A DNA stretch of 64,000 nt from an uncultured Flavobacteriaceae bacterium (GTDB taxonomy: Bacteria; Bacteroidota; Bacteroidia; Flavobacteriales; Flavobacteriaceae). Below are positions 1 to 64,000 of the stretch, one piece after another. Location: contig CANNBV010000002.1 of assembly GCA_947502975.1 (NCBI GenBank), positions 873,251 to 937,250 of the forward strand, given 5' to 3'. The notes below the pieces were generated by a model. That model worked only from the letters and a program-made list of their open reading frames with translations, was not told the origin of the DNA and searched no databases. A program made the position numbers and the translations under genes. Within the stretch, counting starts at the first letter, position 1. Each line of letters begins with the position of its first letter.

Positions 1-1178
1 CCTTTAAATTTTGAAGCTATACTTCCCGTTTTTGTGACATCTCCAGACTTGAAGCTATAGAAGTAATATTTAGTGCCTTTAAAAAAGTATATGCCAGATT
101 TATCATGAGTTGCGGCATCTAGATTACTAGGCGCTCCTTTCCATCCATCTCTACCTATAACGCCAACTTTATCCACTGCTCGTTTAGATGAATCGTAGCG
201 GTAATATTTTGTGCCTTTAAAGAAGTAATATTTTTTATTTTCGGGATGCCAAGTAACAGCATCTACATCTTTTGGAATGCCTTTATATGCGTCGTATCCT
301 AATTTTCTTTTTGTTACTTTTTGTGTATTTGGGTTAAGTCGTAAAGCCAAACTTTTTAATCCAGATTTAAAAAAAGCAGCATTACCGTTTCCTGTTTCGT
401 TTTCATCTAGCTCAATGGCAAGTCTTGTAAAATAATTAGTGTTGTAATCGTTCACTTGCATTTTTTGGGAACTTTTAAAAAAATGAACGTCATCGGTATG
501 CATTACGGCTGCATCAAGTCTATGAAAAAGTCCTCGCCAACCATCTCTCCCAATAACTCCCTTTTTATCAGTACTTCTACCAAAAACATAGCGATAATAG
601 TGGTCTACTGTAAAAAAGTAAGCTTTACCATTTGGGTGCATAGTAGCACTAGCTATGTTAGCTGGTAAGCCTTTCCAGCCATCAACACCAATAGTTCCAA
701 CTTTATCCACTTTGTCTTTAGAAAAACTGAAACGATAGTATTTTTTACCTTTAAAAAAATATGCTGAGTTATTAGTTGGGTGCATGATGGCAGCATCTAT
801 TGGTCCTTCTAATCCGTTCCATCCATCTACTCCTATAATACCTTTACGGTCAACTCTCTTTTTACTGAAGTCATAACGATGATACATGTTGCCAATAAAG
901 AAATATGCTTTTTTGTTTTTTGGATGTATCAAAGCAGCATTAACATTTGGAGTTAGGTCATACCAACCATCCTTCCCAATCCTTCCCATTTTTTCTAATT
1001 TGTCTGTAGTGGGATTGTATTGATGAAAAAATTGTCCAATAAAGAAGTGAACTTTACCGCTAGATGGATGTAGTACACTTGCATTAATAGTTTGTATGTC
1101 GTTGTTTAAGGTATTTGCATTAAGTATTAACAATGGAAATACCATCGTAATTATCAAAATTATTTTTAGATTTTTCAT
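1..1178 (-). CDS. Hemopexin-repeat secreted protein, partial (C-terminus outside window)
   Basis: The frame is open without interruption from an ATG to the window edge (392 codons visible). A signal peptide (MKNLKIILIITMVFPLLILNA) is followed by about seven tandem units of roughly 45-50 residues. Each has the form D-A-A-x-x-H-P-x(4)-YFFKG-x-x-YYRYD-x(5)-VDK-x-G-x-IG-x-DGW-x-GLP, the signature of hemopexin-like blades. The fifth unit (about residues 215-300) is long and degenerate: it lacks the DGW motif and may be two eroded repeats. Hemopexin blades usually form beta-propellers that bind ligands or proteins. The substrate cannot be inferred here, and a type IX sorting domain, if present, would lie outside the window. 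The next gene on the same strand, a DUF4412-like secreted protein, lies upstream. Confidence 0.85.
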   Translation of the reverse strand, partial: MKNLKIILIITMVFPLLILNANTLNNDIQTINASVLHPSSGKVHFFIGQFFHQYNPTTDKLEKMGRIGKDGWYDLTPNVNAALIHPKNKKAYFFIGNMYHRYDFSKKRVDRKGIIGVDGWNGLEGPIDAAIMHPTNNSAYFFKGKKYYRFSFSKDKVDKVGTIGVDGWKGLPANIASATMHPNGKAYFFTVDHYYRYVFGRSTDKKGVIGRDGWRGLFHRLDAAVMHTDDVHFFKSSQKMQVNDYNTNYFTRLAIELDENETGNGNAAFFKSGLKSLALRLNPNTQKVTKRKLGYDAYKGIPKDVDAVTWHPENKKYYFFKGTKYYRYDSSKRAVDKVGVIGRDGWKGAPSNLDAATHDKSGIYFFKGTKYYFYSFKSGDVTKTGSIASKFK

Positions 1179-1205
1179 GTGTAAGTTTATTGTGGTTAAT
1201 AGCTT

Positions 1206-2069
1206 TTACTCTTCAAAAGTAGGTTGTGCAGTTTCAGTTTTCATAAATTCATAATCGCTTATTTGTACTGTTTTTTCAATAGCTTCTAAACCAATACAGG
1301 TCATTTCGGTATTAAACTTTTTATTTTCTTTATTAATGAATTGCATTTCCATGACTAAACTGCTTTCTGCCATTTCTAACCATTTTTTATTAAAACCTTT
1401 GGGTAAAGTTTTGGAAGTATTGTTGTCTTTAAATATTTGGTTAAAGCTTACTGGAGCATCAAAAGCTACATACATTATAATTTTCATTTCATTATTTTCT
1501 ACGGTAAATCCTTGACATTCATACCCAAGGATGGTTTTAGTACCCAGTTCTTTAAATTGACTGTTTTTTAGTTGTTCTTCATTATCATCGTCTGTATCTT
1601 GTAAAGGAACAATGTGCCCCATTTTTTTACCTTGTGCTTCCATGAAAATAGTAGTTGTATTCAAGGCTTCGTCTAAAACCATAAGCATGTTTCCAGCTTT
1701 TTTACTTTTGCTTATTTCTGGTGTAGATCCAAAATAAGTCGCCTCTGGTTTTAAAAAATACACCATATTCATTTTACCTTTATTGGTTTTCATCTGTAGT
1801 TTATACTTGTATTCAAACTCATAACTTTCAGGTAGTATTTCTGGGTTCATACTTTTTTTAGTAAGATTGATGCTAAAAAGCTTTTCAACACTTTTTTCGG
1901 CTTTTCTTGCAGCCATTTCTTCGGCTTTACGAATGGCAGCTTCTTTTGCTGCATCTTCTACTCGATTTTTTAATTTTTTAAGTAATTGTGCGTTGGTAGT
2001 TTCAACGTTTCCAAAAATAAATAGGATAACTAGTATTAATGAAACACTATAAGTTTTGCGATATTTCAT
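1206..2069 (-). CDS. DUF4412-like secreted protein
   Basis: The 287-residue product has an N-terminal signal peptide (hydrophobic residues 8-27, then TNAQ). Next comes an alanine/lysine/glutamate-rich amphipathic stretch (about 30-65), then a beta-rich domain starting with GKMNMVYFLKPEATYFGS. It also carries a LGYECQGFTVENN motif of the kind seen in DUF4412/outer-membrane-lipoprotein-sorting-like proteins of Bacteroidetes. The periplasmic or envelope location is inferred from the signal peptide. The gene is co-oriented with the hemopexin-repeat gene 27 bp downstream, so the two may be co-transcribed. The DUF4412 assignment is from memory of the family pattern; function is unknown. Confidence 0.7.
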   Translation of the reverse strand: MKYRKTYSVSLILVILFIFGNVETTNAQLLKKLKNRVEDAAKEAAIRKAEEMAARKAEKSVEKLFSINLTKKSMNPEILPESYEFEYKYKLQMKTNKGKMNMVYFLKPEATYFGSTPEISKSKKAGNMLMVLDEALNTTTIFMEAQGKKMGHIVPLQDTDDDNEEQLKNSQFKELGTKTILGYECQGFTVENNEMKIIMYVAFDAPVSFNQIFKDNNTSKTLPKGFNKKWLEMAESSLVMEMQFINKENKKFNTEMTCIGLEAIEKTVQISDYEFMKTETAQPTFEE

Positions 2070-2139
2070 AAGATTTTATTAATTTGATTTACCTTTAGTC
2101 TAATTTTGAAATAGCTTGTTAACATTTATGATATATAAA

Positions 2140-2147
2140 TATTTTTG
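2140..2147 (+). promoter_or_regulatory. Putative Bacteroidetes -7 promoter box (TATTTTTG) for the ECF sigma gene
   Basis: TATTTTTG matches TAnnTTTG and lies 25 bp before the sigma factor start. A TTG at 2116-2118 is a possible -33 element, though its 21-bp spacing is slightly long. Confidence 0.45.
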
Positions 2148-2172
2148 TAGAGGCCTGAACTGATTTGTTTAA

Positions 2173-2712
2173 ATGGAAGAGCATCTTTTAAAATCTATAA
2201 TTAACAATAATGAAAGGCAGGTTAGTAAAATTTACTATGAGCATAGAGAAGCCTTTCTAAATTTTGGAAAAAAGTTCAACCTTAGTTATGATGACTTGGT
2301 AGATATCTATCAAGAAGCTTTTATTGTTTTAAGGAGATATGCCATTACTGGAAAACTTTTTGATGTAGAAAGCTCATTAAAAACATATCTTTTTGGAATA
2401 GGCAAGTTTATGATTTTCGATAGGATAAAAGAACTAAAAAAGGTAGTTGACCTAGAAAATTTCCAAATAGAAAGTTCTGTTGAAAAAATTGATAGCGAAT
2501 TTGGAACTAAAGAATTGACGATAGAGCAAGCATTACTAAAGAAACATTTTAAAAATCTCGGAAAGAGATGTAAAGAAGTGTTGACATTGTTCTATTCTAG
2601 AGGACTAACTATAGATGAAATAGTTGAATTTGCTGATTACTCCAGTAATAGTGTGGTTAGAAGTCAAAAATCGAGATGTATAAAAAGGTTGAAAGAGATG
2701 ATATATGAGTAA
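2173..2712 (+). CDS. ECF-type RNA polymerase sigma factor
   Basis: The 179-residue product has the two-domain layout of ECF sigma-70 factors. Region 2 (about residues 10-90) contains DLVDIYQEAFIVLRRY and LKTYLFGIGKFMIFDRIKE. Region 4 (about 120-178) contains LGKRCKEVLTLFYSRGLTIDEIVEFADYSSNSVVRSQKSRCIKRLKE as a helix-turn-helix. It should direct RNA polymerase to a small regulon. The next gene overlaps its last 8 bp and encodes a membrane protein with an anti-sigma-like layout, so the two are probably coupled. The large TPR-CHAT protease is convergent with this pair. Its target promoters cannot be identified from this window. Confidence 0.9.
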   Translation: MEEHLLKSIINNNERQVSKIYYEHREAFLNFGKKFNLSYDDLVDIYQEAFIVLRRYAITGKLFDVESSLKTYLFGIGKFMIFDRIKELKKVVDLENFQIESSVEKIDSEFGTKELTIEQALLKKHFKNLGKRCKEVLTLFYSRGLTIDEIVEFADYSSNSVVRSQKSRCIKRLKEMIYE

Positions 2713-3433
2713 GATGAATGATAAACAAGAGTTGATTGATAAATACATTCAAGGCGTTTTAAATGAAACTGAGAAAAACTCTTTTGATAAATTATTAAAA
2801 GAAGATGCATCTTTTCGTAAGGATGTAACCTTTCACTCAAATCTTAAAGCGGTTTCGTCTAATCTTGATGAAGCAGACTTTAAAGTCATGATACAAGATA
2901 TTGAGAAACATAATTCTAGAGCAAAAAGGTCTTACACCAAACTTTTAGTAGCTGCAAGTATAGCAATCCTTGTTAGTCTAACTTTTTATTTTACGACTAA
3001 AAACACATATTCAACTGATGCACTTTTTGTAGAGTATTTCGAGCCATATAGAAATGTAATTCAGCCTATTGAGAGAGGAGGTAATGTAATATACGATGAA
3101 AAGTATTTAGCATTTGAGGCTTATGAAAATGAAGACTATGACAAAGCTTTACCTCTTTTTTCAAAATTATATAATGAAACAAAAGCGTCTTATTATCTAT
3201 TTTATAAAGCAAATGTGTTATTGAAATTAGATAGGGCAGAAGAGGCGATACCAATTTTATTAGAACATAGCAAGATGAAAGATACTGTAAGTGAAAAAAC
3301 ACTATGGTATCTCGCTTTAGCATATTTAAAACTTGACGATACAGTTAACGCGAAAAAAACTTTAGAAAGATCTATTTTAAATAGTAGTTACAATAAGGAA
3401 AAGGCAAAAAATTTACTTAATGAACTTAACTAA
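2705..3433 (+). CDS. Anti-sigma-like single-pass membrane protein with TPR-type C-terminus
   Basis: The 242-residue product starts with a short cytoplasmic region (KQELIDKYIQGVLNETEKNSFDKLL) typical of Bacteroidetes anti-sigma proteins. One transmembrane helix follows (about 80-99, LLVAASIAILVSLTFYF), then a periplasmic part with TPR-like helices (YENEDYDKALPLFSKL and WYLALAYLKLDDTVNAKKTLE). The start overlaps the sigma gene by 8 bp, which indicates translational coupling; a second ATG lies three codons downstream. Its last 21 bp overlap the convergent CHAT gene. Inference: it holds the sigma factor at the membrane and its TPR part senses a signal or partner. There is no zinc-binding HxxxCxxC motif, so it is not a ZAS-type anti-sigma. 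Confidence 0.75.
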   Translation: MSKMNDKQELIDKYIQGVLNETEKNSFDKLLKEDASFRKDVTFHSNLKAVSSNLDEADFKVMIQDIEKHNSRAKRSYTKLLVAASIAILVSLTFYFTTKNTYSTDALFVEYFEPYRNVIQPIERGGNVIYDEKYLAFEAYENEDYDKALPLFSKLYNETKASYYLFYKANVLLKLDRAEEAIPILLEHSKMKDTVSEKTLWYLALAYLKLDDTVNAKKTLERSILNSSYNKEKAKNLLNELN

Positions 3434-6400
3434 CTTTTTCCTGAAAAACCAAAGAAAAATTAGTGTAATAAAGATGCTTAATAATAATATAGGATAAGTG
3501 TTTTTTATAGGCTCTGTATTTCCTGAAACTATAAATCCTGCCCAATAATATGGGTGCTTAAGCAAAACATCGTTGGTGTTTTTTAGATAATCTAACTTGG
3601 CTAATCTAAGGGCCTCATCTTTTGGCTGTCCTTTATTTAAGTATTTATACAATGATACCATAAGTAAAGATGTTTCTTTGTCAGGTACACTCCATTTACT
3701 AGTAATTAAGCTGGGTACACCAGCATAAGTAAATGCATTAGAAACATTGATTAAACCTTTGCCTTTAACTAAGTTACCCGACCCCGTATTACAGGCACTC
3801 AATACAGCTAGTTTAGCATTTAAAGGGATACTGTAAAGTTCAGAGGTGAACAGTTTATTATCTTTCTCTTCAGGAGAAAATCTTAGATTAGAGAATTCTG
3901 CATCAATATTATTTATGGTAGAGTGCATAGCAAGGTGAAGCACATCATAGTTTTTTGCCTTTTCAATAAATACTTTTTTATTCGCTTTAGAACCTAAATA
4001 AATATCAGCAGAAAATAATTTGGCAATACTTTTAGCTTCGTTTTGTGCGCCTAAAAGGGCAGAACTATCATGCCTTTTAGTATTTTCCTCTTTATATTTA
4101 GTTTTATACGTAGGAGCAAAAACACCAACTTTATTAAATCTAGATTTTTTAATTCTCTTTTGTTCGTTCCATAATAATAAGGAGGACGTGTAGCTAATAT
4201 TATATTTTTCAATTAAGTGCTTTCCTTCTCCATTTATTAGTACTTCCATAGGAATATAGTGAAGGATGTCATCTAGAATAAAAACAATATTTTTATAGGT
4301 ATTAGCATCTATACCATCTTTTGGTAACAAAAGATCATATGCTTTTTTGGCTAAAACCTTATAATTACTGTTGGGATTAGAAATAGCTACAGCTAGATCT
4401 CTAATTACAGGAACAATCTCTTTTTTGGAACCTATTTTAATTAGTTTTATTTGTGATTTATGTAATAAAAAAGCATATAGGTTTTCGTTTGCAAAAAGGT
4501 ATTTTATTGCAACTTCATTCTTTTTAAATTTTTGTCTAAGTGATTTTATACTGAAACTACTTTTTGTTTGGTTAAAATAAGAAGGGTAGTGTTCTTTGTA
4601 ATATTGGTTTAATTCAATTAGTTCATTCTCAATATTAAATATCTTTTCCTTAAAAACGTCTTTATTTTGAATATTTTCATCATTGGAAATAAATAATGAT
4701 TTTTTATAAAAATGAAGCTCTCTTTTCAGTTTTTTTTCTTTATTCAATATGGAATCTGGAATATTTAAATATTTTTTTTGACTACTTCTAAAAAAGTTTT
4801 CCCAACTAATTTTAGAGCTAGATTCTTCAATTTTTTGTAACACTTCATCTAGCTTTGCGTTGTTTTGTAGTAATATGCTATTGCTTAAAAGCTCACTATT
4901 TATATCTGAAAATAATTTGTAAGTAGCTTCGTTAAAATCAGAGAATAAAAAATTATTTGCAAAAATTTCAGAAGCTATCATGTTTAGGTTATGTGAAATC
5001 TCCAAATAATTTGAATTTTGAGATAAGTTGTATGCTTTTATGTAGTTTTTTGCTGCTACTATTATTAATCTAATAAAGTTATGATCACTGAAGGGTTTTA
5101 ACTTGTCAATTGTTAATTCAGTGAGATTAATATCTTGGTTTTTATCAATAGAAGCTTTAGTAAATACGTCATTATACAAATTTTGCATCTCATCAATATT
5201 TCCATATTCTGCCTGAATATTGGCTTTTGCAGCCATTAAAAACATTAATAAATATTCGCCGTTACGTTGTTTTGCATTTTCAATCCAAGTATCTAGTAGG
5301 TCGCTAGAGTTTTTGTAGTCATGTTCTTTATTATGTAGCTCGATTAAGTTAAGCTTGTCGTTCATTGTAGTTACTGTAACTTCATCTTTAATTTCCAGAT
5401 CAAGTATTTCATTATACAGCGCTTTCGCTTGGTTGCTATTTTTGCTCTTAATAAGGTTTGCTTTAAATCTTAGGGCTTTCATTCTATCAAGAATGACGAA
5501 ATTTTTATAGTATGATAAATTGTGTGGATTATTGTTTTTATCATTAACATCAAAATTATTAGTGAAATTTAATATGCTGTCATTGTAATTTAGTGCTCTG
5601 GTAGTATCGGTTTTTTTAAGAGATAAAAGTGCTTTATTAAAAAGTAAATTAATTTTAGTCCTCCCTTTATATGTTTCATTAAACCAATTACGAGTGCTTT
5701 TCTGATATTTAGCAACAAGTTTCTCACTTTTTAATTGGTACAACGAAGCAGTTCTATAATCTCCATGATTGATATACCATTGTATTAAAGATTTGTAGGC
5801 AATAAACAAATAACTCATATCTGTTGTGTCAGAAGCCAAAGTTTCCCAACGCTTTACAACCTTGAGATAACTTTCTAATTCTAATGTGTAATACCCAATA
5901 AACCCATAGACTACTGCTAGATGATGTTCGTGAATAGCAACGTCTGTATTAAATTCTCCTCTATTTGAGATATCTAATTCTATAGCGCTTTTATAATACT
6001 CAATAACCTTGCTGTAGTCTCCAAATTTCCCATGAGCAAAACCTAGGTCAAATTCAGATTGTGCAACTAATTTATGGTTATAAGCCAAAGTATCTTTAAA
6101 AATAGAATTGCACTTTTTGGCATGTAGTAGTGCCTTATCCCAGTTTAAATTATCATAATATTGCTGATATAGGTATTTATGTAAATGAGCTTTATAAAAT
6201 AAATCTTGTTTTGCTAAACCTTCAATAATTCTAATAGCTTTTTGAGATGATTTAATTGCAGAGTCATACTTCATTTCATGCTGCAAAAACAGAGCATCTG
6301 CTGCATATTTTTTAGATAGAGCAATTTTATAATTAGTACTTAAGGTATCTTTTAATTCCGATAGAATCTTGTTTCTTAAGTGTTTAATATTTTGAAATTC

Positions 6401-6532
6401 GCTGAATGAGTAATATTCTGATTTGTTAAAGAATAAAGAGTCTGCTTTAGCCTCTGTGGAATGTTGGGCAATAATAAAATTAAACTTAAACAGAAAGAAG
6501 ACAAATATCCAGTAATTAAATTTTGAAATCAT
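3413..6532 (-). CDS. TPR-CHAT caspase-like protease, membrane-anchored
   Basis: The 1039-residue product has a signal peptide (FNYWIFVFFLFKFNFIIAQ), then about 600 residues of helical TPR-like repeats. These include FLQHEMKYDSAIKSSQKAI, DLGFAHGKFGDYSKVIEYYK and HEHHLAVVYGFIGYYTLELE. The C-terminal CHAT domain spans about 690-1005. The caspase-like dyad is visible: His870 in LHLAMHS and Cys914 in LSACNTGSG, with the usual HPYYWAGFIVSG near the end. One transmembrane helix (about 1012-1031, YPILLLSIFITLIFLWFF) precedes a basic tail (RKKLVKFIK). The TPR and CHAT parts should therefore lie in the periplasm. CHAT proteases cleave specific partner proteins when the TPR region is triggered. The substrate is unknown; the sigma/anti-sigma pair encoded convergently is a candidate (inference). 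Confidence 0.92.
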   Translation of the reverse strand: MISKFNYWIFVFFLFKFNFIIAQHSTEAKADSLFFNKSEYYSFSEFQNIKHLRNKILSELKDTLSTNYKIALSKKYAADALFLQHEMKYDSAIKSSQKAIRIIEGLAKQDLFYKAHLHKYLYQQYYDNLNWDKALLHAKKCNSIFKDTLAYNHKLVAQSEFDLGFAHGKFGDYSKVIEYYKSAIELDISNRGEFNTDVAIHEHHLAVVYGFIGYYTLELESYLKVVKRWETLASDTTDMSYLFIAYKSLIQWYINHGDYRTASLYQLKSEKLVAKYQKSTRNWFNETYKGRTKINLLFNKALLSLKKTDTTRALNYNDSILNFTNNFDVNDKNNNPHNLSYYKNFVILDRMKALRFKANLIKSKNSNQAKALYNEILDLEIKDEVTVTTMNDKLNLIELHNKEHDYKNSSDLLDTWIENAKQRNGEYLLMFLMAAKANIQAEYGNIDEMQNLYNDVFTKASIDKNQDINLTELTIDKLKPFSDHNFIRLIIVAAKNYIKAYNLSQNSNYLEISHNLNMIASEIFANNFLFSDFNEATYKLFSDINSELLSNSILLQNNAKLDEVLQKIEESSSKISWENFFRSSQKKYLNIPDSILNKEKKLKRELHFYKKSLFISNDENIQNKDVFKEKIFNIENELIELNQYYKEHYPSYFNQTKSSFSIKSLRQKFKKNEVAIKYLFANENLYAFLLHKSQIKLIKIGSKKEIVPVIRDLAVAISNPNSNYKVLAKKAYDLLLPKDGIDANTYKNIVFILDDILHYIPMEVLINGEGKHLIEKYNISYTSSLLLWNEQKRIKKSRFNKVGVFAPTYKTKYKEENTKRHDSSALLGAQNEAKSIAKLFSADIYLGSKANKKVFIEKAKNYDVLHLAMHSTINNIDAEFSNLRFSPEEKDNKLFTSELYSIPLNAKLAVLSACNTGSGNLVKGKGLINVSNAFTYAGVPSLITSKWSVPDKETSLLMVSLYKYLNKGQPKDEALRLAKLDYLKNTNDVLLKHPYYWAGFIVSGNTEPIKNTYPILLLSIFITLIFLWFFRKKLVKFIK

Positions 6533-6996
6533 TTTGATAATTTAAACAAAATATACAATCATTAGTCCTTAAGATTTACATAAAGTTAACATATTATTGT
6601 TTGATTCAGTATTTCTAAACTAATATTGTTAATAACCATAGGTACTAACTGTTTTTCAAAATATCTCAAGTTAATTCATAGTAAAACTAACTGCAATAGA
6701 TTTGAATAAAAATTAGTTTCTAGGTTGAAATTTTGCATCACGGAGTATGATGTAAAGGATGTTTTTAAGACGTAATGTTTTTGAGGAGAACTAAAATCTA
6801 ATAGTAAGTAGTAAGTAATATTTTAGTCCATTCAGGCAACTTTTTAGATGGAGATAATAGATTTTAACACTGTTAAATTCGTAATAAAATCATGCTAAAA
6901 ACATAATTTTTGATTAAATTTAGACGTTGAATCATTAAACAAAATGCCTATAACCAAATTTACTTTAATTATAAACCTAAAATTCCTAACACTAAA
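6533..6996. other. Intergenic region without recognisable gene
   Basis: This 464-bp AT-rich gap separates the divergently transcribed CHAT gene and the small conserved gene. I found no convincing ORF, tRNA, palindrome or TAnnTTTG box. It should hold both promoters. Confidence 0.5.
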
Positions 6997-7194
6997 ATGG
7001 CAAGAGCAATGCTAGAGTACACCAAGACAGTACTAGAAAAAGTGAGTTTTGACGCGACATTGTTTTGCAAAGAAGTACAAAAGGCAGTACAAAGATTACT
7101 ACCTTACGAGATAGAAGAGCTTAAACTTTATATTTTATCTCTTGTACAGCAAAACCCAGAGTTAAATCAATGTATGATTTATTTAAAACCATAA
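6997..7194 (+). CDS. Small conserved flavobacterial protein of unknown function
   Basis: The 65-residue soluble product (MARAMLEYTKTVLEKVSFD...) is predicted to be mostly helical. It has a single hydrophobic patch near the end (YILSLVQQNPELNQCMIYL) and two cysteines. Small proteins with this opening and the phrase QRLLPYEIEEL are, from memory, widely conserved in Flavobacteriaceae; no function is known to me. A clear Rho-independent terminator directly follows the stop, which supports a monocistronic, expressed gene. The convergent neighbour is oxyR. Confidence 0.8.
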   Translation: MARAMLEYTKTVLEKVSFDATLFCKEVQKAVQRLLPYEIEELKLYILSLVQQNPELNQCMIYLKP

Positions 7195-7199
7195 GAAGA

Positions 7200-7222
7200 G
7201 CGACCTATTAGGTCGCTTTTCT
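7200..7222 (+). terminator. Rho-independent terminator of the small conserved gene
   Basis: GCGACCT and AGGTCGC form a perfect 7-bp stem with an ATT loop, followed by TTTT. It begins 5 bp after the stop codon and touches the 3' end of the convergent oxyR. Confidence 0.85.
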
Positions 7223-8159
7223 ATTTAGGCAAAGGACTTATAATCTTAACATCTTGAAATTTAATAGCACCTCTAACTATTCCCGCTATTACAGATTGCA
7301 TGGCCTCAATAATTTGCATCTTTAATTCGCTTTTGTGGTAAATGATACTTACCTCTCTTGCCGGGCTTGGTTCTTCAAAATAATGTAAGTTTTCTTGAAC
7401 ATTAGGATTTAAATCTAAAGTATGTAAATAGGGCAGAAGTGTCATGCCTAAACCTTCATTAGACAGTTTTACCAAAGTTTCAATACTGCCACTTTCTAAC
7501 TGGAATTTATCATCTTCATGATTTTTAAAGGCTTTACATAAGTTGATAACACCATCTCTAAAACAATGTCCATCTTCTAAAAGTAGCATATCTTCTATCT
7601 CTAATTCCTCAACTTTAATTCTACCTTTAGTATAAAGTTTATGCCCTTTAGGAATGTAAGCCACAAATGGTTCAAAATATAATACGCGCTCCTTAATACT
7701 TTCATGCTCTAAAGGTGTGGCTGCAATAGCTGCATCCAAATGACCTTCGTTAATACGATTGATGATTTCATCTGTGTTAAGTTCCTCAATCTTTAATTTA
7801 ATTTTGGGATACTTCTTAATAAAAGTTTTCAAGAACATTGGCAGTAGCGTAGGCATAATTGTCGGGATAATTCCCAATTTAAATTCACCACCAATAAACC
7901 CTTTTTGTTGATCTACAATATCCTGAATTCTGTATGATTCATTCACTATGTTCTTGGCTTGCGTAACTATTTTTCTTCCTACATCGGTTAATTCTATAGG
8001 TTTTTTACTTCTGTCGAAAATTAAAATATCGAGCTCGTCCTCTAATTTTTGAATCTGCATACTCAAAGTAGGTTGCGTAACAAAACATTTTTCGGCTGCT
8101 TTGGTAAAGTTTTGGTGTTCTGCAACAGCTAAAACATAGTATAATTGGGTGATTGTCAT
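7221..8159 (-). CDS. oxyR: Hydrogen peroxide-sensing LysR regulator OxyR
   Basis: The 312-residue product has a LysR helix-turn-helix (residues 1-60, NFTKAAEKCFVTQPTLSMQIQKLE) and a substrate-binding-like regulatory domain. Within that domain LLEDGHCFRDGVINLC places cysteines at positions 199 and 208, the same numbering and 9-residue spacing as the redox pair of Escherichia coli OxyR. Thr100 in GIIPTI also fits the peroxide pocket. Peroxide oxidises the pair to a disulfide, switching DNA binding and inducing catalase/peroxidase genes, which are not in this window. Divergent from it is a short terminator-ended region that may encode a small RNA. This is one of the most secure assignments here. 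Confidence 0.95.
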   Translation of the reverse strand: MTITQLYYVLAVAEHQNFTKAAEKCFVTQPTLSMQIQKLEDELDILIFDRSKKPIELTDVGRKIVTQAKNIVNESYRIQDIVDQQKGFIGGEFKLGIIPTIMPTLLPMFLKTFIKKYPKIKLKIEELNTDEIINRINEGHLDAAIAATPLEHESIKERVLYFEPFVAYIPKGHKLYTKGRIKVEELEIEDMLLLEDGHCFRDGVINLCKAFKNHEDDKFQLESGSIETLVKLSNEGLGMTLLPYLHTLDLNPNVQENLHYFEEPSPAREVSIIYHKSELKMQIIEAMQSVIAGIVRGAIKFQDVKIISPLPK

Positions 8160-8231
8160 TGAAATAAGTTTAGACTATAAAAATATAAAAACTATCAATT
8201 ATATTTATCGAAATACAGAATTATTATAAGG

Positions 8232-8239
8232 TAATTTTG
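8232..8239 (+). promoter_or_regulatory. Putative -7 box (TAATTTTG) for a small transcript divergent from oxyR
   Basis: TAATTTTG is a perfect TAnnTTTG match 73 bp upstream of the oxyR start, on the opposite strand. No good -33 element sits 19 bp upstream, as would be expected for an activator-dependent promoter. Confidence 0.4.
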
Positions 8240-8244
8240 TGGTA

Positions 8245-8341
8245 CTAAAGTTCAATAGTTGTATTAGACGACACTATTGAAAATAGTTTGTTTAAGTTTA
8301 GTTTAGTTAAAAGAAAAAGACGACCGCTAGGTCGTCTTTTT
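8245..8341 (+). ncRNA. Candidate small RNA divergent from oxyR
   Basis: No ORF of useful size is present, but about 97 nt lie between a TAnnTTTG box and a strong terminator. The first part folds as a 9-bp hairpin (TTCAATAGT at 8251-8259 with ACTATTGAA at 8273-8281). Its loop contains GACGAC, also the left arm of the terminator stem, so the right arm GTCGTC could pair with either copy. Layout and size resemble the divergent oxyS RNA of enterobacteria, but only by position, not sequence. The terminator may instead serve only the DUF2141 gene on the other strand, so expression is uncertain. Confidence 0.35.
8314..8341. terminator. Bidirectional Rho-independent terminator
   Basis: GACGACC and GGTCGTC form a 7-bp stem around a GCTA loop, flanked by AAAAA and TTTTT so that it works on both strands. 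On the minus strand it lies 20 bp after the DUF2141 stop. On the plus strand it would end the candidate small RNA. Confidence 0.85.
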
Positions 8342-8361
8342 GTTTATAATAGTGTTAGATT

Positions 8362-8787
8362 TTAGAATCTAATATTCATTTCTATATCCTCAGAATTTAT
8401 TTCAAATTTTGCAGTAGCAAATTGTGGAGGTCCGTAACTCATTGGGTTATTGGACATACCATAAGATTCTTTAGGTATTCCATTATCTTCAAAATCCATA
8501 GCATTGTTTTCATTCTCATCGTGTAATGCCATAATTGCATAGGTTCCTGGTGTTACGTTTTCAAAAGTTACCGTAATTTTTCCGTCTACTATTTCACTTT
8601 TTGTGTTTTTTATTCCAGGGCCTCTCATAAATGTTTCAGAAGTATGAAGTGCTAATACAACGTTTCCCTTGTTGTTTGTAATATTGTCAATGCTCACGGT
8701 TATCGTCTTTCCGTTTTCTTCAGCTTGTGCATTGCTAAAATTTACTGTTAAAAATAATGCGATAAATAATGTTGTTAAAGTTTTCAT
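8362..8787 (-). CDS. DUF2141 secreted protein
   Basis: The 141-residue product has a signal peptide (MKTLTTLFIALFLTVNFSNAQA) and a single beta-sandwich DUF2141 domain. The family signature is visible as GNVVLALHTSETF, VTPGTYAIMALHDENENNAMDFEDNGIPKESYGMSNN and a final AKFEINSED. The acidic DENENNAMDFED loop looks like a calcium-binding or prealbumin-like loop (inference). A paralogue at 35588 shares the same layout, and both are preceded by the same 52-bp promoter module. The gene ends in a bidirectional terminator. Molecular role unknown. Confidence 0.9.
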   Translation of the reverse strand: MKTLTTLFIALFLTVNFSNAQAEENGKTITVSIDNITNNKGNVVLALHTSETFMRGPGIKNTKSEIVDGKITVTFENVTPGTYAIMALHDENENNAMDFEDNGIPKESYGMSNNPMSYGPPQFATAKFEINSEDIEMNIRF

Positions 8788-8825
8788 GATGTATGGTTTT
8801 AAGTGTTATTTATTATTAAACACTT

Positions 8826-8877
8826 CAAAGATGCGATACGCTTACAGCATTTTATAATTCGAGTTACCGAATTGTAA
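8826..8877 (-). promoter_or_regulatory. 52-bp promoter module, copy A (upstream of DUF2141 gene)
   Basis: Read on the minus strand, the module opens with TTACAATTCGGTA, has AAA at positions 26-28 and GTAAG at 33-37, and ends with CATCTTTG. The last TTTG occupies positions 49-52. The same spacing occurs at 29526-29577 and 35511-35562. The start codon lies 38 bp downstream. Confidence 0.65.
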
Positions 8878-8904
8878 TTTTTTAATGATGAACTGTTAAT
8901 CTTA

Positions 8905-8939
<35 letters not shown>

Positions 8940-8943
8940 GATA

Positions 8944-10275
8944 TTAAAGCAATCCTCTAGCTTTAATTTCCAAATACTTGTTAATGGTGTCCACTGTTAA
9001 ATTTTCAGGAGTAGTTAAAATAGAATAGATGCCAAACTTTTTAAGTTCATTAACTATTAAGCGCTTTTCAAAATCAAACTTTTCGGCTATCACTTTGTCA
9101 TAAACTTGTTGCACAGTTTCAGCTTTGTTATTGATGAGTTTATCAATTTCAGTATTCTTAAAAAAGATAACAACTAGTAAATGACTTTTAGCTATAGCTT
9201 TTAAATAAGGTAACTGTCTATTTAAACCATCTAAAGTTTCAAAATTGGTATACATCAATAATAAACTTCTATGTGTAACATGGCGTTTAATATTCCCATA
9301 GAGTTTTCCAAAATCACTTTCAAAATAATCTGTTTTTACATTATAAAGTGCTTCTAAAACCAATTGCATTTGTCCGCTTCTGCGTTCGGCAACTACTACA
9401 TTTTCTATTTTTTTTGAAAACGATAACATGCCGGCTTTATCATGTTTCTTTAAAACAATATTGCTAATAACCAAGGTAGCATTAATAGCATAATCTAATA
9501 AGCTTAAACCATCAAAAGGCATTTTCATGATGCGCCCTTTGTCAATAATGGAATATACGGGTTGCGATTTTTCGTCTTGAAATTGATTTACCATCAACTG
9601 ATTTCTCTTAGCTGTAGCTTTCCAGTTTATAGTGCGTAAATCATCACCTAAAACATAATCTTTAATTTGTTCAAACTCCATAGTATGCCCTAGGCGACGG
9701 ACTTTTTTAAGTCCAAAATCCATGGCGTTTTTATTGATGTTTAGTAGTTCAAACTTTTTAAGCTGCTTGAAACTAGGATACGTTGGCACCATAACTTCAT
9801 TTTCAAACATAAAGCGTTTTGCTACGAGTTTTATGGCAGAAGAGGCGTACACATTTAAAAACCCAAAATGATATTCACCACGTTCTTTAGGTGTTAAACG
9901 ATACGGAACGGTTTTTTCTTTTCGAGGATTTACTTTGTTTTTTATTTTGAAATCTCTTATTTGGAACTGCTCGGGTACCTCATCAATAATTTCTAAATAG
10001 GCAACAAAAGGATAGTTGTTTCTAATATTGATTTCAATTTGATTAGCATCACCATTTGAAAACTTATCGGGTACGATTCTTTTCCCTTCAATTTTTTGTT
10101 TCCCAATAAATACAATCAAAACATCTAATAAAAACAAACCTATTAAAATCAAAATGCATAACTGTGCAATGTTGAAGAGCAGCGGTATAAAGTAACTCAA
10201 AGCAAAGAGTACTACAATGCCAATGCCAGCATAAAAAAATCTTGGTTGTATGTAGAAAGGTTTAAAGAATTTCAA
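8944..10275 (-). CDS. DUF58 (vWA-like) protein of the MoxR operon
   Basis: The 443-residue product has two transmembrane helices near the N-terminus (about 9-50) and then a cytoplasmic DUF58 domain. The signature LGHTMEFEQIKDYVLGDDLRTINWKATAKRN lies around residues 190-220. The metal-site region of the vWA-like fold follows (YSIIDKGRIMKM, where canonical DxSxS is altered to DKGR). DUF58 proteins pair with MoxR AAA+ ATPases, which act as chaperones for assembly of envelope or metal-dependent complexes. It is the last gene of the SpoIIM-DUF4129-DUF4350-MoxR-DUF805 run. The loss of the DxSxS serines suggests it may not bind metal; I am less sure of that than of the family. Confidence 0.9.
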   Translation of the reverse strand: MKFFKPFYIQPRFFYAGIGIVVLFALSYFIPLLFNIAQLCILILIGLFLLDVLIVFIGKQKIEGKRIVPDKFSNGDANQIEINIRNNYPFVAYLEIIDEVPEQFQIRDFKIKNKVNPRKEKTVPYRLTPKERGEYHFGFLNVYASSAIKLVAKRFMFENEVMVPTYPSFKQLKKFELLNINKNAMDFGLKKVRRLGHTMEFEQIKDYVLGDDLRTINWKATAKRNQLMVNQFQDEKSQPVYSIIDKGRIMKMPFDGLSLLDYAINATLVISNIVLKKHDKAGMLSFSKKIENVVVAERRSGQMQLVLEALYNVKTDYFESDFGKLYGNIKRHVTHRSLLLMYTNFETLDGLNRQLPYLKAIAKSHLLVVIFFKNTEIDKLINNKAETVQQVYDKVIAEKFDFEKRLIVNELKKFGIYSILTTPENLTVDTINKYLEIKARGLL

Positions 10276-10292
10276 TTGACTTGTTTAGGTGT

Positions 10293-10679
10293 TTATTCGT
10301 TTAATTGTTTAGGTAATTCATCATCCATAAGTTTTCCAATATCATCGATTTCATTATCATGACCGATGCCTTTTGGGTTGTCTCCATATTCATTTGGACC
10401 AGGCTCGCTATCTGCAAAGATCATCCAAAATATATAGAATGGTATTATTTGATACCAACCGCTATTACCTCTATCATGACATCGTTTAGCTCCTTGAGCT
10501 AGCAAAATCCAAACTAGTGGGATTAGAATTATAAGCCTTAGTATTAGTGCTTGATCGATACTAATATATATCTGAGCTATTACATCTACAAGATTGATTA
10601 TTACAATATAAAATAAATATGTAAGACCATATTCTAATCTTCTAACCCTACCTTCAAATGAAAAAATATTTTTGAACAT
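10293..10679 (-). CDS. DUF805 membrane protein
   Basis: The 128-residue product opens with FSFEGRVRRLEYGLTYLFY, the typical F-x-G-R-x-x-R-x-E/x-YW start of DUF805. Three hydrophobic segments follow (about 16-34, 42-63 and 76-92), with AQGAKRCHDRGNSGWYQIIPF between the second and third and an acidic tail (PGPNEYGDNPKG). It sits between moxR (2-bp gap) and the DUF58 gene (17-bp gap), which are otherwise usually adjacent, so it looks inserted into the operon. Function unknown. Confidence 0.9.
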   Translation of the reverse strand: MFKNIFSFEGRVRRLEYGLTYLFYIVIINLVDVIAQIYISIDQALILRLIILIPLVWILLAQGAKRCHDRGNSGWYQIIPFYIFWMIFADSEPGPNEYGDNPKGIGHDNEIDDIGKLMDDELPKQLNE

Positions 10680-10681
10680 AT

Positions 10682-11758
10682 TTATCTAGGTATTTCCACA
10701 GTTTCAATAATCTGATTGATAATTTGCTTACTAGTGACCCCTTCCATTTCACGTTCTGGAGTTACAATAACTCTATGATGTAACACGGGTACAACAGCAC
10801 GTTTAATATCTTCTGGTGTTACAAAATCCCGTCCGTTCATTGCCGCAAAAGCTTTACTGGCTTTTAATACTGAAATTGAAGCTCTTGGTGATGCACCTAA
10901 ATATAAAAAGCGATTACTTCTTGTGGCTACAATTAATTCCGCAATGTATTTTAATAGATGTTTTTCAACAATAACTTGACTAACTAAACCTTGATAATTA
11001 ACAATTTGCTTCGCGGTTAAAAACGAAGTAATTTGTTCTGTTTTCTTATTTTCTTTCAACTCATGTTCTCTAGATAAAATTTCAATTTCTTCCTCTAAAT
11101 TTGGATAATCTACATCTATTTTAAATAAGAAACGATCTAATTGTGCTTCGGGTAAACGGTAGGTACCTTCTTGCTCTACTGGATTTTGGGTGGCTAAAAC
11201 CATAAACGGTGCATCCAGAATATACTTATGCCCATCAATAGTAATTTGTTGCTCTTCCATTACTTCAAATAAAGCAGCTTGGGTCTTAGCAGGCGCTCTG
11301 TTTATTTCATCAATCAATATCATATTTGAGAAAATAGGGCCTTTTTTAAACTCAAATTCAGAATCTTTCAAGTTGAACACCGAGGTTCCTAAAATATCAC
11401 TTGGCATCAAATCTGGAGTGAATTGAATACGACTGAAGTCTACACTCAACGATTTTGCTAATAGTTTGGCGGTAACCGTTTTGGCAACACCAGGCACACC
11501 TTCAATTAAAGAGTGTCCTTTTGACAAAAGCGAAGCAATAAGCATATCTACCATATCTTTTTGCCCAACGATAACTTTACCAACTTCAGCTCTAATTTTT
11601 GCAACACTTTGTTGGAGTTCTGATAAATCCAGTCTGTTTTTAAATTCTAAATCTTTGGATTCATCCTTTAAAGTACTATCGTCAATAGACGATACAACAT
11701 CTTGTTCTGGTTTTGGTAAAAATTCTTCGTGATTGTCTTGTTCTTTGTTTTCGTCCAT
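10682..11758 (-). CDS. MoxR-family AAA+ ATPase
   Basis: The 358-residue product has Walker A (EGVPGVAKT, about residue 90), Walker B (MILIDEINRA, about 150) and sensor 1 (FMVLATQNPVEQEGTYRLPEAQLDRF). These are the standard MoxR/AAA_3 motifs, followed by an AAA lid. The first 45 residues are acidic and poorly conserved. It probably powers remodelling of a client protein together with the vWA-like DUF58 partner. It is encoded 2 bp before the DUF4350 start region in a tightly packed operon. Confidence 0.95.
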   Translation of the reverse strand: MDENKEQDNHEEFLPKPEQDVVSSIDDSTLKDESKDLEFKNRLDLSELQQSVAKIRAEVGKVIVGQKDMVDMLIASLLSKGHSLIEGVPGVAKTVTAKLLAKSLSVDFSRIQFTPDLMPSDILGTSVFNLKDSEFEFKKGPIFSNMILIDEINRAPAKTQAALFEVMEEQQITIDGHKYILDAPFMVLATQNPVEQEGTYRLPEAQLDRFLFKIDVDYPNLEEEIEILSREHELKENKKTEQITSFLTAKQIVNYQGLVSQVIVEKHLLKYIAELIVATRSNRFLYLGASPRASISVLKASKAFAAMNGRDFVTPEDIKRAVVPVLHHRVIVTPEREMEGVTSKQIINQIIETVEIPR

Positions 11759-11760
11759 AA

Positions 11761-12966
11761 TTATTGTGAATAAAAAGCTTCTATAAATTTATTTATTTTG
11801 ATGAGACTTTCTTCAGAAAGTTCATCTTTAGTGCGTAGCCATTTAATATAATTGATTAATTGTGCCACATCTTCTTTTTTTCTGCCTGCTTTTCCTGCTA
11901 GTTTTTTAATAAAGACATCATCTAATACTGTAGTATCTATATTAAAGTCAGTTCTAACTTTTTCTAAAAAGTACGTTATTTTTTTCTCAATCAAATTTTT
12001 ATAGTCCTGCGTTTCGATATATAAATTCGATATTGTTTTCACAAAAGCCAAGCTAGTATTTTGCAAAGGTTTTATAATCTTTATAATGCGTTGTCTGCGT
12101 TTTGCATTAAAAATCATGAATAGGAAAAGGAAGATTAAAGCAGTGTACCAGGCCCATCTAAAAGATAATTGCTCTAAAAACCAACTCAAGTTAGATTCCT
12201 CTTCAGCATCACCATAAGCTGTTTGCCGTTTTGAATAGGAATCGAAATATACATCATCATCGGGTAAATACGAGAGTACACTTTCTACATAGCGATATCT
12301 GTCATCTTTTAAAATATGATAGTTTGTAAAGGCTTTTGGTTCGGTATGTAATAGAATTGTACCATCACCAAACGGAATTTTTATAAAGTTTACACGCTTT
12401 TTATCAGTTTCAGCGTAGCCTAAAATAGAATAATTGATACTGTCAAAAGCTGAAAAATAATAGTCACCCTCGTTTTTGTCAACTTGAATTGAGTTTAAAG
12501 ATTTATTATGAAACGATAAATCTGTAATACTGTCTTTCTTTGGATTATATTCAAAATCTACATCAACACCTAGCGTATCATGAAGTCGTTGCGCATAGTA
12601 ATAATCTGAGATAAAGAGTGTATTGCCATCATTAACAAATCCTAAAAGTTTATCCACTGAAAAGTCGGTGAGATAATCAGAATTTCCAATAATAATATAG
12701 TTGCCTTTTGCATGATGATCTCCATAACCAAACTCAGAATTTGCCGTAAGATAACTTGATGGTTGATGATAAACAGTTCTTAATTGATAGTCTTCAAAAA
12801 GTTTAGGAAGCTCTTTATAAAGTACACTAACACCATACGGTTTATTACTTTTTTCGTTGAAGGACTCTTCCCAGTCAATAGTTTTGGTGCGTCTTACTCC
12901 AAAAGTTAATGAAGCTACTATGATGAGTGTTATAATGACTAATATGACAGGTAAAAGCTTCTTCAT
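11761..12966 (-). CDS. DUF4350-type membrane protein of the MoxR operon
   Basis: The 401-residue product has an N-terminal transmembrane helix (residues 3-23) and a periplasmic domain resembling DUF4350. That domain contains NKPYGVSVLYKELPKLFEDY, NYIIIGNSDYLTDFSVDKLLGFVNDGNTLFISD and GDGTILLHTEPKAFTNYHIL. A second transmembrane helix (about 266-286, FRWAWYTALIFLFLFMIF) leads to a basic cytoplasmic tail with helical repeats. DUF4350 looks like a catalytically inactive glutamine-amidotransferase-like fold. The start overlaps the stop of the preceding gene by one base (TAATG), so translation is coupled. Confidence 0.85.
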   Translation of the reverse strand: MKKLLPVILVIITLIIVASLTFGVRRTKTIDWEESFNEKSNKPYGVSVLYKELPKLFEDYQLRTVYHQPSSYLTANSEFGYGDHHAKGNYIIIGNSDYLTDFSVDKLLGFVNDGNTLFISDYYYAQRLHDTLGVDVDFEYNPKKDSITDLSFHNKSLNSIQVDKNEGDYYFSAFDSINYSILGYAETDKKRVNFIKIPFGDGTILLHTEPKAFTNYHILKDDRYRYVESVLSYLPDDDVYFDSYSKRQTAYGDAEEESNLSWFLEQLSFRWAWYTALIFLFLFMIFNAKRRQRIIKIIKPLQNTSLAFVKTISNLYIETQDYKNLIEKKITYFLEKVRTDFNIDTTVLDDVFIKKLAGKAGRKKEDVAQLINYIKWLRTKDELSEESLIKINKFIEAFYSQ

Positions 12967-13691
12967 TATTTTACCTGATTTAATAGTGACTTAAAATTAT
13001 CTTTCGCTTTAGAATATTGCGATGCTTCTAAATTAAATTTACCATACCATATATAATTGTATAAATACGACACATACGAAAACCCTTTACTAAATGACTT
13101 TTCGTTAATTTCATTTAAATATTCGGCATTGGTTTTATCGTCTTCAAATTTTATATGATTTTTTAAACTCAAGGTTTTTAAAACGAGTAAATAATAATAG
13201 CGAATGGCGAGCCTGTAATCATGATCATTTTCCGCTTGTTTTATTAAAGCGAGAATATCGGCGTTTTCAATATTTTCTGCAGTAATATCTTCATAACGCT
13301 GAATAGATTTATTTTTACTTCTAGCGAATATACTAGTGCCGCCTTCATTAAGTAAAACATACGCTAAATATAACACGGCTATGGCTAAAACAATATAAAA
13401 TACAAATCCGAAAGGCCCAAGATTTATGGAGACCTCTTCAGAATTATTTCTCTCTTGAGTTCTCGTTTTTCCTTTTTCATAATCTTCATACTGACCAGAG
13501 CCCATTCTGGTTTTTTTTACTACTTTTTTTCCTTCATAATTATATTTATCACCAGAATAACGCTCTTTAAAGTCGGAGTCAAAAAGACGATATGTCTCTG
13601 GTTCTTGAGTAAATATTGTAGCAAAACATGATTGATGACTAAGTATCAAAAGCATTAAAATTAGAAAGATATGTAGAGGCTTTTGTTTCAT
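12966..13691 (-). CDS. DUF4129-containing membrane protein of the MoxR operon
   Basis: The 241-residue product has a signal peptide (LHIFLILMLLILSHQSCFA), a short charged periplasmic stretch and one transmembrane helix (about 95-115, GFVFYIVLAIAVLYLAYVLL). A C-terminal cytoplasmic DUF4129-like domain follows, with DYRLAIRYYYLLVLKTLSLKNHIKFEDDKTNAEYL. The start and stop codons overlap those of the neighbouring operon genes by one base each (TAATG), which suggests coupled translation. No enzyme signature is visible. Confidence 0.85.
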   Translation of the reverse strand: MKQKPLHIFLILMLLILSHQSCFATIFTQEPETYRLFDSDFKERYSGDKYNYEGKKVVKKTRMGSGQYEDYEKGKTRTQERNNSEEVSINLGPFGFVFYIVLAIAVLYLAYVLLNEGGTSIFARSKNKSIQRYEDITAENIENADILALIKQAENDHDYRLAIRYYYLLVLKTLSLKNHIKFEDDKTNAEYLNEINEKSFSKGFSYVSYLYNYIWYGKFNLEASQYSKAKDNFKSLLNQVK

Positions 13692-14674
13692 TAAGTAACG
13701 TTAGGAACTGGAATTTGGGTAATTTGTTTTTGAACTTTATACGGATAAATTAAATAGTAATAGCTTATGATACTTAAGGTAATTAATATGATGCCAACCG
13801 ATAACCAATTAGGCATAATATTAGAATATCTGGTGATAAACCCTTCTAAAAACCCAGCAGAAAATGTAAAAGGAAAAGTGCTTATTAAAATTTTAATCCC
13901 TGTTTTTGCACCTAGTTTAAAAGAGGTATATCTAGAATGTGTTGAAGGAAACAGAATACTAGCACCAAGAATTAAACCTGCAGCGCACTCAATTACAATG
14001 GCGAATATTTCCATGGCGCCATGTATCCAAATACCACGAACACTTTCCCAAAACACTTGTTTTTCGTAAAAAAAGTATTGGAAAGACCCCAGCATGATAC
14101 AGTTTTTAAACATAATATATAAGGTGCCGATGCCCAGAAACACACCAAAAACAAAAGCAATAATTCCAACTCTTAGATTATTGATGGTAATACCAATAAA
14201 ACTTCCCCAATTACTCCCGCTTTTGTATACAGCTACAGGATCTCCAGCTTCTATATTCTCAATAGTTTGATCTACATAGCTATCACCTACAACAGATCGT
14301 AAGAACTCTGCATTATTGGCGGCAGATATGGCTCCTATAAAGGTGAAAGCAAAAAAGATGATAAAGGCAACATATATAAATTTTCGGTATTGGTAACAAA
14401 TTAAAGGTACTTCGGTTTTCCAGAAACTAATAATCCTATTAGTGTCTTGCCGTTTGGTTTTATATATTTTTTGAAATGCCTTGGTTGCAAGCTGATTTAA
14501 ATATGTAATCACCTTACTTTTAGGGTAGTAGGTTTGGGCATATGCCAAATCGTTTACAAGTTGGATATAGTTTGAAGCAAGTTCATCTGGATCGTTTAAA
14601 TCATTATTAAGAATAGCAGTCTCAAAACTCAACCATTTTTCTTTATTTTGCTTAATAAATGCAACTTCTCTCAT
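13691..14674 (-). CDS. SpoIIM-family (stage II sporulation M-like) membrane protein
   Basis: The 327-residue product has a soluble helical N-terminus (1-95, MREVAFIKQNKEKW) followed by about six transmembrane helices. Visible segments include FIYVAFIIFFAFTFIGAISA, VGIIAFVFGVFLGIGTLYIMF, GIWIHGAMEIFAIVIECAAG and LSVGIILITLSIISYYYLI. IHGAMEIFAIVIECAAGL is the core SpoIIM motif. In non-sporulating Bacteroidetes this family heads MoxR/DUF58 operons, as here. Its start codon is only 24 bp from that of the divergent RDD gene, so the two promoters must reach into each other's coding sequence. Confidence 0.9.
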   Translation of the reverse strand: MREVAFIKQNKEKWLSFETAILNNDLNDPDELASNYIQLVNDLAYAQTYYPKSKVITYLNQLATKAFQKIYKTKRQDTNRIISFWKTEVPLICYQYRKFIYVAFIIFFAFTFIGAISAANNAEFLRSVVGDSYVDQTIENIEAGDPVAVYKSGSNWGSFIGITINNLRVGIIAFVFGVFLGIGTLYIMFKNCIMLGSFQYFFYEKQVFWESVRGIWIHGAMEIFAIVIECAAGLILGASILFPSTHSRYTSFKLGAKTGIKILISTFPFTFSAGFLEGFITRYSNIMPNWLSVGIILITLSIISYYYLIYPYKVQKQITQIPVPNVT

Positions 14675-14698
14675 ATACGAGATAAATTAAAATATAAA

Positions 14699-15418
14699 AT
14701 GTCAGAGTTACAAATTAACACGACGCAAAATGTAAAAATAAAGTTCAATGCTGCAGGAGTAGGTGAACGATTAGTTGCTTTTATCATAGATACAGCCATA
14801 AAAATTGGATATTTATTAATACTGAATAAAGTATTTGGTGTTTTTGAGGATATGGACCAATGGTCTCAAATAGGAATTAGCACTGTGTTGAGTTTTCCTG
14901 TAATGTTTTATACGTTAGCGTTAGAGACATTTTTGGACGGACAAACCCTTGGTAAAAAAGTACTAAAGATTAGAGTTGTAAAAATTGATGGATTTCAAGC
15001 TACATTTTCTGATTATGTGGTGCGTTGGTTTTTTAGAATTGTAGATGTATGGATGTTTGGCATTGGGTTTTTTGTTATTATTTTTAGTAAAAAGCTACAG
15101 CGATTAGGTGATATGGCTGCGGGTACAGGAGTAATTAGCTTAAAAGACAAAGTGAATATTAATCACACGATTTTGGAGCAATTGAAAACAGACTACAAGC
15201 CTACATATCCTAATGTGATAAAACTATCAGATAATGATGCACGTATCATAAAAGATACATTTACTAGAGCAAGAGCAGCTAAAGATTATGCGACACTCAT
15301 AAAATTGAGAAATAAATTAATTGAAGTCGTTGGTATTAAAGAAGTAAAACAACCTAACGATATTGAATTTATTGATGTGATTTTAAAAGATTATAATTTT
15401 TATACTCAAGATATGTAA
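14699..15418 (+). CDS. RDD-family membrane protein
   Basis: I chose the ATG giving MSELQINTTQNVKIKFN (239 residues). The longer frame would run 17 codons into the divergent SpoIIM gene and adds non-conserved sequence. The RDD domain covers about residues 20-150: GVGERLVAFIIDTAIKIGYLLI carries the R and D, then LETFLDGQTLGKKVLKIRVV and YVVRWFFRIVDVWMFGIGFFVIIF. A soluble tail of about 90 residues follows. RDD proteins are proposed small-molecule or ion transporters. Divergent from the MoxR operon, it is its regular neighbour in this group of bacteria (from memory). Confidence 0.9.
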   Translation: MSELQINTTQNVKIKFNAAGVGERLVAFIIDTAIKIGYLLILNKVFGVFEDMDQWSQIGISTVLSFPVMFYTLALETFLDGQTLGKKVLKIRVVKIDGFQATFSDYVVRWFFRIVDVWMFGIGFFVIIFSKKLQRLGDMAAGTGVISLKDKVNINHTILEQLKTDYKPTYPNVIKLSDNDARIIKDTFTRARAAKDYATLIKLRNKLIEVVGIKEVKQPNDIEFIDVILKDYNFYTQDM

Positions 15419-15421
15419 GCA

Positions 15422-15534
15422 GAGAACCGAATTTCACTTTTCGTGAAATTCGTGTGAATCGCTTATGCTGAGCGAAGTCGAAGTATCTGAGAGAACCAAG
15501 TTTTTTGAAAAAAAACTTGTGTGAATCGCTTATC
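15422..15534. repeat. Twin structured repeats with compensating hairpin stems
   Basis: Two units of 43-45 bp share the flanks GAGAACC and TGTGAATCGCTTAT. Between the flanks each holds a perfect 10-bp hairpin of different sequence. Unit 1 pairs CGAATTTCAC with GTGAAATTCG around a 5-nt loop; unit 2 pairs CAAGTTTTTT with AAAAAACTTG around a 3-nt loop. A GCTGAGCGAAGTCGAAG element separates the units. No reading frame explains them. Confidence 0.85.
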
Positions 15535-15604
15535 CCGCCGTAGGCGAGATCTCAAAGAATAAAAATTAACAAAAAAGGAAATTAGTTTAGTTAAATACTG
15601 ATGC

Positions 15605-15692
15605 TTGCAGATACATGCGTTAGGGATTGAGGCATTTGTTGAAGCTCCTCGCAGAGAGCGACTGCCGAAAGCCCGACCCGAAGGGGAACGCC
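15605..15692 (-). repeat. Dispersed flavobacterial repeat, copy 1
   Basis: On the plus strand it opens with a GCAGATACATGCGTTAGGGA end, holds an AAAGCCCGACCC core and ends with GGGAACGCC. The same blocks occur at 22182, 27759 and 39012. This copy is the shortest and directly precedes the TRIC-channel gene; a spurious 34-codon extension of that gene runs through it. Confidence 0.75.
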
Positions 15693-15706
15693 ATAAAAAA
15701 ACAACT

Positions 15707-16318
15707 ATGTTCTACACCATAGATATATTAGGAACGATAGCTTTTGCCATTTCTGGCGTATTAGTTGCATTTAATAAAAAAATGGACTTATTTGGTATAC
15801 TAATTATTGCTTTTGTAACTGCCGTTGGTGGTGGTACGCTTCGCGATTTATTAATTGGAAATACACCTGTGAGTTGGATGACAGATATGACGTATACTTA
15901 TGTGATTATGGGATCTGCCATTTTTGCAATCATCTTTAGAAGTAAAATAAATTATTTAAGAACGTCGTTGTTTTTATTTGATACTATTGGTATTGGTTTG
16001 TACACTGTAGTAGGCATTGAAAAGGGGTTGAATGCTGAATTACATCCTATAATATGTATTGCTTTAGGAACAATGACTGCCAGTTTTGGTGGTGTTATTC
16101 GAGATATTTTGTGTAATGAAATACCTGTGATTTTTAGAAAAGAGATTTATGCAACAGCTTGTATTTTAGGTGGTATTACTTATTTTATACTCAATGAATT
16201 TCTAATAAAAACCGAATTTGTTTTTATGATTTCTGGTTTGGTCGTGATTGTTTCTAGATTACTTGCGGTAAAGTTTAAAATTGCTTTACCCTCAATTTAC
16301 AGATCAAAAAATAACTAG
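15707..16318 (+). CDS. TRIC-type (UPF0126) trimeric intracellular cation channel
   Basis: The 203-residue product starts at MFYTIDILG. The in-frame upstream extension lies inside a dispersed repeat and is not real. Seven hydrophobic helices form two inverted UPF0126 repeats: ISGVLVAFNKKMDLFGILIIAFVTAVGGGTLRDLLIG and TVVGIEKGLNAELHPIICIALGTMTASFGGVIRDILC. The GGG-T-x-RD and GG-V-x-RD motifs are the family hallmark. Prokaryotic TRIC proteins conduct potassium-like cations; the native role here is unknown. The stop codon shares CTAG with the stop of the convergent sulfatase gene. Confidence 0.93.
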   Translation: MFYTIDILGTIAFAISGVLVAFNKKMDLFGILIIAFVTAVGGGTLRDLLIGNTPVSWMTDMTYTYVIMGSAIFAIIFRSKINYLRTSLFLFDTIGIGLYTVVGIEKGLNAELHPIICIALGTMTASFGGVIRDILCNEIPVIFRKEIYATACILGGITYFILNEFLIKTEFVFMISGLVVIVSRLLAVKFKIALPSIYRSKNN

Positions 16319-18096
16319 AGTACTGTAATTTCTATCGCATCTTGAATCCCGCTAGTTTTAAATTCTTCAGGTGTATTTGCAGATAACGGGTAAGCATCAT
16401 CCCAAGAATATAGTTTGATTTTTACACTACCAGATTTGTGAGCGGTAAGTACACCGAATTTATCAACGGTAGCAATTTCTGGGTTTTCAGAATGCCAAAT
16501 TATATTGTTTCTAGTGGCATTGTTGGGGACAACTTCATGTTGTAATTGTAAATTATCTCCTATGTTTAAAGAGTTTTGATTGGCCTTAATATTTAAACGT
16601 TTTACTGCTACATAATCTTGTTTTTCAATCTCATCCTTTAAAACTAAATATGCAGTTTTTTGTTCTTCATTTAGGTCTTTAATTTTTAAACCACTATATA
16701 ATCTTAGTTTCCACTTTCGTTCTTCAAAATAATCACCTTCACGTTCTAGAGGATCAGTTCTTAAATCAAAAAAGCGACCTTCAGGAAACTTAGGCGTTGG
16801 GGCGTAGTATTTAAAATTTTTATTGAAAGCAAATCGTAAAAGTTCAGAGTGATCTGTATACAGATTGTTGGCATTATACCAAGTGTAAATGATGTCTCTA
16901 TGTTTTTGTTTTCCTGAAATTACTTCATTCCAAAAACTTATGCCATCTATATCTTGTTTATTTGGAATTTCTATGTTGGCCGCGTCTAGAATAGTTGGGT
17001 AAATATCAGTTAAGTTAACCAAGCCGTCATAGGTTGTTTTTTGAGGTAAATCTTTTGTTGAGAAGAAAATTAATGGAACATGGGTGCCGTTATCTGAAGT
17101 GCCTCCTTTTCGTGCAGGGTATAAATCTCCATTATTTAAAACATGTGTAAATGATTCTTTTGTACCATTATCTCCCATAATCACAATTAAAGTGTTATCT
17201 GTGAGGTTTTCTTCTTTTAGCTTGTTTATTATGTTTCCAATAAGCTGATCGGTATATGAAACCATATCAGGAAAAAAGGTTTGGTCATCTGGTTTGTAGT
17301 TTTTACTTCTCTCTCCATTAAAATTGTCAAAAACACTATTAGGCTTAGTGCTAGGAGTTGGTTGGTGTTCATCATGTACCAATAACATGGGGTAGTAGAG
17401 AAAAAAGGGCTTGTCTTTATTTTTCTCAATAAAACTTAATGCATCTCTATTACAAATATCTGGACCATACCATTGTCTACCAGTTTCTGGATCTACATCT
17501 GTTCTTCCTTCATAATTCATTATAACGCCATTTCTCACCAAATTAGGGTTGATAAAACGTTGTCCTTCTGTAATTACATCAAAGCAGGTGAATTCATCCC
17601 AACCAAATTCAAAAATATAATCCTTGCCATGAATTTCTTTGGTACCTCGAGTTTGCTTCCATTTACCAAACATACCAGTGGCATATCCATTTTTCTGAAA
17701 AACATCTCCAAATGTAATATCAGAAGCATGTTGAGATTTACAACGTAAATAATTACGAGAGTTATGTTTGCCAGACATTAATGCAATGCGAGTAGCTTCA
17801 CATAAAGGGTAGGCATGTGCATTGTTGAACATAACGCCTTCATTAGCAAGTTTATCAATTTCTGGGGTATGTATTGGAGCATCTTTGAATAAGCCTCGAT
17901 TGGAGTTAACACGATTTGCGCCATATACTGATACACCTAAATGGCTTAAATCATCAATTAGAATAAGGACAACATTTTTTTTCTTTGCAACGTTGGTGTT
18001 TGAGTTTTCGGCAATAAGAACATCATTTTTTTGTTTACAACTAGTACAAAGTATAATGCATAAGAGTGAAAAAAAATAATTAATATGATATTTCAT
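16315..18096 (-). CDS. Lipoprotein sulfatase with C-terminal Big2 domain
   Basis: The 593-residue product has a lipobox (IILCTSC), so it is lipid-anchored. The sulfatase domain shows metal ligands (LILIDDLSHLG), the formylglycine site Cys99 in CEATR, then GMFGKWKQ, LVHDEHQP and VIMGDNGTKE. CxAxR is a permitted variant of CxPxR. After about residue 505 a Big2 immunoglobulin-like domain follows (NIKANQNSLNIGDNLQLQHE, IATVDKFGVLTAHKSGSVKI). It should remove sulfate from a sulfated glycan or aryl substrate. No other polysaccharide-utilisation genes and no formylglycine-generating enzyme lie nearby, so activation must come from elsewhere in the genome. Confidence 0.92.
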   Translation of the reverse strand: MKYHINYFFSLLCIILCTSCKQKNDVLIAENSNTNVAKKKNVVLILIDDLSHLGVSVYGANRVNSNRGLFKDAPIHTPEIDKLANEGVMFNNAHAYPLCEATRIALMSGKHNSRNYLRCKSQHASDITFGDVFQKNGYATGMFGKWKQTRGTKEIHGKDYIFEFGWDEFTCFDVITEGQRFINPNLVRNGVIMNYEGRTDVDPETGRQWYGPDICNRDALSFIEKNKDKPFFLYYPMLLVHDEHQPTPSTKPNSVFDNFNGERSKNYKPDDQTFFPDMVSYTDQLIGNIINKLKEENLTDNTLIVIMGDNGTKESFTHVLNNGDLYPARKGGTSDNGTHVPLIFFSTKDLPQKTTYDGLVNLTDIYPTILDAANIEIPNKQDIDGISFWNEVISGKQKHRDIIYTWYNANNLYTDHSELLRFAFNKNFKYYAPTPKFPEGRFFDLRTDPLEREGDYFEERKWKLRLYSGLKIKDLNEEQKTAYLVLKDEIEKQDYVAVKRLNIKANQNSLNIGDNLQLQHEVVPNNATRNNIIWHSENPEIATVDKFGVLTAHKSGSVKIKLYSWDDAYPLSANTPEEFKTSGIQDAIEITVL

Positions 18097-18122
18097 GAAT
18101 AGTGTATAGTTTAGTTGTATGC

Positions 18123-18130
18123 CAAAGATA
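18123..18130 (-). promoter_or_regulatory. Putative -7 box (TATCTTTG) of the sulfatase gene
   Basis: On the minus strand TATCTTTG matches TAnnTTTG, 26 bp before the sulfatase start codon. No clear -33 box. Confidence 0.4.
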
Positions 18131-18138
18131 TCAATTAC

Positions 18139-18849
18139 TTAATTGAGAATTTCAACATTATTTATATAAATATTTTGCAATGGCCAATCTGCCTCATCTG
18201 TTTTTACAGAAGCAATCTTATCCACCACATCCATTCCTTTTATTACTTTGCCAAAAACCGTATAATCACCATTTAAATGATGAGCGCCTCCTTTTTGTTG
18301 TACTATAAAAAATTGATATGGAGATGCTAATTTATGTGGGTTTTCTATATCGCTACTAGGCATCGAAACAGTACCACGATCGTGTTTAAAACCACGATTA
18401 GTATCTCTAGGTAGTAGGTATTTTCCAATTTTTCTACGTTTAATGGCTGTAGCCATATCATCACCATTACCTCCTTGTATCATAAAATTATTGATAACTC
18501 TAAAGAATTGTGTGCCGTCAAAATACTTTTGCTTAGTGAGGTAGATAAAATTAGAACGATGAAATTTAGTTTCATCGAATAGTAAGATGTCAATAGCTCC
18601 AAAATCTGTAGTTATTCTCACCTTATTCTCTTTATGTTTTGTGTTATAGACCAAAAAGAATTCCATGGCATTCTTGGTGTCTAAAACAGGGAATACGTCA
18701 CTGTTATTCTCAATATCATCTTTTTTTAGTTCAACCTGTTTTACAGTTTCTGTAGTGTCTTTAGCTTTTAAAGAATCCTTTTTTTTAGATTGTTTATCTT
18801 CACAATTCAGAAAAAATAAAAAGAGACCTAAAAACAATACAACACGCAT
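18139..18849 (-). CDS. Cyclophilin-type peptidyl-prolyl isomerase, lipoprotein
   Basis: I chose the ATG giving MRVVLFLGLFLFFLNCEDKQ (236 residues), because it yields a proper lipobox (FFLNC). The longer frame with 24 extra codons runs into the divergent Nudix gene. The cyclophilin domain (about 65-235) shows FHRSNFIYLTKQKYFDGTQFFRVINNFMIQGGNGD, GTVSMPSS, SPYQFFIVQQKGGAHHLNGDYTVFGKVIKGMDVVDKI. Arg/Phe/Gln catalytic-pocket residues (FFRV, IQGG) are present. It should catalyse proline isomerisation in the periplasm. The start codon is only 5 bp from that of the divergent gene. Confidence 0.92.
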   Translation of the reverse strand: MRVVLFLGLFLFFLNCEDKQSKKKDSLKAKDTTETVKQVELKKDDIENNSDVFPVLDTKNAMEFFLVYNTKHKENKVRITTDFGAIDILLFDETKFHRSNFIYLTKQKYFDGTQFFRVINNFMIQGGNGDDMATAIKRRKIGKYLLPRDTNRGFKHDRGTVSMPSSDIENPHKLASPYQFFIVQQKGGAHHLNGDYTVFGKVIKGMDVVDKIASVKTDEADWPLQNIYINNVEILN

Positions 18850-18854
18850 AGACA

Positions 18855-19496
18855 ATGAATTTTGATGAATTCGTAAACTTGATTCCAAAAATAGAAAATA
18901 TAGTGTTACCTGCCGAATCATCGCATTTTAAAATGGTGCCACCAACACGTAAATCTTTTGCGCAATATTCAGAATCACAATTAAAACAGGCCAAAAAAGC
19001 AGGTGTGCTAGCGTTGTTTTACCCAAATCAAACACAAGAAACACAATTTGCACTCATTCTTCGAAGAACATACAAAGGCGTTCATTCGGCACAAGTATCA
19101 TTTCCAGGTGGAAAAATAGAACCATCTGATAAGGATCTTGAAGAAACTGCTATAAGGGAAACTTTTGAGGAAATAGGTGTGCCAGTTGATGATGTTCAAG
19201 TAGTAAAAAAACTATCGCAAGTATTTATTCCGCCAAGTAATTTTTGTGTGCAACCTTTTATAGGAATCGTACAAGAACAATCTGTTTTCAAAAAACAAGA
19301 AAGCGAAGTAGAAAAGATAATAGAGGTAAAACTATCTGATTTAATTAATGATGAAAATCTCATTTCAAAAGAAGTAAAAACGTCATATAGTATTGGTATT
19401 GAAGTACCTGCATTTAAACTTAATGGGTTTACAGTTTGGGGGGCAACTGCTATGGTTTTAAGTGAAATTAAGGATATTGTCAACCAGTTGGCATAG
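18855..19496 (+). CDS. Nudix hydrolase, CoA pyrophosphatase-like
   Basis: The 213-residue product has the UPF0035-type signature LILRRTYKGVHSAQVSFPGGK directly followed by the Nudix box (GGKIEPSDKDLEETAIRETFEEIGV). This matches Gx5Ex7REUxEExGU except for slight length variation at its start. The combination is typical of NudL-like hydrolases that cleave CoA into phosphopantetheine and 3',5'-ADP (family knowledge). The start MNFDEFVNLIPKI is conserved in relatives. The cyclophilin start lies just 5 bp away on the other strand, and an acyltransferase follows after a promoter. Confidence 0.9.
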   Translation: MNFDEFVNLIPKIENIVLPAESSHFKMVPPTRKSFAQYSESQLKQAKKAGVLALFYPNQTQETQFALILRRTYKGVHSAQVSFPGGKIEPSDKDLEETAIRETFEEIGVPVDDVQVVKKLSQVFIPPSNFCVQPFIGIVQEQSVFKKQESEVEKIIEVKLSDLINDENLISKEVKTSYSIGIEVPAFKLNGFTVWGATAMVLSEIKDIVNQLA

Positions 19497-19517
19497 ATTA
19501 TAGATTTATTACCTTTG
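19488..19517 (+). promoter_or_regulatory. Bacteroidetes-type promoter of the acyltransferase gene
   Basis: TTG at 19488-19490 and TACCTTTG at 19510-19517 are separated by exactly 19 bp, the consensus geometry for the Bacteroidetes primary sigma factor. The -33 box overlaps the end of the Nudix gene. The start codon lies 29 bp downstream. Confidence 0.7.
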
Positions 19518-19546
19518 TAGCCCAACCAAAAACAAATACTTAATAT

Positions 19547-20344
19547 ATGGGATTGTTTAAAACAAATCCATTCGGACATATACTTTTTGTAAAAAAATGG
19601 CTCATCAGGATTTTGGGAGCTATGACACATAGAAGATTTCGAGGGTTCAACGAATTACAGATTGAAGGTTCAGAGATTATAAAAGATCTTCCGGACAAAA
19701 ACGTACTTTTTATCTCTAACCATCAAACCTATTTTGCTGATGTTGTAGCTATGTTTCATGTATTTAATGCAAGCCTAAGCGGACGTACAGATTCTATAAA
19801 AAACGTGGGATATCTTTGGAATCCTAAATTAAACATCTATTACGTTGCAGCCAAAGAAACCATGAAAGCTGGATTATTACCAAAAATCTTGGCGTATGTA
19901 GGTTCAGTTAGTATTGAACGTACATGGCGCTCTGAAGGTAAAGATGTACAGAGACAGGTTAAAATGAGTGATATTTCTAGTATTGGTACAGCTTTAAATG
20001 ATGGTTGGGTTATCACATTTCCACAAGGTACTACAACCCCGTTTAAACCTATACGAAAAGGTACAGCTCATATCATAAAGCGTTACAAACCTATTGTGGT
20101 TCCTATTGTAATTGATGGTTTTAGACGTTCTTTCGATAAAAAAGGACTGCGTATTAAAAAGAAAAATATTCTTCAATCTATGGAAATTAAAGCGCCTTTA
20201 GAGATTGATTACGATAATGAGACTACCGACGAAATTGTAAAAAAAATAGAATATGCCATAGAGCAGCACCCATCATTTCTAAAAGTAATTCCCGAGGCAG
20301 AACTTAAAGCACAAGCAGAGTTAGATAAATTGCGGGAATGGTAA
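19547..20344 (+). CDS. PlsC-like 1-acylglycerol-3-phosphate acyltransferase, atypical motifs
   Basis: The 265-residue product has the PlsC/LPLAT layout: LFISNHQTYFADVVAM (motif I), GSVSIERTWR (motif II) and VITFPQGTTTPFKPIRKGTAHII (motif III), then IVVPIVIDGF (motif IV). Motif I is His-x5-Asp instead of the usual His-x4-Asp, and motif III reads FPQGTT instead of FPEGTR. The acyl-transfer histidine is present. It probably acylates lysophosphatidate or another lyso- or amino-lipid on the inner membrane face; given the motif changes the acceptor is uncertain. It is transcribed from its own consensus promoter. Confidence 0.88.
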   Translation: MGLFKTNPFGHILFVKKWLIRILGAMTHRRFRGFNELQIEGSEIIKDLPDKNVLFISNHQTYFADVVAMFHVFNASLSGRTDSIKNVGYLWNPKLNIYYVAAKETMKAGLLPKILAYVGSVSIERTWRSEGKDVQRQVKMSDISSIGTALNDGWVITFPQGTTTPFKPIRKGTAHIIKRYKPIVVPIVIDGFRRSFDKKGLRIKKKNILQSMEIKAPLEIDYDNETTDEIVKKIEYAIEQHPSFLKVIPEAELKAQAELDKLREW

Positions 20345-20592
20345 TTTTGTGAAACAGTTTATTGCCTTATCCAAATGAAGATTTCCCTAGTTTAATCGTA
20401 AACAGAGTGATTACAATAGTATTTGGTGTTAATAAATTGCTTGTTGGCACTTTAATATTTTTAGTGTAAAGTAGGTTGGGAAATAAACCAATTTATAGTG
20501 TTTTAATCGATACTTTTTATTTAACAATTGAATACTAACTATATTGGCTATATCTTATTAATACTATATAAATTTAATTAAGGTTTATAACT

Positions 20593-21456
20593 ATGAATGA
20601 AAGCTTCATTTTAAATTTTACACCTACAGGAATGATACCTACTAAGGAAATGACACCTTATGTGCCAGTTTCTGTATCAGAAATAGTAGATAACGTACTC
20701 GAAGCTAATGACATTGGTATTACAATGGTACATTTACATGCTAGAGACCCAATAACACATGTACCTACTTATAAAAAGGAAGAGTATGCTAAAATTATTG
20801 AAGGTATTAGAAAGCATGCACCAGAACTAGTGATTTGTATTTCATTAAGTGGTAGAGATTTTGGTGAATTAGAACAGCGCGGTGATCCATTACTTCTGGA
20901 AGATGAACTAAAACCAGATATGGGAAGCCTAACACTTAGTTCGTTAAATTTTAACAAAACTGCAAGTGTAAATGCACCAGATATGATAATGAGTTTAGCA
21001 AATATGATGATGGAAAAAGGTATAGTTCCTGAGCTTGAAGTATTTGATATTGGTATGATAAATTATGCTAAATATTTAGAGAAAAAGGGTCTCATAACGC
21101 CTCCATACTATTTTAATTTACTTTTTGGTAATATTGCGTGTTCTCAAGCCAACCTTTTACATGCGGGTGTGATGATAAACGACCTTCCTAAAGATTCATT
21201 TTGGAGCCTCGCAGGAATTGGTAATGAACAGTTGAAAATGAATTCGTTATCCCTAGCGTTTGGTGGAGGAGTGCGAGTAGGAATAGAAGATAATATCTGG
21301 TACGATTCAGCTAGAACTAAATTAGCTAAAAATTCAGAATTGTTAGAAAGAGTGCATGTTATAGCGCAAGCTAATGAAAGAAATGTGATGTCTCCTAAAA
21401 CCTTCCGAAAAAAAATGAATTTACAAATAGGAAATGGTAAATACGGTAGACTTTAA
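20593..21456 (+). CDS. BKACE-family (DUF849) beta-keto acid cleavage enzyme
   Basis: The 287-residue TIM-barrel protein has the zinc ligands of the Kce/BKACE family: His47 and His49 in MVHLHARDP, and Glu232 in GGGVRVGIEDNIWYD. Other family motifs are FTPTGMIPTKE at the start, GRDFGELEQR and ELEVFDIGMI. The family cleaves beta-keto acids with acetyl-CoA to acetoacetate plus a CoA ester; 3-keto-5-aminohexanoate cleavage is one of many activities. No lysine-fermentation genes flank it; instead a GNAT acetyltransferase starts 14 bp downstream, so the pair probably serves a different pathway. Substrate unknown. Confidence 0.93.
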   Translation: MNESFILNFTPTGMIPTKEMTPYVPVSVSEIVDNVLEANDIGITMVHLHARDPITHVPTYKKEEYAKIIEGIRKHAPELVICISLSGRDFGELEQRGDPLLLEDELKPDMGSLTLSSLNFNKTASVNAPDMIMSLANMMMEKGIVPELEVFDIGMINYAKYLEKKGLITPPYYFNLLFGNIACSQANLLHAGVMINDLPKDSFWSLAGIGNEQLKMNSLSLAFGGGVRVGIEDNIWYDSARTKLAKNSELLERVHVIAQANERNVMSPKTFRKKMNLQIGNGKYGRL

Positions 21457-21470
21457 ATACTTAAATAGAA

Positions 21471-22112
21471 ATGAAAGCTAAAAGTCCCCAAGACCTACCA
21501 GCTATACAGCGCTATTGGAATATCGTCCGAAATGGCATGTTCCTCTTTGGTTTGCGTAATAGACTGGCTAATATAGGTATCGATATAAAACCATATTACT
21601 GGGTACAAGAAGAGTTTACCCCATGCAATGAGCCTGCCATTAAGGGAGATGCCAGTGCATATACTGTAAAATATATTAGCATAGAAGAGGTGAAAGTTAT
21701 TTATCAAAATCGACCTCAAGAAGAGCTAGATGAAGTCATTGAAGGCATGCAAAATGGTTATTTATGTGTTGGCTTAGAATGTAATTCAGAAATTGTTACC
21801 TACATGTATGTAGCCCTAGAAGATTTCGACTTTAAAGGAAGAATATTAAAGCTAAAACCCAATGAATCCTATCTTTTCAATATCTGGACTATACACGCTT
21901 ACAGAGGTAAAAATTTAGCACCATATTTACGATATAAAACCTATCAATTATTAAAAGAACGCGGAAGAGATGTAAAATATAGCGTCACCGAATATTTCAA
22001 TAAATCATCTATAAAATTCAAAAAGAAATTAAATTCAAAGAATTTATACCTCTATCTAAGCATAGTTTTATTCAATAAGTATAAGTGGAATTTCACGTTA
22101 AAAAAATACTGA
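21471..22112 (+). CDS. GNAT-like N-acetyltransferase
   Basis: The 213-residue product carries a weak GNAT core. NGYLCVGLECNSEIVTYMYVALEDF looks like beta strands 2-4. LFNIWTIHAYRGKNLAPYLRYKTYQLLKERGR contains the acetyl-CoA loop in degenerate form (R-G-K-N-L-A). VTEYFNKSSIKFKKKLN matches the final part of the fold. It is the second gene of a probable operon with the BKACE enzyme. The acceptor may be an amine product of that pathway (inference). A weak hairpin and a dispersed repeat follow. Confidence 0.7.
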   Translation: MKAKSPQDLPAIQRYWNIVRNGMFLFGLRNRLANIGIDIKPYYWVQEEFTPCNEPAIKGDASAYTVKYISIEEVKVIYQNRPQEELDEVIEGMQNGYLCVGLECNSEIVTYMYVALEDFDFKGRILKLKPNESYLFNIWTIHAYRGKNLAPYLRYKTYQLLKERGRDVKYSVTEYFNKSSIKFKKKLNSKNLYLYLSIVLFNKYKWNFTLKKY

Positions 22113-22147
22113 TATTATAACTCAAAACAATTTACAACAATAACTGT

Positions 22148-22169
22148 AACACCATAAAAGGGTGTTTTG
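22148..22169 (+). terminator. Weak possible terminator after the BKACE-GNAT pair
   Basis: AACACC and GGTGTT form a 6-bp stem with a 7-nt loop followed by TTGA. The T tract is short, so efficiency is doubtful. Confidence 0.35.
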
Positions 22170-22181
22170 ATGATAAATTGT

Positions 22182-22353
22182 ATTTGGGCGTTCCCCTGTC
22201 GGGTCGGGCTTTCCGCTATATCTTTCTGCGAAGCAGTCCCGAACTTATTTCGGGATCTAAACTATTAATAAATTACCGTCTTTATACTTAAATAAGCATT
22301 TAAAGCTTCACAAAAAGGATGCCGCTGCAATCCCTAACGCACGTGTCTGCCAA
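22182..22353 (+). repeat. Dispersed flavobacterial repeat, copy 2
   Basis: It opens with ATTTGGGCGTT, then GGGTCGGGCTTTCCGCTATA, and closes with AAAAAGGATGCCGCTGCAAT, CCCTAACGCA and CTGCCAA. Between the conserved ends is a variable middle with a TCCCGAA/TTCGGGA hairpin. No ORF is present in this 353-bp intergenic gap. Confidence 0.8.
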
Positions 22354-22466
22354 CTTCTAGTTTAACCTAAGATAGTTTTGTATTTGGTTATGTAATCAGA
22401 TTTCTAAGATTCTAGGAGACAAAAGAAAACAGATTCAAGTAAAGTAATATTTCAAAATAGAGGTAA

Positions 22467-23606
22467 TTATCGAACAAACAATTGTACTTGTGAAACAACA
22501 GAGCCTGGCCCTGGTATACCACCATTGTAGGCATTAACACTTCCTAAAGAATACCACCAATTAGAATGATTAGCAGAACCATCTAAATAAGTGTTAGTAC
22601 TATTTTGTTCTAATCCTCCCCATAAACTTGCTGTGGTATCTATACTAATTGGAATATACCCAGGGACGGGTCGCGAAGGAGAGCCTCCACTTCTAGGATC
22701 AAAAGTTTGGCTCCAATGATTGGTTATTCCTAAACCAGGATAATGCAACCTAAACTCATAAGCGGTCGCACTTTTTAACTCATCTAATTTACTTAAAATA
22801 GAGTACTTGTTAGTAGTTATATTTGGTGAAGCGATATTAAATTCATTAGCTTCTACATCGTTAGCCCAATAGCCACCTACGGTATTATGATTAAACACTA
22901 AAGTCCAACCACCACCATCGTTAGTCATATCACAATAACACTCATATGCGGGGTTGACGCCAGCACCATCAGGATCAATTGTATATACACCATCTGTAGT
23001 AAATCCAGCATCAAAATATGCCAAACAATTAGGTAAAACATTTACTACGCTAATATTAGCGTTACAAGTATCACTTTTACCGGCAAAAGTAATAGTGAAA
23101 TTATCGGTTTGAGCAGACGTTGGAGTACCGGTTCCTGTTAAAGTTATCGTGTTAACACCAATAGAGCTAAAAGCTCCAGATCCAGAAAAACTATAACCAT
23201 TTACAGTATTTGTACTTATCGTATACGTTTCAATAACGTTAACAAGAACATCAATAGTTATAGTATTAGCGGCATTTAAAGGATTGTCAACAGAAAAAGC
23301 ACCATTTGAAGTTATAGAACTGCAATCTAAGGAATTGGTTGGAAACTCGCCTAAACAACCAGACCAGTTAGTCCCATTAAAAAATTGGAAGCATTTACTA
23401 TCGGTGTTAAAAACAAATAAACCTTCTGCAGGATTAACAATGGAACTTATTTGTGCACTTGTCATTCTTGGTGGTAAAAAACCTTGAGTTGTTGATTCTA
23501 TATCTAAAGCAGATGACGGATCTGGATTGGTTGTGCCAATTCCAACTTGAGAAAAACTAACAAAACTAATACATAATAGAATAATTAGGGGCGAAATTTT
23601 ATGCAT
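22467..23606 (-). CDS. Secreted fibrinogen-related-domain protein
   Basis: The 379-residue product has a signal peptide (ISPLIILLCISFVSFSQ). Next comes GIGTTNPDPSSALDIESTTQGFLPPRM, a segment common at the start of large flavobacterial surface proteins. A beta-rich SprB-like or immunoglobulin-like middle follows (about 85-185). The C-terminal half resembles a fibrinogen-related domain: FTTDGVYTIDPDGAG then ECYCDMTNDGGGWTLVFNH, the hallmark CxMxxxGGGWT motif. Such domains bind sugars or acetylated groups. There is no visible type IX sorting domain at the end (QVQLFVR). It is a standalone gene. Confidence 0.82.
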   Translation of the reverse strand: MHKISPLIILLCISFVSFSQVGIGTTNPDPSSALDIESTTQGFLPPRMTSAQISSIVNPAEGLFVFNTDSKCFQFFNGTNWSGCLGEFPTNSLDCSSITSNGAFSVDNPLNAANTITIDVLVNVIETYTISTNTVNGYSFSGSGAFSSIGVNTITLTGTGTPTSAQTDNFTITFAGKSDTCNANISVVNVLPNCLAYFDAGFTTDGVYTIDPDGAGVNPAYECYCDMTNDGGGWTLVFNHNTVGGYWANDVEANEFNIASPNITTNKYSILSKLDELKSATAYEFRLHYPGLGITNHWSQTFDPRSGGSPSRPVPGYIPISIDTTASLWGGLEQNSTNTYLDGSANHSNWWYSLGSVNAYNGGIPGPGSVVSQVQLFVR

Positions 23607-24085
23607 TGTGAGAGAACGAGTTTTTTAAATATTCGACAAAAGTAACAAAAACATCGATTAAATATATAATTTATTCGATGAAATACATTTTATGTAAAGT
23701 TTTTTCTTATAAAGAGTAACTATATGAAAGAATAACTATATGAAAGAATAATTTTATTGGCTAGTATAAACTTGTGAAGTTGAAGAATTGGGCTCTATAT
23801 TTTTTTCTGTGAAGTAGCCCGAACTAACCTTCAACTATAAAGATTGAAATATTAAGTTATGTAATATGGTTTCGCTATGAGGATGAAGTTTAAATCTATA
23901 ATGTGGCGGCTACAAGCTTTATTTATTAATTGAAAGTGGTTTTTGTTTTTGGAGAGATTTGTTTAGTATGTTCGTTTATGTTTAGTTGCATTGAATAGTA
24001 CTAAGTTAGCGAAAGAAAAGAACCAGATGAAAATATGAAGAATTTTCCCGAGTATGTAAAGGATTAACAATTAACTATACACATT
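23607..24085. other. Intergenic region with promoter and cassette-end remnant
   Basis: TACTTTTG on the minus strand at 23637-23644 is a likely -7 box for the fibrinogen-domain gene. TATGAAAGAATAA is repeated twice near 23724-23748. I found no gene. The right part would have to contain the 3' end of the cassette recombination site described next, but only its first 7 bp is recognisable. Confidence 0.4.
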
Positions 24086-24690
24086 GTTAGGCAACGTTTA
24101 ATCAATTAAAAATCACCCAAGTATTATAGTAATCTTTTATTTCATTCTCTTTTAGTTGAAATATCATAAAATGAAGACTACCATTATCAACAATATAATT
24201 GTCATCTCTATCCCAATAAATATCTGCCATGTATGCCGTTATATATTTAGGGTTTGGTTTGCTAAAGCTGACTAGAGTATTTGGTTTAATGAGACTAAAG
24301 GGTATCTTTAAATTTAAATTACTATTAGGACAATTTATGTCATTAATTTGAGCGTCAATTAATGATAAGAATTCTTTAAAGGCAGTTTTGTCTTTAATAC
24401 TTCTGTTTATGTCATTTTCATATAGGTAATCACCAAAATTGTTCATTAATGAGGAATGAGCAAAAGTCGTATCAAGGACATATGCTTTTTCGGTTTTGAA
24501 TAGATGCGTATTTACTATTGAATCTAAACATTTCTGGTAAACTTCTAAATCTGATTCTGTAATTTTATAAGTAGATAGTTTTGTTTGTGATTTTGAGAAG
24601 TCTTGATTTTCCTTTTTACAGGAAGCGACAAAAAATATAAGTGCTACGAAATAGTATTTGAAGTTCATAGAGTTTCTAATGTTGCCTAAC
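24086..24690 (-). mobile_element. Integron-cassette-like unit around a lipoprotein gene
   Basis: The gene is flanked by GTTAGGCAAC on the left and its exact inverted copy GTTGCCTAAC on the right. This is what an integron cassette shows, where the leading TTRRRY and the trailing RYYYAAC derive from one attC site. An attC-like hairpin sits at the upstream junction. No integrase and no neighbouring cassette is present. Confidence 0.5.
24102..24668 (-). CDS. Putative lipoprotein of unknown function in a cassette-like unit
   Basis: The 188-residue product starts MNFKYYFVALIFFVASCKKE, with a clear lipobox (FFVASC), so it is membrane-anchored. The rest is hydrophilic and mixed alpha/beta, with SLIDAQINDINCPNSNLNL and YITAYMADIYWDRDDNYIVDNGSLHFMIFQL. 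I do not recognise a family. The gene fills almost all the space between inverted GTTAGGCAAC ends (9 bp after the stop, 13 bp before the start), as in integron cassettes. The protein may be an accessory trait gene. Confidence 0.75.
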   Translation of the reverse strand: MNFKYYFVALIFFVASCKKENQDFSKSQTKLSTYKITESDLEVYQKCLDSIVNTHLFKTEKAYVLDTTFAHSSLMNNFGDYLYENDINRSIKDKTAFKEFLSLIDAQINDINCPNSNLNLKIPFSLIKPNTLVSFSKPNPKYITAYMADIYWDRDDNYIVDNGSLHFMIFQLKENEIKDYYNTWVIFN

Positions 24691-24736
24691 TTTCACGGAT
24701 ACGCGTCGTTTTAATGAACTATATCCGACGTTAAAC
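24684..24736 (-). other. attC-like recombination site
   Basis: On the minus strand it reads GTTTAAC (RYYYAAC), then CGGATA, a 20-nt spacer, TATCCG and finally GTTAGGC (GTTRRRY). The CGGATA/TATCCG arms pair perfectly. The outer boxes are not complementary to each other, but GTTAGGC matches the far end of the following gene, as expected at a junction between two different cassettes. Confidence 0.5.
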
Positions 24737-24865
24737 GAATTTAGTTGAAAATTTTTACAAAGTCAAATATTCACAAACCAAGAACTCGTTAATAACTCCT
24801 AACAACTCCCTTTTTTAGAATTTGCTAAAATTTCTATTTTGCGTTGCTAATTGAATATTAAATAA

Positions 24866-27166
24866 GTGAAAGTCTGTATAGCTGAAAAACCAAGTGTTGC
24901 CCGCGAAATTGCTGCTGTTTTAGGAGCAAGTACAAAGCGCGATGGCTATTTTGAAGGTAATGGTTATGCCGTAACCTATACATTTGGACATTTGTGTACA
25001 CTTAAAGAGCCTGTAGATTACAAACCGTATTGGAAAAGTTGGGATTTAAATAATTTACCAATGCTCCCAGAAAAGTTTGAAGTCAAGGTGTCGGCTAATT
25101 CAGGAATACAAAAGCAGTTTAATATTGTAAAAAGCTTATTTCAAAAAGCTGATGTTATTATAAATTGTGGTGATGCAGGTCAGGAAGGTGAGCTTATTCA
25201 ACGTTGGGTGATGAATGAAGCGAATTATAAAGGAGACGTAAAGCGTTTATGGATTTCGTCATTAACCACAGAGGCTATTAAAGAAGGTTTTGAAAGCTTA
25301 AAGCCAGCTGCTGATTATGATAATTTATACTACGCTGGGTTTTCTAGAGCTATTGGCGATTGGCTCCTTGGTATAAATGCCACGAGATTATATACCGTGA
25401 AGCATGGTGGTTACAAACAAGTACTGTCGGTCGGCCGGGTGCAAACACCAACTTTGGCTATGGTTGTTAACCGATTTAAAGAGATTGAACACTTCAAACC
25501 ACAACCATATTGGGAATTACAAACCTTATATCGAGATACGCTATTTAGCTATGAAGAAGGACGCTTCTTAAAAAAAGAAGATGGCGAGGCACTAGCTAAC
25601 AAAGTAAAAGAAAGTGATTTTGAAATTACATCTATCACCAAAAAGAAAGGCAAGGAATATGCACCAAAACTCTTTGATTTAACAGGTTTACAAGTGTATT
25701 GTAATACTAAATTTGGGTTTTCGGCAGATGAAACCTTAAAAATAGTGCAAGCATTATATGAGCGAAAAGTGGTGACTTATCCCAGAGTAGATACCACTTT
25801 TCTGCCAACTGATATTTATCCCAAGGTTCCTGGTATTCTTAAAAAACTGACTAATTATTCTCAATTAACACAGCCACTTTTAGGGCAAAAAATAAAGAAG
25901 TCCACTAAAGTTTTTAATGACAAAAAGGTGACAGATCACCATGCAATTATTCCTACTGGGATGCAAACGTCACTGCAATACAATCAACAACAAGTATATG
26001 ATATTATTGTAAAACGTTTTATTGCTGTGTTTTATGATGATTGTATTGTGTCTAACACAACAGTTATAGGTAATGCAGCAGAAGTAGCGTTTAAAACCAC
26101 CGGAAAAGAAATTTTGGAAAAAGGGTGGCGTATTGTATTTGAGAATCCAGATAAAAAAGTGAAAGAATCGGGTGTTTTACCGATGTTTGAGAAAGGTGAA
26201 AAAGGGCCGCATGAACCATCGTTTTTAGAAAAAGAGACCAAACCTCCAAATCAATTTACCGAAGCGTCCTTATTGCGAGCTATGGAAACTGCAGGAAAGC
26301 AAGTGGATGATGATGAGTTACGTGATCTAATGAAGGAAAATGGTATTGGTAGACCGTCTACCCGTGCTAACATCATTGAAACACTTTTCAAAAGAAAATA
26401 TATAAAGCGTAATAAAAAGCAAGTATTGCCAACTGAAACAGGAATCCAGTTAATTGATACCATTCAAAACGATTTATTAAAATCTGCTGAACTTACTGGT
26501 AAATGGGAAAAACAGTTGAAAGATATTGAAAAGGGAGATTACAGTGCAGGAGCGTTTATTAAAAATATGAAACGCATGGTTGATGCTTTGGTATACGAAG
26601 TACGAAGCGAAACGAAACGTGCTAATATTTCGCATGCAGTAACGGTAGAGAAAAATGCTTCAAAAGCAAAGTCCAAGGCAGCTGCAGGAATTACTTCAGA
26701 AAACTGTCCGAAATGTAAAAATGGTCAACTCATTAAAGGGAAATCTGCTTATGGATGCTCTAGCTATAAGTCTGGTTGTGATTTTGTAATGCCTTTTAAA
26801 TTTAAAGCTAAGAAAATTTCAGAAAAACAGTTTGTAAGATTACTTCAAAAGGGTTCTACAGTTAATTTAAAGGGGTTTAAGGAAGGCTCCACAACTATTG
26901 AAGGCTTGATACGTTTTGATGATAATTTTCGCCTTAAATTAGAGCCTAAACAAACTGCTGAAAAACCAAAACAAGATGACCTATTATGCCCAAAATGTAA
27001 AACAGGAACCGTAATAAAGGGAAAAACGGCTTACGGATGTTCTAACTATAAATCTGGATGTGATTTTAAAGTTGCTTTTGATGTGGTACGCAGTAAAATA
27101 AATGGACAAACCCCAACGAAGTCTTTGGTCTACGATATATTGAAAACGTCTTGGAGTGAATCATAA
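24866..27166 (+). CDS. topB: DNA topoisomerase III (type IA)
   Basis: The start codon is GTG (KVCIAEKPSVAREIAAVLG follows). The 766-residue product has the Toprim domain with IINCGDAGQEGELIQRW (metal-binding DxD-type acidic site). VLSVGRVQTPTLAMV lies in the gate region. The active-site tyrosine is Tyr305 in VVTYPRVDTTFLP. Two C-terminal zinc-ribbon-like repeats follow: NCPKCKNGQLIKGKSAYGCSSY and LCPKCKTGTVIKGKTAYGCSNY. The enzyme nicks and passes single strands to decatenate DNA. The pseudouridine synthase gene overlaps its end by 11 bp. Chromosomal topB is ordinary in Flavobacteriaceae; no plasmid or integrative-element genes accompany it. Confidence 0.95.
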   Translation: MKVCIAEKPSVAREIAAVLGASTKRDGYFEGNGYAVTYTFGHLCTLKEPVDYKPYWKSWDLNNLPMLPEKFEVKVSANSGIQKQFNIVKSLFQKADVIINCGDAGQEGELIQRWVMNEANYKGDVKRLWISSLTTEAIKEGFESLKPAADYDNLYYAGFSRAIGDWLLGINATRLYTVKHGGYKQVLSVGRVQTPTLAMVVNRFKEIEHFKPQPYWELQTLYRDTLFSYEEGRFLKKEDGEALANKVKESDFEITSITKKKGKEYAPKLFDLTGLQVYCNTKFGFSADETLKIVQALYERKVVTYPRVDTTFLPTDIYPKVPGILKKLTNYSQLTQPLLGQKIKKSTKVFNDKKVTDHHAIIPTGMQTSLQYNQQQVYDIIVKRFIAVFYDDCIVSNTTVIGNAAEVAFKTTGKEILEKGWRIVFENPDKKVKESGVLPMFEKGEKGPHEPSFLEKETKPPNQFTEASLLRAMETAGKQVDDDELRDLMKENGIGRPSTRANIIETLFKRKYIKRNKKQVLPTETGIQLIDTIQNDLLKSAELTGKWEKQLKDIEKGDYSAGAFIKNMKRMVDALVYEVRSETKRANISHAVTVEKNASKAKSKAAAGITSENCPKCKNGQLIKGKSAYGCSSYKSGCDFVMPFKFKAKKISEKQFVRLLQKGSTVNLKGFKEGSTTIEGLIRFDDNFRLKLEPKQTAEKPKQDDLLCPKCKTGTVIKGKTAYGCSNYKSGCDFKVAFDVVRSKINGQTPTKSLVYDILKTSWSES

Positions 27167-27731
27167 ACACTTTATTATTTACAAGCCTTACGGGTATTTA
27201 AGTCAGTTTACAAGCAATGACTCCAAACAACAATCGAAACGATTTCTGGGTGAACTTCATGATTTTCCTGAAGGTATGATGTCTATTGGGAGATTAGACG
27301 AAAAGTCGGAAGGTTTATTGTTGTTAACTACAGATGGCAAAATGAGCGATTTTATCAACAGCCGAAAAGTAGACAAAGAATACTATGCTTTGGTGGATGG
27401 TGATATTCCGGAAGACGCTGTTTTACAACTTAAAGATGGTGTAGTGATTGGATTTGATGGTAAAAAATACAGAACAAAACCTTGTAAAGTGCATAAATTA
27501 AAAACTAAACCTAAACTTCCAGAACGCTCAAAAAAAATAAGAGATGCACGCCATGGTCCAGTATCTTGGGTGTCTATTACTTTGAATGAAGGGAAGTTTA
27601 GGCAGGTACGTAAAATGACATCGGCTGTTGGTTATCCAACCTTGCGCTTAGTGAGGGTTAGGGTAGGAGCTATTCAATTAAACGCCATGCAGCCTGGTAA
27701 TGTTATTGCTGTTGATGTGTTTAATATTTAG
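27156..27731 (+). CDS. RsuA/RluE-family pseudouridine synthase
   Basis: The 191-residue product starts at a GTG that overlaps the topB stop region. FIIYKPYGYLSQFTS is the family opening. The catalytic aspartate sits in MSIGRLDEKSEGLLLLTTDG, with KEYYALVDG and GKFRQVRKMTSAVGYPTLRLVRVRVG downstream. There is no N-terminal S4 domain, which resembles RluE, the 23S rRNA U2457 enzyme; the exact target is inferred only. It is translationally coupled with topB. Confidence 0.92.
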   Translation: MNHKHFIIYKPYGYLSQFTSNDSKQQSKRFLGELHDFPEGMMSIGRLDEKSEGLLLLTTDGKMSDFINSRKVDKEYYALVDGDIPEDAVLQLKDGVVIGFDGKKYRTKPCKVHKLKTKPKLPERSKKIRDARHGPVSWVSITLNEGKFRQVRKMTSAVGYPTLRLVRVRVGAIQLNAMQPGNVIAVDVFNI

Positions 27732-27758
27732 TAAAATTTAAAAACAATATGCCTGAAC

Positions 27759-27876
27759 TGCGTTAGGGATTATAGTGGCATCCTTTTTGGTATTGGTGGC
27801 TGAGGTTGTCGAAGCCATAATGGCAAAAAGATATAACGGAAAGCCCGACCCGACCATAGGAGGGTAACGCCCAAAT
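27759..27876 (-). repeat. Dispersed flavobacterial repeat, copy 3 (inverted)
   Basis: On the plus strand it opens with TGCGTTAGGGATT and GGCATCCTTTTT, then AAAAAGATATAACGGAAAGC, CCGACCC, and GGGTAACGCCCAAAT. It is the reverse orientation of copies 2 and 4, with a GGCTGAGGTTGTCGAAGCC hairpin in the middle. It lies between convergent genes. Confidence 0.8.
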
Positions 27877-27881
27877 AAAAT

Positions 27882-28523
27882 TTATTCTTCGAGGTTTTTG
27901 AGTTCCTTGTAATTATGATTTAGACGTTTAAGAAGTATACCATAAATTAACCAATAGAACAGTACTAAAACACCAATAGCTATAGCAAGCATTACAATAA
28001 TTGTAATTATAAAAATGGTATAAACCATCATCTCATCACCATTTGCTGTGGCTTGCTGTATTTTTTCAATGAGTTCTGGATCGTGATTAATAGCATAATA
28101 TGTACCAAGAATTGCACCAAAGACAATGGAGGCTAAATTGAATATTACATAGTAACGTACTGTTTTTCTTGTTTTTAAGATGTTCTCCATTAATACTTTA
28201 GCATTATCTGTAGAGGAGATGTTTTTGTAATTTCTATAGAACAAGTAGAAGAAATAGAAAATCACAGCATAACTAACAATTGAAATAGGGATTAAAATGG
28301 CGTCTAAATCAAGTGCCTCCATTTTTCCAGAAAAAGAGGTGCCTTTAAGAAGAAAGGCGATGCCAAACCAGAATACGAATTCCAATAGGCTGATAATAAA
28401 TATCCATTTTACAATAGAAGATGATTTTTTAAGTATCATCTTGTAAATTTCGTCGTACGAAAGTTTTGGGTACTTGCTTTCGCTTTTTTCCCAGTCTTTC
28501 TTTAATAGGTCTAATCCATCCAT
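27882..28523 (-). CDS. Membrane protein cotranscribed with an ECF sigma factor
   Basis: The 213-residue product has a soluble N-terminus (LLKKDWEKSESKYPKLSYDEIYKMILKKSSSIVKW) and four transmembrane helices. Visible ones are IFIISLLEFVFWFGIAFL, ILIPISIVSYAVIFYFFYLF, YYVIFNLASIVFGAILGTYY and TIFIITIIVMLAIAIGVLVLFYWLI. It starts 3 bp after the sigma factor gene, so it may act as its membrane-bound regulator (inference). Homologues are sometimes labelled carotene oxygenase, which the sequence does not support: there is no metal-binding His set. Function unknown. Confidence 0.75.
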   Translation of the reverse strand: MDGLDLLKKDWEKSESKYPKLSYDEIYKMILKKSSSIVKWIFIISLLEFVFWFGIAFLLKGTSFSGKMEALDLDAILIPISIVSYAVIFYFFYLFYRNYKNISSTDNAKVLMENILKTRKTVRYYVIFNLASIVFGAILGTYYAINHDPELIEKIQQATANGDEMMVYTIFIITIIVMLAIAIGVLVLFYWLIYGILLKRLNHNYKELKNLEE

Positions 28524-28526
28524 ATG

Positions 28527-29021
28527 TTACGGATTTAATATGTTTCTTAGTTTAGTTTTCGTTCTGTTCATTTTCACTCGCGCATTTACTTCGCTAATAC
28601 CAAGTGTTTCACTTATTTCTCTATAATCTTTGTCTTCTAAATACAAGAAAACAAGTGCTTTTTCAATATCGTTTAGCTTATGTATTGCTTTGTACAATAA
28701 TTTTAACTGTTCCTCTTCTGTATCATCATATTCCTCTGCTTTTATTTTAAAAGATACACCTTCAAAATCTTGTGTGTTTATCCTACGCTTTGATTTTCTG
28801 TAAAGTGTAATTGCAGTATTTAATCCTACTCTATACATCCATGTGCTAAACTTTGCATCACCACGAAATTTTGGATATGCCTTCCAAAGTTGTATGGTTA
28901 TTTCCTGAAACAAATCATTGTGAGCGTCGTAATTATTAGTGTATAATCTACATACTTTATGTATGATGTTTTGATGTTTTTCTAACAATTCAACAAAGCT
29001 ATGTTCTAATTCTGTGTTCAA
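28527..29021 (-). CDS. ECF-type RNA polymerase sigma factor
   Basis: The 164-residue product has region 2 (LFQEITIQLWKAYPKFRGDAKFSTWMYRVGLNTAITLYRKSKRR) and region 4 (LNDIEKALVFLYLEDKDYREISETLGISEVNARVKMNRTKTKLRNIL). These are textbook ECF motifs. The following membrane protein gene begins 3 bp later. It is a different subgroup from the sigma factor at 2173, which has a longer spacer and divergent region 4. Confidence 0.93.
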   Translation of the reverse strand: MNTELEHSFVELLEKHQNIIHKVCRLYTNNYDAHNDLFQEITIQLWKAYPKFRGDAKFSTWMYRVGLNTAITLYRKSKRRINTQDFEGVSFKIKAEEYDDTEEEQLKLLYKAIHKLNDIEKALVFLYLEDKDYREISETLGISEVNARVKMNRTKTKLRNILNP

Positions 29022-29525
29022 AAATTTTGATGGTTTAGTTGTATAATAAGTAGCTTTTAGTTTTTAAATGTTACATTAAAAATGATTTTTTTTCAGAATT
29101 ATTTAACGAAGCGCTATGAGTTTTAAGGAAAATAAATGCTTTTTTTTATTAAAATCTTATAGTTAGACTAAAAGTTTATTTAATTCGGTTAAAATTATTG
29201 ATTTTTAGGTTTTTAACATGTAAGTATAGATAAAATCTATTGGTAGGTTTTGGATAATTTTTATAGATTTTTTTCGAAGAACTTATGCTAATATATAAAA
29301 AAAATAATAGTTGTGATTTTTAGATGTATCACTTCTAATTTAAAAGCTATTCTTATTTTTTTGAATTTTAAAAAGTGATGAATTTTAACTTTGATGAAAG
29401 CATTAAATGATTTAGAATTATAGTTTTTAGAATAGCATGTTTTTAATTTATTTAATATAGCTTCTTTTAAAATTTGATAATAGTTTTTAGAGTGATTTAT
29501 GAAAATACAATTCGTCTTTAAAAAA
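29022..29525. other. Long AT-rich intergenic region
   Basis: About 500 bp of extremely AT-rich DNA with several near-identical phrases such as AATAGTTTTTAGA (two close copies at about 29421 and 29477). No ORF or RNA gene is recognised. It separates divergent genes and likely holds the ECF sigma promoter. Confidence 0.45.
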
Positions 29526-29577
29526 TTACAGTTCGGTAATTGTTAGTTTTAAATGGTAAAGTTCTGTCGCAATTTTG
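29526..29577 (+). promoter_or_regulatory. 52-bp promoter module, copy B (upstream of TonB receptor)
   Basis: Opens with TTACAGTTCGGTA, has AAATG at positions 26-30 and GTAAAG at 31-36, and ends with CAATTTTG with the final G at position 52. The start codon is 31 bp downstream. ACAGTTCGG fits the LytTR-domain binding consensus [TA][AC][CA]GTTN[AG][TG]. Confidence 0.65.
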
Positions 29578-29607
29578 TGTTAACGAAAAATGTATAAATT
29601 TTAAATT

Positions 29608-31761
29608 ATGAAAACTTTACTAACCATTTTAATCACATTTATAATTATCCAAATGCAGGCACAAACCACGATTAGTGGTATAGTTACGAATGTAAAAAAA
29701 GAGCCTATTATTGGAGCAAATGTGTATTTAGAAGGCACCTATGATGGTGGTACAACTGATGAGTATGGTAAGTTTTCATTTTCAACATCTGAAACTGGTT
29801 CTCAAACTCTAATAGTTTCGTTTTTATCCTATGAAACATTTACGATGTTAGGAGATATATCTTATATGAAAGATTTGGAAATTAAGTTGAAAGATGATGT
29901 AAACACGTTAGATGCAGTAGTATTATCTGCTGGTACATTTTCAGCAGGCGATAATAGTAAGGTAAATGTATTAAAACCTTTAGATGTGGTAACGACGGCG
30001 AGTGCATTGGGTGATTTTGTAGGTGCTTTACAAACCTTGCCTGGAACGACAACAGTAGCAGAAGATGGCCGCTTATTTGTACGTGGTGGTGATGCAAACG
30101 AAACACAAATTTTTATTGACGGTATTCGTGTGTTTACACCGTATACACCAACAACCAATAATGCACCAACTCGAGGGCGTTATTCACCGTTTTTATTTGA
30201 CGGTATTACATTTTCTACTGGAGGGTATTCTGCAGAGTATGGTCAAGCATTATCAAGTGTGTTGTTATTAAATACAGTTGATGAACCAGATCAAGAAAAA
30301 ACAGATATTGGCATCATGAGTGTTGGCGCAACTCTTGGAAATACCCAAAAATGGGAGAAAAGTTCTGTGAGTGTTAATGTCTCTTATGTAAATCTTGCGC
30401 CTTATAATGCTATTTTTCCAAATAGAAATAATTTTATCAAGCCTTTTGAAACGGCTTCTGGCGAAGCGGTTTATAGAAGGAAAACGAATTCTGGATTATT
30501 TAAACTTTATGGCGCTTTTGATACGAGTAGTTTCGAATTGACACAAGAAGATATCAATTCACCTGACGGGCAGTATATCAAATTAAATAACAATAATTTC
30601 TATTTGAACGGGTCTTATTCGGGTGTATTAAGCGACACATGGAGCATGCAAACAGGCTTTAGTTTTACTAACGCTAAGAACAAAATAAACTTGGGGGATA
30701 GAGCTATTAGAGATACTGAAAAGTCCCTACATTCTAAATTGAAATTCAAGAACCGAATTAGTAACCGATTTAAATTATATTTTGGAGCAGAATATTTTAA
30801 AACTGATTTTGAGGAGCAATACAACGATGATTTTGTGGATAATGCTACCTATGGTTTTGATAATGATATTGCTGCTGCATTTGTTGAAGCTGATATCTTT
30901 TTATCTAAAGACTTAGCCTTTAAAACAGGGTTAAGAGCAGAGTATAGTGAATTGTTTGATGATTTTACTTTAGCGCCAAGAGCTACGATGGCGTATAAAA
31001 TATCGGATAAAAGTCAGTTGTCTTTAGCATATGGTGACTTTTATCAGAATCCGACCAGTAATGTGTTGAAATTCAATCAAGATTTTGAACCAGCTAATGC
31101 TAAACATTATATTTTGAACTATCAATTCAATGCAGATAGAAAAATATTTAGAGCAGAAGCATATTATAAGGATTATAGCAACTTAGAAAAATTTGATGGT
31201 GATTTTCCAAGTTTTGATAGTAATTTTAGCAGTAATGGTTCAGGTTTTGCAAAGGGTATAGATTTTTTCTGGAGAGATAGTAAAAGCATAAAAAATGTAG
31301 ATTACTGGTTAAGCTATTCGTTTTTAGATACTAAGCGAGATTATAGAAACTTCCCAGAACAAGCTCAGCCCAATTTTGCAAATACACATAATTTCTCAGC
31401 CGTTGCCAAGTATTGGATAGACGATTGGAAAAGTCAGGTTGGATTTAGTTATGGATTTGCTTCAGGAAGAACATTTACCAACCCTAATAAGCCTGGGTTT
31501 TTAAACGAAAAAACAAAAGCATTTAATAGCTTGAGTGTGAATTGGGCATATTTAATAAGTCCGCAAAAAATATTATACGCCTCAGTAAACAATGTATTAG
31601 GATTTAAAAATGTGAATGGTTATCAATATGCCAATACACCAGATGTGAATGGCAATTTTAATCGTCGTGCCTTGCGTCCAGCTTTAGATCAATTCTTTTT
31701 TGTGGGCTTCTTTTGGACAATTAGTGAGGACAAGAAGAGTAATCAGTTAGATAATTTGTAG
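29608..31761 (+). CDS. TonB-dependent outer membrane receptor with carboxypeptidase-like N-domain
   Basis: The 717-residue product has a signal peptide (MKTLLTILITFIIIQMQAQ). Next is a CarboxypepD_reg-like domain (about 22-100, ISGIVTNVKKEPIIGANVYL, TDEYGKFSFSTSETGSQ). A plug domain carries GRLFVRGGDANETQIFIDGI and GGYSAEYGQALSSVLLL, and a 22-stranded-type barrel ends in an aromatic (LDQFFFVGFFWT then a short tail). It imports an unknown ligand, energised by TonB. No SusD-like partner is adjacent, so it is not a SusCD glycan transporter. Its promoter shares the module of two DUF2141 genes. Confidence 0.9.
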   Translation: MKTLLTILITFIIIQMQAQTTISGIVTNVKKEPIIGANVYLEGTYDGGTTDEYGKFSFSTSETGSQTLIVSFLSYETFTMLGDISYMKDLEIKLKDDVNTLDAVVLSAGTFSAGDNSKVNVLKPLDVVTTASALGDFVGALQTLPGTTTVAEDGRLFVRGGDANETQIFIDGIRVFTPYTPTTNNAPTRGRYSPFLFDGITFSTGGYSAEYGQALSSVLLLNTVDEPDQEKTDIGIMSVGATLGNTQKWEKSSVSVNVSYVNLAPYNAIFPNRNNFIKPFETASGEAVYRRKTNSGLFKLYGAFDTSSFELTQEDINSPDGQYIKLNNNNFYLNGSYSGVLSDTWSMQTGFSFTNAKNKINLGDRAIRDTEKSLHSKLKFKNRISNRFKLYFGAEYFKTDFEEQYNDDFVDNATYGFDNDIAAAFVEADIFLSKDLAFKTGLRAEYSELFDDFTLAPRATMAYKISDKSQLSLAYGDFYQNPTSNVLKFNQDFEPANAKHYILNYQFNADRKIFRAEAYYKDYSNLEKFDGDFPSFDSNFSSNGSGFAKGIDFFWRDSKSIKNVDYWLSYSFLDTKRDYRNFPEQAQPNFANTHNFSAVAKYWIDDWKSQVGFSYGFASGRTFTNPNKPGFLNEKTKAFNSLSVNWAYLISPQKILYASVNNVLGFKNVNGYQYANTPDVNGNFNRRALRPALDQFFFVGFFWTISEDKKSNQLDNL

Positions 31762-31787
31762 ACTTAGTTAATGGTTTTATGTATGGG

Positions 31788-31840
31788 AATAACAATTAAA
31801 TACCAAATAGAAGGTTTAGTATTTAATTGTTATTTTTATT
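31788..31840. terminator. Strong bidirectional terminator between convergent genes
   Basis: AATAACAATTAAATAC and GTATTTAATTGTTATT form a perfect 16-bp stem around a 15-nt loop, followed by TTTATT. It lies 26 bp after the TonB receptor stop and just before the esterase stop. Confidence 0.85.
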
Positions 31841-31862
31841 TAATTACGATAAGCAGTTTAAC

Positions 31863-33365
31863 TTAAGGTTTATAGCAAAATCGATCAAATGGTAATCGGC
31901 CTGGTTTTTCACCTGGAGCTTTAAATAATAGATTAATTTCTGCCTTTCCATTAAATTGAAAGTATTCATATTTCACAGGGTGAAGCCCTTTTTCTAAATA
32001 TAAAACCGTTGATTTATCATCAAAGGCGGCATGTCTCCAATCGTTATTGATCATCAACTTATCATGAATGTAAAACTTTAGCCCATCGCTAGATTTTACA
32101 GCAAAATAATGATAACCACTTTCTTTGGCTTCAAAAAAACCATTATAAACACAAGCAAATTCTTGTTTTTTTGGAAAGGATTTCAATTGAAAGTTTTTAG
32201 AAACTGTTCCAGCTTTAATAGCATTTAAAGTGTCAAATTTGGGAAGTTTTTCAAATACACCCTCATAATATTTATATTGTAAACCTGAAATATATTTTTT
32301 AGTCTTTTTAATGCCTTTTAGTTTCTTTCCTTCAACAAATTGTCCGCTATTGGCTGGAAGCACATTAGCTCTTTTAGAAGGAATTTTAATTTTTACAGTA
32401 CTTGGTTTAGAAATAAGTATTGAGTCTTTAAATAACTCTGATTCAAAATTTGGCTCACTACCATCAATCGTATATCTTAATTTGTCATGTGTTTGCATTG
32501 TATATATTGATAGTGGAATTCCTGAAATTAGTTCGCCATTATTTGGTATAAACTTTATAGATTTGTTCCTGTAATCTTCTGCAATAAATTTTATACCATC
32601 ATAATTTAGTTTATAGACAACACTGTTATGACTTTCGTCTTCATACGCTACGATCTTCCAGTCTAATGACGGATCTGCATATTTTTTTAATGCAGTTTCC
32701 ATAGCTTCAATTCCCATACCTTTATAAGCGCTACCTTTGCGACCGCCAATAAATAATACCTTGCCTTTTATATTTGGTAATTTTTCCTCTGCCATTTTAA
32801 CCATTAATTGGTCATCATACCAAAAAGAAGGATCGCCCACTAAATAAGAATCAAAATATTCTGGTGCTTTTAAAAGCGCATGCATTACACATAGTCCTCC
32901 ATAAGAATGGCCTGCAAATGCATTGTGCCCAGAGGTTTTGTATTTAGACTCCACAAAAGGTTTAACTTCTTTACCTATAAAGTCTATAAAATTTTCAGCA
33001 TTTCCCCCATCGTGTTGCCTTTGGGTTTTTGTGGGTGTCATATCAGACGCTCTATTTGGGCTTACAACACCAACTAAAATAGTTCTAGGAGCCATTGTAT
33101 TGTTTTGCATGAAATCAAGTAAAGACTTTCTTAACTCCATATTCCATTTTGGATCTAGCATATACTGCACGTCATACTTAGTCCATTCATTATAGCCTTT
33201 TGGTAATGCAATTTGTATCTCGCGATCTCCTTCCATATATTCAGAAGTAATAGTGAAAGATTCGCCAGGCATATTTTGTGCGACTAAATTAACGGAGACT
33301 AAAGAGACGCAAATAATTAATAATTGTAATGTGTGTTTTTTGATTTTGATTGATGCTTTTTTCAT
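31863..33365 (-). CDS. Secreted esterase with chitobiase-like and PA14 domains
   Basis: The 500-residue product has a signal peptide (LQLLIICVSLVSVNLVAQ). An esterase-D-like alpha/beta hydrolase domain (about 35-270) carries the nucleophile Ser154 in AGHSYGGLCVMHAL, and ESHNSVVY supplies the histidine. A Fn3-assoc/chitobiase-like segment follows (about 290-345, LRYTIDGSEPNFESELFKDS). A C-terminal PA14 domain ends the protein (about 355-500, KYYEGVFEKLPKF, GYHYFAVKSSDGLKFYIHDKLMIN). It likely hydrolyses esters on a carbohydrate or siderophore-like substrate; PA14 suggests glycan binding. Being next to a TonB receptor, it may process the same ligand (inference). Confidence 0.88.
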   Translation of the reverse strand: MKKASIKIKKHTLQLLIICVSLVSVNLVAQNMPGESFTITSEYMEGDREIQIALPKGYNEWTKYDVQYMLDPKWNMELRKSLLDFMQNNTMAPRTILVGVVSPNRASDMTPTKTQRQHDGGNAENFIDFIGKEVKPFVESKYKTSGHNAFAGHSYGGLCVMHALLKAPEYFDSYLVGDPSFWYDDQLMVKMAEEKLPNIKGKVLFIGGRKGSAYKGMGIEAMETALKKYADPSLDWKIVAYEDESHNSVVYKLNYDGIKFIAEDYRNKSIKFIPNNGELISGIPLSIYTMQTHDKLRYTIDGSEPNFESELFKDSILISKPSTVKIKIPSKRANVLPANSGQFVEGKKLKGIKKTKKYISGLQYKYYEGVFEKLPKFDTLNAIKAGTVSKNFQLKSFPKKQEFACVYNGFFEAKESGYHYFAVKSSDGLKFYIHDKLMINNDWRHAAFDDKSTVLYLEKGLHPVKYEYFQFNGKAEINLLFKAPGEKPGRLPFDRFCYKP

Positions 33366-33587
33366 AATAAGAGATGAATAGTTATTTATTAAGAGTGTAC
33401 AATATAATAATCATGCCGTAAAATAAATTACTTATAATCAATAAGTTATGTTTTATTGAATTTATGTGTTGTTCGGAATTGATACACAAGTGTACGATTA
33501 CGTTACATCTGAAAATAATGAGACGACTTGATTTTTAAAATGTTACAATATGTAATATGAAGTTTTTGTAAGTAAAAAGTGGACAAA

Positions 33588-34364
33588 TTATTTATTCCGT
33601 CTTCCGCTACGTCTATTTTCCTTATTTTTAATATAGATATGTTTATATCTAGTATTATTGGGAGCATTACGTTCTTCAACTTCAAACTCACCTATAGATT
33701 TTATTAAAGGTGTTAATTTTTGAAAACCATAGTTCCTAGAATCAAAATTAGGACGCTTTTTTTGTATCAAGCTACCAATATCTCCGAGAAATGCCCAGCC
33801 ATCTTCATCTGATAAATCTTCTATAGAAGACCTGATTAAATGTATTTCTTTTCTAGTAATCTTATCAACTGAAGGCTTTTTGCTAGTTTTTGCATCATCA
33901 TCTTCATCATCATTATCTGTCTTTTCGTTGTCTCTACTTTTCAGGATTTCAATATAAATAAACTTATCGCAGGCTACGATAAATGGGTTTGGTGTTTTCT
34001 TTTCGCCGATACCAATCACTTGCATGCGGGCTTCTCTTAATCGTGTAGCTAAACGTGTAAAATCACTATCACTAGAAACCAAACAAAATCCTTCAACTTT
34101 ATTAGAGTACAAGATATCCATGGCATCAATTATCATAGCAGAGTCTGTGGCATTTTTACCCACTGTGTAACCATATTGCTGTATTGGAGTAATGGCATTT
34201 TCTAATAATACTTTTTTCCATTTACTCAAATGAGGTTTGGTCCAATCCCCATAAATACGCTTTATGGTAGGGTTACCATATTTTGCAATCTCTTCCATCA
34301 TCTCTTTTACATTTCCCGCAGGAATATTATCTCCATCAATTAAAACAGCAAGGTTGATATTCAT
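33588..34364 (-). CDS. NYN-domain (LabA/PIN-like) nuclease with OST-HTH/LOTUS domain
   Basis: The 258-residue product has an N-terminal NYN domain (LAVLIDGDNIPAG, KNATDSAMIIDAMDILYS, GFCLVSSDSDFTRLATRLREA) with conserved acidic residues Asp10, Asp12 and Asp99-type positions for metal binding. An acidic linker (KTDNDDEDDDAKTSKK) leads to a C-terminal LOTUS-like winged helix (KEIHLIRSSIEDLSDEDGWAFLGDIGSLIQK). The ending is basic (NRRSGRRNK). It is probably an RNase or RNA-binding protein. It is a standalone gene with divergent tonB. Confidence 0.92.
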   Translation of the reverse strand: MNINLAVLIDGDNIPAGNVKEMMEEIAKYGNPTIKRIYGDWTKPHLSKWKKVLLENAITPIQQYGYTVGKNATDSAMIIDAMDILYSNKVEGFCLVSSDSDFTRLATRLREARMQVIGIGEKKTPNPFIVACDKFIYIEILKSRDNEKTDNDDEDDDAKTSKKPSVDKITRKEIHLIRSSIEDLSDEDGWAFLGDIGSLIQKKRPNFDSRNYGFQKLTPLIKSIGEFEVEERNAPNNTRYKHIYIKNKENRRSGRRNK

Positions 34365-34640
34365 AATAGGTGTTTAAATTATGCATCTAAGTTACTGGAT
34401 AGTTAAACCAGAACCAAACCTATCAGAGAATTGTTTTTGTGATGTTATAAATGATGAAATAATCATTTGTAGCGCTTTTTTGTTTGAATATTATTATAAA
34501 TTTTGAGTTATTTTGAGAATATGACAAATGTCATAAATAATATTTGACGTTCTGTTTAATTTTATGGTATCAAATTGAAGGTTGAAAATGGAATCGTTAA
34601 GATTTCTTTTTGAGAGTTACAAACAATAAAACTGATAAGC

Positions 34641-35369
34641 ATGATACCTAAAAAGAATCCAGATTTAGAGGTGGGCCGGAATAGCAGCCTTTATTTCGCA
34701 ATCGGACTCAATGTTATGCTATTTTTATCATGGCAAGCAATCGAGTATAAAACATATGAGAAAGAAGATGTATCAATTGATATCGTGATGTTGGAGGAAG
34801 AATATGTTGAGGAAATACCTTTAGTAAGTATGAATACACCACCTCCGCCACCTCCGCCAGTAGCAATGCAAGAATCTGTGCAGATAATTGAAGATACTGA
34901 GGATATAGAAGAAACTGTTTTTGAGAGTACCGAAACTAGTCAGGAAGATTTAATTACGGATAACGTCATTAGAGTTGAAGATGTAAATGTTGGAGATATG
35001 GAAGAAGATGTTGAGGTGCCTTTTGCAATTATCGAAGATGTACCTTTATTTCCTGGATGTGAGAATGTTAAAAAATCTGAAAGGCGTACTTGTTTTCAAA
35101 AAATGATGAATGCTCATGTTGTAAAACATTTTAAATATCCAGAAATAGCGTTGGACATGGAAATAAAAGGACGTGTATTTGTCATATTTGTTATCGATCC
35201 AGATGGGAGAATTACAAAAATTAGAACTCGCGGACCAGATAAAATCTTAGAAGATGAAGCACAGCGCATTGTGAGTTTATTGCCAAAGATGACGCCGGGA
35301 AAGCAACGTGGAAAACCAGTAAGTGTGCCATTTAGTTTGCCGATAAACTTTGTAATGGCAGAACAATAA
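34641..35369 (+). CDS. TonB-like energy transducer
   Basis: The 242-residue product has an N-terminal transmembrane helix (about 16-33, SLYFAIGLNVMLFLSWQAI). A proline run follows (TPPPPPPPVAM), then an acidic linker. The C-terminal TonB domain has EDVPLFPGCENVKKSERRTCFQKMMNAHVVKHFKYPEIALDMEIKGRVFVIFVIDPDGRITKI and the final PVSVPFSLPINF. The PVFPGC-type entry with two cysteines is common in Bacteroidetes TonB proteins. It transmits proton-motive force to receptors, possibly the two in this window. A hairpin terminator follows. Confidence 0.93.
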   Translation: MIPKKNPDLEVGRNSSLYFAIGLNVMLFLSWQAIEYKTYEKEDVSIDIVMLEEEYVEEIPLVSMNTPPPPPPPVAMQESVQIIEDTEDIEETVFESTETSQEDLITDNVIRVEDVNVGDMEEDVEVPFAIIEDVPLFPGCENVKKSERRTCFQKMMNAHVVKHFKYPEIALDMEIKGRVFVIFVIDPDGRITKIRTRGPDKILEDEAQRIVSLLPKMTPGKQRGKPVSVPFSLPINFVMAEQ

Positions 35370-35418
35370 CAAACACATAACAGACTTTTTAGGGTTATTC
35401 CCATTATCATGTTTGGAT

Positions 35419-35460
35419 GGCTAAGGATACTTTTAGTTTAAGTATTCTTAGCCTTTTTTA
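35419..35460 (+). terminator. Rho-independent terminator after tonB-like gene
   Basis: GGCTAAGGATACT pairs with AGTATTCTTAGCC (13 bp with one G-T) around a 9-nt loop, followed by six T. Confidence 0.85.
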
Positions 35461-35510
35461 TACTGTTTTGTTTGGTGTTATTAAATAAATTACATTTCAG
35501 GTACATATTT

Positions 35511-35562
35511 TTACAGTTCGGTATGTTCAATTTCGAAAAATCGTAAGTCTAACGGATATTTG
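35511..35562 (+). promoter_or_regulatory. 52-bp promoter module, copy C (upstream of DUF2141/LytTR operon)
   Basis: Opens with TTACAGTTCGGTA, has AAA at positions 26-28 and GTAAG at 33-37, and ends with GATATTTG at position 52. The start codon lies 25 bp downstream. This operon also encodes the LytS-type kinase and, after a repeat, the LytTR regulator, so feedback control is plausible. Confidence 0.65.
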
Positions 35563-35587
35563 TACCGTAATTAAAAAACAAACAATT

Positions 35588-36013
35588 ATGCAACATCTTA
35601 TAAAAATCATCTGCTTTTTTATTTTAAGTACATCATTTGCTATTGCTCAAGAAATTACAGAGAATAGTGTAACCGTTATCATTTCGAATTTAGAAAGTAA
35701 TGAAGGGAAAGTGTATGTAGGACTTTATAATACAGAAGATAGTTTTCTTGGGAAAGGTTATAAATCAACCCATACAAAAATAGAAAACAATACATGTAAA
35801 GTAGTTTTTGAAAACATACCAAATGGTGTTTATGCCATATCTATGTATCATGATGAGAATGATAATAATAAAATGGATACAGGACTATTTGGAATTCCTA
35901 AAGAAGATTATGGATGTTCTAACAATGCTAAAGGTTTTATGGGACCTCCAAAATGGGAAGATGCAAAATTTGAAATTAATAATGAATCAATAACACAACA
36001 TATTAAATTATAA
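35588..36013 (+). CDS. DUF2141 secreted protein (paralogue)
   Basis: The 141-residue product has a signal peptide (LIKIICFFILSTSFAIAQ) and a DUF2141 domain. It shows GKVYVGLYNTEDSF, IPNGVYAISMYHDENDNNKMDTGLFGIPKEDYGCSNNAKGFMGPPKW and AKFEINNES. It is the same length as, and clearly paralogous to, the protein at 8362; here one Cys is added (YGCSNN). It heads a run with a TPR-like protein, a LytS-type kinase and 2TM proteins; its promoter is module copy C. Confidence 0.9.
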   Translation: MQHLIKIICFFILSTSFAIAQEITENSVTVIISNLESNEGKVYVGLYNTEDSFLGKGYKSTHTKIENNTCKVVFENIPNGVYAISMYHDENDNNKMDTGLFGIPKEDYGCSNNAKGFMGPPKWEDAKFEINNESITQHIKL

Positions 36014-36025
36014 AAATCTATTATT

Positions 36026-36649
36026 ATGAAGCATTTAATACTTATCACGGCACTAATAATTTCTGCAATAACATCTGCACAAACAAACTATGAAAAGGGA
36101 ATGCAGAAAGCATTTGAACTGTGGGGACAAAACAAGCCAGCAGAAGCAGCAAATATGTTTGAGCGTATTGCATCGGCAGAACCAGACAATTGGTTACCAC
36201 CATATTGGGCTGCTCAAATAAACATAGTTACTAGTTTTGGAGAGCAAGACAAAGATAAGCTAGCAGCTAAGCTTAAAAAGGGACAAGATTTATTGAATGA
36301 TGCTACCGCAATTTCAAAAAATAATCCAGAAATTATGGTAATGCAAGCATTATTACATACAGCATGGATTGCTTCTGATGGTGCAACATACGGCATGACC
36401 TTATCACCAAAAGTGATAGAATTATATGCTAAAGCAGAAGCGATAGCTCCAGAAAACCCAAGAGTAGTAGCATCAAAAGCAGAATGGAATATTGGCAGTG
36501 CTCAATATTTCGGTCAGGATACCGCTCCATTTTGTAAAGATTTAGAACGTGCTTTAGAACTTTTCGCTAAATTTAAAGCAGAAAGCGAGTTTCACCCAAA
36601 ATGGGGACAAGATCGTGTAGAGCAACTATTAGAATCTTGTAAAAAGTAA
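36026..36649 (+). CDS. Secreted TPR-like helical protein
   Basis: The 207-residue product has a signal peptide (LILITALIISAITSAQ) and helical repeats of TPR type. These include YEKGMQKAFELWGQNKPAEAANMFERIASAEPDNWLPPYWAAQINI and VIELYAKAEAIAPENPRVVASKAEWNIGSAQYFGQD. It is probably periplasmic. The start lies 12 bp after the DUF2141 stop and 22 bp before the kinase, so it belongs to the same operon. Such proteins could present a signal to the membrane kinase (inference). Confidence 0.8.
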   Translation: MKHLILITALIISAITSAQTNYEKGMQKAFELWGQNKPAEAANMFERIASAEPDNWLPPYWAAQINIVTSFGEQDKDKLAAKLKKGQDLLNDATAISKNNPEIMVMQALLHTAWIASDGATYGMTLSPKVIELYAKAEAIAPENPRVVASKAEWNIGSAQYFGQDTAPFCKDLERALELFAKFKAESEFHPKWGQDRVEQLLESCKK

Positions 36650-36671
36650 ATTTTAAAAATTAGAATTTAAA

Positions 36672-38012
36672 ATGAGAAAATCGATTAAAGATATCATTAT
36701 AACTTTTGCCATTGGATGTGTAGTCTTTGTTATAGGCAATTTTTTATCCGACGGATTCAATTTCAAAGATATCAATGAGTTTTTAATCAATTTCGCATTC
36801 TATCAGTTATATGCCTTTGTTTTGGGTTATACCAATATGTATTTCTTTAATAGAATGAATCGCCTAACCTGGAAAAGAAAAAGTACACTTAAACGGATTG
36901 TCGTTGGAACTGTTGGTGCTACAGTCATTACATTAATAGGACTATTTTTTCTAAGGCTTTTCACTTATTTCGTTTACGGAGGAACATCGGTTGAGGCATT
37001 TTTAGAAAGAGAGCGCTTTGAGTATTATCAATTTGGACTTTGGATTACCTTAGTTATCATAGGCGTGTTTCATGTTATCTATTTTTATAACAGATACCAA
37101 CAAAACAAGCTTAAAGAACAAAAGGTAATAGCAGGAACCGCAAGTGCAAAGTTCGATGCTTTAAAAAATCAGCTAGATCCACATTTTCTATTCAACAGTT
37201 TAAATGTATTAACAAGTTTAATAGAGGAAAACCCGAATCAAGCACAAAAGTTCACAACATCCTTGTCAAAGGTGTATCGCTATGTGTTAGAACAAAAAAA
37301 TAAGGAGTTAGTAACTGTAGATGAAGAATTACAGTTTGCAAAAACCTATATGTCCTTATTAAAAATGCGTTTTGAGGATAGTATTATTTTCACAATGCCA
37401 GAACGGTCCATAAATCCAGAAAGCAGAGTAGTGCCACTATCATTACAACTTCTTCTTGAAAATGCAGTAAAGCATAATATGGTAACTAGCAGTAAGCCTC
37501 TAAACATTAGAATTTATGAAGACGGTGGTAGTTTAGTAGTAGAAAACAATTTACAGCCTAAACAAATAGTAAAAAAGAGCAGTGGCGTTGGGTTAAACAA
37601 TATTATGCAGCGCTATAAACTGCTCACAAAGAAGGAAGTAGACATAAATAAACAAGCAAACAGTTTTGCAGTAGCAATACCAATGCTTACAAAACAAATA
37701 TCAGTCATGAGACAACAAACATCAAATCAAATGGACGACAGTTATTTACGTGCAAGAAACCACGTAGAAGAATTAAAAAACTTTTATTATAGCTTAATAT
37801 CTTACTGTTTAGTAATTCCGTTTCTAATCTTTATAAACTACAGAACATTTTGGAGTTTTCAGTGGTTTTGGTTTCCAATGATAGGTTGGGGTATTGGCTT
37901 AGCCATACAAGCTTTCAAAGTATTCGTAAGCGATAAAACATTTGGTGGAAATTGGGAGCGACGTAAAATTGAGCAGTTTATGCGTGAAGAAGAAGATAAC
38001 CGTTGGAATTAA
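36672..38012 (+). CDS. LytS-family sensor histidine kinase fused to a 2TM domain
   Basis: The 446-residue product has four N-terminal transmembrane helices (about 9-30, 40-60, 76-98 and 115-137). The His_kinase phospho-acceptor region is FDALKNQLDPHFLFNSLNVLTSLIEENPNQAQKF. A HATPase part (LLLENAVKHNM, GVGLNNIMQRYKLL) follows. The C-terminal 2TM domain (about 345-440) reads YLRARNHVEELKNFYYSLISYCLVIP through WGIGLAIQAFKVF and WERRKIEQFMREEEDNRW. The 2TM fusion is shared with the two following proteins. It should phosphorylate the LytTR regulator encoded at the end of the operon. Confidence 0.93.
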   Translation: MRKSIKDIIITFAIGCVVFVIGNFLSDGFNFKDINEFLINFAFYQLYAFVLGYTNMYFFNRMNRLTWKRKSTLKRIVVGTVGATVITLIGLFFLRLFTYFVYGGTSVEAFLERERFEYYQFGLWITLVIIGVFHVIYFYNRYQQNKLKEQKVIAGTASAKFDALKNQLDPHFLFNSLNVLTSLIEENPNQAQKFTTSLSKVYRYVLEQKNKELVTVDEELQFAKTYMSLLKMRFEDSIIFTMPERSINPESRVVPLSLQLLLENAVKHNMVTSSKPLNIRIYEDGGSLVVENNLQPKQIVKKSSGVGLNNIMQRYKLLTKKEVDINKQANSFAVAIPMLTKQISVMRQQTSNQMDDSYLRARNHVEELKNFYYSLISYCLVIPFLIFINYRTFWSFQWFWFPMIGWGIGLAIQAFKVFVSDKTFGGNWERRKIEQFMREEEDNRWN

Positions 38013-38024
38013 GTAACAAACGTT

Positions 38025-38651
38025 ATGAAAGATTTTAGAAAAGAAGAAATTTATATATCTGCTAAAAAGAGAGTAAAAGACATTAAGGGATTTTATTCGC
38101 ATATTTTAGTATACATAATAGTTAATACGTTGTTATCTACTTTAAAAGTTATGCATAGTATTAATAATGGAGAATCTTTTTCTGAAGCTTTCTTTGACAT
38201 AAAAACATTTATGATTTGGATGGCTTGGGCTATAGGTATTATCTTTCATGGATTTGCCGTGTTTAGTGATAGTACAATATCTTTTAAACGCTGGAAAGAC
38301 AAGAAACTTATAGAATTTATTGAAGAAGAAGAGTCACATTTTGGAGTATTTAATAAAAGTAAAAATACGTTTTACAAAAGCGAAATACATTACAATGCCA
38401 GTAAAAGGTTAGAGAATGTAATGGGGTTTTATTGGCACATGTTAGCATATTTAGTAATTAATATTTTTATTTTTTTAATACTTTTTTTTGTTACTAAAAT
38501 TTCTTTTACCGACTGGACTACTTACGCTGCTGCCTTTTTCTGGGGCATAGGTTTAAGTATCCATGCTTTATGTGTTTTTACTAAAAACTTGATATTCAGT
38601 AAATCTTGGGAAGAACGTAAAATGAGGCAGTGGATGCAAGAGGAAAAATAA
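38025..38651 (+). CDS. Tandem 2TM-domain protein (two copies)
   Basis: The 208-residue product contains two 2TM domains in tandem. Copy one (about 10-90) has GFYSHILVYIIVNTLLSTLKV, WMAWAIGIIFHGFAVF and FKRWKDKKLIEFIEEEE. Copy two (about 120-208) has GFYWHMLAYLVINIFIFLIL, WGIGLSIHALCVF and SWEERKMRQWMQEE. Each has two membrane helices and a charged amphipathic tail. The gene follows the kinase by 12 bp. The tails match the kinase's own 2TM domain, so the proteins could associate through this domain (inference). Confidence 0.88.
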   Translation: MKDFRKEEIYISAKKRVKDIKGFYSHILVYIIVNTLLSTLKVMHSINNGESFSEAFFDIKTFMIWMAWAIGIIFHGFAVFSDSTISFKRWKDKKLIEFIEEEESHFGVFNKSKNTFYKSEIHYNASKRLENVMGFYWHMLAYLVINIFIFLILFFVTKISFTDWTTYAAAFFWGIGLSIHALCVFTKNLIFSKSWEERKMRQWMQEEK

Positions 38652-38656
38652 AAATT

Positions 38657-39007
38657 ATGGAATTAAAATATACAATTATGGAAAAATATGATATAGAGCC
38701 ATATGGTAAAAAAGACTTTAGAAATGAAGAAGCTTACCTAAGGGCAGAAAAACGACTTAAAGAGCTTAAAGGCTTCTACTGGCATGCCTTTTGGTACGTT
38801 GCTGTAAATATTTTTATCATCATTATGATAGTTAGCAACGGAGGAAATATAATGCATTACGGTACTTGGTCCACTCCATTTTTTTGGGGTATAGGTTTAG
38901 GGTTCCATGCTATTGGGGTTTTCGGCAAAAATCGTTTATTTGGTAAATCATGGGAAGAGCGAAAAATCAAAGAATTTATGGAAAAAGAGAAACGTGAGTG
39001 GGATTAA
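38657..39007 (+). CDS. Single 2TM-domain protein
   Basis: I use the ATG 5 bp after the preceding stop (116 residues); the in-frame ATG overlapping the previous gene adds only MDARGKIKI, and MEKYDIEP 7 codons later is also possible. One 2TM domain: FRNEEAYLRAEKRLKELKGFYWHAFWYVAVNIFIIIMIV, then FFWGIGLGFHAIGVF and SWEERKIKEFMEKEKREW. This is the third 2TM product in a row (fourth domain with the kinase). It ends just before the dispersed repeat. Confidence 0.88.
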   Translation: MELKYTIMEKYDIEPYGKKDFRNEEAYLRAEKRLKELKGFYWHAFWYVAVNIFIIIMIVSNGGNIMHYGTWSTPFFWGIGLGFHAIGVFGKNRLFGKSWEERKIKEFMEKEKREWD

Positions 39008-39011
39008 AATT

Positions 39012-39179
39012 ATTTGGGCGTTACCACAAGGGTCGGGCTTTCCGCTATATCTTTTTAAGGTGTCATTACAAGGAGCTTAAGACGTGGCAATCTTTCAAAT
39101 ATAAGCTCCATACTTAAATCAAGTATTGTTCAACCTTAAAAAGGATGCCGCTGCAATCCCTAACGCAACCATCTGCCAA
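39012..39179 (+). repeat. Dispersed flavobacterial repeat, copy 4
   Basis: Same start (ATTTGGGCGTTACC), GGGTCGGGCTTTCCGCTATA, and same closing blocks as copy 2, with a different 75-bp middle. It sits between the 2TM genes and the LytTR regulator gene, inside what would otherwise be one operon. Confidence 0.8.
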
Positions 39180-39231
39180 TTAAGTGCCAGTTAGCCAAAA
39201 ACAGTCAAATCTAGAAAACATACATTAAGTT

Positions 39232-39273
39232 CTAACAACTAACAACTAACAACTAACAACCATCAACCATCAA
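39232..39273. repeat. Six tandem 7-bp repeats before the LytTR gene
   Basis: Four CTAACAA units and two CCATCAA units run head to tail, ending 9 bp before the regulator start. There is no room for a normal promoter between the array and the gene, so copy number could alter expression or spacing. Confidence 0.9.
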
Positions 39274-39282
39274 CCAAAACCT

Positions 39283-40038
39283 ATGAAAGTAATAATTATA
39301 GAAGACGAAAAACCATCAGCAAGACGCTTACAGCGTATGCTTCAAAGTCTAAATATGAATGTAGAAGTAATGCTGCATTCCGTTGAAGAATCTATAGCAT
39401 GGTTTCAAAATAACATCCACCCGGATTTAATATTTTTAGACATTCAACTAAGTGACGGCTTGTCTTTTGAAATTTTCGAAACCATAGAAATTAAATCTGC
39501 AGTAATTTTTACAACAGCCTATGATGAATATGCTTTACAGGCATTTAAGCTAAATAGTATCGATTATTTATTAAAACCAATTGATGAAGACGATTTAGCC
39601 ATAGCAGTTAAAAAATACCAAGAGCGTCAGCCTCAAAAACAAGCTGTAACACTAGATTTTAACGACATCAAAAAATTATTAGTAAACCCAATTGATCGCG
39701 AATACAAAAAACGTTTTTCTGTAAAAGTTGGGCAGCATTTAAAGCTAATAAATATCGATGACATAGAATGTTTTTACAGCGAAAACAAAGGGACTTATTT
39801 ACATACAACCGATAATAGAAATTATTTAATAGACTCTACTTTAGAACAGCTAGAAGATGAACTTGAACCGCAAATATTTTTCCGCATCAACCGTAAATTT
39901 TTTGTAAACATTAATGCTATAAAAGATATGGTAAGCTATACCAACTCTCGTTTACAAATAAAACTAAACTCATATAATGAACAAGAGGTTATAGTGGCAA
40001 GAGAACGTGTCAAGGATTTTAAGAATTGGTTGGAATAA
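39283..40038 (+). CDS. LytTR-family response regulator
   Basis: The 251-residue product has an N-terminal receiver domain (about 1-120) with IIIEDEKPSARRL, DLIFLDIQLSDGLSFEIF (phospho-Asp about residue 55), FTTAYDEYAL and YLLKPID. A C-terminal LytTR DNA-binding domain (about 145-250) has FSVKVGQHLKLINIDDIECFYSENKGTYLHT, FFRINRKFFVNINAIKDM and RERVKDFKNWL. It is the natural partner of the LytS-like kinase in the same cluster. LytTR domains bind short direct repeats of [TA][AC][CA]GTTN[AG][TG]; such a site heads the promoter module of this operon. Confidence 0.95.
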   Translation: MKVIIIEDEKPSARRLQRMLQSLNMNVEVMLHSVEESIAWFQNNIHPDLIFLDIQLSDGLSFEIFETIEIKSAVIFTTAYDEYALQAFKLNSIDYLLKPIDEDDLAIAVKKYQERQPQKQAVTLDFNDIKKLLVNPIDREYKKRFSVKVGQHLKLINIDDIECFYSENKGTYLHTTDNRNYLIDSTLEQLEDELEPQIFFRINRKFFVNINAIKDMVSYTNSRLQIKLNSYNEQEVIVARERVKDFKNWLE

Positions 40039-40121
40039 TCTAAGATATTTTCAAAGTATTAATTTTTTTGAGAAAGAGATAGCTGTTTTGGATACGAAGA
40101 CATAAAGTATCAGTACTCACT

Positions 40122-41123
40122 TTACTTAGCGGTATTTTCTTTTAAATTAATAGTGTCTTGTTTTTCGAGTATTTGTAAAATCTCCTTAAGAATAAGATCT
40201 TTTTCTACAATCATAACATTATTATGATCACTGTTTTTAGAAATGATTCTTCTGCCGTTAGCAGAGCTCTTAGCTATATCTATTTGTAAGCTGTCCCAAT
40301 ATAACAGCATTTCTTTTTTTAAAGCTTTATCTTTTATTCCATTTGTCATTGGAGGATCTAGACCTGCTGAAACTACAAGTAATGGGATATTTCCGAAAGA
40401 TGTTTTTTGAGATTTTTTAGAAGTTTCATCTTTTAAATAGGTAATACCATCATGAATAGCTCCACTCTGTATACTATAAAATAGAAATTTATCGTGCGAA
40501 ATAAAACGTATAACCCCAGTGTTATTTGCGAAGTCAAGCATCCATTTAGGTGGTATAAAAGGTGGTTGTAGTAATTTTTTAATATTCTCTGAAGCGTTAT
40601 ATATTTGGTCAGGGTGTGAAGGATCTAACAATATTATACCTAAAATATCTTCTCCATGTTTTTCAGCAAAAGGTCTAAAGTAAATACCAGCGGCAGAATG
40701 TCCTACTAGTATATAAGGTTTTTCAAACCCACCTTTTTCTAAAAGCATATACAAATCATTGCTAATATTTTCTGCATTTTTTGGTTTTAATCCTCGTTCA
40801 CTCCATAACATTCCAGCTCTATCATATGCAACAACTGTAGTGCGTTCACTTACTTCATTAAACAAATCGGTAGTTGTCCAGTTATAGTGTGTGCCCGGAA
40901 ACCCAGATTCAAAAATCACAGTGGGTTTGCCTTTACCTTTTTTGTAGTAGTAAAGCTTATGTCCACCTACATCAACAAAACTGCCTGACCTAGATGTTTC
41001 GTGCTTTTTAGCATTATGCCTTCCTATTTGTTCGTAAATAACCCCAGCAATAAGTACTAAAATGATTAAAAACAATAAACCAATACCAATTCTTTTCAAC
41101 CATTTCTTAAAAATACCCATCAA
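40122..41123 (-). CDS. Membrane-anchored alpha/beta hydrolase
   Basis: The 333-residue product has an N-terminal transmembrane helix (residues 12-29, IGIGLLFLIILVLIAGVIY). The hydrolase domain has GKGKPTVIFESGFPG (oxyanion region), the nucleophile elbow VGHSAAGIYF, the Asp region GIILLDPSHPDQ and SDHNNVMIVEKD with the catalytic histidine. It lies 16 bp after pepT in the same direction. Substrate unknown. Confidence 0.88.
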   Translation of the reverse strand: MMGIFKKWLKRIGIGLLFLIILVLIAGVIYEQIGRHNAKKHETSRSGSFVDVGGHKLYYYKKGKGKPTVIFESGFPGTHYNWTTTDLFNEVSERTTVVAYDRAGMLWSERGLKPKNAENISNDLYMLLEKGGFEKPYILVGHSAAGIYFRPFAEKHGEDILGIILLDPSHPDQIYNASENIKKLLQPPFIPPKWMLDFANNTGVIRFISHDKFLFYSIQSGAIHDGITYLKDETSKKSQKTSFGNIPLLVVSAGLDPPMTNGIKDKALKKEMLLYWDSLQIDIAKSSANGRRIISKNSDHNNVMIVEKDLILKEILQILEKQDTINLKENTAK

Positions 41124-41139
41124 TAAGTTTTAAGTAATT

Positions 41140-42387
41140 TTATACTAAATCAGAATGGTTTACAGTTAATTCAGCAATCTTACAAATCACTTCAGTAGCT
41201 TTTATCATACTCTCTACAGGTACGTATTCATAACGTCCATGAAAATTATGCCCACCAGCAAAAATATTGGGGCATGGCAATCCCATATAGCTTAATTGAG
41301 AACCATCAGTGCCACCACGTATAGCTTTTATTAGTGGATCAATATTTAGTTGCTTCATGGCTTCCTCTGCAATGTCTACGATATGCATTACGGGTTCAAT
41401 TTTTTCGCGCATATTATAATATTGGTCTTTAATCTCGGTTGTGATGACTTCACGACCATATTGAGAATTCAATTCATTAGTTAGTTTTTGCATGACTTCT
41501 TTACGCGCTTCAAAATGCGTCTTATCATGGTCGCGAATAATATATTGTAATGTGGTTTCATCAACTTCTCCTTTTATATCATGTAAATGAAAGAATCCTT
41601 GATATCCTTCGGTATGTTCTGGAGTTTCTATTCTTGGCAAAGAATTTAAAAATTCTGTGGCAATATACATGGAGTTTATCATTTTACCTTTAGCATAGCC
41701 TGGGTGCACAATTTTACCTTTAACTTTTACAACTGCACTTGCAGCATTGAAATTTTCGTATTCTAACTCTCCAATTTGGCTGCCATCCATAGTGTATGCC
41801 CAATCTGCACCAAATTTTTCAACATTAAATTTATGGGCCCCTCTACCGATTTCTTCGTCTGGTGTAAAACCAACCTTAATAGTACCATGCTTAATTTCAG
41901 GATGATTAATTAAATATTCCATAGCCGAGACAATTTCACAAATGCCAGCTTTATCATCAGCTCCTAAAAGCGTGGTGCCATCTGTGGTAATTAGAGTTTG
42001 ACCGATGTATAGCTTTAGATCCTCAAAATAATCAGGAGACAGTATAATATTTTCTTCTTTATTTAGAACAATATCTCCACCATGATAATTCTCAATGATT
42101 TGCGGATTTACATTTGCACCTGTAAAGTCTGGAGATGTGTCAAAATGAGATATAAATCCAATAGTTGGCACTTCTTGTTCTACATTACTTGGTAAAGTTG
42201 CCATAATATATGCATTCTCATCTATAGAAACATCTTGTAGACCAATAGACTTAAGTTCTTCGGCAAGTTTATTCGCCAAATCCCATTGTTTTTTAGTACT
42301 TGGTGTGGTGCTAGAATTAGGATCAGATTCGGTGTCTATAGTAACGTAACTTATAAATCGTTTTATAATGTTTTCTTTTGAAATCAT
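41140..42387 (-). CDS. pepT: Peptidase T (aminotripeptidase)
   Basis: I chose [23 protein letters not shown] (415 residues), which matches known PepT starts. The 15-codon upstream extension is AT-rich and unlikely. M20 metal-site motifs are visible: [11 protein letters not shown] (His, Asp), [13 protein letters not shown] (bridging Asp), [14 protein letters not shown] (Glu pair), [18 protein letters not shown] and [31 protein letters not shown]. It cleaves N-terminal residues from tripeptides in the cytoplasm. The alpha/beta hydrolase gene follows by 16 bp. Confidence 0.96.
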
Positions 42388-42506
42388 TGAAATATATTTA
42401 GCTATTGTTTTATGGAATTTAGTCCATTCCAATTTACAATTTTTATTGAAATTTAAGATGAATTAAGTACGCTTAATATCAATTTTTTATTTACAGTATT
42501 TCAACC

Positions 42507-42514
42507 TATTTTTG
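42507..42514 (+). promoter_or_regulatory. Putative -7 box (TATTTTTG) of pyrD
   Basis: TATTTTTG matches TAnnTTTG, 14 bp before the pyrD start. The predicted 5' UTR is therefore very short. Confidence 0.55.
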
Positions 42515-42528
42515 CATAAATATTACAG

Positions 42529-43563
42529 ATGTACAAAACACTTCTAAGGCCAATATTTTTTGCATTCGATCCCGAAAAAATTCATCATTTTACATTCGAT
42601 CTCATAAAATTTGCTTCTAAAATTCCTGGATTTCCAGTCATATTCAGAAGTTTATATGCTGTTAATGATAAACGCTTAGAACGAGAGGTTTTTGGTTTGA
42701 AGTTTAAAAACCCAGTAGGGCTAGCTGCAGGATTTGATAAAAATGCAGTGTTGTACAACGAACTTGCAAATTTTGGTTTTGGATTTATTGAAATTGGTAC
42801 GGTTACTCCCAAGGGACAAGCGGGAAATATTAAAAAGCGATTGTTTCGTTTAAAGGATGACAAAGGTATTATTAACCGAATGGGTTTTAATAATGAAGGA
42901 TTGGAAGCTGCCATAGTGCAGCTTAAAAAAAATAGAGGGAAGTTAATTATTGGTGGTAATATTGGTAAAAATACTGCCACTAAACCTGAAGATTACACCA
43001 AAGATTATTTAGAATGCTTTAATGCATTACATCCATTTGTAGATTATTTTGTGCTAAATGTAAGTTGTCCGAATGTGGGAAGTCATGCAAAATTAAATGA
43101 TAAAGACTATTTAGAAGAGTTAATTAATGCAGTCCAAAGCGCAAATAAAACCTTTGAAATTCAAAAACCAATTGTTTTAAAAATTGCTCCAGATTTGAAT
43201 GATGGACAGCTAGATGAGATTATAGATTTAGTAAAAAGTACTAATCTAGATGGTGTAATTGCGAGTAATACTTCTACAGATAGAACAGGTTTAAAAGCTT
43301 CTAAAACACAACTTGAGACCATTGGCAATGGAGGATTAAGTGGGCAGCCTATTAAAGAAAAAAGTACAAGAGTTATTAAGTATCTTTCAGAAAAAAGTAA
43401 TAAAGCATTTCCTATTATTGGGGTGGGAGGAATTCATTCTGCTAATGACGCTATAGAAAAACTAGAAGCAGGAGCAGATTTAGTGCAAATTTATACAGGA
43501 TTTATTTATGAAGGTCCAAGTTTGATAAAGCGTATAAATAAAGCTATATTAAATACAAAGTAA
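42529..43563 (+). CDS. pyrD: Dihydroorotate dehydrogenase (quinone, class 2)
   Basis: The 344-residue product opens with an amphipathic helix ([24 protein letters not shown]) typical of class 2 enzymes that touch the membrane. Family motifs: [48 protein letters not shown] (catalytic Ser region), [19 protein letters not shown] and [29 protein letters not shown]. It oxidises dihydroorotate to orotate in pyrimidine synthesis, passing electrons to quinone. It ends 1 bp from the stop of the convergent metallopeptidase gene. Confidence 0.96.
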
Positions 43564-43564
43564 T

Positions 43565-44674
43565 TTATTTCATGAATTTTTTCGTAATTCTGTATTCCGA
43601 ATTACTCAAAACTAGAAAATAACTTCCAGAAGGTAAGATGCTTACATTTATAGTTGCGTCATAACTAATCCCTTTCAGTAATCTTTGACCGGATAGGTTG
43701 ATGACTTCAAAATTAAGTGTGTTACTATTTGATACACCGCTATCTAGATAAATTAGATTATCCGTAACTGGATTAGGATAAATTTTTATATCTGCTAAAT
43801 CTTGAGAAGAATTATCGAATATGTATTCAGGATCAATATCACTTCTTATAGTCTTATAAAATCCATACATTCTACCCAATTGCTGCGGTGTAAAATGATT
43901 TCTACATGCTTTTCTTGAGTAGGACATTATATTTTTTGTATCGGGATGATATAGATTACCGTTAGCATCTTTTTCGTTGCCAATATAATTGCAAAAGCTG
44001 TCTATTGTTTGTTGAGATAAACCTGGATCTGCAGGAGTATCACAAATACCATCACCAGTCGTGTCACAATTGCTACCATCTACTAATTCTGAAACTGATG
44101 AATTTTTGTTACCATGTGTATGGAGTAAAGAGAAGAAATGACCAATCTCGTGTGCAAAAGACGATCCATTTGTGGCACAACTATTCTTTAAAACAATTAT
44201 ATTTTTATCAATATCATCTACATTATAACCACAAATACTTTTTTCGGAAGTATTAAGAACTTTATCCATAAAATAAATGTTGATGATACCTTCTGAGTAA
44301 TTATCTAACAATAAACCTTCATTGCCTTTTTTAAATTGATTAATAGCATTATTGTGGATATAATCAATATTTTCAAAAACGTAAAAACTAATGTATGCTT
44401 CTTTGAATGTAGTATTCAATTCTGTTATCAAATATTCTATGGTATCTTGATCTAGTCCGCCTTTTCCATTAGAATCTCTTACCACATGAATTTTAACAGG
44501 AATCTTATTTTCTTCAGTTTTAAAAGTTCTGGTTTTTGATGATTTAAACTGAATGAAATTTTGCTGATATTTATTTAAGATGTCTTTTTTATCAATACTA
44601 AGTTTTGATAATTTGTTTGAATATAAATTACCACAATTAGCATCGTCTAGAGTTTGTGAGTTTACTCTAGTCAA
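43565..44674 (-). CDS. M43 (pappalysin-like) metallopeptidase with type IX sorting domain
   Basis: The 369-residue frame begins at a TTG, but the reading frame extends upstream into a clear signal peptide (IKHYIVFILVLLPFLTRVNSQ) without an ATG. The zinc motif is GSSFAHEIGHFFSLLHTHG (HExxHxxxxxH) and the Met-turn is in KNIMSYSRKAC. DGICDTPADPGL and the cysteines fit the M43B family. The last 75 residues are a type A sorting domain (IYPNPVTDNLIYLDSG...GSYFLVLSNSEYRITKKFMK). It is probably secreted and surface-bound. A second type IX cargo protein follows upstream. See the finding on the start codon. Confidence 0.9.
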   Translation of the reverse strand: MTRVNSQTLDDANCGNLYSNKLSKLSIDKKDILNKYQQNFIQFKSSKTRTFKTEENKIPVKIHVVRDSNGKGGLDQDTIEYLITELNTTFKEAYISFYVFENIDYIHNNAINQFKKGNEGLLLDNYSEGIINIYFMDKVLNTSEKSICGYNVDDIDKNIIVLKNSCATNGSSFAHEIGHFFSLLHTHGNKNSSVSELVDGSNCDTTGDGICDTPADPGLSQQTIDSFCNYIGNEKDANGNLYHPDTKNIMSYSRKACRNHFTPQQLGRMYGFYKTIRSDIDPEYIFDNSSQDLADIKIYPNPVTDNLIYLDSGVSNSNTLNFEVINLSGQRLLKGISYDATINVSILPSGSYFLVLSNSEYRITKKFMK

Positions 44675-44830
44675 AAAAGGTAATAGAACTAATATGAAAA
44701 CTATATAATGTTTGATTTGGGTACTATTTAAATAAATAATACTTCAAATCTATTTATAAGTGGTTTTGGGTAATAAAAAAAACGTTGTAACCTTAATAAT
44801 AATCGTTTAAGCTAAAAAACACAAAGCATA

Positions 44831-45754
44831 TTACTGTATTATTAACTTTTGAGTCCTACTGCCGCTTTGATTATCACTAAACTTCAAGAGATATACACCA
44901 GAAGTTAAATTTGAAACATCAACTGTAAAACTATTTGATACGTTTGGTGTTAAAACAGTTCGCTTTAGTTTACCTAAAATAGTAAAGATTTCAATACGTT
45001 CTAAGTTAGAATTCTTAATGTTAGAAAGCGTTATTTTGTCCGAAGCTGGGTTTGGAAATACTCTTACTTCTTCTACATTTAAAAAGGTGTCAATACTCAA
45101 TACCGAAGCTAGTGTTATTTTTAATTCTGCGACTCTACTATTATTGAAAGGTGCTACATTTCTTAAACTACTAATTATCCCTCCTGACGTTGCAGGGTTG
45201 GACAATGAATATGTTGTTCCGTCTTCTGTTCCTGCATCATAAGGGTAAATATCTATAGTTATAGAAGTTTTCCAATTACCATTTTCTCTTAATTCCAATC
45301 CATTTACAAACATCATCCAATCTGGGCTTGGTGCAATCATGGAAAGCATAGTGAGTAAAGGGAAATCTTCGTTCACTTCAAGGTTATTCAGAATAATCTT
45401 ATTGGTAGGCTCGTTAAGAAATAGGTCGCCTGCATTAAAAAATTGTTCTGCGTTGTTAGCATCAATAGCATCTTGCACATCAACAGTTCGAAAGATATTT
45501 GAATCTCCAAGTTCTGCTATATCCTCTACACCTTTTGTAGCAGTAACTCCATTTTGTACAAAAGTAGTATTACTGTTGTGATTTACGCCTACTAAATCAG
45601 ACCAATGCGCGTTGCTACCTGGAAATGTTGTACCAACACTGTGATCTGTTGCATTCCAATAGTTAGTAAATTCAATATTGTAAGTAGCAACGCTTTGCGT
45701 GAACCCAAATGTGCTAATAAAAGCGAATAAAATAAAGGTAATTTTTCTCATCAT
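44831..45754 (-). CDS. Spondin-domain protein with type IX sorting domain
   Basis: The 307-residue product has a signal peptide (ITFILFAFISTFGFTQS). A Spondin_N-like domain (about 20-215) shows ATYNIEFTNYWNATDHSVGTTFPGSNAHWSDLVGVNHNSNTTF, APSPDWMMFVNGLELRENGNW and SITIDIYPYDAGTEDG. A type A sorting domain closes it (VRVFPNPASDKITLSN...GVYLLKFSDNQSGSRTQKLI). Spondin domains in bacteria are extracellular and of unknown ligand. It lies next to the M43 peptidase, also a type IX cargo. Confidence 0.88.
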   Translation of the reverse strand: MMRKITFILFAFISTFGFTQSVATYNIEFTNYWNATDHSVGTTFPGSNAHWSDLVGVNHNSNTTFVQNGVTATKGVEDIAELGDSNIFRTVDVQDAIDANNAEQFFNAGDLFLNEPTNKIILNNLEVNEDFPLLTMLSMIAPSPDWMMFVNGLELRENGNWKTSITIDIYPYDAGTEDGTTYSLSNPATSGGIISSLRNVAPFNNSRVAELKITLASVLSIDTFLNVEEVRVFPNPASDKITLSNIKNSNLERIEIFTILGKLKRTVLTPNVSNSFTVDVSNLTSGVYLLKFSDNQSGSRTQKLIIQ

Positions 45755-45861
45755 ATTAAAGTGAATTAGTTTATAGCGTTTATTTTTTGTCGTAGTTTTT
45801 ATGAAAAGATTACATTCAGAAAATAGTAGTATTTTTAGCTTCCAAAATTGTTTATATCTGG

Positions 45862-46725
45862 ATGAACAAACCCATTAAAATAATCGAATGTCCACGTGAT
45901 GCTATGCAAGGTATAAAGATGTTTATTCCTACGGTACAAAAAGTACAGTATATTCAATCTTTGTTGCGTGTTGGGTTTGATACTATAGATTTTGGAAGTT
46001 TTGTGTCTCCAAAAGCAATTCCTCAGATGATAGACACTGCTGAAGTGCTATCACAATTAGATTTAAGTAAAACTACCAGTAAACTCCTAGCAATAGTAGC
46101 TAATGCAAGAGGTGCTAACGATGCGGCAAAGCATAAGGAGATAAACTATTTAGGATATCCTTTTTCTATATCTGAAAACTTTCAAATGCGTAATACGCAT
46201 AAAACCATTGCACAGTCGGTTGATATTCTTACTGAAATATTAAACATTGCTAATAAAGCTGATAAAGAAGTAGTCGTTTACATTTCTATGGGATTTGGAA
46301 ACCCTTATGGTGATCCATGGAATGTAGATATTGTTGGAGAGTGGACGGAAAAACTAGCGAATATGGGTGTGAAAATTTTATCATTAAGTGATACAGTTGG
46401 AACATCAAATCCTGAAAGTATAAATTATTTGTTTTCTAATTTGATACCTATGTATCCAAATATAGAATTTGGGGCTCATTTGCATACAACACCTAGTTCT
46501 TGGTTTGAAAAAGTCGATGCTGCATATAAAGCAGGATGCCATAGATTTGATGGTGCCATCCAAGGCTTCGGCGGCTGCCCAATGGCCAAGGACGAACTTA
46601 CTGGCAATATGCCAACTGAAAAACTATTGTCTTATTTTACTTCACAACAAAAGAATAGTTTAAATGCCTTAAGTTTTGAAAGTGCTTATAACGAGGCATC
46701 TAAAATTTTTAATCATTTTCATTAG
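45862..46725 (+). CDS. Hydroxymethylglutaryl-CoA lyase
   Basis: The 287-residue TIM-barrel protein belongs to the HMGL-like family. ECPRDAMQGIKMFIPTVQKVQYIQSLLRVGFDTIDFGSFVSPKAIPQM is the N-terminal region. SLSDTVGTSNPE and FGAHLHTTPSSWFEKVDAAYKAGCHRFDGAIQGFGGCPMAKDELTGNMPTE carry the metal ligands (HLH) and the catalytic Cys in GGCPMAK. It splits HMG-CoA into acetyl-CoA and acetoacetate, as in leucine breakdown. No leucine-pathway genes flank it here. Upstream is a type IX cargo gene on the other strand. Confidence 0.94.
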   Translation: MNKPIKIIECPRDAMQGIKMFIPTVQKVQYIQSLLRVGFDTIDFGSFVSPKAIPQMIDTAEVLSQLDLSKTTSKLLAIVANARGANDAAKHKEINYLGYPFSISENFQMRNTHKTIAQSVDILTEILNIANKADKEVVVYISMGFGNPYGDPWNVDIVGEWTEKLANMGVKILSLSDTVGTSNPESINYLFSNLIPMYPNIEFGAHLHTTPSSWFEKVDAAYKAGCHRFDGAIQGFGGCPMAKDELTGNMPTEKLLSYFTSQQKNSLNALSFESAYNEASKIFNHFH

Positions 46726-46812
46726 ATTCTTAAGTTTACCTAAATGTTAAATTTTTGATTTTGGTATAACTCAAGTAATTGAATTATAGCTAGTTATTTT
46801 TCAGTCAAAATC

Positions 46813-46837
46813 TTTATTTAAATTTAATCTAAATAAA
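46813..46837. promoter_or_regulatory. Putative Fur box
   Basis: TTTATTTAAATT and AATCTAAATAAA flank one central T, forming a 25-bp palindrome with a single mismatch. It lies just upstream of a consensus promoter for an iron-uptake-type operon. The resemblance to flavobacterial Fur operators is from memory. Confidence 0.6.
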
Positions 46838-46838
46838 C

Positions 46839-46869
46839 TTTGCAAAAGTCTAAATCCATTTTATATTTG
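46839..46869 (+). promoter_or_regulatory. Consensus promoter of the imelysin locus
   Basis: TTTG at 46839-46842 and TATATTTG at 46862-46869 are separated by exactly 19 bp. The start codon is 57 bp further on. The Fur-like palindrome abuts the -33 box, so repression by iron-loaded Fur is the simplest reading. Confidence 0.75.
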
Positions 46870-46926
46870 CACTCGAAACAAACTATTTATAATAAGTCTA
46901 AATAAAAAGACGCCAAATCAATCACT

Positions 46927-48123
46927 ATGAAAAACATAATATTACCCCTTTTTGTTGTATCAATAGTATTCCAATCATGTTCTAATGATGATGATAATAC
47001 AGGTACAAACAATGTTGTAGCACCAGCTACATATGAATTTACCAGAAATGGTGCTACTACCATAAGTTATAGTGGACAAACCACTAGAATTGAAATGGGA
47101 GAAGAGTTAATCAATGGTCTAAAGGATACTTCTAAAAGTGAAGAAGATCTAGATGGTATGTTTACCAATACTGGTGATAAATTTTCTGATGCAGATTTAA
47201 ATGCCTCGACTAAAAGTATTAGAAGTAAGACTGCAGCTTCAACAGATTATTTTTCTGCTAATACAACAGATGCAAATGCTATTAAAGCTGATTTTGATGC
47301 TTGGATAGCTGCTCAAGTTGGTGAAGTCTATCCAAATTGGGATGTAAATGCAGCTTCAGGTACAGCAGGAAAAATACAAGAAGCAGGTGGAGGATCTACA
47401 AGATATGTTAACGCCAAAGGTTTAGAGTATAACCAAGCTGTTAATAAAGGACTTATTGGAGCTTTAATGGTGGATCAAGCATTGAATAACTATTTAAGTA
47501 CTGCAGTTTTAGATGCAGGAACGAATGTAGCCGATAATGATACAGATACTGTAGCTGAAGGTGAAAATTATACAAACATGGAGCATAAGTGGGATGAAGC
47601 TTATGGTTATGTTTATGGCGTAAATGCCGATCCTGCTAACCCAAATGCAGATTTAGGAGCTGATAGTTTTTTAAACAAATACATAGGTCGTGTTGAAGGT
47701 GATGACGATTTCGTAGGTATAGCAGACGAAATTTATCAAGCTTTTAAATTAGGTAGAGCAGCAATTGTTGCTAAAAACTACACAGTTCGTGATGCACAAG
47801 CTGAAATTATTAGAGAAAAAATATCTGAGATTATCGGTATAAGAGCTGTCTATTATTTGCAGCAAGGAAAAAATGTTTTAACTACAGATAAGGCTGCTGC
47901 ATTCCATGATTTGTCAGAAGGTTTCGGATTTATCTATAGTTTACAATTTACTAGAAAACCTGGAACAAGCGCACCATATTTTACAAAATCTGAAGTTGAT
48001 GGATTTATCACAACGTTAACAGATGGAAATGGGTTTTGGGATATTACTGAAGATGCTTTAGATACAATGTCTAATACTATAGCAGGAAAGTTTAGTTTCA
48101 CTGTGGCTCAAGCTGGAAGTTAA
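46927..48123 (+). CDS. DUF4856 lipoprotein of the imelysin locus
   Basis: The 398-residue product has a lipobox (VSIVFQSCSNDDD) with an acidic lipoprotein-export-like stretch behind the Cys. The DUF4856 domain fills the rest (YEFTRNGATTISYSGQTTRIEMGEELINGL, TTDANAIKADFDAWIAAQVGEV, ENYTNMEHKWDEAYGYVYG). The helical W-D-E-A-Y-G-Y motif is characteristic. It heads a locus with imelysin, HTTM and a TonB receptor that is conserved in Bacteroidetes and linked to iron uptake. Likely surface or periplasmic, anchored to the outer membrane. Confidence 0.9.
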   Translation: MKNIILPLFVVSIVFQSCSNDDDNTGTNNVVAPATYEFTRNGATTISYSGQTTRIEMGEELINGLKDTSKSEEDLDGMFTNTGDKFSDADLNASTKSIRSKTAASTDYFSANTTDANAIKADFDAWIAAQVGEVYPNWDVNAASGTAGKIQEAGGGSTRYVNAKGLEYNQAVNKGLIGALMVDQALNNYLSTAVLDAGTNVADNDTDTVAEGENYTNMEHKWDEAYGYVYGVNADPANPNADLGADSFLNKYIGRVEGDDDFVGIADEIYQAFKLGRAAIVAKNYTVRDAQAEIIREKISEIIGIRAVYYLQQGKNVLTTDKAAAFHDLSEGFGFIYSLQFTRKPGTSAPYFTKSEVDGFITTLTDGNGFWDITEDALDTMSNTIAGKFSFTVAQAGS

Positions 48124-48150
48124 AAAAATGAGTTAGTTATTATTTACAAG

Positions 48151-48195
48151 GTTAAAGTAGTTGTTCTATTGTAAAATAGAGCGGCTACTTTTTCA
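48151..48195 (+). terminator. Intercistronic hairpin, possible attenuator between DUF4856 and imelysin genes
   Basis: AAGTAGTTGTTCTATT can pair with AATAGAGCGGCTACTT with two internal mismatches around a GTAA loop, followed by TTTTTC. A possible -7 box (TATTTTTG, 48196-48203) directly follows. Confidence 0.55.
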
Positions 48196-48237
48196 TATTT
48201 TTGCAAGAATTTTGAAAAAGAAATAAAATTTAAACAG

Positions 48238-49368
48238 ATGAGAAAGTTTTTTTTAGGATTGATTATTACTGGTTTAATTGTAGCTTGTAGCTCTTCATCT
48301 TCTGATGATGGCCCAACTGGCGGAAATGATAATTTTGATAGAGGTGCCTTATTAACTAATGTTGCTGATAACATTATTATTCCAGTTTTTGAGGATTTCC
48401 AATCTAAACTTTCTGCGTTAGATGTAGCTAGAGCAAACTTTATCAATGATATGACCCAAAGTAACCTTGATGCTTTGAGTGATGCTTGGTTAGAAGCTTA
48501 TAAGGTTTGGCAGTATGCAGAGATGTTTAATATTGGTTTAGCTGATGGTATTGATAATACAAACTTTATAGGTTTTGTTTCCTTCTTCAATATTTACCCT
48601 TTAGAAGTCGCCGATGTTCAAAATGGAGCTGCTAATGGTAATTATGATTTAACTACTTCAAACTATCATGATGGTCAGGGTTTTCCAGCTTTAGATTTTT
48701 TAATTCATGGTGTTGCTGATAATGATGTGTTGGCGATAGATAAATTTAGTTCTAATCCTAATAAAGATGGATATGTAACATATCTTGATAATGTTGTAGC
48801 TAGAATGAATGCACTAACTAATACGATAACTGATGATTGGAAAAACAGTTATAGAGACACCTTTGTAACAAATCTTTCCAGTTCTTCAACAGGTTCCGTA
48901 AGTAAAATTGTCAATGATTTTGTGTTTTATTATGAAAGAGGACTTCGTGCTAATAAAATAGGTATACCAGCAGGAAATTTTTCTAATCAACCCCTACCAG
49001 AAAAAGTAGAAGGGTTTTATAAGAAAGATGTATCTAAGGTTTTAGCTTTAGAATCATTGTCAGCGGTTCAAGACTTTTTTAATGGAAAAAAATATAATGG
49101 TACATCTACAGGTGAAAGTTTTAAAAGTTATTTAGAAGCATTAGATAAGAATGATTTGGCTTCGACAATTGCCTCTAAGTTTAACGATGCCAAACAAAAA
49201 ATTCAAGCTTTAGATAACAATTTTTACAACCAAGTAAATACAGATAATACTAAAATGACTCAAGCTTATGATGCTTTACAATCTGCTGTTGTGTCTTTGA
49301 AAGTAGACATGATGGGAGCATTTCAAGTAAATCTGGATGAAGGTTTTGTGGATAGTGACGGTGATTAA
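48238..49368 (+). CDS. Imelysin-family lipoprotein
   Basis: The 376-residue product has a lipobox (ITGLIVACSSSSS) and an imelysin/peptidase_M75 helical domain: VADNIIIPVFEDFQSKLSALDVARANF, LSDAWLEAYKVWQYAEMFNIG and NYHDGQGFPALDFLIHG. In classical imelysins the last motif is GxHxxE; here it is GFPALD, lacking the His and Glu, as in some non-peptidase, iron-related subfamilies. It is probably an iron-binding outer-membrane lipoprotein in the uptake locus. A terminator lies between it and the HTTM gene. Confidence 0.9.
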   Translation: MRKFFLGLIITGLIVACSSSSSDDGPTGGNDNFDRGALLTNVADNIIIPVFEDFQSKLSALDVARANFINDMTQSNLDALSDAWLEAYKVWQYAEMFNIGLADGIDNTNFIGFVSFFNIYPLEVADVQNGAANGNYDLTTSNYHDGQGFPALDFLIHGVADNDVLAIDKFSSNPNKDGYVTYLDNVVARMNALTNTITDDWKNSYRDTFVTNLSSSSTGSVSKIVNDFVFYYERGLRANKIGIPAGNFSNQPLPEKVEGFYKKDVSKVLALESLSAVQDFFNGKKYNGTSTGESFKSYLEALDKNDLASTIASKFNDAKQKIQALDNNFYNQVNTDNTKMTQAYDALQSAVVSLKVDMMGAFQVNLDEGFVDSDGD

Positions 49369-49382
49369 ACACTATAAAATTT

Positions 49383-49417
49383 AAAAAAGGTTGTCTATTA
49401 GGGCAACCTTTTTTTAT
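49383..49417 (+). terminator. Terminator between imelysin and HTTM genes
   Basis: GGTTGTC pairs with GGCAACC (one G-T) around a 6-nt loop, with A6 before and T7 after. The HTTM start codon is only 5 bp beyond the T tract. Confidence 0.8.
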
Positions 49418-49422
49418 TCAAA

Positions 49423-50805
49423 ATGAATTTCAAGTTTAAAACATATCTAAACCAAAACACACATGCAGCCCCTTTGGCTGTATTCAGAATTGCTTTTGGT
49501 ATCATGATGTGTTTTAGCATTATTCGCTTTTGGTATCACGGTTGGATTGAATCTCTCTATATAGAACCAAAATTTCATTTCTCTTACTATGGTTTTGAGT
49601 GGGTACAACCAATAGGAAGCTATACGTATTTACTTTTTGTTATTTGTGGATTATCCGCCTTATTTGTGGCTCTTGGCTTAAAATACAGAATAGCAATCAT
49701 CACATTCTTTTTAAGCTTCACGTATATAGAATTGATGGATAAAACCACGTATTTAAATCATTACTACTTCATCAGTTTACTCAGTTTTTTAATGATTTTT
49801 CTACCTGCTAATGCTCACTATGCTGTTGATAATATATTGAAAAAAAAGAGTTTCGAGAATGTTCCAAAATGGACAATTGATAGTGTAAAACTCCTTTTAG
49901 GTATTGTTTATTTTTATGCTGGTTTAGCAAAGATTAATAGTGATTGGTTGTTTAAAGCACAACCACTAAAAATATGGCTTACATCAAAATATGATTTACC
50001 TTTTATAGGTGAAACATTAATGCACCAAAACTGGTTTCATTATGCAATGAGTTGGAGTGGTATGTTGTACGATTTAGCAATTCCATTTTTATTACTTTAT
50101 AGAAAAACAAGACTGTTAGCATTTGCATTGGTTGTATTTTTTCATGTGTTTACTAGAGTATTATTTCCTATCGGAATGTTCCCTTTTATCATGATAGTCT
50201 CTACATTAATCTTTTTTGATGCCAGTTTACATCAGAAGATTATCAGTGTTGTAAAAAAAATATTAAAGCCTTTGTCACTTCGAGCGCTGTCTAGAAGTCT
50301 CACACAAATAAATAGAATTAATAGTTATCAATTGAAAAACAGGAAATTAATCATTCCAATTCTTTCCGTTTTCTTTTTTATTCAACTCATATTCCCTTTC
50401 AGATATTTAGCATATCCAGGAGAGTTATTCTGGACAGAAGAAGGCTATCGCTTTTCATGGCGTGTAATGCTTATGGAAAAAATGGGCATTTCAACTTTTA
50501 AAATTGTTAATGGAGAAACTGGTGAATTTTTCTATGTAGATAACAAAGATTTTTTAACATCTTTTCAAGAAAAGCAAATGAGCTTTCAGCCAGATTTTAT
50601 TTTAGAATATGCACATTTTTTAGGAGATCATTTTACGTCTCAAGGACATAAAAACGTACAGGTTTTTGTTGAAAGTTATGTAGCATTAAATGGCAGATTG
50701 AGTACGCCATATATAGATAAAAACGTAGATTTGTACGCCGAAAAAGAATCGTTTAAACCAAAGCATTGGATATTACCATTTAAGGATGAAATTAAAGGAT
50801 TGTAA
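49423..50805 (+). CDS. HTTM (vitamin K-dependent gamma-carboxylase-like) membrane protein
   Basis: The 460-residue product has about eight transmembrane helices in the first 330 residues. HTTM motifs: HAAPLAVFRIAFGIMMCFSIIRFWYHGWIE, YIELMDKTTYLNHYYFISLLSFLMIFLP, LLLGIVYFYAGLAKINSDWLF and FHVFTRVLFPIGMFPFIMI. A soluble C-terminus follows (FRYLAYPGELFWTEEGYRFSWRVMLMEKMG). It is found in the imelysin iron locus of Bacteroidetes, presumably carrying out an envelope modification; the reaction is unknown. It starts right after a terminator and overlaps the TonB receptor gene by 20 bp. Confidence 0.92.
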   Translation: MNFKFKTYLNQNTHAAPLAVFRIAFGIMMCFSIIRFWYHGWIESLYIEPKFHFSYYGFEWVQPIGSYTYLLFVICGLSALFVALGLKYRIAIITFFLSFTYIELMDKTTYLNHYYFISLLSFLMIFLPANAHYAVDNILKKKSFENVPKWTIDSVKLLLGIVYFYAGLAKINSDWLFKAQPLKIWLTSKYDLPFIGETLMHQNWFHYAMSWSGMLYDLAIPFLLLYRKTRLLAFALVVFFHVFTRVLFPIGMFPFIMIVSTLIFFDASLHQKIISVVKKILKPLSLRALSRSLTQINRINSYQLKNRKLIIPILSVFFFIQLIFPFRYLAYPGELFWTEEGYRFSWRVMLMEKMGISTFKIVNGETGEFFYVDNKDFLTSFQEKQMSFQPDFILEYAHFLGDHFTSQGHKNVQVFVESYVALNGRLSTPYIDKNVDLYAEKESFKPKHWILPFKDEIKGL

Positions 50806-53209
50806 GCTAATTATTGCACTAATTTTCAGTGTTTCATTATATGCTCAAAACAGAGTGAAAGGTGTTGTTTTCTATGCAAAAACAAATACTCCTATCAGCA
50901 ATGTTCAGGTTTTTGATAAAAGTTCTGGGTTATTAACAACTACTGATGCCTCAGGAAAATTTGAATTTCAAACGAATAAAGAAAGTATAGTATTAGTGTT
51001 TTTCTCCTTGGAATACGAGATTAAAGAACTAGATGTAACAACAAAAGATGCTCAAGATTTAAAAATCACTTTAGAAGATTTAACCACAGAATTATCTGAA
51101 GTCGTTATAAATGCAAATACACGACGTGTTTTTGAATTAAAACGTTTGAAAGATGTTGAAGAAACTGCTATTTACGCAGGGAAAAAAACCGAAGTGGTTT
51201 TAGTAGATCAATCTATGGCGAATTTAGCATCGAACAACGCGAGACAAATTTATAGTCAAGTAGCTGGGCTAAATATTTTTCAGAATGATGATGCAGGTTT
51301 ACAGCTAAATGTTGGTGGGCGTGGTTTAGATCCAAATAGAACTGCCAATTTTAATACCAGACAAAATGGCTATGATATTAGCGCAGATGTTCTAGGATAT
51401 CCTGAAAGTTATTACACGCCAGCTGCTGAAGGCTTACAAGAAATTCAGGTAATCCGCGGTGCTGCTTCCTTACAATATGGAACGCAATTTGGTGGGCTGA
51501 TTAATTTTAAAATGAAGTCTCCTAACCCTGATAAACCAATAGAACTTATTACCAGAAACACTCTAGGGAGTTTTGGTTTATATACCAATTTTACCAGTGT
51601 AAGTGGCACAAAAAACAAATGGAGCTATTACACCTATTTCAATTATAAAAACGGTGATGGTTTTAGACCAAATTCTGAGTTTGAATCCAAAAACTTATTT
51701 GCTCATATTGGCTATCAATTCAATAAAAAAACATCACTAGAAGGTGAAGTTACTTACCTTAACTATTTAGCACAACAAGCAGGTGGTTTAACCGATGCCA
51801 TGTTTAATGAAAATCCATTTCAAAGCAATCGTGCCCGTAATTGGTTTGAAGTAGATTGGTTACTTTATAATTTGAAGTTTGCCCACGAGTTTTCAGATAA
51901 AACTAATTTTACGTTTAACTTTTTTGGTTTGAATGCGTCTAGAAAGGCTTTAGGTTTTCGAACCAATCGTGTTAATCAAGCTGATCCTGGAAACGAACGC
52001 GATTTAATAGTTGGAGATTTTAATAATTTTGGTTTTGAGACGAGATTGTTAAGTAAATACAAGATAAAAGATAAAGATGCGACCTTTCTTATTGGAGGTA
52101 AATTTTACAAAGCCGATAATTATCAAAAGCAAGGCCCAGGAGGCGCAGGTGCAAGAGCCGATTTTAATTTTGCTGAGGTAGATTTTCCAAATTATCCAGA
52201 CCAATCAGAGTTTGATTTACCAAACCTTAATGTTGCAGTTTTTGGTGAAAATATTTTTTACCTGTCTGATAAATTCTCGGTAACACCAGGGTTTCGATTT
52301 GAATATATAAAAACACAAAGTGAAGGTTTTTTTAGACGTATTAATGTTGATGGCGCAGGAAACGTAATTCTCAACGAGCAGATTGAAGACAATCGCGACT
52401 TTGAGAGGTCTTTTGTTTTATTGGGTGTGGGTTTAAGTTATAAGCCAAACTCAAGTTTAGAGTTTTATGGAAATGTTTCACAAAACTACCGCTCTGTTAC
52501 TTTTTCAGATATAAATATTATTAATCCAGCTTTTTCTATAAATCCAGACATTACCGATGAAGAAGGCTTTACAGCAGATTTGGGTATTCGTGGTAATTAC
52601 AAACGATTAGTGTCTTACGATTTAGGTGTTTTTGGTCTGTTTTATAATGGTAGAATTGGCTTTGTACAAAAAGGATTATCAGACGGAAGAGTTACTAGCG
52701 AGCGAGGTAATGTAGGAGATGCCGTGATGTATGGTGTAGAATCTCTTTTTGACTTCAACTTAAAAAAAATATTGAATTTGAGTAATGATTTTCAGTTAAA
52801 CTACTTTATAAATACGTCAATTATAAATTCAGAATACACTGCTTCAGACCAATCAGGAATAGAAGGGAATGAAGTGGAATTCGTGCCAGATTTAAATTTG
52901 AAAACAGGAATTAATGGCGGTTATAAAAACCTTTTGGGTAGTATTCAATATACTTATTTAGGTAAGCAATTTACTGATGCCACTAATTCCACTCAGGCAA
53001 GTTTAAGTGGTGTGATTGGAGAAATTCCAGCTTATGATATTCTTGACATATCGTTGTCGTATAGCTACAAAAACTTCAAATTAGAAACAGGAATTAACAA
53101 TGTTCTGGACAACCACTATTTTACACGTAGGGCAACAGGTTATCCCGGACCAGGAATCATTCCATCCGCACCAAGAAATTGGTATACAACCTTACAGATT
53201 AAGTTCTAA
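50786..53209 (+). CDS. FecA-like TonB-dependent receptor of the imelysin locus
   Basis: The 807-residue product has a signal peptide (DCKLIIALIFSVSLYAQ). A CarboxypepD_reg-like domain follows (VKGVVFYAKTNTPISNVQVFD, DASGKFEF). The plug has QIYSQVAGLNIFQNDDAGLQLNVGGRGLDPNRTANFNTRQNGYDI and EIQVIRGAASLQYGTQFGGLINF. The barrel ends in an aromatic (LQIKF). RGLDPNRT in the plug is typical of ferric-citrate-type receptors. It overlaps the HTTM gene, so is coupled with it. It likely imports ferric chelates under the Fur box upstream. Confidence 0.92.
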   Translation: MKLKDCKLIIALIFSVSLYAQNRVKGVVFYAKTNTPISNVQVFDKSSGLLTTTDASGKFEFQTNKESIVLVFFSLEYEIKELDVTTKDAQDLKITLEDLTTELSEVVINANTRRVFELKRLKDVEETAIYAGKKTEVVLVDQSMANLASNNARQIYSQVAGLNIFQNDDAGLQLNVGGRGLDPNRTANFNTRQNGYDISADVLGYPESYYTPAAEGLQEIQVIRGAASLQYGTQFGGLINFKMKSPNPDKPIELITRNTLGSFGLYTNFTSVSGTKNKWSYYTYFNYKNGDGFRPNSEFESKNLFAHIGYQFNKKTSLEGEVTYLNYLAQQAGGLTDAMFNENPFQSNRARNWFEVDWLLYNLKFAHEFSDKTNFTFNFFGLNASRKALGFRTNRVNQADPGNERDLIVGDFNNFGFETRLLSKYKIKDKDATFLIGGKFYKADNYQKQGPGGAGARADFNFAEVDFPNYPDQSEFDLPNLNVAVFGENIFYLSDKFSVTPGFRFEYIKTQSEGFFRRINVDGAGNVILNEQIEDNRDFERSFVLLGVGLSYKPNSSLEFYGNVSQNYRSVTFSDINIINPAFSINPDITDEEGFTADLGIRGNYKRLVSYDLGVFGLFYNGRIGFVQKGLSDGRVTSERGNVGDAVMYGVESLFDFNLKKILNLSNDFQLNYFINTSIINSEYTASDQSGIEGNEVEFVPDLNLKTGINGGYKNLLGSIQYTYLGKQFTDATNSTQASLSGVIGEIPAYDILDISLSYSYKNFKLETGINNVLDNHYFTRRATGYPGPGIIPSAPRNWYTTLQIKF

Positions 53210-53270
53210 ATTAGATTTAATCTTAAGGTAATACATAATAGCTTAATTTTAGCACTAAATACATCATCCT

Positions 53271-54590
53271 ATGAAAAAGTGTTTTTTGTTTTTAGTATTG
53301 CTCTTTAATATATCCTTTTCGCAATCTAAACTGCTACAATCAGGGCCAATGGTAGGCTATTCAGATTTTAGAGAAGTTTTAATTTGGGTACAAACCAAAT
53401 CTGAAGCTGAGGTTAAAATAGAATATATGACTGAAGGTGAAACTAGTAAGTTTACATCAACTGTAAAAACTACTGTTGAAGGTGATTTTATAGCTAAACT
53501 GTTTCCAAGTGAAGTAGCTTACGGTAAAACCTATTCCTATAAGCTTTATATTAATGATGTATACGTACCGAGAGATTACAAATTAGAGTTTCAAACCCAA
53601 ACATTGTGGCAATGGCGTACCGATCCTCCAGAGTTTAGTTTTGCTATTGGGTCTTGTTTTTATGCTAACGAACCTAAAGATGATAGGGCAGGAAAGCCTT
53701 ACGGTGATGGTTATGAAATTTTTAATAGTATTCTTGGTAAAGATCCAGATTTCATGGTATGGTTGGGAGACAATGTTTATTTAAGAACTCCGGATTTTTT
53801 AACCGAGCGTGGTATTCGACACAGATATCGTTATTGTAGAGCAACTAAAGAATTACAGCCATTATTGGGAAGTGTACATCAATATGCTACTTGGGACGAT
53901 CATGATTATGGTCCTAATGATTCCGATGCGTCTTATGCAAGTAAGAAATTAACGGAAAAAGCATTTAATGACTATTGGGGGAATCTAAATACAGACGTTG
54001 CAGGAATTGGTGGTATTACCTCTCATTTTCTTTGGGGTGATATTGAGTTTTTTATGATGGATGATCGGTACCACAGAGACCCAAACAAAAAGTTAACTCC
54101 AGGAAAGGCATATCTTGGAGATGCTCAATTAAATTGGTTAATTAAAGCCTTAACAGCAAGTAAAGCCACGTTTAAAGTGGTTTGTATTGGAGGGCAAACA
54201 ATTTCTAGTGCCGCAGTTAAGGAAAATTATGCTACATATCCAGAAGAACGACAACAATTGATAAACCGATTACACGAAGAAAAGATACCCGGAGTAATTT
54301 TTATGAGTGGTGATAGACATCATACAGAAATTTCCAGAATGGAACGTCCTGAAGCTTATCCCTTAATAGATATCACCTGTTCGCCCTTAACTTCTGGTGT
54401 ACATAATCCAGGTGATGAAGGGAATACGCATCAAGTTAAAGGAAAAACGTTCAACGACAGAAACTTTGGAATTGTCAATGTTTCTGGCACTCGAAAAAAT
54501 AGAGTGTTTGCATTAACAATTTTTGATCAAAAAGGGGAAAAGGTTTGGGATTATACTATTAAAGCTAGTGATTTAAGATATAGTAAATAA
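53271..54590 (+). CDS. PhoD-like metallophosphatase
   Basis: The 439-residue product has a signal peptide (CFLFLVLLFNISFSQ). The PhoD N-terminal beta domain has GPMVGYSDFREVLIWVQTKSEAEVKIEYM. The metallophosphatase domain shows FAIGSCFYAN, FMVWLGDNVYLR, TWDDHDYGPNDSD, VVCIGGQTIS and VIFMSGDRHHTE, supplying the metal ligands. PhoD enzymes hydrolyse phosphomonoesters or diesters in the periplasm. It is a standalone gene between the iron locus and guaB. Confidence 0.93.
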   Translation: MKKCFLFLVLLFNISFSQSKLLQSGPMVGYSDFREVLIWVQTKSEAEVKIEYMTEGETSKFTSTVKTTVEGDFIAKLFPSEVAYGKTYSYKLYINDVYVPRDYKLEFQTQTLWQWRTDPPEFSFAIGSCFYANEPKDDRAGKPYGDGYEIFNSILGKDPDFMVWLGDNVYLRTPDFLTERGIRHRYRYCRATKELQPLLGSVHQYATWDDHDYGPNDSDASYASKKLTEKAFNDYWGNLNTDVAGIGGITSHFLWGDIEFFMMDDRYHRDPNKKLTPGKAYLGDAQLNWLIKALTASKATFKVVCIGGQTISSAAVKENYATYPEERQQLINRLHEEKIPGVIFMSGDRHHTEISRMERPEAYPLIDITCSPLTSGVHNPGDEGNTHQVKGKTFNDRNFGIVNVSGTRKNRVFALTIFDQKGEKVWDYTIKASDLRYSK

Positions 54591-54649
54591 GCTCTCTATA
54601 ATAAGATAAAATAGTGCACTCTATTTTCTTAGACCTTGAATTTTAATTG

Positions 54650-54657
54650 TATATTTG
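54650..54657 (+). promoter_or_regulatory. Putative -7 box (TATATTTG) of guaB
   Basis: TATATTTG matches TAnnTTTG, 26 bp before the chosen guaB start. A -33 element is not obvious. Confidence 0.55.
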
Positions 54658-54683
54658 CATGCAATTATAATCGTAATTGCATC

Positions 54684-56156
54684 ATGACTGCACATCAAAA
54701 CAAGATTCTAGGAGAAGGTTTAACGTATGACGACGTTCTTTTAGTTCCAGCTTTTTCTGAAGTTTTACCTAGAGAAGTTAGTATCCAAACCAAATTCACA
54801 CGAAGCATCACTATTAATGTGCCTATTATTTCGGCTGCTATGGATACCGTCACTGAAAGTAAAATGGCGATTGCCATGGCACAAGAAGGAGGTATTGGTG
54901 TATTACACAAAAATATGAGCATTGAAGCTCAAGCCATGAAAGTGCGTCGTGTTAAACGTGCAGAGAGTGGTATGATTATAGACCCTGTAACATTACCACT
55001 TACAGCAACTGTTGCTGATGCTAAACAAAATATGGCTGAGCATAGTATTGGAGGTATTCCTATTGTTGCAGAAGATGGTAAACTTAAAGGTATTGTTACT
55101 AATCGTGATTTACGTTTTGAACACGAAAACAATAAGTCTATTTCTAAGGTTATGACGGCTGAAAATTTAGTAACTGCTCCTGTTGGAACATCTCTAAAAG
55201 ATGCTGAAGCCATTCTTCAAGAGCACAAAATTGAAAAGTTATTGATTGTAGATGATAATTATAAATTATCTGGATTAATAACCTTTAGAGACATAACAAA
55301 GCTAAGTCAAAAACCAAATGCGAATAAAGATCAATATGGACGTTTACGTGTTGCAGCGGCTATTGGTGTTACAGGTGATGCTGTTGATAGGGCAGAAGCA
55401 TTGGTAAATGCTAGTGTAGATGCTGTAGTTATAGATACTGCCCATGGACATACAAAAGGCGTAGTTGGTGTTTTAAAAGCAATAAAATCTAAATTTCCAG
55501 AATTAGATGTTATCGTTGGAAATATTGCAACTGGTGCTGCAGCTAAGTATTTGGTTGAAGCTGGTGCAGACGCGGTTAAGGTTGGTATAGGTCCAGGTTC
55601 TATTTGTACAACGCGTGTCGTTGCTGGTGTTGGATTTCCTCAATTTTCAGCAGTTTTAGAAGTTTCGGCTGCTATTAAAGGTACAGGTGTTCCAGTAATC
55701 GCAGATGGTGGTATTCGTTATACAGGCGATATACCAAAAGCGATTGCGGCAGGCGCAGATACGGTAATGTTAGGTTCGCTTTTAGCAGGAACTAAAGAAT
55801 CTCCTGGTGAAACGATTATTTACGAAGGAAGAAAATTCAAGTCATACCGTGGCATGGGCTCAGTCGAAGCTATGAAACAAGGTAGTAAGGATCGTTATTT
55901 TCAAGATGTTGAAGATGATATTAAGAAGTTAGTACCAGAGGGTATTGTTGGGCGTGTACCATATAAAGGAGAATTAAACGAGAGTATCCATCAATTTGTA
56001 GGTGGTTTAAGGGCAGGAATGGGATATTGTGGTGCTAAAGATATTGAGACGTTAAAAGAAAACGGACAGTTTGTGAAAATTACCGCAAGTGGTATTAATG
56101 AAAGCCACCCTCACGATGTTACCATTACTAAGGAGTCTCCTAATTATTCTAGATAA
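54684..56156 (+). CDS. guaB: IMP dehydrogenase
   Basis: I chose [29 protein letters not shown] (490 residues); the 16-codon extension upstream is inside the promoter. Two CBS domains lie at about residues 95-215 ([37 protein letters not shown] and [37 protein letters not shown]). The active-site loop is [19 protein letters not shown], with the catalytic Cys. The flap and [18 protein letters not shown] complete it. It converts IMP to XMP in GTP synthesis. Confidence 0.97.
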
Positions 56157-56191
56157 TTTTTAGTAGCAGATTTATAAAGAATATAGTTATA

Positions 56192-56704
56192 TCAAGACCT
56201 TGTTAGTCTTTTTATAATTGCCGTATGATCTGGAAATAACGATATTAACTCATCTCGAGTTGGCATTTCAAAATCTTTGAAATCAAACCCAGGAGATACC
56301 GTGCAACCTGTTAGGACATAGGCACTATTACCTATAACTTCAGCAGCAAACCAATATTTTGCAGGTACTGTAAACTGTGGCGTCTCATCGTTTTCAAAAT
56401 TATTTCCAATACTTACGTTTGAATAATGACCTTCGGGAGAAATCATATGAAGTTTTAGAGCATCACCTTTATAAAAATGCCACATTTCATCTTGATTTAT
56501 CCTATGAAATGCTGAAAATGTTTCAGAAGTTAATAAAAAGTATATACCAGTACAATAGTTTCTATCACCGATAAAGTCAGCTCCTAAATGTTCTTGAGAG
56601 ATTGAATCTTCACTTCTATAAGTTTCTCTAAAATAACCACCTTCAGGATGTGATTGTAGTTGTAATTTATCAATAATTTTTTGAACATCTTTCATATTAA
56701 GCAT
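56192..56704 (-). CDS. DUF985/cupin protein
   Basis: I use an ATG that overlaps the stop of the preceding gene by 8 bp; MKDVQKIIDKLQLQSHPEGGYFRETYRS starts three codons later and could also be the start. The cupin domain shows SHPEGGYFRETYRS, CTGIYFLLTSETFSAFHRINQDEMWHFYKGDALKLHMI, FTVPAKYWFAAEV and GCTVSPGFDFKDFEM. These are the DUF985 motifs, with His and Glu for metal. Function unknown. It follows the sterol desaturase gene and may be cotranscribed. Confidence 0.9.
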   Translation of the reverse strand: MLNMKDVQKIIDKLQLQSHPEGGYFRETYRSEDSISQEHLGADFIGDRNYCTGIYFLLTSETFSAFHRINQDEMWHFYKGDALKLHMISPEGHYSNVSIGNNFENDETPQFTVPAKYWFAAEVIGNSAYVLTGCTVSPGFDFKDFEMPTRDELISLFPDHTAIIKRLTRS

Positions 56705-57632
56705 GCCTGTTTTTGTTTTGCTCATGTGCTTTCTTTCTCATCTGTTTTATAGTCAAACTGCTTCCATCATGACTCCAACCTGGAGGTCCAAAAGCATACA
56801 TGAACTTATTATACAGATTGGAGCTTTTTTTCATATCCCTCCAAATATCTTTATACTCATGTGTTAAAATAACCAAAGGATTATAGGAGTTTGGTGGTTT
56901 GGTAACGCCATAAGCAATATCAATATCTTCATCTAATTCTTTCCAAGTGCCAAAAATTTTATCAAAAATATTCAAAAACCCGCCATGATTTTTATCCATA
57001 TATTCTAGGTTTTTAGCATGATGCACTTGATGCATTGTGTGGGTGTTGAATATTTTTTCAATAATTCCCATTTTAGGAATGTAAGCAGAGTGTAATTGAA
57101 ATTGCCAAAGCGCTTCTATACCTAAACACACAATTACCATCTCTGGAGGAAATCCTATAGCTGGTAGCCACATGTAAAATAATGGTTTGTATAAAATTGT
57201 AAACCAGCCATTTCTAACTGCTGTTCCAAGGTTATAATTATCAGAAGAATGATGCACAATATGGGCTGCCCATAAAAAGCGAATCATATGATTTTGCCTA
57301 TGAAACCAATAATAGGTAAAGTCATCTAAAAACTGGCACAGCAACCAAACAGGCCATGAATAACCAAAAGATTGCCAACCCATTATATTTGTTCTAACCC
57401 CGTCAACCATAGGATTAAACAATTCATACAAATAATTGAAAATTATAATTGCTGAGATTGTTTTAATTAAAGGCGCTAAAACTACCGAGCCAATACCCAT
57501 TGTGAGGCTAGATGCTAGGTCTTTCCAATTGTAAAGTGTTTTGTTATCGTGAGTTTTGCTATATGTGAGTTCAACTAATATTAACCCCAAAAAACAAGGA
57601 ATCCCATAGATTAATGGGTTTGTAAAATTCAT
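56697..57632 (-). CDS. Sterol desaturase / fatty acid hydroxylase family protein
   Basis: The 311-residue membrane protein has several helices (PCFLGLILVELTYS, ASSLTMGIGSVVLAPLIKTISAIIIF). The di-iron histidine clusters are YYWFHRQNHMIRFLWAAHIVHHSSDNYN, LQFHS-like WQFQLHSAYIP and NTHTMHQVHHAKNLEYMDKNHGGFLNIFDKIFGTW. This family hydroxylates or desaturates membrane lipids. It partly overlaps the cupin gene. Confidence 0.94.
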   Translation of the reverse strand: MNFTNPLIYGIPCFLGLILVELTYSKTHDNKTLYNWKDLASSLTMGIGSVVLAPLIKTISAIIIFNYLYELFNPMVDGVRTNIMGWQSFGYSWPVWLLCQFLDDFTYYWFHRQNHMIRFLWAAHIVHHSSDNYNLGTAVRNGWFTILYKPLFYMWLPAIGFPPEMVIVCLGIEALWQFQLHSAYIPKMGIIEKIFNTHTMHQVHHAKNLEYMDKNHGGFLNIFDKIFGTWKELDEDIDIAYGVTKPPNSYNPLVILTHEYKDIWRDMKKSSNLYNKFMYAFGPPGWSHDGSSLTIKQMRKKAHEQNKNRHA

Positions 57633-57727
57633 ATAATAATTGAGTTATGTATGAAATGAGATAATCTCGATTTTGGCTAATATATGTATTCTATGGCGTA
57701 ATTCTTATTGTTTCAGGGTTTAATAGT

Positions 57728-59050
57728 TTAGTTTTTATAATACCAAAACGGAATACGAGCAATTCTTAAAATTGTGGTATCCTTTTTCTCAACCCTATAT
57801 CTTCTAAGATCTAAAAGGTGTTTACCTTCATTTAAAGACGAAATCCCAACATAAGTTTCAAAACCAAGGGTGCCTTTTTTTGTTTTAGCTACAATAAAAT
57901 CAGTATCATATTTTAAACTATCTATAACCACAAAATAAATATCATTAAAGGTTTTTACATATTCTTGTCGCAAGCTATCTAGATTAAGTGTATTGATCCA
58001 GTTTTTACCGAACTTTATCTCTGAAGTCACACCACGAATGTCTTCTTTAGGTTTTAGTCCAGGATTGTAATAAAATATACGATCCTCAATATTATCATTA
58101 TGCGTCACAAATACTTTTACAAAAGGATCTTTTATAACTTTTGATTGAATCATTACTTTATCAATATCTTCAATTTTACTATCAATTAAATCTTCATAGT
58201 TATTATTTTTTAGTAAATATGACGAAGAGTACAGATTGTCACTGAAATAATTAGACTTATTATAACGGAAACTTGTAGCAATAAATAATAAAATAAATAA
58301 AGGCGTCAATAGAAAACTCAAGCGTTTACCAAATTTATTATCTAAAAAATTATAGATAATTGGACGATATAGAAATGATAATGTAATAAAGCTAAATACC
58401 CAGTAGACAGGGAAATAGATTTTAGATATCCAATTTTTTTTCTTCAATAACCCTTGAGTCATAAAATCAAAAAACGTTATAATTGCTCCAAATACTACAA
58501 AAAGCACTAATGGAATACCTATACCGTTTGAAACCCATGAAGGTAAATCATCATTACTAATAATATAGTTGGCAATACTAGCAATTGTTATTATTGTAAA
58601 TGTGAGCGCAAGAACATAAAAAATGAGTAAAAACGAAATTGCAAATATAATGCTACAATAGTTCTCTAAAGTTGCTATATATTTATCAAAAGACCCTACT
58701 TTTTTCTTTAAATATTTGGTGAATTTTTGACTATAGTTAAGTTCTTCATAATCAATATCACCAGAGACATAGCGTAACCCAAGAGCACCAATCCATAAGC
58801 CTCTTAGAAGTACATGTAATAGAAGGTTGAAAATAAGAATAGCACATGAAATTAATGCAACTATGCTTATAATAAACTTATAAATTTGCTCTGCATTTTT
58901 TGCTTCTTGTGCACTAACAGAAAGTGGTTCATATGCTGTAAAAAGTCCAAAAATGGCAAATCCAGAAATTAATAATTCAAGTTGCCAACTTTCTTCTTGT
59001 AACTTTTGAAGTAGTTTCTTAAAAGCGGGATTGTTGTAATCGTTATTCAT
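57728..59050 (-). CDS. Conserved membrane protein, function unknown
   Basis: The 440-residue product has a short N-terminal soluble part (AFKKLLQKLQEESWQLELLISGFAIFGLF). Transmembrane helices lie at about 27-45, 62-88 (FIISIVALISCAILIFNLLLHVLL), 128-160, 175-195, 212-232 and 250-268. After about residue 270 there is a hydrophilic extracytoplasmic region (NIEDRIFYYNPGLKPKEDIRGVTSEIKFGKNW, KKDTTILRIARIPFWYYK). I do not recognise the family. Confidence 0.75.
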   Translation of the reverse strand: MNNDYNNPAFKKLLQKLQEESWQLELLISGFAIFGLFTAYEPLSVSAQEAKNAEQIYKFIISIVALISCAILIFNLLLHVLLRGLWIGALGLRYVSGDIDYEELNYSQKFTKYLKKKVGSFDKYIATLENYCSIIFAISFLLIFYVLALTFTIITIASIANYIISNDDLPSWVSNGIGIPLVLFVVFGAIITFFDFMTQGLLKKKNWISKIYFPVYWVFSFITLSFLYRPIIYNFLDNKFGKRLSFLLTPLFILLFIATSFRYNKSNYFSDNLYSSSYLLKNNNYEDLIDSKIEDIDKVMIQSKVIKDPFVKVFVTHNDNIEDRIFYYNPGLKPKEDIRGVTSEIKFGKNWINTLNLDSLRQEYVKTFNDIYFVVIDSLKYDTDFIVAKTKKGTLGFETYVGISSLNEGKHLLDLRRYRVEKKDTTILRIARIPFWYYKN

Positions 59051-59085
59051 ATGGATTGACTTTAATGCTGAAAGATAATTACAAA

Positions 59086-59778
59086 TTATTTATCATCATA
59101 TGGACAATCCCTAAAATAATCTTGTAAGTTAAATTTTCTATCTATGAAGACATCAGATAGTATTTTGAAATGTTGTATACGGTCAATTCTAAATGCACGA
59201 TAGTCATCACGTAGATGGCACCATGCAATGAGTATCCATTTATTATTCATAGAATAAAAGGCATAGGGTTCTATTTTTCTGAATGAAATATTTGTGTCGT
59301 TTGCCTTTTGATAGTTTATTTCTACATAATTTAAGTTTGTGATGGCCAACTGAATCTCTGAAAGTGCGTTACTGGATATGTTTTCAAAATTGGAGTTAAA
59401 AACATGAATTTTACTCTCAAGAAGCTCACTTTTTTGCTGAATTGATGTTCTAAATACTGATTTTATCTTGGTCAGTGCTTCTTGAAAATCATTAACAAAT
59501 GAAGCATCTTGTGTTTGATTTACCAAGTGCTGTGCTGTAATTAAAGCATTTGCTTGTTTTTCGGTAAACTGTACAGGAGCTACCGAATACCCTTCCATTA
59601 AAGAATAGCCTCTACCTTCAATTGTGGTGACAGGTATACCAGCTTCTTCAAGTTTTCTTATATCCCTATAGATGGTTCTAACGCTAACGTTGAATTTATC
59701 AGCAAGTTCTGTAGCTGTCAACAAGCGTTTTGACCTAAGAAGTGTGAGTATTGATATAAGTCTTGATAATTGAGACAT
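59086..59778 (-). CDS. WYL-domain transcriptional regulator (YafY-type)
   Basis: The 230-residue product has an N-terminal HTH_11 domain (SQLSRLISILTLLRSKRLLTATELADKFNVSVRTIYRDIRKLEEAGIPVTTIEGRGYSL). A WYL domain follows (about 140-215), in which LNYVEINYQKANDTNISFRKIEPYAFYSMNNKWILIAWCHLRDDYRAFRIDRIQHF carries the ligand-binding pattern. A 10-bp palindrome overlaps the predicted -7 box just before the start codon, which suggests autorepression. The VOC gene lies upstream in the same orientation. Confidence 0.93.
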   Translation of the reverse strand: MSQLSRLISILTLLRSKRLLTATELADKFNVSVRTIYRDIRKLEEAGIPVTTIEGRGYSLMEGYSVAPVQFTEKQANALITAQHLVNQTQDASFVNDFQEALTKIKSVFRTSIQQKSELLESKIHVFNSNFENISSNALSEIQLAITNLNYVEINYQKANDTNISFRKIEPYAFYSMNNKWILIAWCHLRDDYRAFRIDRIQHFKILSDVFIDRKFNLQDYFRDCPYDDK

Positions 59779-59783
59779 AAAAA

Positions 59784-59817
59784 CAAAGATAGTGAACCGA
59801 CTAGCAATTCACTATCT
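59784..59817 (-). promoter_or_regulatory. Operator palindrome and -7 box before the WYL regulator
   Basis: AGATAGTGAA (59787-59796) and TTCACTATCT (59808-59817) are perfect 10-bp inverted arms separated by 11 bp. On the minus strand TATCTTTG (59784-59791) is a perfect -7 box overlapping one arm. Predicted transcription would begin almost at the start codon. Confidence 0.65.
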
Positions 59818-59842
59818 ATTCATTTTTTGATAGATTAAGTGT

Positions 59843-60220
59843 TTACATCCAAGAATGTAAAGCGATACGGTTACCTTCTGTATCTATAAACTGAGCCATA
59901 AATCCATTTTCTCCAATATTAGTTTTTGGCATAATGATTTTCCCTCCAGAGTTTTCAACTTTATCTAAAGCAATGCTTAAATCTTCCCCTCCATTTAAGT
60001 AAATGGTAGGGCCATCAGTTGTGGGCTTTGAATCTGCACTTGCTATGAGTCCGCCACCAACACCATTGTTATCATTGTCATAAGGAAACATCCCATACTT
60101 TACATCTTGTTCGGGCATGTGATGATCAGTGATTTTAGAATCCATAACAGTAGTGTAAAATTGTTTAGCTCTGTCATAATCTTTTACTGGAATTTCAAAC
60201 CAGTTAATTGCATTTTTCAT
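59843..60220 (-). CDS. VOC-family (glyoxalase/bleomycin-resistance-like) protein
   Basis: The 125-residue product has two betaalphabetabetabeta modules: AINWFEIPVKDYDRAKQFYTTVMDSKITDH and TIYLNGGEDLSIALDKVENSGGKIIMPKTNIGENGFMAQFIDTEGNRIALHSW. The metal-site Glu/His positions are partly present (His at LHSW). It sits just upstream of the WYL regulator in the same direction; this pairing is common. Substrate unknown. Confidence 0.92.
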   Translation of the reverse strand: MKNAINWFEIPVKDYDRAKQFYTTVMDSKITDHHMPEQDVKYGMFPYDNDNNGVGGGLIASADSKPTTDGPTIYLNGGEDLSIALDKVENSGGKIIMPKTNIGENGFMAQFIDTEGNRIALHSWM

Positions 60221-60253
60221 TTTTTAAATTGATTTGTTTGTTAAACTTATATG

Positions 60254-60261
60254 CAAAATTA
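60254..60261 (-). promoter_or_regulatory. Putative -7 box (TAATTTTG) of the VOC gene
   Basis: On the minus strand TAATTTTG matches TAnnTTTG 33 bp before the VOC start. No good -33 box seen. Confidence 0.45.
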
Positions 60262-60348
60262 TACAGGCTTGTGTCGGATGATGTCAGGGGTGGTTTTTAA
60301 ATTGAAAAAATTATCTTGTGAGAATATGTACTACTAATTAAAACTGAA

Positions 60349-60744
60349 TTATATTTTATTGAATAATTGCTTTATTTCTGGTTTGGTAAGCTCAACTAAT
60401 GTGAAAACACCTAATAGTATTCCTAAAACTCCAGTAAGACAATTAACGACTGCTATTGCAAAAATGAAGTTATAATTCTTCACCTCTCTAATGTATTTCG
60501 AAGCTAGTAACGTTAATATGCCAAAGGCAATACTTATAATAAAACCAATACCTCCAATAATCACAAAAATCCACCCAAAATTAAAAGGTAGATCATTATT
60601 TGCGTTAGAGTGTTCAATTGCAGTATTAAAAAATAACCCCATACCAGCGTATAATATAAAAAAGAGTGAAAAACCAAGAGTTAAAATGCCCTTTATTAGA
60701 TATAAAATTCTGAAGGTGTTAAGGTTATTTGGTATATTCGACAT
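60349..60744 (-). CDS. Small membrane protein, function unknown
   Basis: The 131-residue product has three to four transmembrane segments (about 10-33, LYLIKGILTLGFSLFFILYAGMGLFF; 50-80, FGWIFVIIGGIGFIISIAFGILTLLAS; 88-115, NFIFAIAVVNCLTGVLGILLGVFTLVEL). I recognise no specific family; the layout resembles small DUF4064-like membrane proteins. It lies between the VOC and serine hydrolase genes on the same strand. Confidence 0.75.
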   Translation of the reverse strand: MSNIPNNLNTFRILYLIKGILTLGFSLFFILYAGMGLFFNTAIEHSNANNDLPFNFGWIFVIIGGIGFIISIAFGILTLLASKYIREVKNYNFIFAIAVVNCLTGVLGILLGVFTLVELTKPEIKQLFNKI

Positions 60745-60806
60745 TTAAGAGGTTATTAGTGTAATGATTTATAGTTATTTTTAAAAGAGTAGTAAATTGT
60801 ATTATG

Positions 60807-62093
60807 CTAATTTTTATCAAGAACAAACTTCCCATAAATAGCATCTCTAAACCCTTTATGTAGTCCTATTTGATCAAAGGGAAATAATTGTACAAATAAT
60901 ACTGCAGTAATTTCATTTACAGGATCTACCCAAAATAAAGTACTTGCTGCGCCATCCCAGAAAAATTCACCAACAGCGCCATTGTTTTCTTTTACAGAAA
61001 CAGGTGGCCTTAAACGCACTGCAAAATTAATTCCAAAACCTACTTGCCCTTTTCCTGGCAGCCACGATCTTTCTTTTATATTTTCTGACAAATGGTTGGT
61101 GCTCATCAATTTTACAGTTTCAGGTTTAAGAATAGTGACACCATCTAAAGTTCCATAATTTACGAGCATTCTAGCAAAACGCATATAATCATCTAAAGTT
61201 GAGGTAAGTCCCCATCCACCTGGGGTTAAAGGCCATTTTTTGGTGTTAAAAGCTAAAGCACGCTCATCTGGTACACGATTTAGTCTATCTTCGTTCAAAC
61301 GGTAGGTGGCTGCTAATCGTTTGCGATCAGATTCTGGAACAAAATAGCGTGTTTCGGTCATGCCTAAAGGATCTAGAATATGTTCGCGAATATATTCGTC
61401 AAAAGGCTGTCCAGATAAACGTTCAACAAGTAAGGCTTGTACATCCACAGAAGGCCCGTATTCCCATTTTTCACCAGGTTGATACCATAGTGGTAGCGTA
61501 CCAAATTTTTTAGCTTGTTCAGACAGTGTTATATCTGGTCTATTAATATGTAATGCATTCATTTTGGCACTTAAACCAGGAACACCACCATTATTTAAAA
61601 AACCTGCTGTATGACGTGTTAAATCACGAATTGAAATAGGACGTTTTAGGGCTTCTGTCTGAATATTTCCTTCTTCATCAACACCAGTGTAAACTGTCAT
61701 GTTTTTAAATTCTGGTAAATAATCGGATAGATTATCGTCTAACTTAAATAGTCCTTTTTCATATAGTTGCATTAATGCTGTACCCGTTATAGGTTTTGTC
61801 ATAGAGTAGATAATAGCAATGGTATTCCTATCCATTTCTACCTTGGCTTCACGATCAGAATATCCAAAAGCATTAGCGTATACTTCTTTGTCTTTTTCAT
61901 ATACTAATGCGGAAACACCCGATATTTTTTCTGCTTTTACAAAGCTTTGCAATGTTGAATCTATTTTAGCAACAGAGGGACTCGTTATTATAGTTGAGTT
62001 TTTAGTAAGAGTTGATTGTGCTATGATCTTATTAAAAGATAAGACCATAAAGGCAATGAAAGCTATATAATGTATAGTTTGTTTTTTTCTCAT
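60807..62093 (-). CDS. Class C beta-lactamase-like serine hydrolase
   Basis: The 428-residue product has a signal peptide (TIHYIAFIAFMVLSFNKIIAQ). The catalytic SxxK is in IIYSMTKPITG. A YGPS-type second motif (EKWEYGPSVDV) replaces the usual YxN, and HTAGFLNNG and FFWDGAASTLFWVDP mark the rest of the beta-lactamase/D-peptidase fold (a WDG replaces HTG). It is probably an esterase or peptidase acting on envelope substrates rather than a drug-degrading lactamase (inference). Confidence 0.9.
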   Translation of the reverse strand: MRKKQTIHYIAFIAFMVLSFNKIIAQSTLTKNSTIITSPSVAKIDSTLQSFVKAEKISGVSALVYEKDKEVYANAFGYSDREAKVEMDRNTIAIIYSMTKPITGTALMQLYEKGLFKLDDNLSDYLPEFKNMTVYTGVDEEGNIQTEALKRPISIRDLTRHTAGFLNNGGVPGLSAKMNALHINRPDITLSEQAKKFGTLPLWYQPGEKWEYGPSVDVQALLVERLSGQPFDEYIREHILDPLGMTETRYFVPESDRKRLAATYRLNEDRLNRVPDERALAFNTKKWPLTPGGWGLTSTLDDYMRFARMLVNYGTLDGVTILKPETVKLMSTNHLSENIKERSWLPGKGQVGFGINFAVRLRPPVSVKENNGAVGEFFWDGAASTLFWVDPVNEITAVLFVQLFPFDQIGLHKGFRDAIYGKFVLDKN

Positions 62094-62154
62094 GAGAATA
62101 AACAGCTGTTAAATATGATATTACAGATATAAAGGTAGCTTATTGTTATATAAT

Positions 62155-62187
62155 AAAAAAACCACCCTGCTTTCACAAAGTGGTTTT
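62155..62187 (-). terminator. Terminator of htpG
   Basis: On the minus strand AAAACCAC and GTGGTTTT form an 8-bp stem around a 14-nt loop followed by a run of T. It lies 49 bp after the htpG stop. Confidence 0.8.
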
Positions 62188-62235
62188 AAGTTTATATGGA
62201 TAAGGTGCTGAAACAAGTTCAACATGACAATACGT

Positions 62236-64000
62236 TTACTTTATCATATCGTAACTACGTTTGATGAAGTTTGTTAGTTCTTCACCTTTTAATAAGCCTT
62301 GTGATAATCTTGCCAAATCTAAACTTTGATTAATTAAACGCTCTTGTTTTTTCTTAGTTTTAGTGTTTAAAATTTCACCAACTAGATCAGAGTTTGTATT
62401 GACTATCAAGTTGTACATTTCTGGCATGCCTCCCATGCCAAACATACCGCCACCACCTGTTTGTTGCATCTCTTTCATACGACGCATGAATTCTGGTTGT
62501 GTAATGATAAATGGGGAAGCATTACTGTCCATAGCTTCTAATTGAACCATAAATTTTTCAGAAGGAATTACTTCTTTCAATAATTCATCTAAAGTTTTCT
62601 TTTGATCTTCATCTAATTTAGAAATTTTAGTATCATCTTTCTTAATCAAATTATCAATATGATCGCCATCAACACGTGCAAAAGAAATCTTTTCTTTTGT
62701 GGTTTCTAACTTCTGAATTAAATGTGAAACGATAGGAGAATCTAATAGTAGCACCTCATAATCTTTAGCTTTTGCAGCCTCTATATAACTGTGTTGTGCA
62801 TCTTTATCAGAAGCATATAGAATCACTAATTTGTCATCTTTATCAGTTTGATTTGCTTTAATCTTATCATATAATTCTTGATACGTATAATATTTACCAT
62901 CCACTGTTGGGTACAAAGCAAAGGCATCTGCTTTTTCGAAGAATTTTTCTTCTGAAAGCATTCCGTACTCAATAACGATTTTAATATCATTCCATTTAGA
63001 TTCAAAGTCCTCACGATTGTTGTTGAATAAAGATTTTAATTTATCAGCAACTTTTCTGGTGATGTAAGATGATATCTTTTTTACTGCACCATCAGCTTGT
63101 AAATATGAACGCGATACATTTAACGGAATATCTGGAGAATCAATCACACCACGTAACATGGTTAAGAACTCAGGGACAATACCTTCAACATTATCAGTTA
63201 CAAAAACTTGATTTTGATACAACTGAATTTTATCCTTCTGGATTTGCATGTCGTTAGACATTTTTGGGAAGTATAAAATACCAGTTAAGTTAAAAGGATA
63301 ATCAACATTTAAGTGAATGTTGAATAATGGCTCTTCAAATTGCATTGGATACAACTCTCTGTAGAAGTTACTATAATCTTCATCTTGTAACTCTGTTGGT
63401 TGTTTTGCCCAAGCAGGATTTGGGTTATTTATAATATCATCCACAGTAATTTGACGATGAGATTCTGTAGTTTCTTTACCGTCTTTATCTGTAGTAGTTT
63501 GTGGTTCATGCTCTGGATCGTTGATCTCTTTGGTTCCAAATTTAATTGGAATAGGCATAAACTTGTTGTACTTGTTTAATAACTCACGAATACGAGATTC
63601 TTCTAAAAACTCGGTAGAGTCTTCAGCTATATGAAGAATGATTTCTGTACCTCTTTCTGTTTTTTCTGCAGACTCTAAAGTAAACTCAGGAGAACCATCA
63701 CATGTCCAATGTGCAGCTGCTTCATCTTTAAAAGACTTGGTGATGATTTCAACCTTTTCTGCTACCATGAAAGCAGAATAGAAACCAAGACCGAAATGAC
63801 CTATAATTCCAGAATCTTTTGCAGAGTCTTTATATTTATCTAAAAACTCTTCTGCTCCAGAAAATGCTACTTGATTAATATATTTTTCAACCTCTTCGGA
63901 TGTCATACCTAAACCTTGATCTATAATGTGAAGTTTTTTACCGTCTTTATCAATTTTAACTTCAATTTGTGGGTTGCCATATTCTACTTTAGCGTCTCCA
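62236..64000 (-). CDS. htpG: HtpG chaperone (Hsp90), N-terminus outside window
   Basis: The frame stays open from the stop codon to the window edge (587 residues visible; roughly 40 N-terminal residues are missing). ATP-pocket motifs are visible: KLHIIDQGLGMT, YINQVAFSGAEEFLDKY, IGHFGLGFYSAFMVAEKVEI and GTEIILHIAEDS. The middle-domain hallmark is YFPKMSNDMQIQKDKIQLYQNQVFVTDNVEGIVPEFLTMLRGVIDSPDIPLNVSRSYLQAD. A Met/Gly-rich stretch (GGGGMFGMGGMPEM) lies near the C-terminus. It is the bacterial Hsp90 chaperone. Confidence 0.97.
   Translation of the reverse strand, partial: GDAKVEYGNPQIEVKIDKDGKKLHIIDQGLGMTSEEVEKYINQVAFSGAEEFLDKYKDSAKDSGIIGHFGLGFYSAFMVAEKVEIITKSFKDEAAAHWTCDGSPEFTLESAEKTERGTEIILHIAEDSTEFLEESRIRELLNKYNKFMPIPIKFGTKEINDPEHEPQTTTDKDGKETTESHRQITVDDIINNPNPAWAKQPTELQDEDYSNFYRELYPMQFEEPLFNIHLNVDYPFNLTGILYFPKMSNDMQIQKDKIQLYQNQVFVTDNVEGIVPEFLTMLRGVIDSPDIPLNVSRSYLQADGAVKKISSYITRKVADKLKSLFNNNREDFESKWNDIKIVIEYGMLSEEKFFEKADAFALYPTVDGKYYTYQELYDKIKANQTDKDDKLVILYASDKDAQHSYIEAAKAKDYEVLLLDSPIVSHLIQKLETTKEKISFARVDGDHIDNLIKKDDTKISKLDEDQKKTLDELLKEVIPSEKFMVQLEAMDSNASPFIITQPEFMRRMKEMQQTGGGGMFGMGGMPEMYNLIVNTNSDLVGEILNTKTKKKQERLINQSLDLARLSQGLLKGEELTNFIKRSYDMIK

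Follow-up and report, generated by a model that had tools for sequence, protein, structure and literature searches.

A stretch of 64,000 nucleotides from an uncultured Flavobacteriaceae bacterium (the whole of which is called the window below) carries three copies of a composite promoter element that we attribute to a LytTR two-component system, positively autoregulated and widespread in the Flavobacteriaceae, with envelope proteins as its regulon. We infer binding and activation from sequence comparisons, and put the probability of this reading at about 0.88. The full element is formed by two 9-bp direct repeats 12 bp apart, followed after 10 bp by a weak −33 element (TTT) and, 19 bp further, by an off-consensus −7 box. 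The repeats read ACARTTCAT (upstream; core ACARTTC) and ACARTTCGG (downstream); the core of the downstream repeat ends at position 11 of a 52-bp module that an earlier note on this DNA had described, and whose numbering is kept here.

The module had been placed at 8826-8877 on the minus strand (copy A) and at 29526-29577 and 35511-35562 on the plus strand (copies B and C), and inspection of the sequence bears out all three, each with TTACA(A/G)TTCGGTA at positions 1-13, AAA at 26-28 and TTTG at 49-52. The extent of 52 bp was too short, a first half-site being found 21 bp upstream of the second in each copy. In copy A, all on the minus strand, the upstream half-site overlooked by the earlier note, ACAGTTCAT (8888-8896), contains an exact ACARTTC and lies 21 bp from the downstream half-site, ACAATTCGG (8867-8875); the degenerate −33 position (module positions 22-25) is at 8853-8856 and the −7 box, CATCTTTG, at 8826-8833, with a predicted +1 at 8821 (G). 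A perfect 7-bp tandem repeat of GAGACAG (4.9 copies, 8905-8938), which could vary in length, is located about 10 bp upstream of the first half-site of this copy. Copy B, on the plus strand, is formed by ACAATTCGT (29507-29515; also an exact ACARTTC), ACAGTTCGG (29528-29536), TTTT at the −33 position (29547-29550) and the −7 box CAATTTTG (29570-29577), with +1 predicted at 29582 (A). Copy C, also on the plus strand, has one mismatch to ACARTTC in its upstream half-site, ACATTTCAG (35492-35500), and the same downstream half-site as copy B, ACAGTTCGG (35513-35521), followed by a degenerate −33 position (35532-35535) and the −7 box GATATTTG (35555-35562), with a predicted +1 at 35567 (G). These predictions follow from the sigma-A box of F. 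psychrophilum, TAnnTTTG, mapped at −12 to −5 (PMC9723704, partial text): with the box so placed, +1 falls at module position 57, 5 nt after TTTG, T22-T24 fall at −35 to −33, and the repeat cores at −75 to −67 and −54 to −46. A purine is found at position 57 in 172 of 183 sites.

The gene assignments of the earlier note agree with Pfam. Copy A precedes a DUF2141 gene (gene A; 8362-8787, minus strand; Pfam 9.9e-32), copy B a TonB-dependent receptor gene with CarboxypepD_reg and Plug domains (29608-31761, plus strand), and copy C a second DUF2141 gene (gene C; 35588-36013, plus strand; 3.1e-36), which heads the operon of the regulator; these are the only two DUF2141 genes over the family cut-off in the genome, and the module stands before both. 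The operon continues, on the plus strand, with genes for a TPR-like protein (36026-36649; below the Pfam cut-offs, exported-looking by eye), a sensor kinase (His_kinase, PF06580) with a C-terminal 2TM domain (36672-38012), in the translation of which the kinase motifs PHFLFN, N-box and G-box are seen, two 2TM-domain proteins (38025-38651 and 38630-39007) and, 275 nt after the preceding gene, a response regulator with receiver and LytTR domains (39283-40038), the proposed activator. No module is present in the window directly before the regulator gene, a scan of the 275-nt gap found neither a terminator nor a sigma-70 promoter, and TAnnTTTG is absent from the plus strand between 39007 and 39283. 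Since neither module nor terminator was found in the gap, read-through to the regulator gene is assumed. Tandem repeats of 7 bp (CTAACAA and CAACCAT) occupy 39232-39281 within the gap and abut the start codon of the regulator. For DUF2141, the predicted fold has a mean pLDDT of 87; no sequence match was found in the PDB, the best match among solved structures has an E-value of 1.2e-3 and many of the next are generic beta-sandwich or starch-binding folds, matches so weak and generic that we draw no function from them. The window also encodes a CHAT-domain protein (3413-6532), a Fibrinogen_C-like protein (22467-23606) and an NYN/OST-HTH protein (33588-34364).

The geometry of the element was examined in 41 upstream regions (of the first gene of the operon, the receptor gene and DUF2141 gene A) from relatives and the window. 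The 13-mer (up to three mismatches) and TTTG (up to one) were found at the spacing of the earlier note in 34 of them, and in all 34 the best ACARTTC within the 60 bp upstream lies exactly 21 bp before the second half-site, although this half-site played no part in the choice. Among the seven failing regions, the module of one receptor (L069) is interrupted because the called start codon is too far upstream, the region of another receptor (L072) is truncated by the end of its locus, and in the remaining five, L092 among them, a later scan found the site. When the parts of the element were scored apart in 2,489,379 bases of fetched DNA, 146 of 147 repeat pairs had a period of 21 and 118 of 125 −7 boxes had the canonical offset, as against two (period) and six (offset), scattered, in the reversed control. 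The conserved spacing with variable filler between the boxes, as noted earlier for the window, extends to the sites of relatives. The filler motifs themselves fared less well: in relatives the GTAA tract is not conserved and AAA is kept only in part, with an A at position 26 in 70%, and neither is counted here as a feature of the module. Likewise, the view that no good −33 exists stands only in part; the element is weak, with a G at position 25, which would complete TTTG, in only 4 of the 34 modules, but T22, T23 and T24 are kept in 99%, 83% and 73% of 183 sites. The −7 boxes are imperfect, as described: in the same 183 sites A46 and TTT49-51 are found in 100% and G52 in 91%, but in 89% a G or C replaces the T with which TAnnTTTG begins. 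At L092:3412-3869 a module precedes a DUF2141-like frame of only 70 amino acids, followed by a kinase gene; the short frame appears to be a decayed DUF2141. Outside the family, in two others of the same order, a diverged regulator (42-45% identity) is found near repeats with drifted letters (for example ACCATTC and ACGGTTC; L258:6315 and 11858, L259:5183) in which the 21-bp period is kept.

The window has three exact copies of the 13-mer (mean of 0.01 in shuffles, 0 of 100 reaching three), and there are no others in the 4,545,432-bp genome. With up to one mismatch, the genome has 18 matches vs 17 in a backwards control, so the exact copies alone stand out. The 13-mer was rejected as a probe on its own, having produced 43 matches in the window at three mismatches (46 expected) and, as an exact string in 60 genomes including this one, 21 places vs 14 in the control. 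A sequence-only model was built without the window copies: it was trained on 29 modules of relatives, the three window copies and two weak modules (L085 kinase, L087 TPR) of the 34 being left out, and its E-values are rough. The genome scan with this model, as the earlier note had proposed, ranked copies A, B and C first to third (54.8, 52.5 and 49.1 bits), ahead of a fourth site at 31.5 bits and a next match at 17.7 bits; the genome has only these four strong sites. The fourth (G000:C2:865615-865690) is outside the window, 7.6 kb to its left, and precedes a DUF2807 lipoprotein-like gene that is itself directly behind PadR and HAAS-PspC-LiaF-TM-Toastrack genes. The exact pattern ACARTTC-N14-ACARTTC is found at three places in the genome, which are copies A and B and the fourth site; allowing one mismatch, it is found at 16 (seven in the control), with copy C among the 13 that carry the mismatch. 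In the window, the repeat pattern on its own is found four times when one mismatch is tolerated (0.21 expected), once, at 12354-12381, outside any module. Second-tier matches of the model in this genome (17.7 bits and below) are not claimed as members of the regulon. The highest, C1:254881-254950 (L262), with one good half-site before the gene for a 945-residue CarboxypepD_reg protein, may be a weak fifth site.

The same families of genes recur behind the element across the Flavobacteriaceae. In 139 sources (38, 80 and 20 fetched loci plus the window), taken around the regulator or model matches, some of them overlapping and as a set biased to the operon, we found 190 distinct sites of at least 12 bits, of which 182 precede the usual families: the first frame is DUF2141 in 48, TPR in 44, kinase/2TM in 42, receptor in 40 and DUF2807 in eight, the rest being before another frame (two) or no open frame (six). 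The reversed control had no site at 8 bits or above. The kinase/2TM class is composed of 14 frames of kinase length and 28 short, 2TM-like ones; thus, many relatives have a second module close before the regulator, which would carry the feedback to it. Of 80 named loci from many genera of the family, 75 carry at least one site ahead of the regulator and in its orientation. A further 60 sites were picked among the matches listed in the module search of the 149 genomes treated below. Among these listed matches, 44 lie on a different contig from the regulator or at a distance of at least 10 kb, and 37 of the 44 lie before DUF2141 (20), receptor (13) or DUF2807 (four) genes, so that the modules are not at random places, the condition under which the earlier note would have counted its reading as refuted; the 16 nearer ones precede receptor, TPR, kinase/2TM or DUF2141 genes. 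Seven of the 60, again among the matches listed, fall off the target set (five before other frames, two without a frame). Sites outside the set include those before a 351-residue frame, an ABC-ATPase frame and an alpha/beta hydrolase gene (29.5 bits).

Regulator and module also occur together. In 149 genomes of the family, from 148 genera, the regulator (E ≤ 1e-60) was found in 118 and the module (E ≤ 1e-4) in 114; both are present in 112, the regulator only in six, the module only in two and neither in 29 (Fisher p ~1e-22, phylogeny ignored). Fifteen of these genomes had supplied training modules, all of them in the group with both, and without them the counts are 97, 6, 2 and 29. The six with the regulator only are G022, G095, G114, G128, G150 and G163, and the module filters lose weak matches. 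The two with the module only are G085, 88% complete and without a regulator match, and G017, where no regulator orthologue was found (best match, 32% identity). In G017, DUF2141 retains a strong module (L257:8526-9049; 58.8 bits), the 16-kb stretch has no TPR, kinase, 2TM or regulator gene after DUF2141, and the position held by the receptor in relatives has a poor module (23.0 bits); this genome may be a natural case of take-over by a paralogue or of recent loss of the regulator. G017 is one of the observations that would fit binding of the operator by another LytTR protein, or by several, the regulator of the operon not being the main activator. The genome has 27 LytTR domains, and one match of 17.5 bits (C9:23115) is about 1 kb from another LytTR gene (C9:21817), though inside the adjoining kinase gene; of two regions near other LytTR genes, one has a 9.4-bit match inside a kinase gene and the other no site. 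We regard a paralogous binder as unlikely, however, given the tight co-occurrence with this orthologue, the sites upstream of this very regulator in the named loci, and the lack of any other LytTR gene near the four strong sites of the genome.

Published operators of LytTR regulators consist of 9-bp direct repeats with 10-13 bp between them (PMC11347149, partial text); in LytTR regulatory systems the gap is mostly 12 bp and the position is biased to 10 bp upstream of −35 (PMC6193735, partial text). The proximal repeats of AgrA are centred near −60 (PMC4227749, partial text). Here, the two repeats are within the 10-13 bp range, they end about 10 bp upstream of the −33 element, and the regulator is encoded in the operon under their control and co-occurs with them. 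The half-site itself, which the earlier note had likened to the LytTR consensus, may fit the general consensus of the family. Set against published repeats such as ACCACTTAC, in the excerpts available, the resemblance is only loose. As far as those excerpts go, the element shares with AgrA/HdrR-type operators the 9-bp repeats, the 12-bp gap, the distance of about 10 bp to −35/−33, the midpoint near −60 and the autoregulatory position, but differs in the sequence of the repeats, in the Bacteroidota-type −33/−7 promoter and in having envelope proteins as targets. The position of the repeats also bears on whether the regulator might act as a repressor, or in both ways, as the LytTR repressor CoxC, whose operator overlaps −35, would suggest. 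The second repeat here stops 10 bp short of the −33 position and the promoter boxes are off-consensus; moreover, most regulators of the LytTR type act as activators from sites upstream of −35 (both from the available text of PMC11347149), and we judge repression or dual control very unlikely.

A regulator of a different kind is highly improbable. An ECF sigma gene (28527-29021) adjoins copy B, and its place beside the receptor is kept in several relatives; a LysR gene (7221-8159) lies beyond DUF2141 gene A. The −7 box, however, resembles the sigma-A box TAnnTTTG, the specific part of the element is the upstream direct repeat of 21-bp period, and, among the matches listed, 44 sites are far from the operon, before other gene families as well. 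In the segment 27882-29021, the ECF sigma gene is 70-98% identical in the loci of 10 relatives and the gene behind it 39-83% in nine; topoisomerase and pseudouridine synthase neighbours are kept in four. That the copies are the residue of a recent duplication and have no regulatory function, two of the three genes being DUF2141 paralogues, is effectively refuted by the conservation of box spacing and not of filler, by the receptor and DUF2807 targets, unrelated to DUF2141, and by the presence of the element in 75 of the 80 named loci and 114 of the 149 genomes.

The LytTR operon can also be set beside two known kinds of system. In a LytTR Regulatory System (LRS), the partner of the LytTR regulator is an inhibitory membrane protein and not a kinase; the present system, with a kinase and with a receiver domain in its regulator, is not counted as an LRS. 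Promoters of Bacteroides are given as TGTA-19 bp-TATCTTTG, and the LRS-like operons of Bacteroides resemble the present ones in having direct repeats before such a promoter (PMC6193735, Table 3, partial text). Their repeats are of 11 bp with an 11-bp gap and their regulators have transmembrane segments, whereas a receiver-LytTR response regulator with a kinase is found here, a comparison confined to the same partial text. Toastrack/PspC proteins have been connected with envelope stress (PMC11237479, partial text), and there is a likeness to the Lia/PSP envelope-stress systems in that the fourth target encodes DUF2807, a Toastrack family, behind PadR and PspC-type genes. However, the kinase operon differs in being without PspA, PspC and LiaF and in having a LytTR-type regulator, and the link is through one target; with an operon composed of DUF2141, TPR, kinase, 2TM, 2TM and regulator genes and a single PspC-linked target, it is not assigned to the PSP/Lia systems. 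In F. johnsoniae, several lines of a coevolution experiment had hits in a LytTR regulator and its adjoining kinase (FJOH_RS09515/RS09520; PMC10197871, partial text). Our search of the open-access literature, most subscription papers being outside its scope, found no description of this regulon.

The small autoregulated LytTR regulon, which the earlier note had offered as the simplest reading, is thus favoured by the geometry of the operator, by the site upstream of the regulator in the named loci and by the co-occurrence in the 149 genomes. In the model that we propose, the element combines a LytTR operator with a sigma-A promoter that depends on an activator. The 2TM kinase (36672-38012) presumably phosphorylates the response regulator (39283-40038), which would bind directly, as a dimer, to the two direct repeats at −75 to −67 and −54 to −46, on one face of the DNA and two helical turns apart, and would help RNA polymerase to use the weak −33 element (TTT, −35 to −33) and the off-consensus −7 box, with transcription predicted to start at +1 as placed above. 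The G or C at the first base of this box suggests a way in which such promoters would stay off without the activator. The regulator would switch on its own operon, a positive feedback that would reach the regulator gene by read-through, as well as the DUF2141 paralogue, the TonB receptor and the DUF2807 lipoprotein gene outside the window. Because the DUF2141 proteins, the TPR protein, the receptor and DUF2807 appear by eye to be exported or in the outer membrane, and DUF2807 is linked to Toastrack/PspC, a role of the regulon in the cell envelope is likely.

To our knowledge, few activator-dependent promoters have been characterised in the Bacteroidota, and the element described here is a well-defined one that is probably activator-dependent. 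It provides a defined candidate operator for a two-component system whose regulator was found in 118 of the 149 genomes sampled from the family, and ties DUF2141, the 2TM proteins and DUF2807, families still uncharacterised in function, into one regulon. A bolder reading, possible but in our view doubtful, is that the system is a core switch for envelope homeostasis in the Flavobacteriaceae, in which the 2TM kinase and LytTR regulator would sense a disturbance of the envelope and, through one fixed operator-promoter, induce DUF2141, Toastrack proteins and a TonB receptor dedicated to the response. If so, it would be a Bacteroidota counterpart of Lia/Cpx-type responses, and would give first functions to several unknown families.
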